Source: Acidobacteriota bacterium (GTDB lineage Bacteria; Acidobacteriota; Terriglobia; Acidiferrales; UBA7541). From it: a DNA stretch of 35,654 nt. The stretch is from the NCBI GenBank assembly GCA_003223255.1, contig QHYJ01000194.1, positions 1 to 35,654 on the forward strand, in the 5' to 3' direction. Of the stretch, positions 1 through 35,654 are shown in pieces. Numbering within the stretch: the stretch's first letter is position 1; each line of letters begins with the position of its first letter. The notes beneath the pieces are model-generated. The model was not told the origin of the DNA, searched no databases, and saw only the letters and a program-made list of their open reading frames with translations. Made by a program: the position numbers and the translations under genes.

Positions 1-2
1 CG

Positions 3-425
3 GGAGGTTTTCGTTCTCGGCAGCTCTCTACCATGCTGGACCAATTGCAGTGGATTACTCTTGCCGGAAAACCGGACAGCGACCGCCTGCGCGTCGTGGC
101 GGAAGGAGAATGTAGTTCGGAGGAAACCGCCCGCAAACTCGCCGATTTGTTGAATGGGGTTCTGACTCTTGCGGGAGCCGGGCTCGACAATGCCAAGACC
201 CGGCGGCAGTTGGACCCGGCTCTTCGCGAGGCTTACCTGGCGCTATTGAAGGGGGCCGACATTTCAAAAATCGACCGCGGGGACACGAAGTCCGTGCGGC
301 TGGCCTTCGAAATCACATCAGCCTTTTTGGAGTCGGCTCGCCGCTCTTCCACCGGTTTACCTGAGGCTGCTCCCGCCAAGCCCGCTCCAGGAAATACGAC
401 CAAGGCAAAGAAAGGCCATACGTAA
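3..425 (+). CDS. Hypothetical protein, C-terminal part (5' end outside the window)
   Basis: The reading frame is open from the first bases of the window, and ten codons precede the first ATG at 33. I therefore treat this as the 3' end of a longer gene rather than a complete 130-residue protein. The visible part is mixed helical and strand-like, with a conserved-looking core (DRLRVVAEGE near the start, then IDRGDTKSVRLAFEIT) and a low-complexity Ala/Pro/Lys tail after about residue 105. I recognise no named domain, signal peptide or membrane segment in this portion. It converges with the M23 peptidase gene; a hairpin lies between the two stop codons. The function is unknown. Confidence 0.6.
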   Translation, partial: GGFRSRQLSTMLDQLQWITLAGKPDSDRLRVVAEGECSSEETARKLADLLNGVLTLAGAGLDNAKTRRQLDPALREAYLALLKGADISKIDRGDTKSVRLAFEITSAFLESARRSSTGLPEAAPAKPAPGNTTKAKKGHT

Positions 426-465
426 GAGCACTGGTTCGGAGCTACAGGATCGTCGCGAGCTCCCC

Positions 466-491
466 AAAATAAAAAAGCGGGCCAAAGCCCG
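466..491 (-). terminator. Rho-independent terminator of the M23 peptidase gene
   Basis: Read on the minus strand, a GC stem CGGGC/GCCCG (478-482 with 487-491, 4-nt loop) is followed by a T-rich run (complement of the A tract at 467-476). It sits 30 bp past the stop of the minus-strand M23 gene. The tract lies on the correct side only for that gene. Confidence 0.7.
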
Positions 492-520
492 GCATCCACT
501 TCCGCTATTTTGATTGCCCC

Positions 521-1399
521 TTAGTCGCCCGTTGGACTTGATTTCATGTAGCGCCAGGGATTAATCGGCGCGTTGTTCATGCGAACTTCATAGTGCACGT
601 GCGGCCCGGTGGAGCGTCCGCTGATGCCCGTGTACCCTACGACTTCGCCGCGTTTCACTCGCGAGCCCACCACCGCCGAAAACGCGGAAAGGTGCGCGTA
701 CCAGGTGGTAATGCCAAATCCGTGATCAATCACCACCAACCGGCCGTAGCCCGCATGATTCTCCGCGATGGTGACGATTCCATCCGCTGTCGCATGGACC
801 GGCGCGCCATAATCGGATGCCACATCCACGCCCGTATGGAAAGCGCCTTCTCCGCTAAAGGGATCAAGTCGCTCGCCGAAGCTGTCTGTGATGTGTCCCA
901 TCACCGGCCAAATCGAAGGCGTATAGCTGGAATCGGCAAAGTTCTTCGGTGAGAGCAAATAGCCGCTGCTGGAGACCGCGATTACGGCGGCATTGCGCTT
1001 CAGGAAGGTGTACTGCTCGATGGAGCGGTCGAACGCATCCTGGGAATCCACAGGATTGTCGCTCTGATCGAACGCCGCCGGATGATAGCGCAGCACGCCG
1101 TAGGTCATGGCCACTTCGGTCGCGAGGGATTGCAGGGAATCAAGGCGCTGATTGGTGTCGTTAACGGTGGCTTGCAGCTGGCGGTATTGCTGCGTTCTGG
1201 TTTCCAATTCGTGGCGCACCGCATTGTAATTTCCGACTTTCCAGAGCATACGGGAATACGAGGCCACGGCGGCGGTCACGCTGATAGCACCAATCAAGGC
1301 AAGAATGGCAACACCATGTATTAGGTAGGCTGGTACCACTACCTTCCGGAGCTTCCCCGGCGTGGATGCTATAAAGAATGTATAGTTCTTGCCTCTCAT
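521..1399 (-). CDS. M23 (LytM-type) metallopeptidase with N-terminal membrane anchor
   Basis: Predicted peptidoglycan endopeptidase of family M23, anchored in the inner membrane and acting in the periplasm. From the ATG at 1399 (292 aa) there is a short cytosolic N-terminus, one hydrophobic segment (about residues 24-49), a Gln-rich coiled-coil-like stretch, then the M23 domain. The zinc-site pattern is complete: H-x3-D in FHTGVD and the HVH of GPHVHYE. The frame extends upstream to a TTG at 1510, adding 37 mostly polar residues. I prefer 1399 because a good minus-strand promoter would place the transcription start almost exactly at 1510. The order anchor, coiled coil, LytM resembles MepM or EnvC-like amidase activators. 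Both metal-site halves are present, so it is probably an active hydrolase. It is a single gene, divergent from thiL. Confidence 0.9.
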   Translation of the reverse strand: MRGKNYTFFIASTPGKLRKVVVPAYLIHGVAILALIGAISVTAAVASYSRMLWKVGNYNAVRHELETRTQQYRQLQATVNDTNQRLDSLQSLATEVAMTYGVLRYHPAAFDQSDNPVDSQDAFDRSIEQYTFLKRNAAVIAVSSSGYLLSPKNFADSSYTPSIWPVMGHITDSFGERLDPFSGEGAFHTGVDVASDYGAPVHATADGIVTIAENHAGYGRLVVIDHGFGITTWYAHLSAFSAVVGSRVKRGEVVGYTGISGRSTGPHVHYEVRMNNAPINPWRYMKSSPTGD

Positions 1400-1518
1400 G
1401 CTCACCCAGAGGCCCTTGGGGCCCTTGTACTTTGCAAATTGCGGGCGACTCACCCTAGTACCCGCAGAACCGGTATCGGTTTCATCTGAACCGAGGGGGT
1501 TGGTTCGCAACCCTGCCC

Positions 1519-1547
1519 ATACTAGTTTCCGCCGGGGGGTTCGTCAA
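1519..1547 (-). promoter_or_regulatory. Sigma70-type promoter for the M23 peptidase gene
   Basis: On the minus strand, a -35 TTGACG (1547-1542) and a -10 TAGTAT (1524-1519) are separated by exactly 17 bp. Transcription would begin near 1512, at the edge of the upstream TTG (1510), which favours the internal ATG at 1399 as translation start, leaving a leader of about 110 nt. Leaderless translation from the TTG cannot be excluded. Confidence 0.6.
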
Positions 1548-1593
1548 CCCTGATTTTAGTACCAGTGCGGTACAGGCGGTTCCTATGGGTTTC

Positions 1594-1609
1594 CTGTACC
1601 TAGGGACAG
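1594..1609. promoter_or_regulatory. Imperfect palindrome in the divergent M23/thiL region
   Basis: A 16-bp near-palindrome (CTGT-n-CCTAGG-n-ACAG, one mismatched pair) lies in the divergent spacer, close to a second small inverted repeat (GTACC-n5-GGTAC). The position would suit an operator, but no regulator is implied by the neighbouring genes. Confidence 0.2.
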
Positions 1610-1761
1610 CTACCCGCCTCCCGGCGCAATCCGGTCGGTCTACACGGGCGGCCGATTAGCCGGGCCAAAGACGACCAAAATACGCTATAACGCTCCTGCT
1701 GTCGCGAATCAATCCCTAACGGTGCGCCAAAGCAGCCGAGGTGCTCCTCCGGATTCTGGCC

Positions 1762-2748
1762 ATGAGAGTGCGCGAGAACGAGTTAATCGAGAAAATCGCC
1801 GCGGCGTTGGGGCGACGTCCCCGTGTTTCCGGCGAGCTTCGCCTCGGCATTGGCGACGATGCGGCGTTGTTTCGGCCTCGGGCAGGGCGCGAAATCATCC
1901 TGACCTGCGACTGGTTCCTGGAAGGGACGCATTTTTTCCGGGAAAAGCACCCACCTGATTCCGTCGGATGGAAATGCCTGGCCCGGGCCTTGAGCGACAT
2001 TGCGGCGATGGGGGCAACCCCACGCTGCTTCCTTTTGAGCCTGGCCCTTCCGGCTTCTCACACGGGAAGGTGGCTGAGCGAATTTCTGCGTGGCTTAAGT
2101 CGCGCCTCGCGGAAATTCGCGTGTGTTTTGGCCGGCGGGGACACCACGCAGGGAAGGGGGATTCTGATCCATATTGCGGCGATCGGCGACGCACCGACCG
2201 GCCGGGCGGTGCGTCGCTCCGGAGCTCGCCCAGGCGATTTTGTCTACGTAAGCGGGCGTCTGGGAGAGGCCGAACTCGGGCTTCAAATCCTCCGCGGGAA
2301 TCGCGGGTTCCTAAATTCGAAGAACCCGCTTCTGAAGAAGCATCTATACCCCGAGCCCCGTCTGGCACTGGGTGAGTGGCTCGCGAAGAAACGGCTTGCG
2401 AGCGCGATGATGGATCTTTCGGACGGGTTGTCGAGTGATCTGCCGCGGTTGTGCGCCACAAATGGTGTTGGTGCGCTCCTGGAAAGCGCGCGAATCCCGC
2501 AGACGCGCCACTCGGATGTCGCGCGCAAGCAGGGGTTGGATTCCCTTTGCCTCGCATTGCATGGGGGAGACGACTATGAACTGTTGTTCACCGTACCGCC
2601 GCCTAAGGTAAGGGCGTTGCCGCGCACCATCCAAGGCGTAATCCTCACATCGATAGGAAAAATCACACGCGAATCCAAACTCGCTCTACGCAACGAAGAT
2701 GGCCGCGAGCAGGCGCTAGCAGCGAGGGGCTGGGACCCCTTTCGATGA
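1762..2748 (+). CDS. thiL: Thiamine-monophosphate kinase ThiL
   Basis: ATP-dependent phosphorylation of thiamine monophosphate to thiamine diphosphate, the last step of cofactor synthesis, in the cytosol. The frame carries the family landmarks in order: GIGDDAA near the N-terminus (Mg/ATP binding), a conserved Asp in TCDWFLEGTHF, GGDTTQ in the middle, DLSDGLSSDL, and HGGDDYELLF in the C-terminal half. The length of about 328 aa is normal. The frame can also start at a GTG at 1741, seven residues earlier. I prefer the ATG because family members usually begin directly with the NELIEKI helix. It stands alone here, with no other thi genes and no recognisable TPP riboswitch upstream. It converges with the decayed permease and IS630 remnant. 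Confidence 0.93.
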   Translation: MRVRENELIEKIAAALGRRPRVSGELRLGIGDDAALFRPRAGREIILTCDWFLEGTHFFREKHPPDSVGWKCLARALSDIAAMGATPRCFLLSLALPASHTGRWLSEFLRGLSRASRKFACVLAGGDTTQGRGILIHIAAIGDAPTGRAVRRSGARPGDFVYVSGRLGEAELGLQILRGNRGFLNSKNPLLKKHLYPEPRLALGEWLAKKRLASAMMDLSDGLSSDLPRLCATNGVGALLESARIPQTRHSDVARKQGLDSLCLALHGGDDYELLFTVPPPKVRALPRTIQGVILTSIGKITRESKLALRNEDGREQALAARGWDPFR

Positions 2749-2798
2749 CCCCAGTGGAAAGAGAGGCCTATTGATCTCTGCATAAATCATGCAATGGT

Positions 2799-2990
2799 TC
2801 AGGACAAAAAATTAGAGAGATCGGATTGCAGGATGCAGCCACGCAGTTTTTCTCGAGAGGTTCGCACCCTGTTGATCGAGCGGATGACGTCTTTCATCAA
2901 CTCGTCAACGTTCAGCGGGGAGCCATTGGCGAGTTCTCGTTTGGCCAGGGACCAAACACCTTCGTCGGGATTAAGCTCCGGAGCGTAGGG
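2799..2990 (-). mobile_element. IS630-family transposase, C-terminal remnant
   Basis: This stretch encodes about 63 residues typical of the end of an IS630 (Tc1/mariner-like DDE) transposase: the block PYAPELNPDEGVW, holding the third acidic catalytic residue, then a Lys/Arg-rich C-terminal helix region, ending at a TGA at 2799-2801. The rest of the transposase, including the first two catalytic Asp residues, is absent. It is joined in frame to the end of the truncated permease at about 2990/2991, so the two form one continuous reading frame. A small inverted repeat (TGCAT-n5-ATGCA, 2780-2794) lies just beyond the stop. It could be part of the old element end, but no matching terminal repeat is seen on the other side. 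Confidence 0.8.
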
Positions 2991-5115
2991 AATTCCAATT
3001 TCTTGCGTTCTTCGCGTGGTCGTGTAGGCCAGTACGCTGTAGACGCCGATGGTCACCAGCACCAATCCGATGGCCCCAAAAATAGTCATCAGGAAAAACG
3101 CAAAACGCGGTCCCGCGAAGGAAAACTGGCCGATGTAGCCTTCCAGCGTTCCCGTCAACGTCAGAGCCACGTTCCGGTCTGTGGCCCAAATCTCCTTTTC
3201 CACGGCGTTCAACATGGTCATCGGTTCTTTTTCCGTGCGCACCAGGATTCCGCGGAACGCCGAGCCCGTCACTGTGTAAGGTACCCAGATTTCCGGTTGA
3301 ATCGGCTCTTGCAGCCTCTTTCACAGGATCTTCAAATTGTTCCAGTTGTGCAATGCGAATCTGTTGACCAATGGGATTGTCGTTCTCCAGATACTTCCGC
3401 ACAAAGGTTTGGTTCACGACCGCCAGCTTCCGCGCTCCGTTGACTTCGGCTTCCGTGAACGGCCTTCCCGCCGCGAACTGAATCTTGAGCACCGGAAAAT
3501 ATCCCTCGCTGCACAATTGAAACATCGCATCCCATTTCTCGGAGTGCGATTTACCCGGAATCTCGATGTCGCTCGGAATTCCTCCATAGGGGGGTAGCGT
3601 GCTCGTCTCCGTCGCTTCCATAACGCCCGGCAAAGCCTTCAGTCTCTGCAGCAGCGGCCTGTAAAACCCCGCCACTTGAGCCGCGGTTTTGTAGCGCTCC
3701 ACGGGCAAAGGAAGCCTGGCTACCAAGACGTGATCGGGCCGCAATCCCAGCCTCACGTCGCGCAGCGCCACAAAACTTCGCATCAGCAGCCCCGCGGCAA
3801 CCAACAGCGTCAGCGAAAGCCCCACTTCCAGCACCACCAGCGCATCGCGCAATCGTCCGTGGCGGAATCCGCCGCTGATTCCTTTGCCGCTATCGCGCAG
3901 CGGTTCGTTCACGTCCTTGCGTACCGCTTGCAACGCCGGAACCAGTCCAAATATCAGCGCGGTCAGCACCCCTACGCCCAAAGTAAACAGCCACACCCGC
4001 GTATTCAGCTGGATCACGGCTTCGGCAGGAATAATGTTCTGCGGCATCAGGGCTACCAGAGACTTCAGCCCTCCCCATGCCAGGAGTGTCCCTACCGCCG
4101 CGCCGCCCATCGCCAGGATCAGGCTTTCTACCAGCAACTGACGAAGCAATCTCCCGCGGTTCGCGCCCAACGCGGCGCGGATCGCGAACTCCTTCTCCCG
4201 GGTCGTCGCGCGGGCCAGCAACAAATTCGCGACGTTGCCGCACCCAATCAGCAGCAGCAATCCCACCGCGGCCAATACAATGAAAAGAGTAGTCTTGAAT
4301 TGGCCCACCACGAGGTTCGTCAGCGACTCCAAGTGCACGGTGAAATGCTTTGGATAATCCTTGGGGTACACTTTTGCCAGCCGGTTGGCCACGACCGTAA
4401 GGTCCGCTTCCGCTTCCTTCATTGAGATGCCCGGCTTCAAATGCCCAAGCAGGAACCAGTACTGCGGAAACGCCCCGGCCACCGCCGTGGTCGCCGTGGC
4501 GCGCTCCGGCTTCTTCGGGATCCACATTTCCGCGTCGCCCCAAGCAAAGCGGGGCGGCATGATCCCGACTAGCGTCCGCGGCTGGTCATTTAATATAAAA
4601 GTTTTGTTAATGATCGCGGGATCTGCGCCAAAACTCTTCACCCACGTCTTGTAGCGCAGCACGAAGACCGGTGGCGCGCCCGGTTCGTAATCCGCGGGTT
4701 GCATGACGCGTCCCAATAATGCGGGCATGCCCAAGAATTCAAACGTTCCGGGTGTTACGTAGTTTGCATTGAAACGCAGCGTGCCTTCTCCCGCGCGGTA
4801 AAGCACATCCAGATTGTCGTTGGCGATCACGCGGTCAAATACACGATTCTGCTCGAGGTAATCCAAGAATTCCGGCCCGCTGAACCCTGCCCGCCCACCG
4901 GGCTCATTCCGTTCGGTGTCATGGATTTGCACGGACATGAAGCGCGGCGCATCCGGATAGGGGAAGGGTTGCAGCATGATGTTATCGATGACGCTGAAGA
5001 TGGCCGTGGACGCGCCGATCCCTAGCGCTAGCGTAACGATCGCGACCGCAGCAAATCCCGGCGTCTTCCCTAGGTTCCGCAACGCGTACCGGATGTCCTG
5101 CCTCAGCGTTTCCAT
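2991..5115 (-). pseudogene. ADOP-type MacB/FtsX-like ABC permease, frameshifted and truncated
   Basis: Remnant of an acidobacterial orphan permease of the MacB/FtsX superfamily, an inner-membrane protein with a large periplasmic core. Intact parts: the N-terminal ADOP signature METLRQDIRYALRNL, first membrane segment, MacB-like periplasmic domain, a FtsX block (GNVANLLLARATTREKEFAIR), several membrane helices, and a second periplasmic core. After the codons for DPVKEA (about 3315) the frame shifts. The continuation QEPIQPEIWVPYT is in another frame and runs through the last-but-one membrane helix to RTQEIGI at 2991. Comparison with the family pattern suggests about 16-17 residues were also lost at the shift. 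The final FtsX helices are replaced by the IS630 tail. Two independent lesions make a functional product unlikely. Confidence 0.88.
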
Positions 5116-5341
5116 CGTGGGGCCCCTCTTCCCGTATCACCGGTCTACTGAACCCTTCCATCCTTCAAAAACAGTTACGCACACCTCGACAGTAATGTTC
5201 GACGCCACCAACTCAAATAAGTTTCCGTACGCGAAAGCCGATGGCCTCGGGAACAGCGCCGTTCCGGCAATCAAGCCGCAATGGCGGAGCGCCACCCCAG
5301 GAGTGGCAATAAAAGAAATCTAAAACCGAGGAAGTTTCGCT

Positions 5342-7657
5342 TCAGGGATGAGGAGCGGTACCGGCCGCGGCTGCCGTGTCGGCTTTTGTCGGCAGAGAAG
5401 GGACCGTCGGTTTTTCTTTCGGCGCGCCGGGCTCGTCTTCGGTAGGCGCAGTGTCCGGAGTATCCAATTGGAGTTGATGCTCGCCCGCCAACTGCTCCAG
5501 CGGAACAACATTGGAAAAATCCGTCACCGGCGTTCCCGCGAGTGCGCCTTGCATGAATTCCAGCCAGATCGGCAGGGCCGCTCGCGCGCCCGTCTCTCTC
5601 TTGCCAAGTGAAATTTGTTTGTCGTCAAAGCCTACCCATACTCCCGCGGTGAGCTGCGGCGTGAAACCCACGAACCACGCGTCGGTGTAGTCCTGCGTGG
5701 TGCCGGTCTTTCCCGCGGCTGGCCGGCCTAACGCCTTCGCGGCCACGCCAGTGCCGAATTGAACGACTTCCTTGAGCATCGCGGTCATGGTGCGCGCCAC
5801 TTCCGGAGAAATCACGTCGTGCACTTCCGGATGCGCTTCTTCAAGCAGCGCGCCATCGTAGCTGGTCACGCGCCGAATCATGTACGGATCGATGCGAATG
5901 CCGTCGTTCGGAAACACGGTGAAGGCCGAAACGTGCTCTTCCAATTTCATGTCCGCCGCTCCCAGCGCTAGCGGCAAATAGGGTGGCAGCGGCGTGGTAA
6001 TGCCGAAGCGCCGCGCCATGTCCACGACGGTGTTGATACCCTCTTTTTCCGCCAGCTTCACTGCCGGAACGTTGCGCGAACCCGCCAGGGCGCGCCGCAG
6101 CGTGATGGTGCCTTCAAATTTTTCATCATAATTGTGCGGGGTGTAAGGCTGCCCACCGCTGATCGTGGTGAACGGCAAATCGACGATGGTGTCAAAGGGG
6201 GATGCGCCCTTCTCCAGAGCGTCCGCATACACATACACTTTGAACGAGCTTCCGACTTGCCGGAGCGCCTGGGTTGCGCGGTTGAACTTGGAATCTTCAA
6301 AACTGTAGCCGCCCACCATGGCTTTGATTTCGCCGGTGGCGTTGTCAATGGCCAGAAGCGCCCCTTGCGGGCCGGGCTGCTGCTCGAGCTGCACGCGCGC
6401 GGTGCTGCCGCGCAATTCTTGAATCGAGAATTGCGCGAGATCGCCGACCTTCAGTAATTCCGAAGGTTTCTTGCGGCCGGTCCAGGCAAAATCGCTCGCC
6501 GAGAGAAGGGCGCGATAAGGACCGATTTTGATTACCGCGTCATGATCAGCCACGTTCAGCACGAGTCCCGTAACGTAACTGCCCTTTTCAATGAGGTGGC
6601 GCCAATCCTCGTCTTCGTAGGTGTCCAGCTTGCCGAGATGGTCGCGCAGCACATTGGGCAGATTGCCCTTCCAGCCGTGGCGGCGCTCGTACGCGTGTAG
6701 TCCGTCGCGCACCGCCTGATTGGCCACGCGCTGCATGTTGACGTTCAGCGTGGTGTAAACGCGCAGCCCGCGCTCGTGAACCGCTTGCGTGCCATACGTC
6801 GTTTCGAGGTATTTTCGAATCTCTTCGAAGAAATACGGCGCGAGGTCGTTGCGCGGGTATTGCAGATGCAAGCTGAGCGGCGACTTGACGGCCGCGGCCT
6901 CCTCTTGCGCAGTAATTTTTCCTTCTTCTCTCATTCGGTGCAGCACCAAGTTGCGGCGCGCCAATGCGCCTTCCGGATTGAGCAGCGGCGAATATTTTGG
7001 TCCGTTGATCATGCCTGCGAGCAGCGCCGCTTCCGGTAACGTTAGGTCGGCGACCGATTTGCCGAAATAGAATTGCGCGGCGGAAGCAAATCCATAATTG
7101 CCGTGCGCCAGGTACACCTGGTTCGCGTACATGGTGAAGATCTGCGGTTTGCTGTAGCGCCGCTCGATTTGCAGCGCAAGCAGCGTTTCCTCCGCTTTGC
7201 GGCGAAAGCTGATGTCGCTGCGGTCCAGAAACAGATTGCCGGCAAGCTGCATGGTGATGGTGCTGGCGCCGCCTGCGCGGCGGCCGCGCGTCAGGTGGCG
7301 CAGCGCCGCGGTGAACATGCGCGGGAAGTCGATGCCCCAGTGCTGCTCAAAGTGCTGGTCCTCGATGGCCGTCACCGCGTTGTACAGCACCTTGGGACAT
7401 TGTTCGTAAGTCATCAAGATGCGGCGCTGCAGAGCGAAGCTCCCGACAAGCTGTCCGTCATCTGCGTAGATTTCCGTCACCACGTTGGGGCGGTAGGTTT
7501 CAAGCGCGCGAATCTCCGGCAGGTCGCTGGCGTAGACGAAAAGCAGCCCGCAGGCGGTGCCAAACAGAATCGAGCAGAAAAGCAGAAACGCCAGCGCAAC
7601 TCGGTCAATCAGCTTGAAACTGCGCAATCGCAGCGTAATCGGAGGGAGGCTTAGCAT
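5342..7657 (-). CDS. Class A penicillin-binding protein (PBP1A-like)
   Basis: Bifunctional peptidoglycan synthase in the inner membrane: glycosyltransferase (GT51) plus DD-transpeptidase. The product has a cytosolic N-terminus, one membrane helix (about residues 20-44), and the GT51 domain with the catalytic Glu in IEDQHF (about residue 100) and the RAGGASTITMQLA block. An intermediate domain follows, then the transpeptidase with SSFK (about 471), SRN (528-530) and KTGTT (651-655). The tail is Pro/Ala/Thr-rich. At about 771 aa it is full length, with all catalytic motifs intact. I take the ATG at 7657 rather than the TTG one codon earlier. No clear ribosome-binding site is visible. The 226 bp between it and the permease hold nothing I can recognise. 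PBP1A and PBP1B are hard to separate by eye; the name mrcA is not assigned. Confidence 0.95.
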   Translation of the reverse strand: MLSLPPITLRLRSFKLIDRVALAFLLFCSILFGTACGLLFVYASDLPEIRALETYRPNVVTEIYADDGQLVGSFALQRRILMTYEQCPKVLYNAVTAIEDQHFEQHWGIDFPRMFTAALRHLTRGRRAGGASTITMQLAGNLFLDRSDISFRRKAEETLLALQIERRYSKPQIFTMYANQVYLAHGNYGFASAAQFYFGKSVADLTLPEAALLAGMINGPKYSPLLNPEGALARRNLVLHRMREEGKITAQEEAAAVKSPLSLHLQYPRNDLAPYFFEEIRKYLETTYGTQAVHERGLRVYTTLNVNMQRVANQAVRDGLHAYERRHGWKGNLPNVLRDHLGKLDTYEDEDWRHLIEKGSYVTGLVLNVADHDAVIKIGPYRALLSASDFAWTGRKKPSELLKVGDLAQFSIQELRGSTARVQLEQQPGPQGALLAIDNATGEIKAMVGGYSFEDSKFNRATQALRQVGSSFKVYVYADALEKGASPFDTIVDLPFTTISGGQPYTPHNYDEKFEGTITLRRALAGSRNVPAVKLAEKEGINTVVDMARRFGITTPLPPYLPLALGAADMKLEEHVSAFTVFPNDGIRIDPYMIRRVTSYDGALLEEAHPEVHDVISPEVARTMTAMLKEVVQFGTGVAAKALGRPAAGKTGTTQDYTDAWFVGFTPQLTAGVWVGFDDKQISLGKRETGARAALPIWLEFMQGALAGTPVTDFSNVVPLEQLAGEHQLQLDTPDTAPTEDEPGAPKEKPTVPSLPTKADTAAAAGTAPHP

Positions 7658-7816
7658 CAAAGAATAATTCTAGCGCAGAACCAAGGGTCGAGGACGGTCC
7701 CAGACGGCAGCATGGTGCTTTGGAAACAGTACGGAGATTTTCCGGTTGGTGCGTCCATCGGTTTGCGCAATAATCAACTCACACAAAACGATATTTCGTC
7801 CCTGGAGTCTACCGCC

Positions 7817-8266
7817 ATGTTTGTTGCCCTTTTCGGAGCTTCGTTCGCGCTGGCCCTGGCTCTGTCCGTGACCATCGCCTGGATTTCCCGAGAAGCCATC
7901 GAAACCATCTTGCGCCGCTTCCTTGCTGACAGCGTCCTAAGAAGGGGATTCGAGAAGTACATTCGCTTCGCGATCGTGGTAGTCGGTATTTCGGGAGGAA
8001 CCCGGGTCAAGGCACTTCAGGAATACATTTCCGCTGCCGATTACAACAAGGCAGCATTACAAGCGGCACTGACGCAGGAGTTCTGGACCTTGGAGCTTTA
8101 TCGCACGGTCATGGGAACCTTGGAGGCCGTGGCCGGTCTGTTGCTCCTTTGCATTTTCCTGGCGCTGATTGCGCCGGCAGTCCTCCGCCTGCTTAAGGTG
8201 GAACCCCTGAAGACCGCCGGCGAAGCTCAAAAGCCTCCCGAACGCCGCGTGGTTGCGTTGCGCTAG
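7817..8266 (+). CDS. Small membrane protein of unknown function
   Basis: A protein of about 149 aa with a strongly hydrophobic N-terminus (residues 1-24, ending AWIS), a weaker hydrophobic patch around the IVVVGISGG segment, and a clear C-terminal membrane helix (GLLLLCIFLALIAPAVL) before a charged tail. It reads as a protein with two or three membrane spans. I do not recognise a named family. The frame is open back to an ATG at 7712. I prefer 7817 because GGAG lies 9 nt upstream and the extra 35 residues are polar and unlike a membrane-protein start. It is convergent with the FmdE-family gene, with only 3 bp between the stop codons, and divergent from PBP1A. Confidence 0.6.
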   Translation: MFVALFGASFALALALSVTIAWISREAIETILRRFLADSVLRRGFEKYIRFAIVVVGISGGTRVKALQEYISAADYNKAALQAALTQEFWTLELYRTVMGTLEAVAGLLLLCIFLALIAPAVLRLLKVEPLKTAGEAQKPPERRVVALR

Positions 8267-8269
8267 CAC

Positions 8270-8848
8270 TTAGTCGGCTGCTTGGTAGTAGCTTTCGCCG
8301 GCGCAGGCACGGCACAGCATGCGTCCGTTCACGAGGACTTCTCGTTTGAAGTTGATGCCTTCACCGCATTGCGCGCAGACCACGCGCGGACCTTTGAACC
8401 CGGGCAAATCTTCCGGCGCGACTTCCACTTTGACCCATTGCTTGTCGAACAAGGCTTCATCGGGAAGTTGCGCGTAAGCTTTTTGTTGGCCCGCCTCCTT
8501 GCCAAATTCAGGAAAGAGTTCGCGCGCCGCTTGCTTGGAGGATTCTTTGGCGGCGACGCGAATGGCGCGGCCCGTTTGCAAATCCACAAAGGTGGCGGCA
8601 ACTTTGCCCCAGTCGCGGAACTTCAGCGCGCGTTTGCCGAGCCGGCAGTTGGCCACGACCGCGACCGCATCGGTAACGCAGCGATCGATCTCAACGTAGG
8701 TAACGAGGCGTTTGCGCTCGGCGATGGGATCGTCGATGCCGAGTTCGCGCAGGCCGAGCATCGCCAGGCGCACGCCGAGCACTTGGCCGGCACAAAGATG
8801 ACCATGCGCCCGGGTCGCGAGTTCCAGATATTCGCTGAGCGATTTCAC
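8270..8848 (-). CDS. FmdE-family protein with C-terminal zinc ribbon
   Basis: Member of the FmdE family, named after a protein encoded in molybdenum formylmethanofuran dehydrogenase operons; the role of the bacterial homologues is not settled. The N-terminal domain shows the characteristic HGHLCAG (H15, H17, C19) and RCVTDAV (C57) segments, likely a metal or cofactor site. The C-terminus is a zinc-ribbon-like knuckle with CxxC pairs at C158/C161 and C179/C182. The length of 192 aa is normal. The start is GTG at 8848 with GGAG about 9 nt upstream, and the GTGA start overlaps the stop of the preceding small gene, implying translational coupling. It is the last gene of a four-gene minus-strand operon with thiol-redox-type proteins. 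No methanofuran-pathway gene is visible, so methanogenesis-type function should not be assumed. Confidence 0.85.
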   Translation of the reverse strand: MKSLSEYLELATRAHGHLCAGQVLGVRLAMLGLRELGIDDPIAERKRLVTYVEIDRCVTDAVAVVANCRLGKRALKFRDWGKVAATFVDLQTGRAIRVAAKESSKQAARELFPEFGKEAGQQKAYAQLPDEALFDKQWVKVEVAPEDLPGFKGPRVVCAQCGEGINFKREVLVNGRMLCRACAGESYYQAAD

Positions 8849-9123
8849 ATTAATCTCCGTTTATTTTCTCTTTCGTTCCTCAATACACTGAAGAGATCAT
8901 AACGCTTGTGCCGGGCGCAATCTTGGCTTTCCATTTTCCCTCCTGAAGCGTCACTTGGAGCGTCGACCACCAACCGCATAGCCCACGGCAATAACGTTCG
9001 TTCTTGCGATGCTTTTGAGCCCGGGTTTGACGGTTGACTCTGTGCCAACACCGAAGTCGAGAGCAAAAAGAGGAACAAAAGGAATGCGGCGCACCTCGCC
9101 CCGCAATGCCGGAACTTCGACAT
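8845..9123 (-). CDS. Small exported protein of unknown function
   Basis: A 92-aa frame with a classical signal peptide: a basic start (MSKFRHCGAR), a Leu/Phe-rich core, and a likely cleavage site after SVLA-Q. The start is well supported: AGGAG lies 8 nt upstream of the ATG, which comes 1 nt after the stop of the MauE/DoxX-like gene, and its own stop overlaps the GTG of the FmdE gene. The mature part (about 60 aa) has no recognisable domain. Oddly, another frame over 8880-9000 gives a more protein-like C-terminus (GWWSTLQVTLQEGKWKAKI), so the gene may have suffered compensating or single frameshifts. The gene is probably real; its exact C-terminus is uncertain. Confidence 0.55.
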   Translation of the reverse strand: MSKFRHCGARCAAFLLFLFLLSTSVLAQSQPSNPGSKASQERTLLPWAMRLVVDAPSDASGGKMESQDCARHKRYDLFSVLRNERENKRRLM

Positions 9124-9124
9124 C

Positions 9125-9667
9125 TCAATTCTCCTGCATCGATGATGCGGTCTTTTCCGGGGCACACCAGGGGTGCGGTTTGCGTGCCTCGATGAAGGCG
9201 AAGACGGTCATGAGCACCGCAAGCGCGGCGAGCGCGCCGTCTTCGAAAATCTTCTTGAGGCTGATTGGTTCGTAAGTGCCGAAACAACCACAATTGATGT
9301 TCATGTGCAGCAGGTAGGCGCGGGTAACTACAGTAAGAAACGCGAGCATGAGTAGCGTAACCAGCGAAGCCCAGATGCGAAGGCGCCAGCCAATCAACAA
9401 GAGCAATCCAAGCAAAATCTCGGCAAACGGCAGAGTGTGCGCAACGAAACTCACGCCGGCGGCCGAGAGCAACCTGTAAGATTCTACCTGGGCGCCAAAG
9501 GTCGAGAGATTGGTGGTAATGGAAAACTTCAAAGCAAACCAAGGCGAGAGAATCAGGTTGGGGCGAAAGATCTTGGAGTAGCCCGCGTACATAAAGATTC
9601 CGCCGAGCATCAATCGCACGATCAGGATCACGGCGCGACCAAAATTGAATGGGCTAGATTGCAGCAT
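9125..9667 (-). CDS. MauE/DoxX-like redox-associated membrane protein
   Basis: Polytopic inner-membrane protein of about 180 aa with four to five hydrophobic segments. The NxxCGCFG motif (C126, C128) is the mark of MauE/DoxX-type proteins thought to pass reducing equivalents to periplasmic thioredoxin-fold partners. The N-terminal helix carries the GGIFMYAGYSKI pattern seen in DoxX relatives. It lies 15 bp after the DsbA-like gene and 1 bp before the small exported gene, in an operon. The pairing with a periplasmic thioredoxin-fold protein supports a membrane thiol-disulfide relay, by analogy with MauE and MauD. No mauA or mauB structural genes are present, so methylamine use is not implied. 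Confidence 0.82.
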   Translation of the reverse strand: MLQSSPFNFGRAVILIVRLMLGGIFMYAGYSKIFRPNLILSPWFALKFSITTNLSTFGAQVESYRLLSAAGVSFVAHTLPFAEILLGLLLLIGWRLRIWASLVTLLMLAFLTVVTRAYLLHMNINCGCFGTYEPISLKKIFEDGALAALAVLMTVFAFIEARKPHPWCAPEKTASSMQEN

Positions 9668-9682
9668 GTCTCAGTGAAGAAG

Positions 9683-10465
9683 TTATTTTTCCGACAGCAG
9701 CTGCTCCAAGAATTGCCTCATCGTGTCGTAGGTCATCATGCCCGCATAGGGATACGTTTTGCCCTTGCAATGGAAGACCGTGGTTGGGGTTTGGTTGACA
9801 CGGTACATCTGACCGAGCGCGAAATCTTTGTCAATGAGCGCGTCCATCGTACCCCCTTTGACCAGTGCGCGAACCTTCGTCATTTCCGACGCGGAAAGTA
9901 CGGCAGCCACCGTGCCATCCACGTCACCGCTCTGTTCCCACTTCTCCTGATTCTGATAAAGAGCCTGCTCGACAGGTTCAACTTTGCCCAATTGCGCGGC
10001 GGCCCGCGCGTAACGCGCCGCCACACGGGAATAGGCGTGCATGGCCAAAGGAAAATCACGGTGAACTAGATAGACCTTGCCCGTGCTGACGTAGTTGTCC
10101 ATGACTAAGCGGTTGGTTCCGGTGTAAAGGGCTTTGCACGACGGACACTGATAATCACTGAATTCTTCCATGAGCACCGGCGCATTCTTCGACCCGAACG
10201 CTTTGTGCGGGTCCACATCCTGCAGGGTCGCCGCAGATTGCGGCGCGGGTAGAGGAGCGGCTTCCGTAGCAAGCGGTGAGGTCGGCAGCAGCGGCTGCGG
10301 CGGGAGCGAAGTCGCTTCGGGGGAGGCCGTCGGCAGTGGGACCGGACCCGAGGGAGGCGCTATGCGAGGAGGTGGCGGGACCTGATGGAGGGAGGGGAGG
10401 AACAAGGCCCCAATGACAAGCAGAGTCACGCTGACGATGGCAACCAGGACGCGCCTGCGATTCAC
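9683..10465 (-). CDS. DsbA-family thioredoxin-fold protein, periplasmic
   Basis: 260-aa exported thiol oxidoreductase. An N-terminal signal or anchor helix (residues 6-24) is followed by a long Pro/Ala-rich linker (about 28-80) and a thioredoxin-fold domain with the insertion typical of DsbA/Thioredoxin_4. The active site is CPSC (C107, C110), and the cis-proline loop is TPTTV (P227). Both are intact. The linker would let a membrane-tethered domain reach into the periplasm. GGAGG lies 10 nt before the ATG, so the start is firm. First gene of the minus-strand operon with the MauE/DoxX-like, small exported and FmdE genes. Whether it works as oxidase, reductase or isomerase cannot be told from sequence. 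Confidence 0.88.
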   Translation of the reverse strand: MNRRRVLVAIVSVTLLVIGALFLPSLHQVPPPPRIAPPSGPVPLPTASPEATSLPPQPLLPTSPLATEAAPLPAPQSAATLQDVDPHKAFGSKNAPVLMEEFSDYQCPSCKALYTGTNRLVMDNYVSTGKVYLVHRDFPLAMHAYSRVAARYARAAAQLGKVEPVEQALYQNQEKWEQSGDVDGTVAAVLSASEMTKVRALVKGGTMDALIDKDFALGQMYRVNQTPTTVFHCKGKTYPYAGMMTYDTMRQFLEQLLSEK

Positions 10466-10751
10466 TGCAACCTCCAGAACCGCTCATAACCGGACTTGTG
10501 GAAAGGTCCCAGAAGAATTCTACCTCGAAACGAGGCGAAAAAGGCGAGACCGCATTCGAAGATGCACCAATGCACTGAGGAGAGACGCTTCCCTGAGGTC
10601 CGGGCCTCCAGGGGATTGGTTGCCAAACAAGAAGCGGCTGTTGCCCGCGATGCCTAAAAGCAATCGGTGCAGGTCTAAGGAGACCAGCGTATTCAGGGCA
10701 GGAACCTGCTAAGCATCAGAAAACACAAGCTTTAGCATTGTTATAAGAAAA

Positions 10752-10772
10752 CTTGACAACATCACACTCAAC
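10752..10772. promoter_or_regulatory. HAIR-like HspR operator at the dnaK promoter
   Basis: The sequence CTTGACA-n7-ACTCAAC matches the HAIR consensus CTTGAGT-n7-ACTCAAG at 11 of 14 half-site positions with the exact 7-bp spacer. It covers the -35 box and most of the spacer of the dnaK promoter, an ideal place for repression. The gene for its expected ligand, HspR, is the third gene of the same locus. The consensus is from actinobacterial work; binding here is an inference. Confidence 0.72.
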
Positions 10773-10781
10773 CTGTATACT
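10753..10781 (+). promoter_or_regulatory. Sigma70-type promoter of dnaK
   Basis: A perfect -35 TTGACA (10753-10758) and -10 TATACT (10776-10781) have the optimal 17-bp spacing. Transcription would start near 10788, about 105 nt before the dnaK ATG. A housekeeping promoter this strong fits control by repressor release rather than by an alternative heat-shock sigma factor. Confidence 0.8.
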
Positions 10782-10892
10782 CTGCTTCGTGCTGGGCTTA
10801 AAACGCTCGGACGCAGCTAAATTTGGCCCCGAAGGAGTGGGCTACAAGAGGGCCATGGGCAACGGCAAACAGTTTGAGGAGGCAGAGCAGTT

Positions 10893-12833
10893 ATGAGCAA
10901 GATTATTGGAATTGACCTTGGGACGACGAACTCGGTTGTCGCCGTGATGCAGGGCGGCGAACCGGTGGTCATCCCCAACCAGGAAGGCGCCCGGACGACA
11001 CCGTCGGTTGTGGCCATCACTAAGACGGGAGAGCGGCTCGTTGGGCAAGTAGCCAAGCGACAGGCGGTGACGAACCCCGAGAACACCGTGTATTCGATCA
11101 AGCGCTTCATGGGCCGGCGCTATGACGAAGTCGGCGAAGAGATGCGCCGCGTGCCCTATAAAGTTGTGAAAGGTCCGCATGATGACGCGCGTGTCGAAAT
11201 CTCCGGTAAGCTTTACAGCCCGCCGGAAATTTCCGCCATGATTCTGACGAAGCTGAAAACGGCTGCGGAAGACTTCCTTGGCGAAAAGGTCAGCAAGGCC
11301 GTGATTACCGTGCCGGCGTACTTCAACGACGCGCAGCGCCAAGCCACCAAGCAAGCCGGCGAAATCGCGGGCATGGAAGTGGTGCGCATTATTAACGAGC
11401 CGACAGCGGCCGCGCTGGCGTATGGGTTGGACAAAAAGAGCGATGAAACCATCGCGGTGTACGACCTGGGTGGCGGCACGTTCGACATTTCCGTGCTGGA
11501 AGTGGGCAGCGGCGTGGTCGAGGTGAAGTCCACCAACGGCGATACGCACCTGGGCGGCGATGACATTGATCAGCGCATCGTGGACTGGCTGATTGATGAA
11601 TTCAAGAAAGAGAACAGCATTGACCTGAGCAAGGACCGCATGGCGCTGCAAAGGCTGAAGGAAGCCGCGGAGAAGGCCAAGATCGAGCTGTCGCAGATGA
11701 TGGAGACGGAAATCAATCTGCCGTTCATCACCGCCGGCGCAAGCGGGCCCCTGCACATGCAACTGAAGCTGACGCGGACGCGGCTCGAGCAGATGATGAA
11801 CGATCTGCTTGACCGTTCGATGAAGCCGGTGAAGCTTGCGCTGGAAGACGCGAAGCTCTCGCCGAACGACATTCAGGAAGTGGTGCTGGTCGGCGGCTCG
11901 ACGCGTATTCCCAAAGTGCAGACGCTGGTGCGCACCTTCTTTAACGGGAAAGACCCGCACAAGGGCGTGAACCCGGATGAAGTGGTGGCCGTGGGCGCGG
12001 CGATTCAGGGCGCCGTGTTGGCCGGCGAAGTGAAAGACATCCTGTTGCTGGACGTGACGCCGCTTTCCCTGGGCGTGGAGACGCTCGGCGGCGTGATGAC
12101 CGTGCAGATTCCGCGCAACACCACGATTCCGACACGCAAGGTAGAAACATATTCGACGGCGTCGGACAACCAGCCGGGCGTGGAGATCCACGTTCTGCAA
12201 GGCGAGCGCAAATTCGCGGCGGACAACCGCTCGCTCGGCAAATTCAAGCTCGACGGCATTCCGCCCGCGCCGCGCGGCGTGCCGCAGATCGAAGTTACGT
12301 TCGATATCGACGCCAACGGCATCTTGAACGTGAGCGCGAAGGACAAAGCCACCAACAAGGAGCAGAAGATCACCATTACTGCGTCGAGCGGCTTGACCAA
12401 GGAAGAAGCCGAGAAGATGCGTGTGGAAGCGGAATCGCATTCGGAAGAAGACCGTCGCCGGTTCGAGGAAGTCGAATCGCGCAACCGGTTAGACGGAATG
12501 GTCTTCCACGCCGAGAAAACGATTCGCGAAAACCGGGACAAACTGCCGGAAGCCGACGTCAAGAAAGCGGAAGAGGTCATGGAAGACGCCAAGAAGGCCA
12601 TGTCCGAAGGCGGGATAGCGCGGCTCCGCTCGGCCACGGAAAACGTGGAGCGCGCGTTGCACAAGATCGCCGAGGAGCTTTACAAAACGTCGCAAGCTGC
12701 CGGTGCGGCAAGCGCAGGCGCTGGCGGCAGCACCTCTTCGAGCTCGAGCAGCGGCGGGCAGGAGCAGAAGAAGCCTGGCGATGTCATCGACGCCGAGTAC
12801 GTGGACGTGGACGACAGCAAGAAGCCGAATTAA
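10893..12833 (+). CDS. dnaK: Molecular chaperone DnaK (Hsp70)
   Basis: ATP-driven cytosolic chaperone of 646 aa. The N-terminal ATPase domain shows [33 protein letters not shown] and GGSTRIP. The linker [13 protein letters not shown] leads into the substrate-binding domain and helical lid. The C-terminus has a Ser/Gly-rich stretch before the acidic end [13 protein letters not shown]. The start ATG is preceded by GAGGAGG with 10-nt spacing. Regulation is unusually clear: a strong sigma70-type promoter is overlapped by a HAIR-like operator. It is followed by dnaJ after about 196 bp and then hspR, resembling the actinobacterial dnaK-grpE-dnaJ-hspR order but without grpE. Very long antisense frames across this gene are codon-bias shadows. 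Confidence 0.98.
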
Positions 12834-12844
12834 GGCAGTGGCCG

Positions 12845-12861
12845 GTTTTCCGTCGTCAGTT
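12845..12861 (+). repeat. 17-nt element downstream of dnaK (copy 1)
   Basis: GTTTTCCGTCGTCAGTT, matching 16 of 17 bases of a copy at 14616-14632. In both cases it begins 12 nt after the TAA of a heat-shock gene (dnaK, hspR) and the stop is followed by GG. It could be a dispersed intergenic repeat of the genome or a shared 3' element. Confidence 0.5.
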
Positions 12862-13029
12862 GCAGGTGGGAAGAGAATCGAATGATTTACGTCCGGTTCT
12901 CTTCCGCGCCAAGAAACGCGTGGGGGCCAGCGGCACTTCCAAGGGTAACCGGGAGAACAGTGGCGCCTGTCTAGGGATGTGTCTCAAGTGCGCTCAAAAT
13001 GACGACGGAAGACTGAATACTTGCAGAAT

Positions 13030-14187
13030 ATGGCGACGACGACCAAACAAGATTATTACGAAGTGCTGGGAGTGCCGCGGCGAGCCAGCCTGAAGGACAT
13101 TCGCAGCGCATTTCGCAAGCTGGCCCGCAAATACCATCCGGACCTGAATCCCGGGGACAAAGCCGCGGAAGAAAAATTCAAACAAATCCAAGAAGCCTAC
13201 GACGTGCTCTCCGACGCGAAAAAGCGGCAGATGTACGACCAGTACGGCTTCTACAGCGATAACTTGCCGCCGGGCGGCTATCCGGGGGGAGGGCCAAGCA
13301 CGGGTGAGCCGAATGTAAATTTTGATTTTGGCGGATTTGATTTCGGCGGGGGAACGGGCGCAGCCGGCGGCGGAAGTTTCCGCGACCTTTTCAGCCAATT
13401 CTTTGGCGGCCGGAGCAGCGTCGCTGCGGAACCGGAACACGAGCCAGGCGGCGACCTGGAATACCAGATCGAGATTGATTTCTGGGACGCTGTGCGCGGC
13501 GCCGTGAAAAAACTGTCGATCACGCGGATGGATGCTTGCGAGACATGTCATGGAACGGGAGCGATTGGCTCACCACAAGGTTGTCCGACGTGCCATGGCA
13601 CGGGATCCATCCAGCAGGCCGCCGGAAAAATGCGCTTCAACGTGCCGTGCAATCGCTGCGGTGGCACCGGCAAACTGCGCACCGCCTGCCGTACTTGCGG
13701 GGGCGAGGGGCGCGTGCGGCGTTCGGAAATGATTGAGGTGCGCATTCCCGCGGGCGTGGCCAATGGCGGACGCGTGCGCGTTCCGGGCAAAGGAAATGCC
13801 GGAACGATGGGCGCTCAGCCGGGCGATTTGTATTTGCGCGTGATGGTAAGAGCGCATCCGTTTTTCGAGCGCCGCGGCAATGATCTGTACACCAAAGTGC
13901 CCGTGACGGTCGCGGAAGCCACGCTAGGCGCGAAGATCGAAGTGCCGACCATGGATGGCCGGGCCTTGGTGCGAATTCCTCCGGGGACGAACAGTGGCAG
14001 GACGCTTCGGCTAAGAGAGAAGGGCGTGCCGAGCGCGAGGAACGGGGCACGGGGCGATCAGTATGTGGAGATTCAAGTGGTCGTGCCGCAGCCGACCGAT
14101 GAGCGCGTGCGAACTTTGATGAAAGACCTGGAGAAAGTGGCGCCCGGTGACCCGCGGAAAGATTTGTTCAGCAAGGCGGGAGTGTGA
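13030..14187 (+). CDS. dnaJ: Type I Hsp40 co-chaperone DnaJ
   Basis: 385-aa Hsp40 that stimulates DnaK ATPase and delivers substrates. The J-domain at the N-terminus ([13 protein letters not shown]) contains the HPD of KYHPDLNPG and is followed by a Gly/Phe-rich region. A zinc-binding region has all four CxxCxGxG-type repeats ([32 protein letters not shown]), then the C-terminal substrate-binding domains. The full set of zinc motifs separates it from CbpA-type proteins. I use the ATG at 13030, since TTG at 13021 adds only three residues. No strong ribosome-binding site is seen for either. The 196-bp gap after dnaK contains no credible promoter or grpE. hspR follows 42 bp later. Confidence 0.95.
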
Positions 14188-14201
14188 GAAGAGAGGGATA
14201 G

Positions 14202-14215
14202 GGGATTAGGGATTA
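14202..14215 (+). repeat. Heptamer tandem repeat GGGATTA, two copies
   Basis: Two perfect copies of GGGATTA in tandem, with a degenerate copy (GGGATA) just upstream, between dnaJ and hspR. The last bases of the second copy run into AGGAG, which serves as the hspR ribosome-binding site. Confidence 0.5.
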
Positions 14216-14229
14216 GGAGCTAGCTGAGA

Positions 14230-14604
14230 ATGCCGAGAGGCGCGAAAAAACGAGCCAAGGCCGGCTACATGATCAGCTCTGTCGCGGAGCTCTACAAGCT
14301 GCATCCCCAGACGCTGCGTCTGTACGAGCGCGTTGGCCTGTTGAAGCCGTCGCGTTCCCAGGGAAACACCCGGCTGTACACCGATGCGGACCTGGAACGG
14401 CTGGAAGTGATTCTGACACTGGCCCGCGACATGGGCGTGAACCTGGCCGGCATCGAAATTATTTTGAACATGCGCGAAAAAATGATCGAAATGGAAAAGC
14501 AAATGGGCGAGTTTGCGCAAGTGGTGCAGCAGGAGTTGTCGCGGGTGGCAGCGGCATACGCGCAGGAGAGGCCTTCTCGGAATGCCATCGTAAGGATAAA
14601 GTAA
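14230..14604 (+). CDS. hspR: Heat-shock repressor HspR (MerR family)
   Basis: 124-aa MerR-family regulator. After a basic N-terminal extension, the winged helix-turn-helix contains HPQTLRLYERVGLLKPSR and the NTRLY segment. DMGVNLAGIEIIL follows and then an amphipathic dimerisation helix. The combination HPQTLR plus GxNLAGI is typical of HspR rather than of metal-sensing MerR proteins; there are no effector-binding cysteines. HspR represses chaperone genes through HAIR operators, in actinobacteria with DnaK as co-repressor. A HAIR-like site overlaps the dnaK promoter here, so autoregulatory feedback is likely. The ATG has AGGAG (14215-14219) 10 nt upstream. It is the third gene of the dnaK-dnaJ-hspR series. 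Confidence 0.88.
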   Translation: MPRGAKKRAKAGYMISSVAELYKLHPQTLRLYERVGLLKPSRSQGNTRLYTDADLERLEVILTLARDMGVNLAGIEIILNMREKMIEMEKQMGEFAQVVQQELSRVAAAYAQERPSRNAIVRIK

Positions 14605-14615
14605 GGACTGAGATC

Positions 14616-14632
14616 GTTTTCCGTTGTCAGTT
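14616..14632 (+). repeat. 17-nt element downstream of hspR (copy 2)
   Basis: GTTTTCCGTTGTCAGTT, differing at one position from the copy after dnaK (12845-12861) and placed at the same distance from the stop codon. Confidence 0.5.
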
Positions 14633-14641
14633 ATCGGTTTC

Positions 14642-14669
14642 CCGTAAACAAGAAAAACCTCGTTTACGG
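14642..14669. terminator. Inverted repeat, possible terminator of the heat-shock operon
   Basis: A perfect 8-bp inverted repeat, CCGTAAAC-n12-GTTTACGG, 38 bp after the hspR stop. The downstream sequence is T-rich but has no uninterrupted T run, so termination is possible and not assured. An operator for the next gene is the alternative. Confidence 0.35.
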
Positions 14670-14827
14670 TTGTTCTGGTTTAGAGCGAAAGTCCTTCCAC
14701 AGTTTTCCCAGAGCAGACAACTTGCCGTAGACCGATTACGACCGTATGCTGGCGTCAGAATGAATTAAGGGAACAGCCTCCTTGGTCGGGTCGGAGCAAA
14801 CGCAAAGCCGCCCCTATCGACAAGAAG

Positions 14828-14856
14828 AGAGATTCCTGGCTTCGCGCGGAATGACA
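14828..14856. repeat. Degenerate dispersed intergenic repeat
   Basis: This stretch resembles the family of intergenic elements ending in a ...CGGAATGACA-type motif that occur in many bacterial genomes. It lies just before the ATPase gene at 14873. Only one copy is seen in the window, so the call rests on recollection of the motif. Confidence 0.3.
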
Positions 14857-14872
14857 GGTCTGGGACAGGCAC

Positions 14873-15661
14873 ATGGCGCTGGAAAATTGCACACTCTGCA
14901 GAGGTACGGGATGGAAGCTGGTGCCGCGGCCCGATGGCGCCGTGGGCAAAGTGGCCGTGCGGTGCGACTGCGGCATCGAAGAGCGCTCGACGCGCGTAGT
15001 GGAACGCGCCCGCATTCCCAAGCGCTACGAACACTGCGATTTTGAGAGTTACAGCACCGACGTCGGATCTACGCAACCGCAAAGACATTCCTTGCAGCAG
15101 GCAAAATTGTCGGCGCAGGCCTTCGTCCGCGATTACCCGGGCTCATCGGAGAAGGGTCTGCTCTTCATGGGGGCTTCTGGCGTTGGGAAGACCCACTTGG
15201 CGGTGGCGGCGCTCAAAGAGCTTATTCAGCGCGGGCATGCGGGATTGTTTTGCGATTACCGAGAGCTGCTGAAGGAAATTCAGGCAAGCTACAATCCCGC
15301 GAGCGAGTCCACAGAAATGCGAATCCTGGAGCCGATTCGAAGTGTGGAGATCCTGGTGCTCGACGACCTCGGGGCCAGCAAGCCGTCGGATTGGGTGCGC
15401 GACATCGTTGGCATTGTCCTGAACGCGCGCTACAACGAAAGCCGCACAACGATTGTCACCAGCAGCTATCTGGACAACCCGGCATCGGAGGGTGAAGCTA
15501 CCCGGCTTCCCACGGGGAAACTCATGCCGCCGACGCGCGAAGATACGCTGGAACAGCGGATTGGAAGCCGCATGCGCTCCCGGTTGTACGAGATGTGCCG
15601 CACCGTCGAGATTTTCGCCCCGGATTTTCGCCGCGAGAAGACGCAGGCCGGACGAGCATAA
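14873..15661 (+). CDS. DnaC/IstB-like AAA+ ATPase
   Basis: 262-aa AAA+ protein of the DnaC/DnaI/IstB group, which load replicative helicases or assist transposases. The N-terminus has a zinc-knuckle-like arrangement CxxC (C6, C9) and CxC (C31, C33); the first pair reads CTLCRGTG, like a DnaJ zinc repeat. The ATPase core contains Walker A GASGVGKT (100-107), Walker B ILVLDDLG (160-167), a sensor-type TSS segment, and a C-terminal arginine-rich RIGSRMRSRLYE block that would hold the Arg finger. No transposase lies beside it, so a helicase-loader role is more likely than an IstB role. The start is chosen at the ATG directly before the first Cys pair; the ribosome-binding site is poor. Confidence 0.82.
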   Translation: MALENCTLCRGTGWKLVPRPDGAVGKVAVRCDCGIEERSTRVVERARIPKRYEHCDFESYSTDVGSTQPQRHSLQQAKLSAQAFVRDYPGSSEKGLLFMGASGVGKTHLAVAALKELIQRGHAGLFCDYRELLKEIQASYNPASESTEMRILEPIRSVEILVLDDLGASKPSDWVRDIVGIVLNARYNESRTTIVTSSYLDNPASEGEATRLPTGKLMPPTREDTLEQRIGSRMRSRLYEMCRTVEIFAPDFRREKTQAGRA

Positions 15662-15700
15662 CGCGCCTGTCTAAAGAGAAGTCCTTTTCTTCATCCGCCA

Positions 15701-15969
15701 TGAGAATGCCGGGCCAACCTATTTCCGCTCTATTGAGCGGGGGCGACCGGCGGTCGATCGGTCGCTCCAACGAAGTGGTGAAACTCGTTTTGCGTGCCCC
15801 GCGGCGCTTTGCGGAACTCCTCCAATGTCTTTGGAGCGACGATCCGATGATAACCATGCGGGCGGCGGACGCCGCAGAAAAGGTCTCCGCCGTTAAGCCG
15901 GAGCTGCTAAAACCATACAAAGCGGAATTGCTTGGTCTGCTCACGGAAACGGGATACTACGAAGCGTAG
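15701..15969 (+). CDS. Short HEAT-like protein, probably C-terminally truncated
   Basis: From the ATG at 15701 an 89-aa protein begins ISALLSGGDRRSIGRSNEVV and continues with helix-pair sequence (MRAADAAEKV, ELLKPYKAELL), which resembles the first HEAT-type repeats of a longer scaffold protein. The frame ends soon afterwards at a TAG inside a strong hairpin, and no other frame carries on the repeats. I infer that it is a shortened or decayed member of this group. It could bind partner proteins but has no enzymatic motif. It follows the DnaC/IstB-like gene by 39 bp in the same direction. Confidence 0.55.
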
Positions 15970-15975
15970 TCCCGT
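15949..15975 (+). terminator. Hairpin overlapping the end of the HEAT-like gene
   Basis: An interrupted inverted repeat: ACGGGA/TCCCGT (6 bp) outside and CTACG/CGTAG (5 bp) inside, with a 2-nt bulge and a 3-nt loop. The TAG stop lies in its right arm. Only TTTC follows, so it is a weak intrinsic terminator at best, but the stem is strong and placed just before the S1 promoter. Confidence 0.4.
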
Positions 15976-15982
15976 AGTTTCA

Positions 15983-16012
15983 TTGACATAGGAGCGCGGC
16001 GGCGAGTATCCT
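15983..16012 (+). promoter_or_regulatory. Sigma70-type promoter of the S1 gene
   Basis: A perfect -35 TTGACA (15983-15988) and a -10 TATCCT (16007-16012) are spaced by 18 bp, 170 bp before the chosen S1 start. The leader of about 165 nt is long enough for the S1 autoregulation known in enterobacteria. No specific structure was identified. Confidence 0.6.
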
Positions 16013-16184
16013 TTTTAAGTTGCAGCGTACTCCGTGACGTTCGCAGCATTTCCTGTTTGGCCGTGTCCCGGTCAATCACCTTGCACTAGACCCTAGTAGG
16101 GATTCCGCAAGGAATTTATGCGACAAAATGTGGGGCCGCCGAGCGGCTGCCACTTGGGAAGTAATCTTCTGGAGGCCAACAACC

Positions 16185-17771
16185 ATGTTTCCTGACCACG
16201 AGAACCCGTCGAACGCGGCTGCCGCCGTAACCGCACCGAGCAGCGCCGAAGCAAGCACCCCTGAAGTCAGTTCTCCTCCTGTAACCGAACAAGCTGAATC
16301 GACTCCGGCTCCTGCGCCGACACCAGCGCGTGAAGTGCCCGTGTCGACAGAGGTAGCGGCGACGCCGAATGGGGCGGAGGCGCACAGCGAAGCTTCCGCA
16401 GCAGATGCGGAAGCGGCCGCGGCTGCCGAAGAGGCTGCCGGCTCGGAAGAGATGAGCAAGTTGATGCAGGAGTTCGAGGAGAAGCAGGAAGCCGCTGCTG
16501 GGCACGAGGTGGTCGAAGTCAAGGTTGTGGCCTACACCGAGCACGGCGTGGTGGTGGACCTGGGTGGAAAAACGGAGGGGCTGATTCCCGCCGCGGAATT
16601 CGCGGAGACGGAAATCCCGCGGCCGGACCCGAACGCAACGATCGAAGTGCAGCGCTCCGGCGAACACAAAGACGGCTACGAAATCGTTTCCTACCAAAAA
16701 GTGCTGCGCCGCCGGACCTGGGAAAAAATCGACGCCGTCTTCAAGGCGAAAGAAACCCTCACGGGCAAAGTCGTGGACCGCATTAAGGGCGGGCTGGTGG
16801 TGGACATCGGCGTGCGCGCGTTCCTGCCAGGTTCGCAGTACGACTTGAAGCCCACGCAGAATCTCGACGAACTGCTCGGCACGGAAGTGCAGGTGCGCGT
16901 CACCAAGTTGAACCGCCGGCGTGGCAACGTCGTGGTCAGCCGCCGCGTAATTCTCGAAGAAGAGCTGCACGCCAAGCGCGCGGCGTTGATGGACACGCTG
17001 AGCGAAGGCCAGATCGTTCACGGGCACGTGAAGAACGTCACCGACTATGGCGCATTCGTGGACTTGGGCGGAATCGACGGCTTGCTGCACTTGACGGACT
17101 TGAGCTGGGGCCGCGTGAAGCATCCTTTCGACGTGGTCAAGCCGGAGCAAGAACTCGAGGTCATGATTTTGAAGTTCGACAAGGAAAAGCAGCGCATTTC
17201 GCTGGGGCTGAAACAATTGACACCGGATCCCTGGGTGGGCGCTGCAGAAAAGTATCCTGCCGGCGGCAAGGTTCAGGGAAAAATCGTAGGCATCGTGGAC
17301 TATGGCGTATTTGTCGAGCTGGAACAAGGCATCGAAGGCTTGGTGCACGTTTCGGAGATGAGTTGGAACAAGAAAGTGCAGCACCCGTCGAAGCTGGCCA
17401 AGGTCGGCGACGTGGTGGACGTGGTGGTGCTCGACATCAAACCAAGCGACCGGCGCGTTTCGCTGGGAATGAAACAAGCGCAGCCCGATCCGTGGCTGGT
17501 GACTGCCGAAAAATATCCCGTTGGAACCGTCATCACCGGAAAAGTCCGTAACATCGCGGAGTTCGGCGCGTTCGTGGAAATCGAGGATGGCTTTGACGGG
17601 CTCGTTCACGTCGGCGACGTGAGCTGGACGGGCCGCGTAAAGAATCCGCACGAAGTGTTCAAGAAAGGTGAGCCAGTCACGGCGAAGGTTCTGAAAATTG
17701 ATGCGGAGAACCGCCGCGTGTCGCTGGGCATGAAACAGGTCAACGACATCTGGGGCGATTGCAAATCGTAA
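16185..17771 (+). CDS. rpsA: Ribosomal protein S1, S1 domains 1-5 (first part of a split gene)
   Basis: 30S-subunit protein that binds mRNA during initiation. From the ATG at 16185 (GGAGG 9 nt upstream) the 528-aa product has an Ala/Glu-rich low-complexity N-terminal extension of about 95 residues. Five S1 domains follow, recognisable by repeats such as VTDYGAFVDLGG, VDYGVFVELEQG and IAEFGAFVEIEDG. The later domains carry the RRVSLGMKQ-type ends typical of S1. The frame then ends abruptly in WGDCKS at 17771, where the family normally continues through a short linker into a sixth domain. That domain lies in the -1 frame directly downstream. A lost linker of about 7 residues plus a frame change is the simplest explanation. 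Products with five S1 domains can still be functional in other bacteria. Confidence 0.9.
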   Translation: MFPDHENPSNAAAAVTAPSSAEASTPEVSSPPVTEQAESTPAPAPTPAREVPVSTEVAATPNGAEAHSEASAADAEAAAAAEEAAGSEEMSKLMQEFEEKQEAAAGHEVVEVKVVAYTEHGVVVDLGGKTEGLIPAAEFAETEIPRPDPNATIEVQRSGEHKDGYEIVSYQKVLRRRTWEKIDAVFKAKETLTGKVVDRIKGGLVVDIGVRAFLPGSQYDLKPTQNLDELLGTEVQVRVTKLNRRRGNVVVSRRVILEEELHAKRAALMDTLSEGQIVHGHVKNVTDYGAFVDLGGIDGLLHLTDLSWGRVKHPFDVVKPEQELEVMILKFDKEKQRISLGLKQLTPDPWVGAAEKYPAGGKVQGKIVGIVDYGVFVELEQGIEGLVHVSEMSWNKKVQHPSKLAKVGDVVDVVVLDIKPSDRRVSLGMKQAQPDPWLVTAEKYPVGTVITGKVRNIAEFGAFVEIEDGFDGLVHVGDVSWTGRVKNPHEVFKKGEPVTAKVLKIDAENRRVSLGMKQVNDIWGDCKS

Positions 17772-18124
17772 AAGGCAAGGTTTCACGCATCGCCACGTTT
17801 GGTGCATTCGTCGAACTGGGCGAAAACATCGAAGCGCTCTGCCACAACACGGAAATCGAAGACCGCCGCCGGCGCGACGAAGGCATGGGCGGCTACCGCC
17901 CGACCAGCGGTCCGCTGAAGAGCGCAGGCCCTCTCGAGCCGGGCAAGGAGTACGATTTCAAGATCATTAAGATCAGCCCGGAGACGCGGCGAATCGGCTT
18001 GAGCTATCGCGCGGCGGTGAAACAGCTCGAGCGCAAGGAAATCGAACAGTATCGGTCGGCGTCGAAGTCCTCGTCGACGGCGACGATTGGAGATGCGCTG
18101 AAGTCCAAGCTGTCGGCGCGCTAG
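17759..18124 (+). CDS. Ribosomal protein S1, sixth S1 domain (second part of the split gene)
   Basis: This frame, -1 relative to the first part and overlapping it by 13 nt, encodes IVKGKVSRIATFGAFVELG followed by an S1 fold and a Ser/Lys-rich tail ending SKLSAR. It is clearly the last S1 domain of the same gene. A TTG at 17759 could allow a separate start, but no ribosome-binding site precedes it. I see no canonical slippery heptamer in the overlap. Either the gene is truly broken, leaving a working five-domain S1, or the sequence is short of bases here. It should be read together with the preceding entry. Confidence 0.8.
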   Translation: MQIVKGKVSRIATFGAFVELGENIEALCHNTEIEDRRRRDEGMGGYRPTSGPLKSAGPLEPGKEYDFKIIKISPETRRIGLSYRAAVKQLERKEIEQYRSASKSSSTATIGDALKSKLSAR

Positions 18125-18315
18125 ATTATGGAAGCCTGACCCGGGGAACGGCTTTCATAATTTCATTTACCTGCGGGTCATTTTAGTGTAGGAAGGGGAG
18201 CAATCCGGCGGCCAGCCAATCCCCTGTAAGCCCATACGCTTCATTGCACTGGGGCTAAGTGAAGCGACGGGAAGAGCTTAGGCGGTCCGGTGCAGGATTG
18301 CGTGACGAGGCATAG

Positions 18316-18654
18316 ATGACCAAGCAAACGACATCGACACTGACGAAGGCCGACCTCATCGAGGAAGTTCTGAATGTCACTGAACTTCCCCGCAAAGAAT
18401 CCGAAACGATTGTCGAAACCATCTTCGAAAGCATCATCGCGGCTCTGCAAAAGGGCGGAAAGATCGAGATTCGCGGCTTCGGCAGCTTCCGCACGCGCGA
18501 GCGCCGCGGACGCATGGGGCGCAATCCGAAGACCGGCGAAAAAGTGGAAGTGCCCGCGAAGAAAATTCCCTACTTCAAGCCCAGCAAAGAGCTGAAAGAT
18601 TTTGTGAACAATGCGACCGCCCATACTGCCGCCGGAGATTCCCAGAACAGTTAG
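18316..18654 (+). CDS. HU/IHF-family DNA-binding protein
   Basis: 112-aa nucleoid protein that bends DNA as a dimer. It has the full family pattern: TKADLIEEV at the N-terminal helices, IEIRGFGSF, and the DNA-contacting arm with RMGRNPKTGEKV ending at KIPYFKPSKELKD. The Arg in RGFGSF and the NPKTGE loop are conserved, and its pattern is closer to IHF-beta than HU. A short Ala/Asn-rich tail follows. GAGG lies just upstream of the ATG. It comes about 190 bp after the S1 gene, an order (rpsA then ihfB-like) also common in proteobacteria. Partner identity (homodimer or heterodimer) cannot be judged. Confidence 0.92.
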   Translation: MTKQTTSTLTKADLIEEVLNVTELPRKESETIVETIFESIIAALQKGGKIEIRGFGSFRTRERRGRMGRNPKTGEKVEVPAKKIPYFKPSKELKDFVNNATAHTAAGDSQNS

Positions 18655-18756
18655 CCCAGTTGAAATCTCTTGGCAGTTCCCTTCCTTCGCGCGATTCGGG
18701 TTTTCTCTTTCCGTAATCCTGTGCGCGCAGTTTGGCAGGCAAAAGGAAACATCGCG

Positions 18757-19242
18757 ATGGATCATCTGTGGACACCCTGGCGTTACCAGTACATGGCACA
18801 AGCGGCCAAGGGCGAGCCGCCGGAATGCATTTTCTGCGATGCGGTAGCGAAGAAGCAAGATTCGGAAACGTTGATCGTTCATCGTGGCGCCAACGCGTTC
18901 GTGATTCTCAATCGCTTTCCCTACACTTCCGGGCACGTCATGATTGTGCCCTATGCCCACGTGGCCGAGTTGCAGCTGTGCGGCGCGGAAACGCTGAGCG
19001 AGATGATGCAACTCGCGCAACGTGTCGAGGCGGTTTATCGCAAGGAGTACAAGCCGGATGGCATGAACCTCGGCATGAACTTGGGCCGGGCGGCGGGTGC
19101 GGGAGTGACCGGGCATCTGCACCTGCACATGTTGCCGCGCTGGATCGGCGATTCGAATTTTATGACCGTGACCGGCGAAACGCGCGTGCACCCGGAAGAT
19201 CTAAAAACCGCGTACGAACGCCTTTCCAAAGCGCTCAGTTGA
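18757..19242 (+). CDS. HIT-family hydrolase/nucleotidyltransferase
   Basis: 161-aa protein with the histidine-triad motif HLHLHMLPRW (H120, H122, H124; the middle His is the nucleophile in this family). The N-terminus has WTPWRYQYM and a CxxC (C24/C27), a pattern seen in the branch of HIT proteins related to Ap4A phosphorylases. The likely reaction is cleavage of dinucleoside polyphosphates or adenylated compounds in the cytosol. The frame extends upstream to 18670, but the conserved sequence starts at the ATG at 18757, preceded by AAGGA. It follows the HU/IHF-like gene by about 100 bp. Confidence 0.9.
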   Translation: MDHLWTPWRYQYMAQAAKGEPPECIFCDAVAKKQDSETLIVHRGANAFVILNRFPYTSGHVMIVPYAHVAELQLCGAETLSEMMQLAQRVEAVYRKEYKPDGMNLGMNLGRAAGAGVTGHLHLHMLPRWIGDSNFMTVTGETRVHPEDLKTAYERLSKALS

Positions 19243-19281
19243 TACAGATCGCCCCCAGCCCGGTCGCTCCCGGATTTCGTA

Positions 19282-19302
19282 GCGGCAGGTCTTTAGACCC
19301 GC
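19282..19302. repeat. REP-like palindromic element
   Basis: A short hairpin-forming sequence with core GGTCT-TT-AGACC and GC-rich flanks (GCGG/CGC) in the gap between the HIT gene and the acyl-CoA dehydrogenase gene. The shape suits a dispersed intergenic repeat. A single copy is seen in the window. Confidence 0.3.
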
Positions 19303-19368
19303 GAATTGGCGGCCAGTCGCGATAGAATGATGGCCGCGCAGACCACGGCCTGACAGGAGTGCTGCAAG

Positions 19369-20511
19369 TTGGACCTCGAACTGACAGAAGAACAACAGTT
19401 GCTGCAAAAAAGCGTGCGCGAGTTTGCGGAGTCGGAAGTACGGCCGCTGGCGAAGGAGCATGACGAGACGGGCCACTTCCCGCGCGCGTTGTTCAAAAAA
19501 GCGGCGGAACTCGGCTTGACCGCCGTGGCTTTTCCCGAGAGCGAAGGCGGAGCTGGCTTCGACCACGTCGCTTACACGATCGTGATCGAAGAGATTTCGC
19601 GCTGCTGCGCATCCACCGGTGTAATCCTCTCCGTGCAGAATTCCCTCTACTGTGATCCAATTCACCGTTTCGGTACCGGAGAACAAAAGAAGAAGTTCCT
19701 CCATCCCTACGCGCGTGGTGAAAAAATCGGCTGCTATGCGCTGACCGAGCCGCAGGCGGGTTCGAATGCTGCGGCGCTGCAAACCAAGGCAGTGAGAAAG
19801 GGCGATACTTACGTCCTAAACGGCACCAAGGCTTGGATCACCTGCGGTGGTGAAGCCGACGCGACCATCGCTTATGTCAACACCGACCCGGCCAAAGGCG
19901 AAAAAGGAATCACGGCCATCGTAGTGGAAAAAAGCACGCCGGGATTCAAGGTGGGAAAAGAAGAGAAAAAGCTCGGCATCCACGCCACTGCCTGCTGTGA
20001 ATTGATCTTCACCGATTGCGCCGTGCCCATAGCCAATCGCATCGGAAACGAAGGCGAAGGCTACAAGGTGGCGCTTTCGACGCTGGATGGCGGGCGCATC
20101 GGCATCGCCGCGCAGGCTACCGGCATCGCGCAGGGCGCGTTCGATGCTGCGCTAAAGTATGCGCAAGAGCGATTGGCTTTTGGCCATCCCATTTCGCAGT
20201 TTCAGGCCATTCAATTCATGCTGGCAGACATGAGCACGGAAATTGACGCGTCCCGGCTGCTGAACCGCAAAGCCGCCTGGAAGCAGGACACGGGCGCGCG
20301 TTTCAGCATGGATGCGGCCATCGCCAAGCTGTTCGCCAGCGAAATGGCCACGCGCGTCACGCACAAAGCCATCCAGATTCACGGCGGCAACGGCTACAGC
20401 CGCGAATATCCCGTCGAGCGCAGCTACCGCGACGCCCGCATCACCGAAATCTACGAAGGCACCAGCGAAATCCAGCGTCTGGTCATTTCCTCTTGGGTCT
20501 TGAAGTCGTAG
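19369..20511 (+). CDS. Acyl-CoA dehydrogenase (short-chain/butyryl type)
   Basis: 380-aa FAD enzyme oxidising acyl-CoA to enoyl-CoA in fatty-acid or branched-chain amino-acid breakdown; electrons pass to ETF. The whole family pattern is present: the N-terminal helical domain starting LTEEQQLLQKSVREFA, the FAD-binding CYALTEPQAGSNAAAL, a middle beta domain, and the C-terminal helical domain with IQIHGGNGYSREYPVER. The catalytic base is the Glu of IYEGTSEIQ (E363). The start is a TTG with AGGAG upstream; no better ATG exists. The length matches short-chain or butyryl-type enzymes, but substrate chain length cannot be fixed by eye. It is a single gene, with no ETF or thiolase gene nearby. Confidence 0.94.
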   Translation: MDLELTEEQQLLQKSVREFAESEVRPLAKEHDETGHFPRALFKKAAELGLTAVAFPESEGGAGFDHVAYTIVIEEISRCCASTGVILSVQNSLYCDPIHRFGTGEQKKKFLHPYARGEKIGCYALTEPQAGSNAAALQTKAVRKGDTYVLNGTKAWITCGGEADATIAYVNTDPAKGEKGITAIVVEKSTPGFKVGKEEKKLGIHATACCELIFTDCAVPIANRIGNEGEGYKVALSTLDGGRIGIAAQATGIAQGAFDAALKYAQERLAFGHPISQFQAIQFMLADMSTEIDASRLLNRKAAWKQDTGARFSMDAAIAKLFASEMATRVTHKAIQIHGGNGYSREYPVERSYRDARITEIYEGTSEIQRLVISSWVLKS

Positions 20512-20584
20512 TGCAATGCATACGGTGACTGGGAACTAAGGTAGCGATTTCCCGAGCACCGCCATTTAACTGTATTCTTTCTTT

Positions 20585-21766
20585 GTGTTGGAACTCGATT
20601 GCTGCTTGGAATTCAATCCGGCGCGCGCGGAAGAGGCGTTCTTCCCTTTCCTGCCTCCGAGGCCCGCGGTCTGCCTGATTGAACTGCGCGGAGAAAGGGC
20701 CGAGCCGTTCCTCATGCGCACGCAGAACTTGCAGCGGCGACTCGAGCGGCTGCTGGGTCAGGTCGATCCCGCGAGCAAACGGCTCAATTTACGCGACTTT
20801 GCGCGTGCCATCCGCTACCGTTTGACCGGCTCGAAGTTCGAACAAACCCTCGCTTATTATCAGCTAGCCAAAAAGTTCTTTCCAAAGCGCTATCGCAACC
20901 TGATGCGTTTGCGTCCACCAGCAGTGCTGAAGGTCAATCTGCTTAACGCCTACCCGCGTTGCTGCGTGACGCGCAAAATTCCATTGGATCAAGACGGGAC
21001 ACCCGCAGGTGGCACTTACTACGGGCCATTCCCTTCCCGCCGTGCGGCGGAAGCCTTTTCCGAGCGTGTGCTGGATTTTTTCAAAGTGCGCCGCTGCCAA
21101 ATCAAAATTCGCCGCGACCCCGCGTTTCCCGGCTGCATTTATTCCGAAATGAAAATGTGTCTCGCGCCGTGCTTTGCGGGCTGCACCAAGGCGGAATATG
21201 ACGTGGAGGTGGGCCGCCTCGTCCAGTTCCTGGAAACCAGTGGCGGCTCTTTGCGAACCGCTTTCGGGGAAGAGCGCGAAAAGGCCAGCGAAGAACTGGA
21301 TTTCGAGCGCGCGGCGGCGCTGCACAAGAAAGTGGAAAAGCTCGACGAAGTGCTGCGCGGAAAGCCCGAGATCACGCGCAGGATTCAAGATCTGCATGCC
21401 GTCATTTTGCAGCGCGCCGGGGAAGAGCAAACCATCGGGGTTTTCGCCGTACACGGCGGCCGCCTGGCCGAACCCTTTTTTCTCTGCTTTGGGGAGATCG
21501 CCAGCCAGCCGCGCTCCGCGGAACAAATCTTCCGCGATTATTTGGAATCGCCTGCGGGCGCCGCGAATGGCAGCCTTGATGAGCACTTGTCGCTGGTCTC
21601 GCGCTGGTTCTTTAGCCATCCGCGCGAGGGCGAAATTTTCTTCCGCGAAAAAGACTGGCCCTATCGTAGGATTCTTCGGGGCTGTTCGCGCCTGCTTAAG
21701 GCGAGTACCGGCGAGTCGGAGAAGGACTCGGCAGCTGGTACTGCGCCGCCCGAAGGAGCCACATGA
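20585..21766 (+). CDS. UvrC-like protein without the GIY-YIG signature residues
   Basis: 393-aa relative of the N-terminal half of excinuclease UvrC or of Cho. The region after the nuclease is well kept: GTYYGPFPSRRAA, a Cys set (C171, C184, C192, C196, C200) including CLAPCFAGC, and a UVR motif DFERAAALHKKVEKL (about 239-253). The GIY-YIG part (about 27-58) is eroded: the GVY position reads AVC and the Y-V-G position reads FLM, although the NLQRRL segment survives. The C-terminal RNase H-like nuclease domain and HhH are missing. I therefore infer a UvrB-interacting or DNA-binding protein without incision activity. The start is a GTG at 20585 with no clear ribosome-binding site. The stop overlaps the next ATG (ATGA), so the two genes are probably co-translated. 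Confidence 0.82.
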   Translation: MLELDCCLEFNPARAEEAFFPFLPPRPAVCLIELRGERAEPFLMRTQNLQRRLERLLGQVDPASKRLNLRDFARAIRYRLTGSKFEQTLAYYQLAKKFFPKRYRNLMRLRPPAVLKVNLLNAYPRCCVTRKIPLDQDGTPAGGTYYGPFPSRRAAEAFSERVLDFFKVRRCQIKIRRDPAFPGCIYSEMKMCLAPCFAGCTKAEYDVEVGRLVQFLETSGGSLRTAFGEEREKASEELDFERAAALHKKVEKLDEVLRGKPEITRRIQDLHAVILQRAGEEQTIGVFAVHGGRLAEPFFLCFGEIASQPRSAEQIFRDYLESPAGAANGSLDEHLSLVSRWFFSHPREGEIFFREKDWPYRRILRGCSRLLKASTGESEKDSAAGTAPPEGAT

Positions 21767-22872
21767 CCCAATCGGCCACCAAAGAAGGAACCACGCGTTA
21801 CGCGCAGAGATTCACCGGACGCGCCGCGGATGGCCATTTCCGGGACGCGCAGAGAATGGTGCTCTCTTCGCTAGGAATCGGAACCTATCTTGGCCAGCCC
21901 GACAAAACAACCGATGAGGCATACACTGCTGCCGCAGTTGCTGCTGTCGAAAACGGAATCAATGTCATCGACAGCGCCATCAGCTACCGCTTCCAGCGCA
22001 GCGAGCGGAGCATCTGCGCAGCACTCCAGCAGCTTTGGGCCAAAGGTTTCTCGCGCGAAGAAATCGTCGTCTGTACAAAAGGCGGGTACCTCACGCCCGA
22101 CAGTTCCATGCCCGCCGATCCCAACGAATATTTTTTCCGCGAATATATTCAGCACGGCATTTTCAGCGCCAAGGATCTGGCCGCGGGCAGCCATTGCATG
22201 ACCCCCAAATTCCTGAAAGATCAGCTCGACCGAAGCCTGAAAAATCTGGGCGTCGAATGCCTGGACATCTATTACGTCCACAATCCGGAGACCCAGCTCT
22301 CGGAAATCGCCAAGCCGCAATTTCTTCAGCGCGTACGCGCGGCGTTCGAGTTCTTAGAATCGGCGGTCGCGGCCGGAGAAATCCGCTATTACGGAATGGC
22401 GACTTGGCATGGCTTCCGCCAGGATCCGCGGGCGCGCGACGCGATGCAGCTTTCCGAAATCGTACAGATTGCGCAGGAAATTGCCGGGGGGATGCATCAC
22501 CTCCGCTTTGTGCAGCTTCCCTTCAACCTGGGCATGACGGAAGCGCTCACGTCGGCAAATCAAATCCAGCGCGAACGCGAACGAACCTTAACGGAAGCGG
22601 CAGCCGATTTCGACATCACGGTGATCGCGAGCGCGTCACTGTTGCAGGGCCAAGTAGCGCGCAACTTGCCGGTATTTGTAGCTGAGGCCTTCGGCCTGGA
22701 AAACGATGCCGAGCGTGCGCTGCAATTCGCGCGGTCGGCGCCGGGGATCACCACGGCTCTGGTAGGAATGTCGCGCATGGAGCATGCCAAGGCCAACGCG
22801 CGGCTAGTTGGTGTGGCTCCAGCAACCGCAGAACAATTCAGCAAACTGTTTTCACGCAGCGAAGGCGCGTGA
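21763..22872 (+). CDS. Aldo/keto reductase family protein
   Basis: 369-aa TIM-barrel oxidoreductase, NAD(P)H-dependent. The catalytic tetrad can be read: D70 and Y75 in NVIDSAISYRF, K106 in VVCTKGGY and H173 in YYVHNPE. The C-terminal region with ITTALVGMSRMEHAK carries the usual cofactor-phosphate-binding area. Compared with small AKRs it has an N-terminal extension of about 30 residues and an insertion after the Lys strand. The ATG overlaps the stop of the UvrC-like gene, and AAGGAG stands 4 nt upstream, so coupling is likely. The substrate is unknown. Conserved coupling with a repair-type protein would be unusual. Confidence 0.9.
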   Translation: MTQSATKEGTTRYAQRFTGRAADGHFRDAQRMVLSSLGIGTYLGQPDKTTDEAYTAAAVAAVENGINVIDSAISYRFQRSERSICAALQQLWAKGFSREEIVVCTKGGYLTPDSSMPADPNEYFFREYIQHGIFSAKDLAAGSHCMTPKFLKDQLDRSLKNLGVECLDIYYVHNPETQLSEIAKPQFLQRVRAAFEFLESAVAAGEIRYYGMATWHGFRQDPRARDAMQLSEIVQIAQEIAGGMHHLRFVQLPFNLGMTEALTSANQIQRERERTLTEAAADFDITVIASASLLQGQVARNLPVFVAEAFGLENDAERALQFARSAPGITTALVGMSRMEHAKANARLVGVAPATAEQFSKLFSRSEGA

Positions 22873-22927
22873 GCAGAAACAATTACATTCGCGAAACGTG
22901 GATCACATTCCGCGAAGAAATCCCACC

Positions 22928-23590
22928 TTAATGGCGAAGGCGAAAGACTTCCCGGAGCCAGTTCGTGATGGCCGCATCGAGCTGGTCCAGTTTCTCGGCA
23001 AAAAAGTGGTCTGCGCCTTCCACAACCACAAGATGGTTTTCACCCGGAAGAGATGCAACCAGGGTTTTGACTTTTCTGATTGCGCCATACTGGTCAGCGC
23101 TTCCGTGCACGAAAAGCTTCGGCTTCCTGCATCGATGCAAAAACGAAAAATCGGAGCTATTGACAGGAATGCCCAAACCAATCAGGTGAGAGACGCGAGC
23201 GTACTCGCAGCCCACGTTCAGCCCCACCCACGCACCAAAACTGAATCCTGCCAAAAAGAGCGGCACGCCGGGAAATTGCTTGGCGAGAAAATCAAGCGCT
23301 GCGCGCACATCTTCCTGCTCGCCCATCCCGTGGTCGTGCTTGCCGGCGCTCAGGCCCGCGCCGCGAAAATTGAATCGCAGCACGGGATGACCCAGCGCAT
23401 CGAGCGACTTCGCGGCCTGATAAACCACTTTGTTGTGCATGGTCCCGCCGTAGAGCGGGTGCGGATGACACACCACGGCCGCGAGAGGAGGCCGATGCCG
23501 CGTTGGAGCGGAAAGCGTCCACAGAATCGCTTCCAGGCGTCCCGCAGGGCCTTCCAGAAAGAAATTGCGCGAATCGTGCGTGCCGGTCAT
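22928..23590 (-). CDS. Alpha/beta hydrolase (dienelactone-hydrolase-like)
   Basis: 220-aa cytosolic serine hydrolase. Typical features are the CHPHPLYGGTMHNKVV block near the N-terminus (oxyanion-hole region), RFNFRGAG, the nucleophile elbow GFSFG (S117), and the acid in HGSADQYG (D166). The catalytic His lies in GADHFFA (H195). This pattern matches a widespread bacterial group of small hydrolases of unknown substrate. It has no signal peptide. It is convergent with the aldo/keto reductase gene and monocistronic. The start ATG at 23590 has no strong ribosome-binding site, but the conserved region begins soon after. Confidence 0.9.
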   Translation of the reverse strand: MTGTHDSRNFFLEGPAGRLEAILWTLSAPTRHRPPLAAVVCHPHPLYGGTMHNKVVYQAAKSLDALGHPVLRFNFRGAGLSAGKHDHGMGEQEDVRAALDFLAKQFPGVPLFLAGFSFGAWVGLNVGCEYARVSHLIGLGIPVNSSDFSFLHRCRKPKLFVHGSADQYGAIRKVKTLVASLPGENHLVVVEGADHFFAEKLDQLDAAITNWLREVFRLRH

Positions 23591-23669
23591 GGAAGCACTA
23601 TTGAGAAGTGTTTAGTGTAGCGCAGGGAAGAAAAAAGTTTTGGACCGTAGGATTGGCGCGGGCCACACG

Positions 23670-24182
23670 CTAAATTGCGCGGCAAACGCCGACGTCCAGC
23701 GCGATGCTCAACCGTTCACCCTCCGCGTATTCTCGGTGACTGCGAAAACGCATGCCGCCCTGCGAAAAATCCAGCGACATCGTTTCCTCGAACCACGGAA
23801 CATTTCCCGGGCGCACGCGAATCGGAACGGCCAGCAGCCGGCGTGGGCTGCCGCGCCGCTCGGGCTCCCGTCGCGCACGATTTCCGTTGGAAACCGGCGG
23901 TGGCGAACCTTCCAAATGAATGGCCATGGCGAAAGGAGCCCGCAATGAAGTTTTGTCGCCCGCACCAACCGCGTGACGGCCATCCCGCGGCGATGTGATG
24001 CACCGCACGACGCGGGCAGGCAGTTCCGGCTGGCCATCAGGCAACGAAGCGTCCAGAGTGGTACACCCCGCGGCATGCGACTCGCTACTAGAAAGCAGGA
24101 GGCCGCTGCGGCAAACGTCTACCGTCTCTGATAATTCGATTTTCTGGTCGAATGGCGTGGTCCAACGCAAGCGCGCGGGCAA
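23670..24182 (-). CDS. Tandem PilZ-like protein, ends incomplete
   Basis: About 170 aa with what look like two PilZ domains, the c-di-GMP receptor fold. The first (LPARLRW... VDVCRSGLLLSS... ARVVRCI) lacks the RxxxR start. The second starts with RRGSPRRLLAVPIRV and has LDFSQGGMRF, which corresponds to the D/N-x-S-x-x-G motif, but the frame stops at about two-thirds of the domain. The start is a TTG at 24182, next to a run of eight G residues (minus strand), so the true N-terminus could lie upstream in another frame. I suspect C-terminal truncation, with the N-terminus uncertain. It is divergent from a second PilZ gene. Confidence 0.6.
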   Translation of the reverse strand: MPARLRWTTPFDQKIELSETVDVCRSGLLLSSSESHAAGCTTLDASLPDGQPELPARVVRCITSPRDGRHAVGAGDKTSLRAPFAMAIHLEGSPPPVSNGNRARREPERRGSPRRLLAVPIRVRPGNVPWFEETMSLDFSQGGMRFRSHREYAEGERLSIALDVGVCRAI

Positions 24183-24299
24183 GCCCCCCCCATCCGTACG
24201 CGGCGATATTCGCGAGTAACCATGGAGTTACAGTACTGCCCGCGGACGGCATTGCGGAAAGTCTAGGCCCCGTGTAGCGAATACGACAAGACCTCGTAC

Positions 24300-24340
24300 T
24301 AGGACAAAATTCTTGGATTTTCGCGTTGAAACTTGTCCTA
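24300..24340. promoter_or_regulatory. Inverted repeat between the PilZ genes, operator-like
   Basis: A perfect 8-bp inverted repeat TAGGACAA-n25-TTGTCCTA, with half-site centres 33 bp apart, about three helical turns, which would suit a dimeric or looping regulator. It lies upstream of the ATG of the plus-strand PilZ gene and covers the alternative TTG start at 24326. Confidence 0.35.
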
Positions 24341-24388
24341 CCCAATGTTAGCTTTGCGCCCATTCTGAACGGCGGGGGGCGATTTAAC

Positions 24389-24682
24389 ATGAATCTTCCG
24401 TTGCGCGTGTTGTCTCGCGAAGCCAAGGGGCGCGAACTCAACGCGCACACACGCGATCTCAGCTATCGCGGTTTGTATTTTCTTGCCGAAGCGGACTTTG
24501 AAGTTGGAAACGACATCGATTTCGTCATTACCTTTCCGCAGCAGGTCACGCAATCCGGCGACGTGAACATTCGCTGCCAGGGAACAATCGTGCGCGTCGA
24601 AGCGTCCGAGAATGGCCGCGTGGGAATTGCCGCAAGGATTGCGCGCTATGAATTCCTGCCGGCCTCTGCGACCGCAGCCTGA
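24389..24682 (+). CDS. Single-domain PilZ protein
   Basis: Compact PilZ domain of about 97 aa from the ATG at 24389. It has LPLRVLSREAKG, then HTRDLSYRGLYFL, which contains the D-x-S-x-x-G half of the c-di-GMP motif, then FEVGNDIDFVITFP, and a C-terminal VRVEAS...VGIAARI. The Arg-rich RxxxR half-motif that usually precedes it is absent (GGGRFNMN upstream), so c-di-GMP binding may be weak or lost. A TTG at 24326 could add 21 residues. I prefer the ATG because the inverted repeat lies over the TTG and a G-rich stretch stands about 9 nt before the ATG. It is divergent from the other PilZ gene. Confidence 0.78.
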   Translation: MNLPLRVLSREAKGRELNAHTRDLSYRGLYFLAEADFEVGNDIDFVITFPQQVTQSGDVNIRCQGTIVRVEASENGRVGIAARIARYEFLPASATAA

Positions 24683-24789
24683 GACTGCTATAAAATAGCT
24701 CTCGCTGGCGCGTTCCGTTCTCCTGTGTGACCGCACATGAGTACAATGGATTCTGCACATCCTTTTCTGGTCTGCCGCTGGGGGAAACT

Positions 24790-25017
24790 ATGTATCACTA
24801 CGATCCTAGCCTTGCCTTGGAAGAGCTGCAGGAAGATGCCTTGCTTCCGCACCCGGTCAAATTGCGCGACATGATCCTGCGCACCAAGCTTGACCCGAGT
24901 AACGCGCAACTGCTGAACCACGATTTTCAGGATTACCTGGCGCGCTTTGGCGAATTGCAAAAGCTCGGGCGCGGCATCCTGGAGCGGCTCGCCGCGGGCC
25001 AGCGCAAGGCCTCTTGA
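24790..25017 (+). CDS. Small hypothetical protein
   Basis: 75-aa soluble protein starting MYHYDPSLALEELQED, with a predicted helical pattern and a Lys/Arg-rich end. I do not recognise a family. GGGGGA lies about 5 nt upstream of the ATG at 24790. The frame continues upstream to a GTG at 24727, but the upstream residues look non-conserved. Its stop is 31 bp before the glycosyltransferase start, so the two may be co-transcribed. Confidence 0.6.
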   Translation: MYHYDPSLALEELQEDALLPHPVKLRDMILRTKLDPSNAQLLNHDFQDYLARFGELQKLGRGILERLAAGQRKAS

Positions 25018-25048
25018 TGCCATCCGCAAATCTGCAAGCCATCCGCCG

Positions 25049-26194
25049 ATGAAACCCAAGCCGCGGGTCCTGCTGCTCTCCGCGACTTCGGGCGCAGGCC
25101 ACATGCGCGCAGCGCAAGCCCTGGAAAAAGCATTTTTGGCGCGCGGCGACTGCCTCGTGGAACACATCGACGCGCTCCATTACGTCAGCAAATTTTTTCA
25201 ACGCGCCTACGACAAAGCGTACATTTCCCTGATCCGCCGGGCCCCGGAATTAATGGGCTTACTCTACGACCGCACCGATCAGCCCTGGCGGCACCTGCGG
25301 CGGCGCCTCACACTCGACCGCCTAAACACCGGCCCGATGATCCGCTTGCTCAAGCGCGTCCAGCCGGATCTCTGCGTGGCCACGCACTTCCTGCCCGCGG
25401 AAATCATCGCCTGGCTCATCGCCAAGAAAAAACTGCGCGCGCGCAGCGCCATCGTGGTCACGGATTACGACGTCCACGCCATGTGGCTCTGCCGCACCGT
25501 GGATCGCTACTACCTAGCCATCGAGGAGGCCGCGGAATATCTGGCGCACATTGGCGTGCCGCGAGAAAAATTGCGCGTGACGGGCATCCCCATCGACCCG
25601 CTCTTCGCCACGCCTTTGCCTCTCCCGGAAGCGCGAAAACATTTGGGACTCGACGCGGAGGCAACCGTCGTGCTCATTTCCGCGGGCGGCTACGGCATCG
25701 GCCCGGTCGAACAACTCGTCAAAGACCTGCTCGGGCTGCCGCGGGCCTGGCAGATCGTAGCCATTGCGGGGAAAGCCGAGAAAACGCACAAACGCTTGGA
25801 GGAATTGGCTAAGGTCGCGAGCAAGCTTCCCTTCGGGGCTCCCAGGCTCTGCGCCGTGGGATTCACCACCGAAATGGACAAATACATGGCTGCGGCCGAT
25901 TTGATGGTCGGCAAAGCCGGGGGCTTGACTACTTCCGAAGCCCTGGCCCGTGCTCTGCCCATGGCGCTGATCGAACCCATTCCCGGCCAGGAAGAGCGCA
26001 ATGCCGACCATTTGCTGGAAGCCGGTGCCGCAATTCGCTGCAACAATCCGCCCGCGGCGGCCTGGAAAATTGTTACTCTACTGGACAACCCAGCTCGTCT
26101 CCATCAAATGCGTGAAGCCGCGAGGAAGCTCGGCAAGCCGGCGGCTGCCACGGCCATCGCCGAAGACGCGCTCTGGCTAGTGCCGTCTTCCTAG
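25049..26194 (+). CDS. MGDG-synthase/MurG-like glycosyltransferase (GT28 fold)
   Basis: 381-aa GT-B glycosyltransferase resembling monogalactosyl/diglucosyl-diacylglycerol synthases. The N-terminal domain begins VLLLSATSGAGHMRAAQAL, the acceptor-binding loop typical of MGDG synthases, with TDYDVHAMW in the middle. The C-terminal donor domain has SAGGYGIGPVEQL and the strongly conserved GKAGGLTTSEALAR and PIPGQEERNADHL blocks. The probable role is transfer of a sugar to diacylglycerol or a similar lipid at the inner membrane; the exact sugar is not readable. The start is the ATG at 25049. The frame runs back to 24947 but overlaps the small upstream gene there. There is no signal peptide; membrane association would be peripheral. 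Confidence 0.88.
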   Translation: MKPKPRVLLLSATSGAGHMRAAQALEKAFLARGDCLVEHIDALHYVSKFFQRAYDKAYISLIRRAPELMGLLYDRTDQPWRHLRRRLTLDRLNTGPMIRLLKRVQPDLCVATHFLPAEIIAWLIAKKKLRARSAIVVTDYDVHAMWLCRTVDRYYLAIEEAAEYLAHIGVPREKLRVTGIPIDPLFATPLPLPEARKHLGLDAEATVVLISAGGYGIGPVEQLVKDLLGLPRAWQIVAIAGKAEKTHKRLEELAKVASKLPFGAPRLCAVGFTTEMDKYMAAADLMVGKAGGLTTSEALARALPMALIEPIPGQEERNADHLLEAGAAIRCNNPPAAAWKIVTLLDNPARLHQMREAARKLGKPAAATAIAEDALWLVPSS

Positions 26195-26326
26195 CCAAGC
26201 GTCACCTTGCTTGTTGGCTTGCCGAGATTGGTTGCAAAAAATCGGAACGGCGCTGGTAGACTGAGAAGCAGGGGAAGGGATTGGGGGAACGGTCCGCGGT
26301 GGGAACGCGACGGATCACCAGGGGCA

Positions 26327-27013
26327 ATGCGAAGAAACACACTGCTCATCGACGCAGACGATACGCTTTGGGAAAATAACGTCTTCTACGAGAAGCTGAT
26401 TGAAGACTTCATCAGTGTCGTCGAACCTTACGGCTACACGCGCGCCTACATCCGGCACATCCTGAACGAAACCGAACGCAAAAATATCCGGCAGTATGGC
26501 TACGGGGTGCGCAGCTTCGGGCGCTCACTTGAGGAAACCTACCTGAAGCTGGCCGACCAGATGGCTCGCCGCGAGATCCTCGCGCAGATTCACAGCCGCG
26601 TCATCGAGTTGGAGCGCACGCCGCCGAAAATTCTGGATGGCGTGCCGGAAACCCTGGCGTACTTAACGGAGCGCCATCGCCTGATTCTTTTCACCAAGGG
26701 TGAGCCGGCCGAGCAGGCGGCAAAAGTCGAGCGTTCCGGCCTGCAGGGCTTTTTCGAATTCATCGAGATCGTTCCGGAAAAAAATACGCAGACATACGGC
26801 GGGCTCGTGCATAAACACAAAATTGTGAAGGCTCACGGCTGGATGATCGGCAACAGCCCCCGCAGCGACATCAATCCCGCCATGCAAGTCGGCCTGAATG
26901 CCGTCTACATTCCGCACCAGCATACCTGGACCCTGGAGCACGAACCCGTAGTGGCCGGTTCCGGAAAATTGGTCATCCTGCCTTCCTTCCGCGAACTCCG
27001 CTCCCACTTCTAG
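26327..27013 (+). CDS. HAD-superfamily hydrolase
   Basis: 228-aa phosphatase-like protein. Motif I is DADDT (D9 nucleophile, D11 acid/base), motif II FTKG (Thr), motif III the Lys in VPEKN, and motif IV GNSPRSDINPA. The cap between motifs I and II is helical, about 90 residues, as in subclass C1. The frame begins upstream at 26207, but that part is Arg/Gly-rich without similarity. The ATG at 26327 puts motif I at the usual distance from the start. The substrate is unknown. It lies 132 bp after the glycosyltransferase and converges with lptD. Confidence 0.87.
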   Translation: MRRNTLLIDADDTLWENNVFYEKLIEDFISVVEPYGYTRAYIRHILNETERKNIRQYGYGVRSFGRSLEETYLKLADQMARREILAQIHSRVIELERTPPKILDGVPETLAYLTERHRLILFTKGEPAEQAAKVERSGLQGFFEFIEIVPEKNTQTYGGLVHKHKIVKAHGWMIGNSPRSDINPAMQVGLNAVYIPHQHTWTLEHEPVVAGSGKLVILPSFRELRSHF

Positions 27014-27060
27014 CGCCGGTCGTTGCCAGGAAGCGGAGGCGGGAGCGCGGCAAAGGCAGA

Positions 27061-29484
27061 CTAAAAAATCTTGTCGCGGTGCCGGAGGTTCCCGAACGTT
27101 CCGATATTCGCGATAATGAACGCAACGCGAAACTGATTTTCGCTGCGCACTTGCCCGAGGTTGAGCCGGCGGTATTCCAGCGCGAGGCCGCAGCAGCTTC
27201 CGTTATAACTTATCTGCGCAATCTGGTTTTGCAATGTCTCGTTCGTGAAGTCGTAGCCCACGCCTCCGGTAAAATTGAACCCTTTGCGGTTTTCGCTGCC
27301 GTAGCCCGCAAGCGCACGAATCTGGTTTGACGGCTTGAAGGGTGTCTGCCCGGGCGGCAGCGATGCCACATCGCTCGGCGAAGGACTGGCATCCAGGCGA
27401 AAGTGCGCCAACGTGATGAAAAGTTCGCGGTAAGGCTTGGCTTTCACGAGGGTCCCGATCGTGACTAGGCGCTGGAGGCGCGGATCGTACTGAAGAATCT
27501 GCTCCAGGTCGTACGGTCCGCCGGGCGTAATCTTGAAATCGCTGAGGATGGGCGACCAGTTCCGCGGCCCAAACGCAAAAGCAAACGGCGAGATGGAATC
27601 CAGCGCCTGAAAAACGTTGCGCTGCCCGTTGACGATGGCCCCGCCGAACGTGGGATCGAAATAATGCTTTTGCGCGATGCGCCAGGAAATCACTTCCTGC
27701 GGCTGCTCCTCGCCGTCTTTCCGGTAAAGGCGCTGCGTAAAACCATATTCGACTTCGCTGGTGTCCGTCAGCGTGGCGTCGCTGTCGAACCGAATAAAGT
27801 CTGCAAAATTGTCCACCCCAGTAACGTAGCGGTAGGTGATCTCGGGCTCGATGCTGTGTCGGAACTTTCGGCGAACCCTGCCTTTCTTAGCCCCTCTCTC
27901 GAAGAAGCCTTCGAAGGACGGCGGTCGAAGCTCGACCGCAAATTCGCCAGTATTTCGGACGATAGGCGTGCCGCTGACGACTCCGGCAGAATTCAGCGAA
28001 TCGCCGTAGCGCGTGGTGCGAAACGTGGCCGAACTCGTCACTCCAAACCAAGGGCCGAAGTGCAGAGGTAGCGTGACGCGCGGCGCGAATTCTTCGCGCG
28101 AAACGCTCAAGGGAGTGTCGATCGGCGTGTACGCGGAAGTGGGTAGGACCGAGTCTGCACGATGCACGGCTCCGATGAAACTGTCGAAAGAAAAATAGAC
28201 GGGAATCTTCTGCCAGGGAGATTGTTCGACGGTGCTGAACCGCGCCTGCGGCAGATTGCGCAGCGTAACGCTGGTTGCGGGCATCGCCGTGGCCGCCACC
28301 GGCAGTGTCAGAAAGCTTTTGTCGTTGATGCCCGCGAAATTCAAGCTGAAGGCGCGGAAATTATTCGTCAGGAACATCGCGCTGCGCACTTCGGAGTTGA
28401 TGGCATCGCCAAAGGTGTCGGCAAACGCAAGGCGGAAAGTCAGCGAGGAGAGCTGGTTGTAGTCGGTGACAAAGCGCCAGCCATGGCCCAGCAGGGACTG
28501 AATTTCCACCCGTTGCTGCTGGCCGCCCTGCGGAGAACGTGTGGGGGCGGGATTCAAGAGCCCGCGATCGTTGACGCCGAAATAGGTGTATTCCGCCGAA
28601 GTGTTCTCAAAAGGCCTGGCGCGAAAAGTGCCGCGCTCGAGCAATCCGCGCCGGCTCATGAATTGCGCACCGAAGGTCGTGTCCATCCACGACAGGGGCG
28701 CGAGATAAAAAGCATCGCCTAAAATGAAGCCTTTGCGCGAGCTCTGGCCGATATCGGGAACCAGAAATCCCGATTGCCGGACTTTGGCTCCTGCGGGTGC
28801 TGTGGCGTAAGGAAGCCAGACGAGCGGAACGCGAAATAAACGGAAGTTCGCATTGACCAGCGCCACCGCCCTGTCCATGCGAATGCGCGCTTCGGGAGCG
28901 TAGAACTGCCACTTCGGATGTTCCGGGTCGCAGATGGTGATCCACGCGCCCTGCACGAAATACAAGTCCCCGGCAAATCGTTCCACTCGGCGCGCTTCGA
29001 AATAGAGCGGATTATCCGTCAGCAAAACTTGATCGTTGGGCTGGCGCACGATTTTGAAAGTGCCGTGAACATTCTGAAAAAGCCCGTGGCCGGTGCTGAC
29101 GTTGTAATGCGCTTCGGTCGCTTCGAGGTGCTCGCCGTTGTAGTCCAATTGAACGTGGCCGGTGGCTACCGCTTCCTTGGTTTTTTCGTTGTATTCGACA
29201 TGATCGGCGCGCAACCGTGTATCGGCGTAGAGTATGTCCACGTCGCCATCGGCGCTGGTGACATCGCCTTTTAGCGTTTGCGTCTTGGCTTCCAGTTTCA
29301 CATACGCTCCCCTCTCTGCGGACGGGCGCACCTGTTGCGCTCGAGCGGTAAGAGGGGAGTAGCTCAAAGCCGTCCCGAGAAGTGTCGTCAGCAGGAAGAA
29401 ACGGCAGATCGCACCATGAACCTGTGCCCAAGATTGATGATTCACGCAATCCATGCGACGGGTAACGAAACGATAGCCTAGCAT
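27061..29484 (-). CDS. lptD: LPS-assembly outer-membrane protein LptD
   Basis: Outer-membrane beta-barrel that inserts LPS into the outer leaflet together with LptE. The 807-aa frame has an N-terminal hydrophobic export signal (about residues 28-48, ending ARAQ) and an OstA/LptA-like beta-jellyroll (LRADHVEYNEKTKEAVATG). A long barrel domain follows, ending in Phe, as usual for outer-membrane porin-type proteins. Cys residues suit the known non-consecutive disulfides: C185 in TICDPEHP and the adjacent pair C764/C765 in NGSCCGLALEY. Its presence identifies a diderm cell. ATG 29484 lacks a ribosome-binding site; an internal ATG at 29454 is possible. The gene is monocistronic here, without lptE or surA. 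Confidence 0.92.
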   Translation of the reverse strand: MLGYRFVTRRMDCVNHQSWAQVHGAICRFFLLTTLLGTALSYSPLTARAQQVRPSAERGAYVKLEAKTQTLKGDVTSADGDVDILYADTRLRADHVEYNEKTKEAVATGHVQLDYNGEHLEATEAHYNVSTGHGLFQNVHGTFKIVRQPNDQVLLTDNPLYFEARRVERFAGDLYFVQGAWITICDPEHPKWQFYAPEARIRMDRAVALVNANFRLFRVPLVWLPYATAPAGAKVRQSGFLVPDIGQSSRKGFILGDAFYLAPLSWMDTTFGAQFMSRRGLLERGTFRARPFENTSAEYTYFGVNDRGLLNPAPTRSPQGGQQQRVEIQSLLGHGWRFVTDYNQLSSLTFRLAFADTFGDAINSEVRSAMFLTNNFRAFSLNFAGINDKSFLTLPVAATAMPATSVTLRNLPQARFSTVEQSPWQKIPVYFSFDSFIGAVHRADSVLPTSAYTPIDTPLSVSREEFAPRVTLPLHFGPWFGVTSSATFRTTRYGDSLNSAGVVSGTPIVRNTGEFAVELRPPSFEGFFERGAKKGRVRRKFRHSIEPEITYRYVTGVDNFADFIRFDSDATLTDTSEVEYGFTQRLYRKDGEEQPQEVISWRIAQKHYFDPTFGGAIVNGQRNVFQALDSISPFAFAFGPRNWSPILSDFKITPGGPYDLEQILQYDPRLQRLVTIGTLVKAKPYRELFITLAHFRLDASPSPSDVASLPPGQTPFKPSNQIRALAGYGSENRKGFNFTGGVGYDFTNETLQNQIAQISYNGSCCGLALEYRRLNLGQVRSENQFRVAFIIANIGTFGNLRHRDKIF

Positions 29485-29693
29485 GCACTCGCAGGGTTTT
29501 GAAGGTCAGGACTGCCGCGGAGTTGCTCGAACGGAAAGAGCGCCAGAGGCCTATAGCTGCAACGCATGCTTGAAACGCGATTCTGCTGCCGCGCGTCTGT
29601 CTGCTCAGGGTTGGTTGGCCCTTCCAGAAACATTTGCTGCGCAGGACCCGCGACAGGGGTAAGATGCCGGGCCTTGCGCTTGAGGAGACAGAA

Positions 29694-32600
29694 ATGAAGC
29701 TAACGTCGAGGACGCTTCGGACGATTGTCGCTGGTGTGGCGCTGGTGGGTGCCACGGCCGTGCTCGCCCTGGCGGCGCCCGAACCCCAAAGCCCCACCGA
29801 CAGGTTCAAGAACCTGGAATTTCGCGAGATTGGGCCTGCGGTCATGGGCGGCCGCATCGATGATTTCGCCGTGGTCGAGAGCAATCCGAACATCGTCTAC
29901 GTGGGCACAGCCTCCGGCGGCGTTTGGAAAACCACCAACAACGGCACCACCTGGGAACCGGTCTTCGACAAAGAAGGGGTCTCCACCATTGGCGACATCG
30001 CCATCGCGCCTTCCGATCCTTCGATTGTTTGGGTCGGAAGCGGCGAGCCCAATAACCGCCAGAGCTCCTCGTGGGGCGACGGCGTTTACAAGTCCATCGA
30101 TGCAGGCAAGACTTGGAAGAACATGGGCTTGGAGAAGACCCAGCACATCGGAAGAATCGTCATCCACCCGAAGAATCCAGATATCGTTTACGTCGCGGCG
30201 CAAGGCCATCTCTGGGGCCCAAATCCCGAGCGCGGCGTCTACAAAACCACCGACGGCGGCAAGAACTGGTCGCAGGCGCTCAAAATCAATGACGACACCG
30301 GCGTGACCGACATCGCCATAGATCCGGAGAGCCCGGACATTTTATATGCCGCCGCGTACGAGCGCCGTCGCAGCCCATACGGTTTCAACGGCGGCGGCCC
30401 GGACAGCGCCATTTACAAAACCATCGACGCCGGTGCAAACTGGAAAAAACTGACAAAAGGCCTGCCCTGGGAGAACGGCGGTGGCGATACCGGGCGCATC
30501 GGGCTGGGCATCTACCGCAAAGATTCCAACATCGTTTACGCCGAAATCCAGCACGAAAAGGGCGGCACGTTCCGCAGCGAAGATAAAGGCGAGACCTGGA
30601 AGCGCATGGGTGAAACGAACCCGCGGCCTTCCTACTACAGCCAGATCCGCATTGATCCCAACAATGATTTGCGCATTTGGGAGCTGGGCGCGCAGATGTT
30701 TTACTCCGAAGACGGCGGCAAAACATTCACCACCCAGCGCGTCCATGGCATTCACGGAGACTATCACGCCATGTGGATCGATCCCGCCAATTCCAATCAC
30801 ATGATCACCGGTTCCGACGGCGGCATCCATTGGAGTGACGATGCAGGGAAAAATTGGAATTTCCTCAATGTCATCGCCATCGGCCAGTTTTATGAAATCT
30901 CGCTGGACAACGAAAAGCCCTATCACATCTGCGGAGGATTGCAGGATAACGGTAGCTGGTGCGGCCCGAGCCAGACGCTCACCCGCGACGGCATCGCCAA
31001 CGAAGACTGGCAGGTGATTCACGGTGGCGATGGTTTTTACGCCGCCATTGACAACGTCGAGCCCTGGATCGTGTACACCGAGTCGCAGGACGGCCACATC
31101 GCCCGGCGCGACATGCGCACCGGACAAGAGCGCTCCATCCGCCCTGAAGCCAAAGCCAGCGAGCCGCATTACCGTTTCCAGTGGAATTCCCCCGTCGCGG
31201 TCTCATCCCACGACCACAACTCCATCTATTACGGCGGAAACTATCTCTTCAAATCCACCAACCGCGGAGACACCTGGACACGTCTGGGGGGCGACCTGAC
31301 CACCGGAGTCGACCGCAACAAGCTGCCGATTCTCGGAAAAGTGCCTGACAAGAACACCCTTTCGCGGAACGATGGCGTGCAGGACTATCCCACGATTACG
31401 ACGTTCAGCGAATCCCCGCTCACTCCCAACGTCCTCTGGGCCGGAACCGACGACGGCAACCTGCAAGTCACGCGCGACGCTGGCAAGACCTGGAAAAATG
31501 TAGTGAGCAAAGTGCCTGGCGTACCCAAGGGCACCTACGTGAGCCGCGTGGTCGCCTCAAAGACGGCGGAAGGCGCCGCTTTCGCCACGTTCGACGGACA
31601 TCGCAACGACGATTACAACGTCTACATTTTTGCTACAACGGACTACGGTGAAACCTGGAAAGTCATCCGCAACGGCATCCGCGATTCCGCTGGGAGCGTT
31701 CACGTGATCCGCGAGCATCCGCGCAACACCAACCTGCTCTTTGCCGGAACGGAATTTGGCTTGTGGGTTTCCTGGGACCGCGGCGCCAATTGGAACGCGC
31801 TGAAAAGCAATTTCCCGACCGTGCCTGTGGATGACATCGAAATTCAGGCGCGCGACAACGATCTCGTGCTTGCCACGCACGGCCGCTCCATCTGGATTTT
31901 TGACGACCTCACCCCCATCGAAAAAATGGACTCGAGCGTTGCGAGCTCGCCATTAACGCTTTTCCCCCCGCGACCTGCGACGACTTGGTTCATTCGCCAG
32001 CGACGCTGGAGCGCCGGTCAGCAAATGTTCACCGCAAAGAATCCGCCCTACGGCGTTCTTCTCAGTTACTACTTGAAGGAAGCTGTGCCGCCGGAACCTC
32101 CAAAGAAAACTGGCGAAGACCGGGCGGAGGCGGCGGAACAGAGGCCCCGGAGAGAAGCAAGGGCTGAAGCCGCGGAGAAAAAAGAAGGCAAAGTCAAAAT
32201 CACCGTGCTTGATAAAGACGGCAAAGTCGTTCGTGAATTGGATGGCCGCGGCGCAGCCGGAGTGAATCGCACAAACTGGGACCTTCGCCAGAACCCCGCC
32301 GCTGAGCCCACCCCGGAGCAGCAGGAAGCCATCGCCGCCGGATTTGGCTTCGGACCACGCGGGCCCCTGGTCGAGCCGGGCGAATACACCGTGAAGATCA
32401 AGGCCGGCGACAAGGAAGCCTCGCAGAAACTCACCGTGGATGAGGACCAGCGCATCACCATCTCCGCAGCCGATCGCGCGGCACGCCATGAAGCCATCGA
32501 AAAGCTGTACGCCATGGCCAAATCCACGGACAAGGACCGCACCATCATCGAAGGCATACAAACCGCTCTAACGAACGCCCGCGAACAATGGAAACAAGAC

Positions 32601-33017
32601 GCCGGGAAGAAGGACGCAACGAAAATTCCCGAAGACATCGTGAAAGCTGCCGACGACCTCCAGAAAAAAGTAGATGCAGCGGCCGAGAAGTTCATCCGCC
32701 CGCGGCAGGCGCTTGGCAATGCGGGGCCGCCTCTCGAATGGAAACCCGACCCGTTGCCCAATCAAGTCCAGGGTCTACTCAACGACCTGGATGGCTTCAC
32801 TGCAGCGCCTGACGGTCAGCAACAAGAAAAAATGGCCGAACTGACCACGCTCGTCTCTGAAGCTTCCGCCGCCGTCAAAGCTATTTCGGAAACAGACCTG
32901 CCCGCGCTCAACAAAAAAATGAACGACACGGGTATTCCGCATATCGTTCCGGCTCCGCCTCGTCCTCGCGGTGGCTTCGGCGACGGCGAGCATTCACAAC
33001 CACAAGATTCCGAGTAG
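29694..33017 (+). CDS. Large secreted Asp-box / VPS10-like propeller protein
   Basis: 1107-aa exported protein. From the ATG at 29694 (GAGGAGA upstream) a signal peptide is clear (basic MKLTSR..., hydrophobic core, cleavage after LALA-A). The body up to about residue 760 is built of propeller blades with at least ten Asp-box motifs of the type S-x-D-x-G-x-T-W (for example SIDAGKTW, TTDGGKNW, SEDKGETW, TRDAGKTW), a pattern shared with sortilin/VPS10 and BNR proteins. The C-terminal third is Glu/Lys-rich and partly helical, with an immunoglobulin-like EYTVKIKAGDKEASQKL part. No sialidase catalytic residues could be assigned. It is typical of Acidobacteriota-type genomes, probably acting on or binding extracellular polymers or peptides. 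It is followed by another exported propeller gene. Confidence 0.88.
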   Translation: MKLTSRTLRTIVAGVALVGATAVLALAAPEPQSPTDRFKNLEFREIGPAVMGGRIDDFAVVESNPNIVYVGTASGGVWKTTNNGTTWEPVFDKEGVSTIGDIAIAPSDPSIVWVGSGEPNNRQSSSWGDGVYKSIDAGKTWKNMGLEKTQHIGRIVIHPKNPDIVYVAAQGHLWGPNPERGVYKTTDGGKNWSQALKINDDTGVTDIAIDPESPDILYAAAYERRRSPYGFNGGGPDSAIYKTIDAGANWKKLTKGLPWENGGGDTGRIGLGIYRKDSNIVYAEIQHEKGGTFRSEDKGETWKRMGETNPRPSYYSQIRIDPNNDLRIWELGAQMFYSEDGGKTFTTQRVHGIHGDYHAMWIDPANSNHMITGSDGGIHWSDDAGKNWNFLNVIAIGQFYEISLDNEKPYHICGGLQDNGSWCGPSQTLTRDGIANEDWQVIHGGDGFYAAIDNVEPWIVYTESQDGHIARRDMRTGQERSIRPEAKASEPHYRFQWNSPVAVSSHDHNSIYYGGNYLFKSTNRGDTWTRLGGDLTTGVDRNKLPILGKVPDKNTLSRNDGVQDYPTITTFSESPLTPNVLWAGTDDGNLQVTRDAGKTWKNVVSKVPGVPKGTYVSRVVASKTAEGAAFATFDGHRNDDYNVYIFATTDYGETWKVIRNGIRDSAGSVHVIREHPRNTNLLFAGTEFGLWVSWDRGANWNALKSNFPTVPVDDIEIQARDNDLVLATHGRSIWIFDDLTPIEKMDSSVASSPLTLFPPRPATTWFIRQRRWSAGQQMFTAKNPPYGVLLSYYLKEAVPPEPPKKTGEDRAEAAEQRPRREARAEAAEKKEGKVKITVLDKDGKVVRELDGRGAAGVNRTNWDLRQNPAAEPTPEQQEAIAAGFGFGPRGPLVEPGEYTVKIKAGDKEASQKLTVDEDQRITISAADRAARHEAIEKLYAMAKSTDKDRTIIEGIQTALTNAREQWKQDAGKKDATKIPEDIVKAADDLQKKVDAAAEKFIRPRQALGNAGPPLEWKPDPLPNQVQGLLNDLDGFTAAPDGQQQEKMAELTTLVSEASAAVKAISETDLPALNKKMNDTGIPHIVPAPPRPRGGFGDGEHSQPQDSE

Positions 33018-33092
33018 CAAGAAGGAAGTTCCCCGGCGTAAGCCAGGCGGTGAAGAAGATTCGGCCCAGCTGAAGGCGCAACCTGCCGAGCG

Positions 33093-33107
33093 TGCCTGCC
33101 GCAGGCA
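33093..33107. repeat. Palindrome TGCCTGC-c-GCAGGCA
   Basis: A perfect 7-bp inverted repeat around a single central base, with a CCTGCC direct repeat 13 bp earlier. This is a GC-rich palindrome of the kind that occurs as a dispersed element; only one copy is seen here. Confidence 0.45.
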
Positions 33108-33233
33108 GGCGAAGCAAGGCATCTGCTGTTCAGCAGCCTGATCAGGAGCCCAACGAAATTTCTCCGCGTGCTTTCGCGACCGTATCACGCTAGGAACGCT
33201 AGGATGGCGAAACAATTTCGGCGTAATCGCGTC

Positions 33234-33250
33234 TAAGTTAAGTTAAGTTA
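33234..33250 (+). repeat. TAAGT tandem repeat, three copies
   Basis: Three copies of TAAGT plus TA in a row, flanked on both sides by CGCG. It is a local AT-rich simple repeat in an otherwise GC-rich region. Confidence 0.6.
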
Positions 33251-33350
33251 CGCGAGAGGGTGTGTTCAATTCAAGTTCCGAAGTTCTGCACGATCACCCT
33301 GTTTCAAAATTTTTCCGGCGCCTCGTTTGCTGATTTACAGGAGAAGACTT

Positions 33351-35420
33351 ATGAGCGTGAAGCAGCCTAGCCTGCGCAGTCTGACCGCGTGGTATGTCGT
33401 CGGAGCCATGGTTCTAGGGACGATTTTCGGAGGCGCGGCGCTGCCCGAAGCCCGCGCAAAACAGCAGGACTTGACAGACCAGGAAAAGGACAAGAAGGAC
33501 GAAAAAAAGGACGAGAAAAAAGACGAGAAGAAATTGTCCCTCAAGCCCGACCGCAAGATCGAGTTCACCACCGATGAAGGCACCTGGCTCTCCCTCGACG
33601 CCTCTCCCGACGGCAAGACCATCGTCTTCGAACTCGTCGGCGACATCTACACCCTGCCCATCGAGGGCGGCGAAGCCAAGCTCATCGACGGCGGCATGGC
33701 TTTCGACAGCCAGCCCAAATTTTCGCCCGACGGCAAATGGATTGCTTTTCTCTCCGACCGCGATGGCAGCGAAAACGTCTGGATCATGCACCCGGACGGC
33801 ACCGAGCCCAAGCAAATTTCCAAAGAAGCCGGCGCGGAATTTGCCTCGCCCAACTGGACCCCCGACGGTCAATACGTCCTGGTGTCCAAAGCTGCGTTCG
33901 GCATCAACACCTTTGAAATTTGGATGTATCACATCCAGGGCGGCTCCGGCGTGCAGGTCAGCAAAGCCAAGCCCGCTCCCACCGTGCGCCGCCGCGAGCA
34001 ACTCAACAACCTCGGGGTCTCCGCCTCGGCCGACGGAAAGTATCTCTACTACGCGCATCGCGTCGGCGGCTTCACCTACGAAGCGCAGTTCCCCCTCTGG
34101 CAAGTGGCGCGGCGCGACCGCAAGACCGGCGACGAAGACATTTTGATCAACCAGCTTGCCAGCAGCATGCGCCCCGTGCTTTCGCCCGATGGCACTTCGT
34201 TGCTCTACGTCACGCGTCACGAAGCCGAGAGCGGCCTCCGCCTGCGCAATCTGCAAACCGGCGAAGACCGCTGGGTGAAATATCCCATCACCCGCGACGA
34301 TCAGGAATCCCGCTTCACCCGCGATCTTTTTCCCGGCTACGCGTTTCTCCCCGGCGGCAAAGAAATCGTCTACAACAATGACGGAAAAATCTATCGCCTC
34401 GATATCGCCACCGGCGCCGAAAGGCTGATTCCTTTCACCGCCAAAGTTTCCCAGGACCTGGGTCCCAAGCTCGACTTCCCGCAAAAAGTGGAAGAGGGTC
34501 CGGTGAAGGTGCGCCTCATCCAGGATCCCGTCGAATCTCCCGACGGCAAGCGCCTGGCCTTCTCCGCGCTCACGCATCTTTACGTCATGGACATTCCCGG
34601 TGGCAAGCCGCAGCGCCTCACCACCGGCAACGCCAAAGAGTTTCAGCCCACTTGGTCCCCCGAGGGCAAATCGATCGCCTACGTGACTTGGTCTGCAGGC
34701 GGCGGACAAATCTGCAAAGTGCCTTCGACCGGGGGCACTCCCAAGCAACTCACGCAAACCTCCGCCTTCTACAGCGATCCCGCGTGGTCACCGCATGACG
34801 ACCGCATCGTGGCGCTGCGCGGCAGCGCCTACGACCGCGACAACAGCACCTTTGATTTCGGCATCGCCGGCAGCCCCGACCTCATCTGGATTCCCGCCGA
34901 CGGCGGTACCGCCACTCTCATCCTCCCTGCGCGCGGTGCCGGCAAACCGCATTTCACTCATGAAAAAGATCGCATCTATCTCTACACGCGCGGCGGCTTG
35001 ATTTCACTGCGCTACGACGGCACCGACCGCCGCACGCACCTGCAAGTGAAGTCGCCGCCGCTGGGCTTTTCCGATGAGCCCGACCCCGCCGACGATGTGC
35101 TCGCCAGCCCCGACGGAAACTGGGTGCTGGCGCACATCATGAATCAGCTCTACGTCACGGCCATGCCCGTGGTTGGCGGCGAAGCGCCCACCATCATGAT
35201 TAACGCCGGCTCCGTTCCAGTGAAGAAAATCACCGACATTGGCGCCGACTATTTTGCGTGGGCGGACGACGGCAAGACCATCACCTGGGCCGTTGGCCCG
35301 AGCTTCTTCCGCCAGCCGCTCTCCGCCATCTCTTTCGAGCCGCCGAAGGAAGAAAAAAAGGAAGGCGAGAAGAAGGACGATGCCAACCGGAAAAATTCAA
35401 AGAACAGGAAAAATCCGTAG
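33351..35420 (+). CDS. PD40 (TolB-like) propeller part of a secreted amidohydrolase, frame-interrupted
   Basis: Exported beta-propeller, 689 aa from the ATG at 33351 (AGGAGA 6 nt upstream). The signal peptide ends near EARA-K. A Lys/Glu/Asp low-complexity run with repeated KDEK follows, then about eight PD40/WD40-type blades, each with an SPDGK-like motif (ASPDGKTIVF, SPDGKWIAFLSDRDG, SPDGTSLLYV, SPDGKRLAFS, SPEGKSIAYV and others). The reading frame ends at 35420 in a Lys/Asn-rich tail. In the -1 frame, the amidohydrolase N-terminus begins without a gap, so the two are parts of one larger (over 1000 aa) protein in this family. One extra A in the run at 35391-35395 would restore the frame. Function: probably peptide or amide hydrolysis outside the cytosol. 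Confidence 0.88.
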   Translation: MSVKQPSLRSLTAWYVVGAMVLGTIFGGAALPEARAKQQDLTDQEKDKKDEKKDEKKDEKKLSLKPDRKIEFTTDEGTWLSLDASPDGKTIVFELVGDIYTLPIEGGEAKLIDGGMAFDSQPKFSPDGKWIAFLSDRDGSENVWIMHPDGTEPKQISKEAGAEFASPNWTPDGQYVLVSKAAFGINTFEIWMYHIQGGSGVQVSKAKPAPTVRRREQLNNLGVSASADGKYLYYAHRVGGFTYEAQFPLWQVARRDRKTGDEDILINQLASSMRPVLSPDGTSLLYVTRHEAESGLRLRNLQTGEDRWVKYPITRDDQESRFTRDLFPGYAFLPGGKEIVYNNDGKIYRLDIATGAERLIPFTAKVSQDLGPKLDFPQKVEEGPVKVRLIQDPVESPDGKRLAFSALTHLYVMDIPGGKPQRLTTGNAKEFQPTWSPEGKSIAYVTWSAGGGQICKVPSTGGTPKQLTQTSAFYSDPAWSPHDDRIVALRGSAYDRDNSTFDFGIAGSPDLIWIPADGGTATLILPARGAGKPHFTHEKDRIYLYTRGGLISLRYDGTDRRTHLQVKSPPLGFSDEPDPADDVLASPDGNWVLAHIMNQLYVTAMPVVGGEAPTIMINAGSVPVKKITDIGADYFAWADDGKTITWAVGPSFFRQPLSAISFEPPKEEKKEGEKKDDANRKNSKNRKNP

Positions 35421-35654
35421 AAGAATTTCCCGTCGACCTCGAATTTCCGCGCAAGATCCTCAAGGGCACCATAGTCCTTCGCGGCGCCACCGTCATCACC
35501 ATGAAGGGCGATGAAGTCCTGAAAAACGCCGACATCGTCGTCGAGAACAACCGCCTCAAGAGCGTCAGCGCGCGCGGCAGCATCCCAGCAGGCGCGAAAG
35601 TCTTCGACGTCAGCGGCAAAACCATCACGCCCGGCTTCGTCGACACCCACGCGC
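35396..35654 (+). CDS. Amidohydrolase domain of the same gene, N-terminal part (cut by window end)
   Basis: The -1 frame from about 35396 reads FKEQEKSVEEFPVDLEF, then GTIVLRGATVITMKGDEV and DIVVENNRLKSV, then GKTITPGFVDTHA at the window edge. This is the usual start of a metal-dependent amidohydrolase (imidazolonepropionase-like group): the beta-sandwich flank followed by the first metal-binding H-x-H, of which only the first His lies inside the window. There is no start codon with a ribosome-binding site, so it is best read as the continuation of the PD40 gene after a frame disruption. The catalytic domain itself lies beyond the window. Confidence 0.8.

Follow-up and report, generated by a model that had tools for sequence, protein, structure and literature searches.

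Genes at the rpsA locus

The window (the whole 35,654-nucleotide stretch analysed here) is the entire contig C139 of a draft genome, G000, which comprises 6.66 Mb in 428 contigs and is 97.3% complete with 2.1% contamination. Two overlapping open reading frames (ORFs) on the forward strand together encode 30S ribosomal protein S1. The first (16185..17771) is the N-terminal part of rpsA with five S1 domains; it begins at 16185 with MFPDHEN, its product ends in NDIWGDCKS, and its TAA stop lies at 17769-17771. It was identified by same-genus orthologues, by Pfam S1, which matched five stretches of it, and by the rpsA equivalog model NCBIfam NF004952, with a score of 587 bits (cut-off 524). The second ORF (17759..18124, also on the forward strand) encodes the C-terminal part, S1 domain 6 and the tail, in the -1 frame; Pfam S1 matched it once (4.9e-14), in agreement with its identity to S1 of the closest relative, G012. 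Its earliest start codon is TTG. The two ORFs overlap by 13 nt (17759-17771), and the six domains are divided five plus one, with no single frame in the window holding all of them. The earlier note on this DNA had described a main S1 frame ending in WGDCKS and a sixth domain in the -1 frame, overlapping it by 13 nt, and these ORF coordinates confirm both descriptions.

S1 of G012 aligned across both frames, with residues 1-519 matching the first (89% identity) and residues 527-646 the second (97% identity). Given this alignment over both frames, chance is excluded as the source of the break in the S1 frame at the linker. At about 17761 the window is without 22 nt that same-genus relatives have, equal to seven linker codons plus one base; the loss is visible in alignment, was found against all seven loci measured and agrees with the earlier estimate of about 7 residues, or about 22 nt. 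The junction, at 17757..17763 on the forward strand, is probably a scaffold join written without Ns. When domain 6 was compared with that of G012, 24 codon differences were silent and 4 were replacements; over the same length of domain 5 the counts were 23 and 2. By this codon comparison, domain 6 shows no sign of decay. A second or undamaged S1 copy was sought in the window's genome; outside the one rpsA locus only short S1-domain matches were found.

Upstream of rpsA lies a DnaC/IstB-like ATPase gene (14873-15661, forward strand; Pfam IstB_IS21, 1.1e-12), possibly a helicase loader rather than an insertion sequence gene. Downstream is a gene for an HU-type DNA-binding protein (18316..18654, forward strand), which matched the whole 90-position profile of Pfam Bac_DNA_binding (1.5e-32). 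No Rfam family reached its gathering score in the window.

S1 in same-genus relatives

The S1 search covered the window's genome and 60 relatives. S1 was found in 34 of the 36 same-genus genomes, the window's own counted; the other two (G002 and G021) gave a short match only. Alignment of S1 from close relatives, a check that the earlier note had proposed, showed that the linker is read through in one frame and at equal length in 31 of the 33 other same-genus genomes with detectable S1, against 22 nt missing in the window. The 31 readable genomes consist of 27 of the 29 loci L004-L032, together with G008, G013, G018 and G022, whose S1 is cut elsewhere. The two remaining loci are both cut at this place. 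At L015 (G027), the contig ends within S1 ahead of the linker, so the linker is unreadable there. At L026 (G001), an explicit 'NN' scaffold gap stands in the same S1 linker, and domain 6 is thrown into another frame. G001 is therefore a second draft with the same apparent S1 split, with the gap visible. The G001 site (L026 3027) is the same place as L192 3081 in PMOV01000071.1, and its two Ns stand for far more than two bases. A natural five-domain S1 common to the lineage, with domain 6 absent, was not seen, as 31 of 33 genomes continue into domain 6 and the other two are cut there.

S1 was cut by contig ends or Ns in 8 of the 33 other same-genus genomes (G001, G008, G013, G015, G018, G022, G026 and G027). 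The interruption in G013 involves an 80-N gap, and the cut in G027 falls in a stretch that includes the linker. These eight were not used as evidence that S1 is unusually prone to breaks in this genus. An automatic count that had 51 of 55 loci 'spanning' the junction was discarded: some loci (for example L191, L192 and L195) were out-of-register matches between repeated domains, many were distant S1 proteins, and L207 has a stop that lies close to the end of its contig and not at the linker. When the GTDB r220 genomes were scanned with a degenerate pattern of the junction, there were 0 matches, in a set from which the window's own genome was perhaps left out.

Undersized gaps in the draft

Outside the window, 444 kb of G000 contained 16 runs of N, 2-247 bases long, showing that the draft had been scaffolded. 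By comparison, 728 kb of the relative G025 contained zero N runs. With the first set of relatives' loci, both flanks were matched for two runs only. For calibration, four gaps of G000 were compared with ten relatives, and three were measurable. A gap written as 2 Ns corresponded to 55 nt in the one relative that matched; a 17-N gap corresponded to 53-54 nt in six relatives; and a 32-N gap corresponded to 89-90 nt, likewise in six. The fourth gap (10 Ns) was left out of the calibration since the relatives differ in length there. All three measurable gaps were thus undersized, with a shortfall of 36-58 nt, enough to hide a gap of 22 nt. Among the longer N runs, some may mark sequence that was withheld and not a gap at all; this is excluded for the three measured ones, as their length changes. 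A real gap smaller than the 36-58 nt shortfall would be expected to be written without any N, as a clean loss of some tens of bases.

Losses without Ns elsewhere in the draft

Four N-free regions of G000, namely the window and three 20-kb stretches (from C130, C141 and C3), were scanned for stretches that at least three relatives share at equal length and that the query is without, with coverage defined by at least two other genomes. Four N-free losses were found in 73,715 covered bases (22, 47, 65 and 63 nt), none of them in the 20 kb of C141. The same scan with G025, G032, G019 and G012 each as query found 0 sites in 378,745 covered bases, a figure in which some overlap was counted twice. 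Similar losses therefore occur elsewhere in this draft and were absent from the comparable relatives. By simple proportion, the chance of all four sites falling in G000 is 0.0007, which is too favourable because two of them (22 and 47 nt) had been found before the scan and more loci around the 47-nt site were added after it had been seen. Outside the window, the comparison is 2 sites in 51,957 covered bases against 0 in 299,963, about 0.02 by simple proportion.

The 65-nt loss lies in an amidohydrolase gene (G000:C130 16514; L083). A further loss of 60 nt lies 813 nt away in the same gene (C130 17327), as measured against G032 and G025 and, by coordinates, G019. In G032 this gene is a continuous open frame of 565 aa. 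The 63-nt loss lies in a gene for an M20-type peptidase (G000:C3 9459; L055), where it was seen against three relatives and the frame is kept. Over all eight sites, three with Ns and five without, 22-65 bases are missing at each. The 60- and 63-nt losses are multiples of three, as natural in-frame deletions would be too. A protein-level comparison of arbitrary contigs of G000 and G025 for breaks had been replaced by the regional scan, there being almost no orthologous overlap outside the window; its nine break candidates in G000 were mostly short antisense or low-identity matches.

A MacB/FtsX-type permease gene on the reverse strand (2971..5115) has the 47-nt loss, at about 3313. The loss is N-free and was found against 7/7 relatives measured from the flanks, and the homologous frame changes after it. 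For G019 the gapped alignment gave 32 nt and the flanks gave 47 nt; the latter value was used. The 3' end of the gene has been replaced by the C-terminal remnant of a DDE_3-type transposase (PYAPELNPDEGVW..., window 2802-2990, reverse strand), which matched Pfam at 24.9 bits, below the cut-off of 28.6. Copies with 97% identity occur in several G025 contigs, two of these copies starting at base 1 of a contig, and a 68% copy occurs in C404 of the window's own genome. The permease may be a real pseudogene that has undergone a real deletion as part of its decay. Because the transposase remnant replaces the 3' end of the gene, the 47-nt loss is not clean evidence for an assembly artefact.

Origin of the S1 split

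We consider the S1 split to be an assembly artefact, with a probability of about 0.9; in the organism itself S1 is most likely an ordinary six-domain protein. Read-pair scaffolding probably joined two contigs that both end in rpsA and set too small a size for the gap between them. An estimate close to zero would have led to no Ns being written, so that the flanks abut and 22 real bases are lost; such a loss would shift the rpsA frame and create the false stop. We infer this join, and the exact assembler step, from the missing 22 nt, the intact orthologues, the undersized N gaps and the other N-free losses. The junction was placed from assembled sequence rather than from reads. That IDBA-UD assembled the draft is only suggested. 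The methods of a grassland soil study name IDBA-UD together with correction of scaffolding errors (PMC6784897), and the sample names of several close relatives follow the pattern of that study. However, four such relatives, those most covered, had zero N runs in the stretches examined, so another pipeline may have produced the window's genome.

The earlier note had left three possibilities: the lineage manages with an S1 of five domains and the sixth detached, the two parts are joined by frameshifting, or there is an error in the sequence. The last is now well supported by the undersized gaps and the other N-free losses. The detached domain received no positive support, given 31 continuous S1 genes. 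A real 22-bp deletion in this strain, leaving a five-domain S1, is improbable, though some points speak for it; domain 6 would then be lost altogether or translated on its own through translational coupling. E. coli without domain 6, or without domains 5 and 6, is viable and grows more slowly (PMC3858243), and five-domain S1 proteins make up 1.1% of S1 records, in other phyla (PMC6705787). As such E. coli strains are viable and five-domain S1 proteins exist, the essentiality of S1 is not enough to exclude a real loss. In the window, the TTG overlaps the S1 stop, with GGGG / TGGGGCGA before it, and reinitiation at that TTG is conceivable. A slightly narrower version, of a soil acidobacterium whose only S1 gene is really without the 22 bp and whose single message yields, besides the five-domain S1, a free domain-6 protein started at the TTG, would be a shade less probable still. 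Against a real deletion, the split is absent from all 31 same-genus genomes readable across the linker, and the same draft contains other N-free losses and undersized gaps. The lack of decay in domain 6 also speaks against it, although this would fit a very recent deletion as well. A real five-domain S1 is biologically possible; it is not needed here.

The other two explanations are weaker. Coexisting strains, one perhaps with a deletion, could have had their sequences joined by the assembler, so that the window would carry a minority allele or a chimera; we think this very improbable. S1 is sometimes hard to assemble, as the 8/33 cut genes illustrate, but by a rough estimate the number of contigs would in itself be enough to leave some such genes cut by chance. 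Moreover, both flanks of the junction match the same relatives at similar identity (93% on the left and 91% on the right for G012), with no sign of two sources. The least probable of all is programmed -1 frameshifting that joins the two parts into one S1. The domain-6 frame is indeed the -1 frame and overlaps the first ORF by those 13 nt. However, no slippery heptamer of the form X XXY YYZ starts between 17699, where the domain-6 frame has its nearest stop upstream, and 17765, and Rfam gave no match at gathering score in 15600-18700. A frameshift fusion would still be without the seven linker residues, and the two-frame layout is not conserved, with 0 of 31 readable same-genus orthologues needing a frameshift. 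Frameshifting, as the earlier note had offered it, is disfavoured by the missing heptamer and the missing linker.

If the split were true, it would be a natural test of the role of S1 domain 6 and would provide a natural detached S1 domain. Read as an assembly artefact, it is a warning: the draft is good on the usual checks, yet conserved genes in it have apparently lost 22-65 bases with no N to mark the place. Where this draft or a similarly scaffolded one suggests a frame break, a split gene or a pseudogene, a comparison with relatives should come before acceptance.

Comparison with known systems

In metagenome-assembled genomes, scaffold gaps left uncorrected and local assembly errors lead to wrong protein sequences in databases (Chen et al. 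2020, PMC7111523), and the S1 break looks like an instance of such errors, with the gap hidden by the absence of an N mark. In the part of that article drawn on here, the errors described are unsupported consensus sequence, wrong numbers of repeats and Ns inserted where the sequences in fact overlap. What was measured in this draft is gaps that are undersized or N-free.

Taken at face value, the window resembles the E. coli rpsA strains deleted for domain 6 or for domains 5 and 6, in having an S1 without domain 6 (PMC3858243). The E. coli deletions are engineered and lack a second ORF carrying domain 6, whereas the window has such an ORF. The domain count of the first ORF equals that of natural five-domain S1 proteins. 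Those proteins are described for whole groups such as Deinococcus-Thermus (PMC6705787); here, in contrast, the 31 same-genus relatives readable at the junction continue into domain 6, and in the window itself domain 6 is still present downstream. Compared with the six-domain S1 represented by NF004952, all six domains are present in the window, but the reading frame is interrupted after domain 5 and 22 nt are missing.
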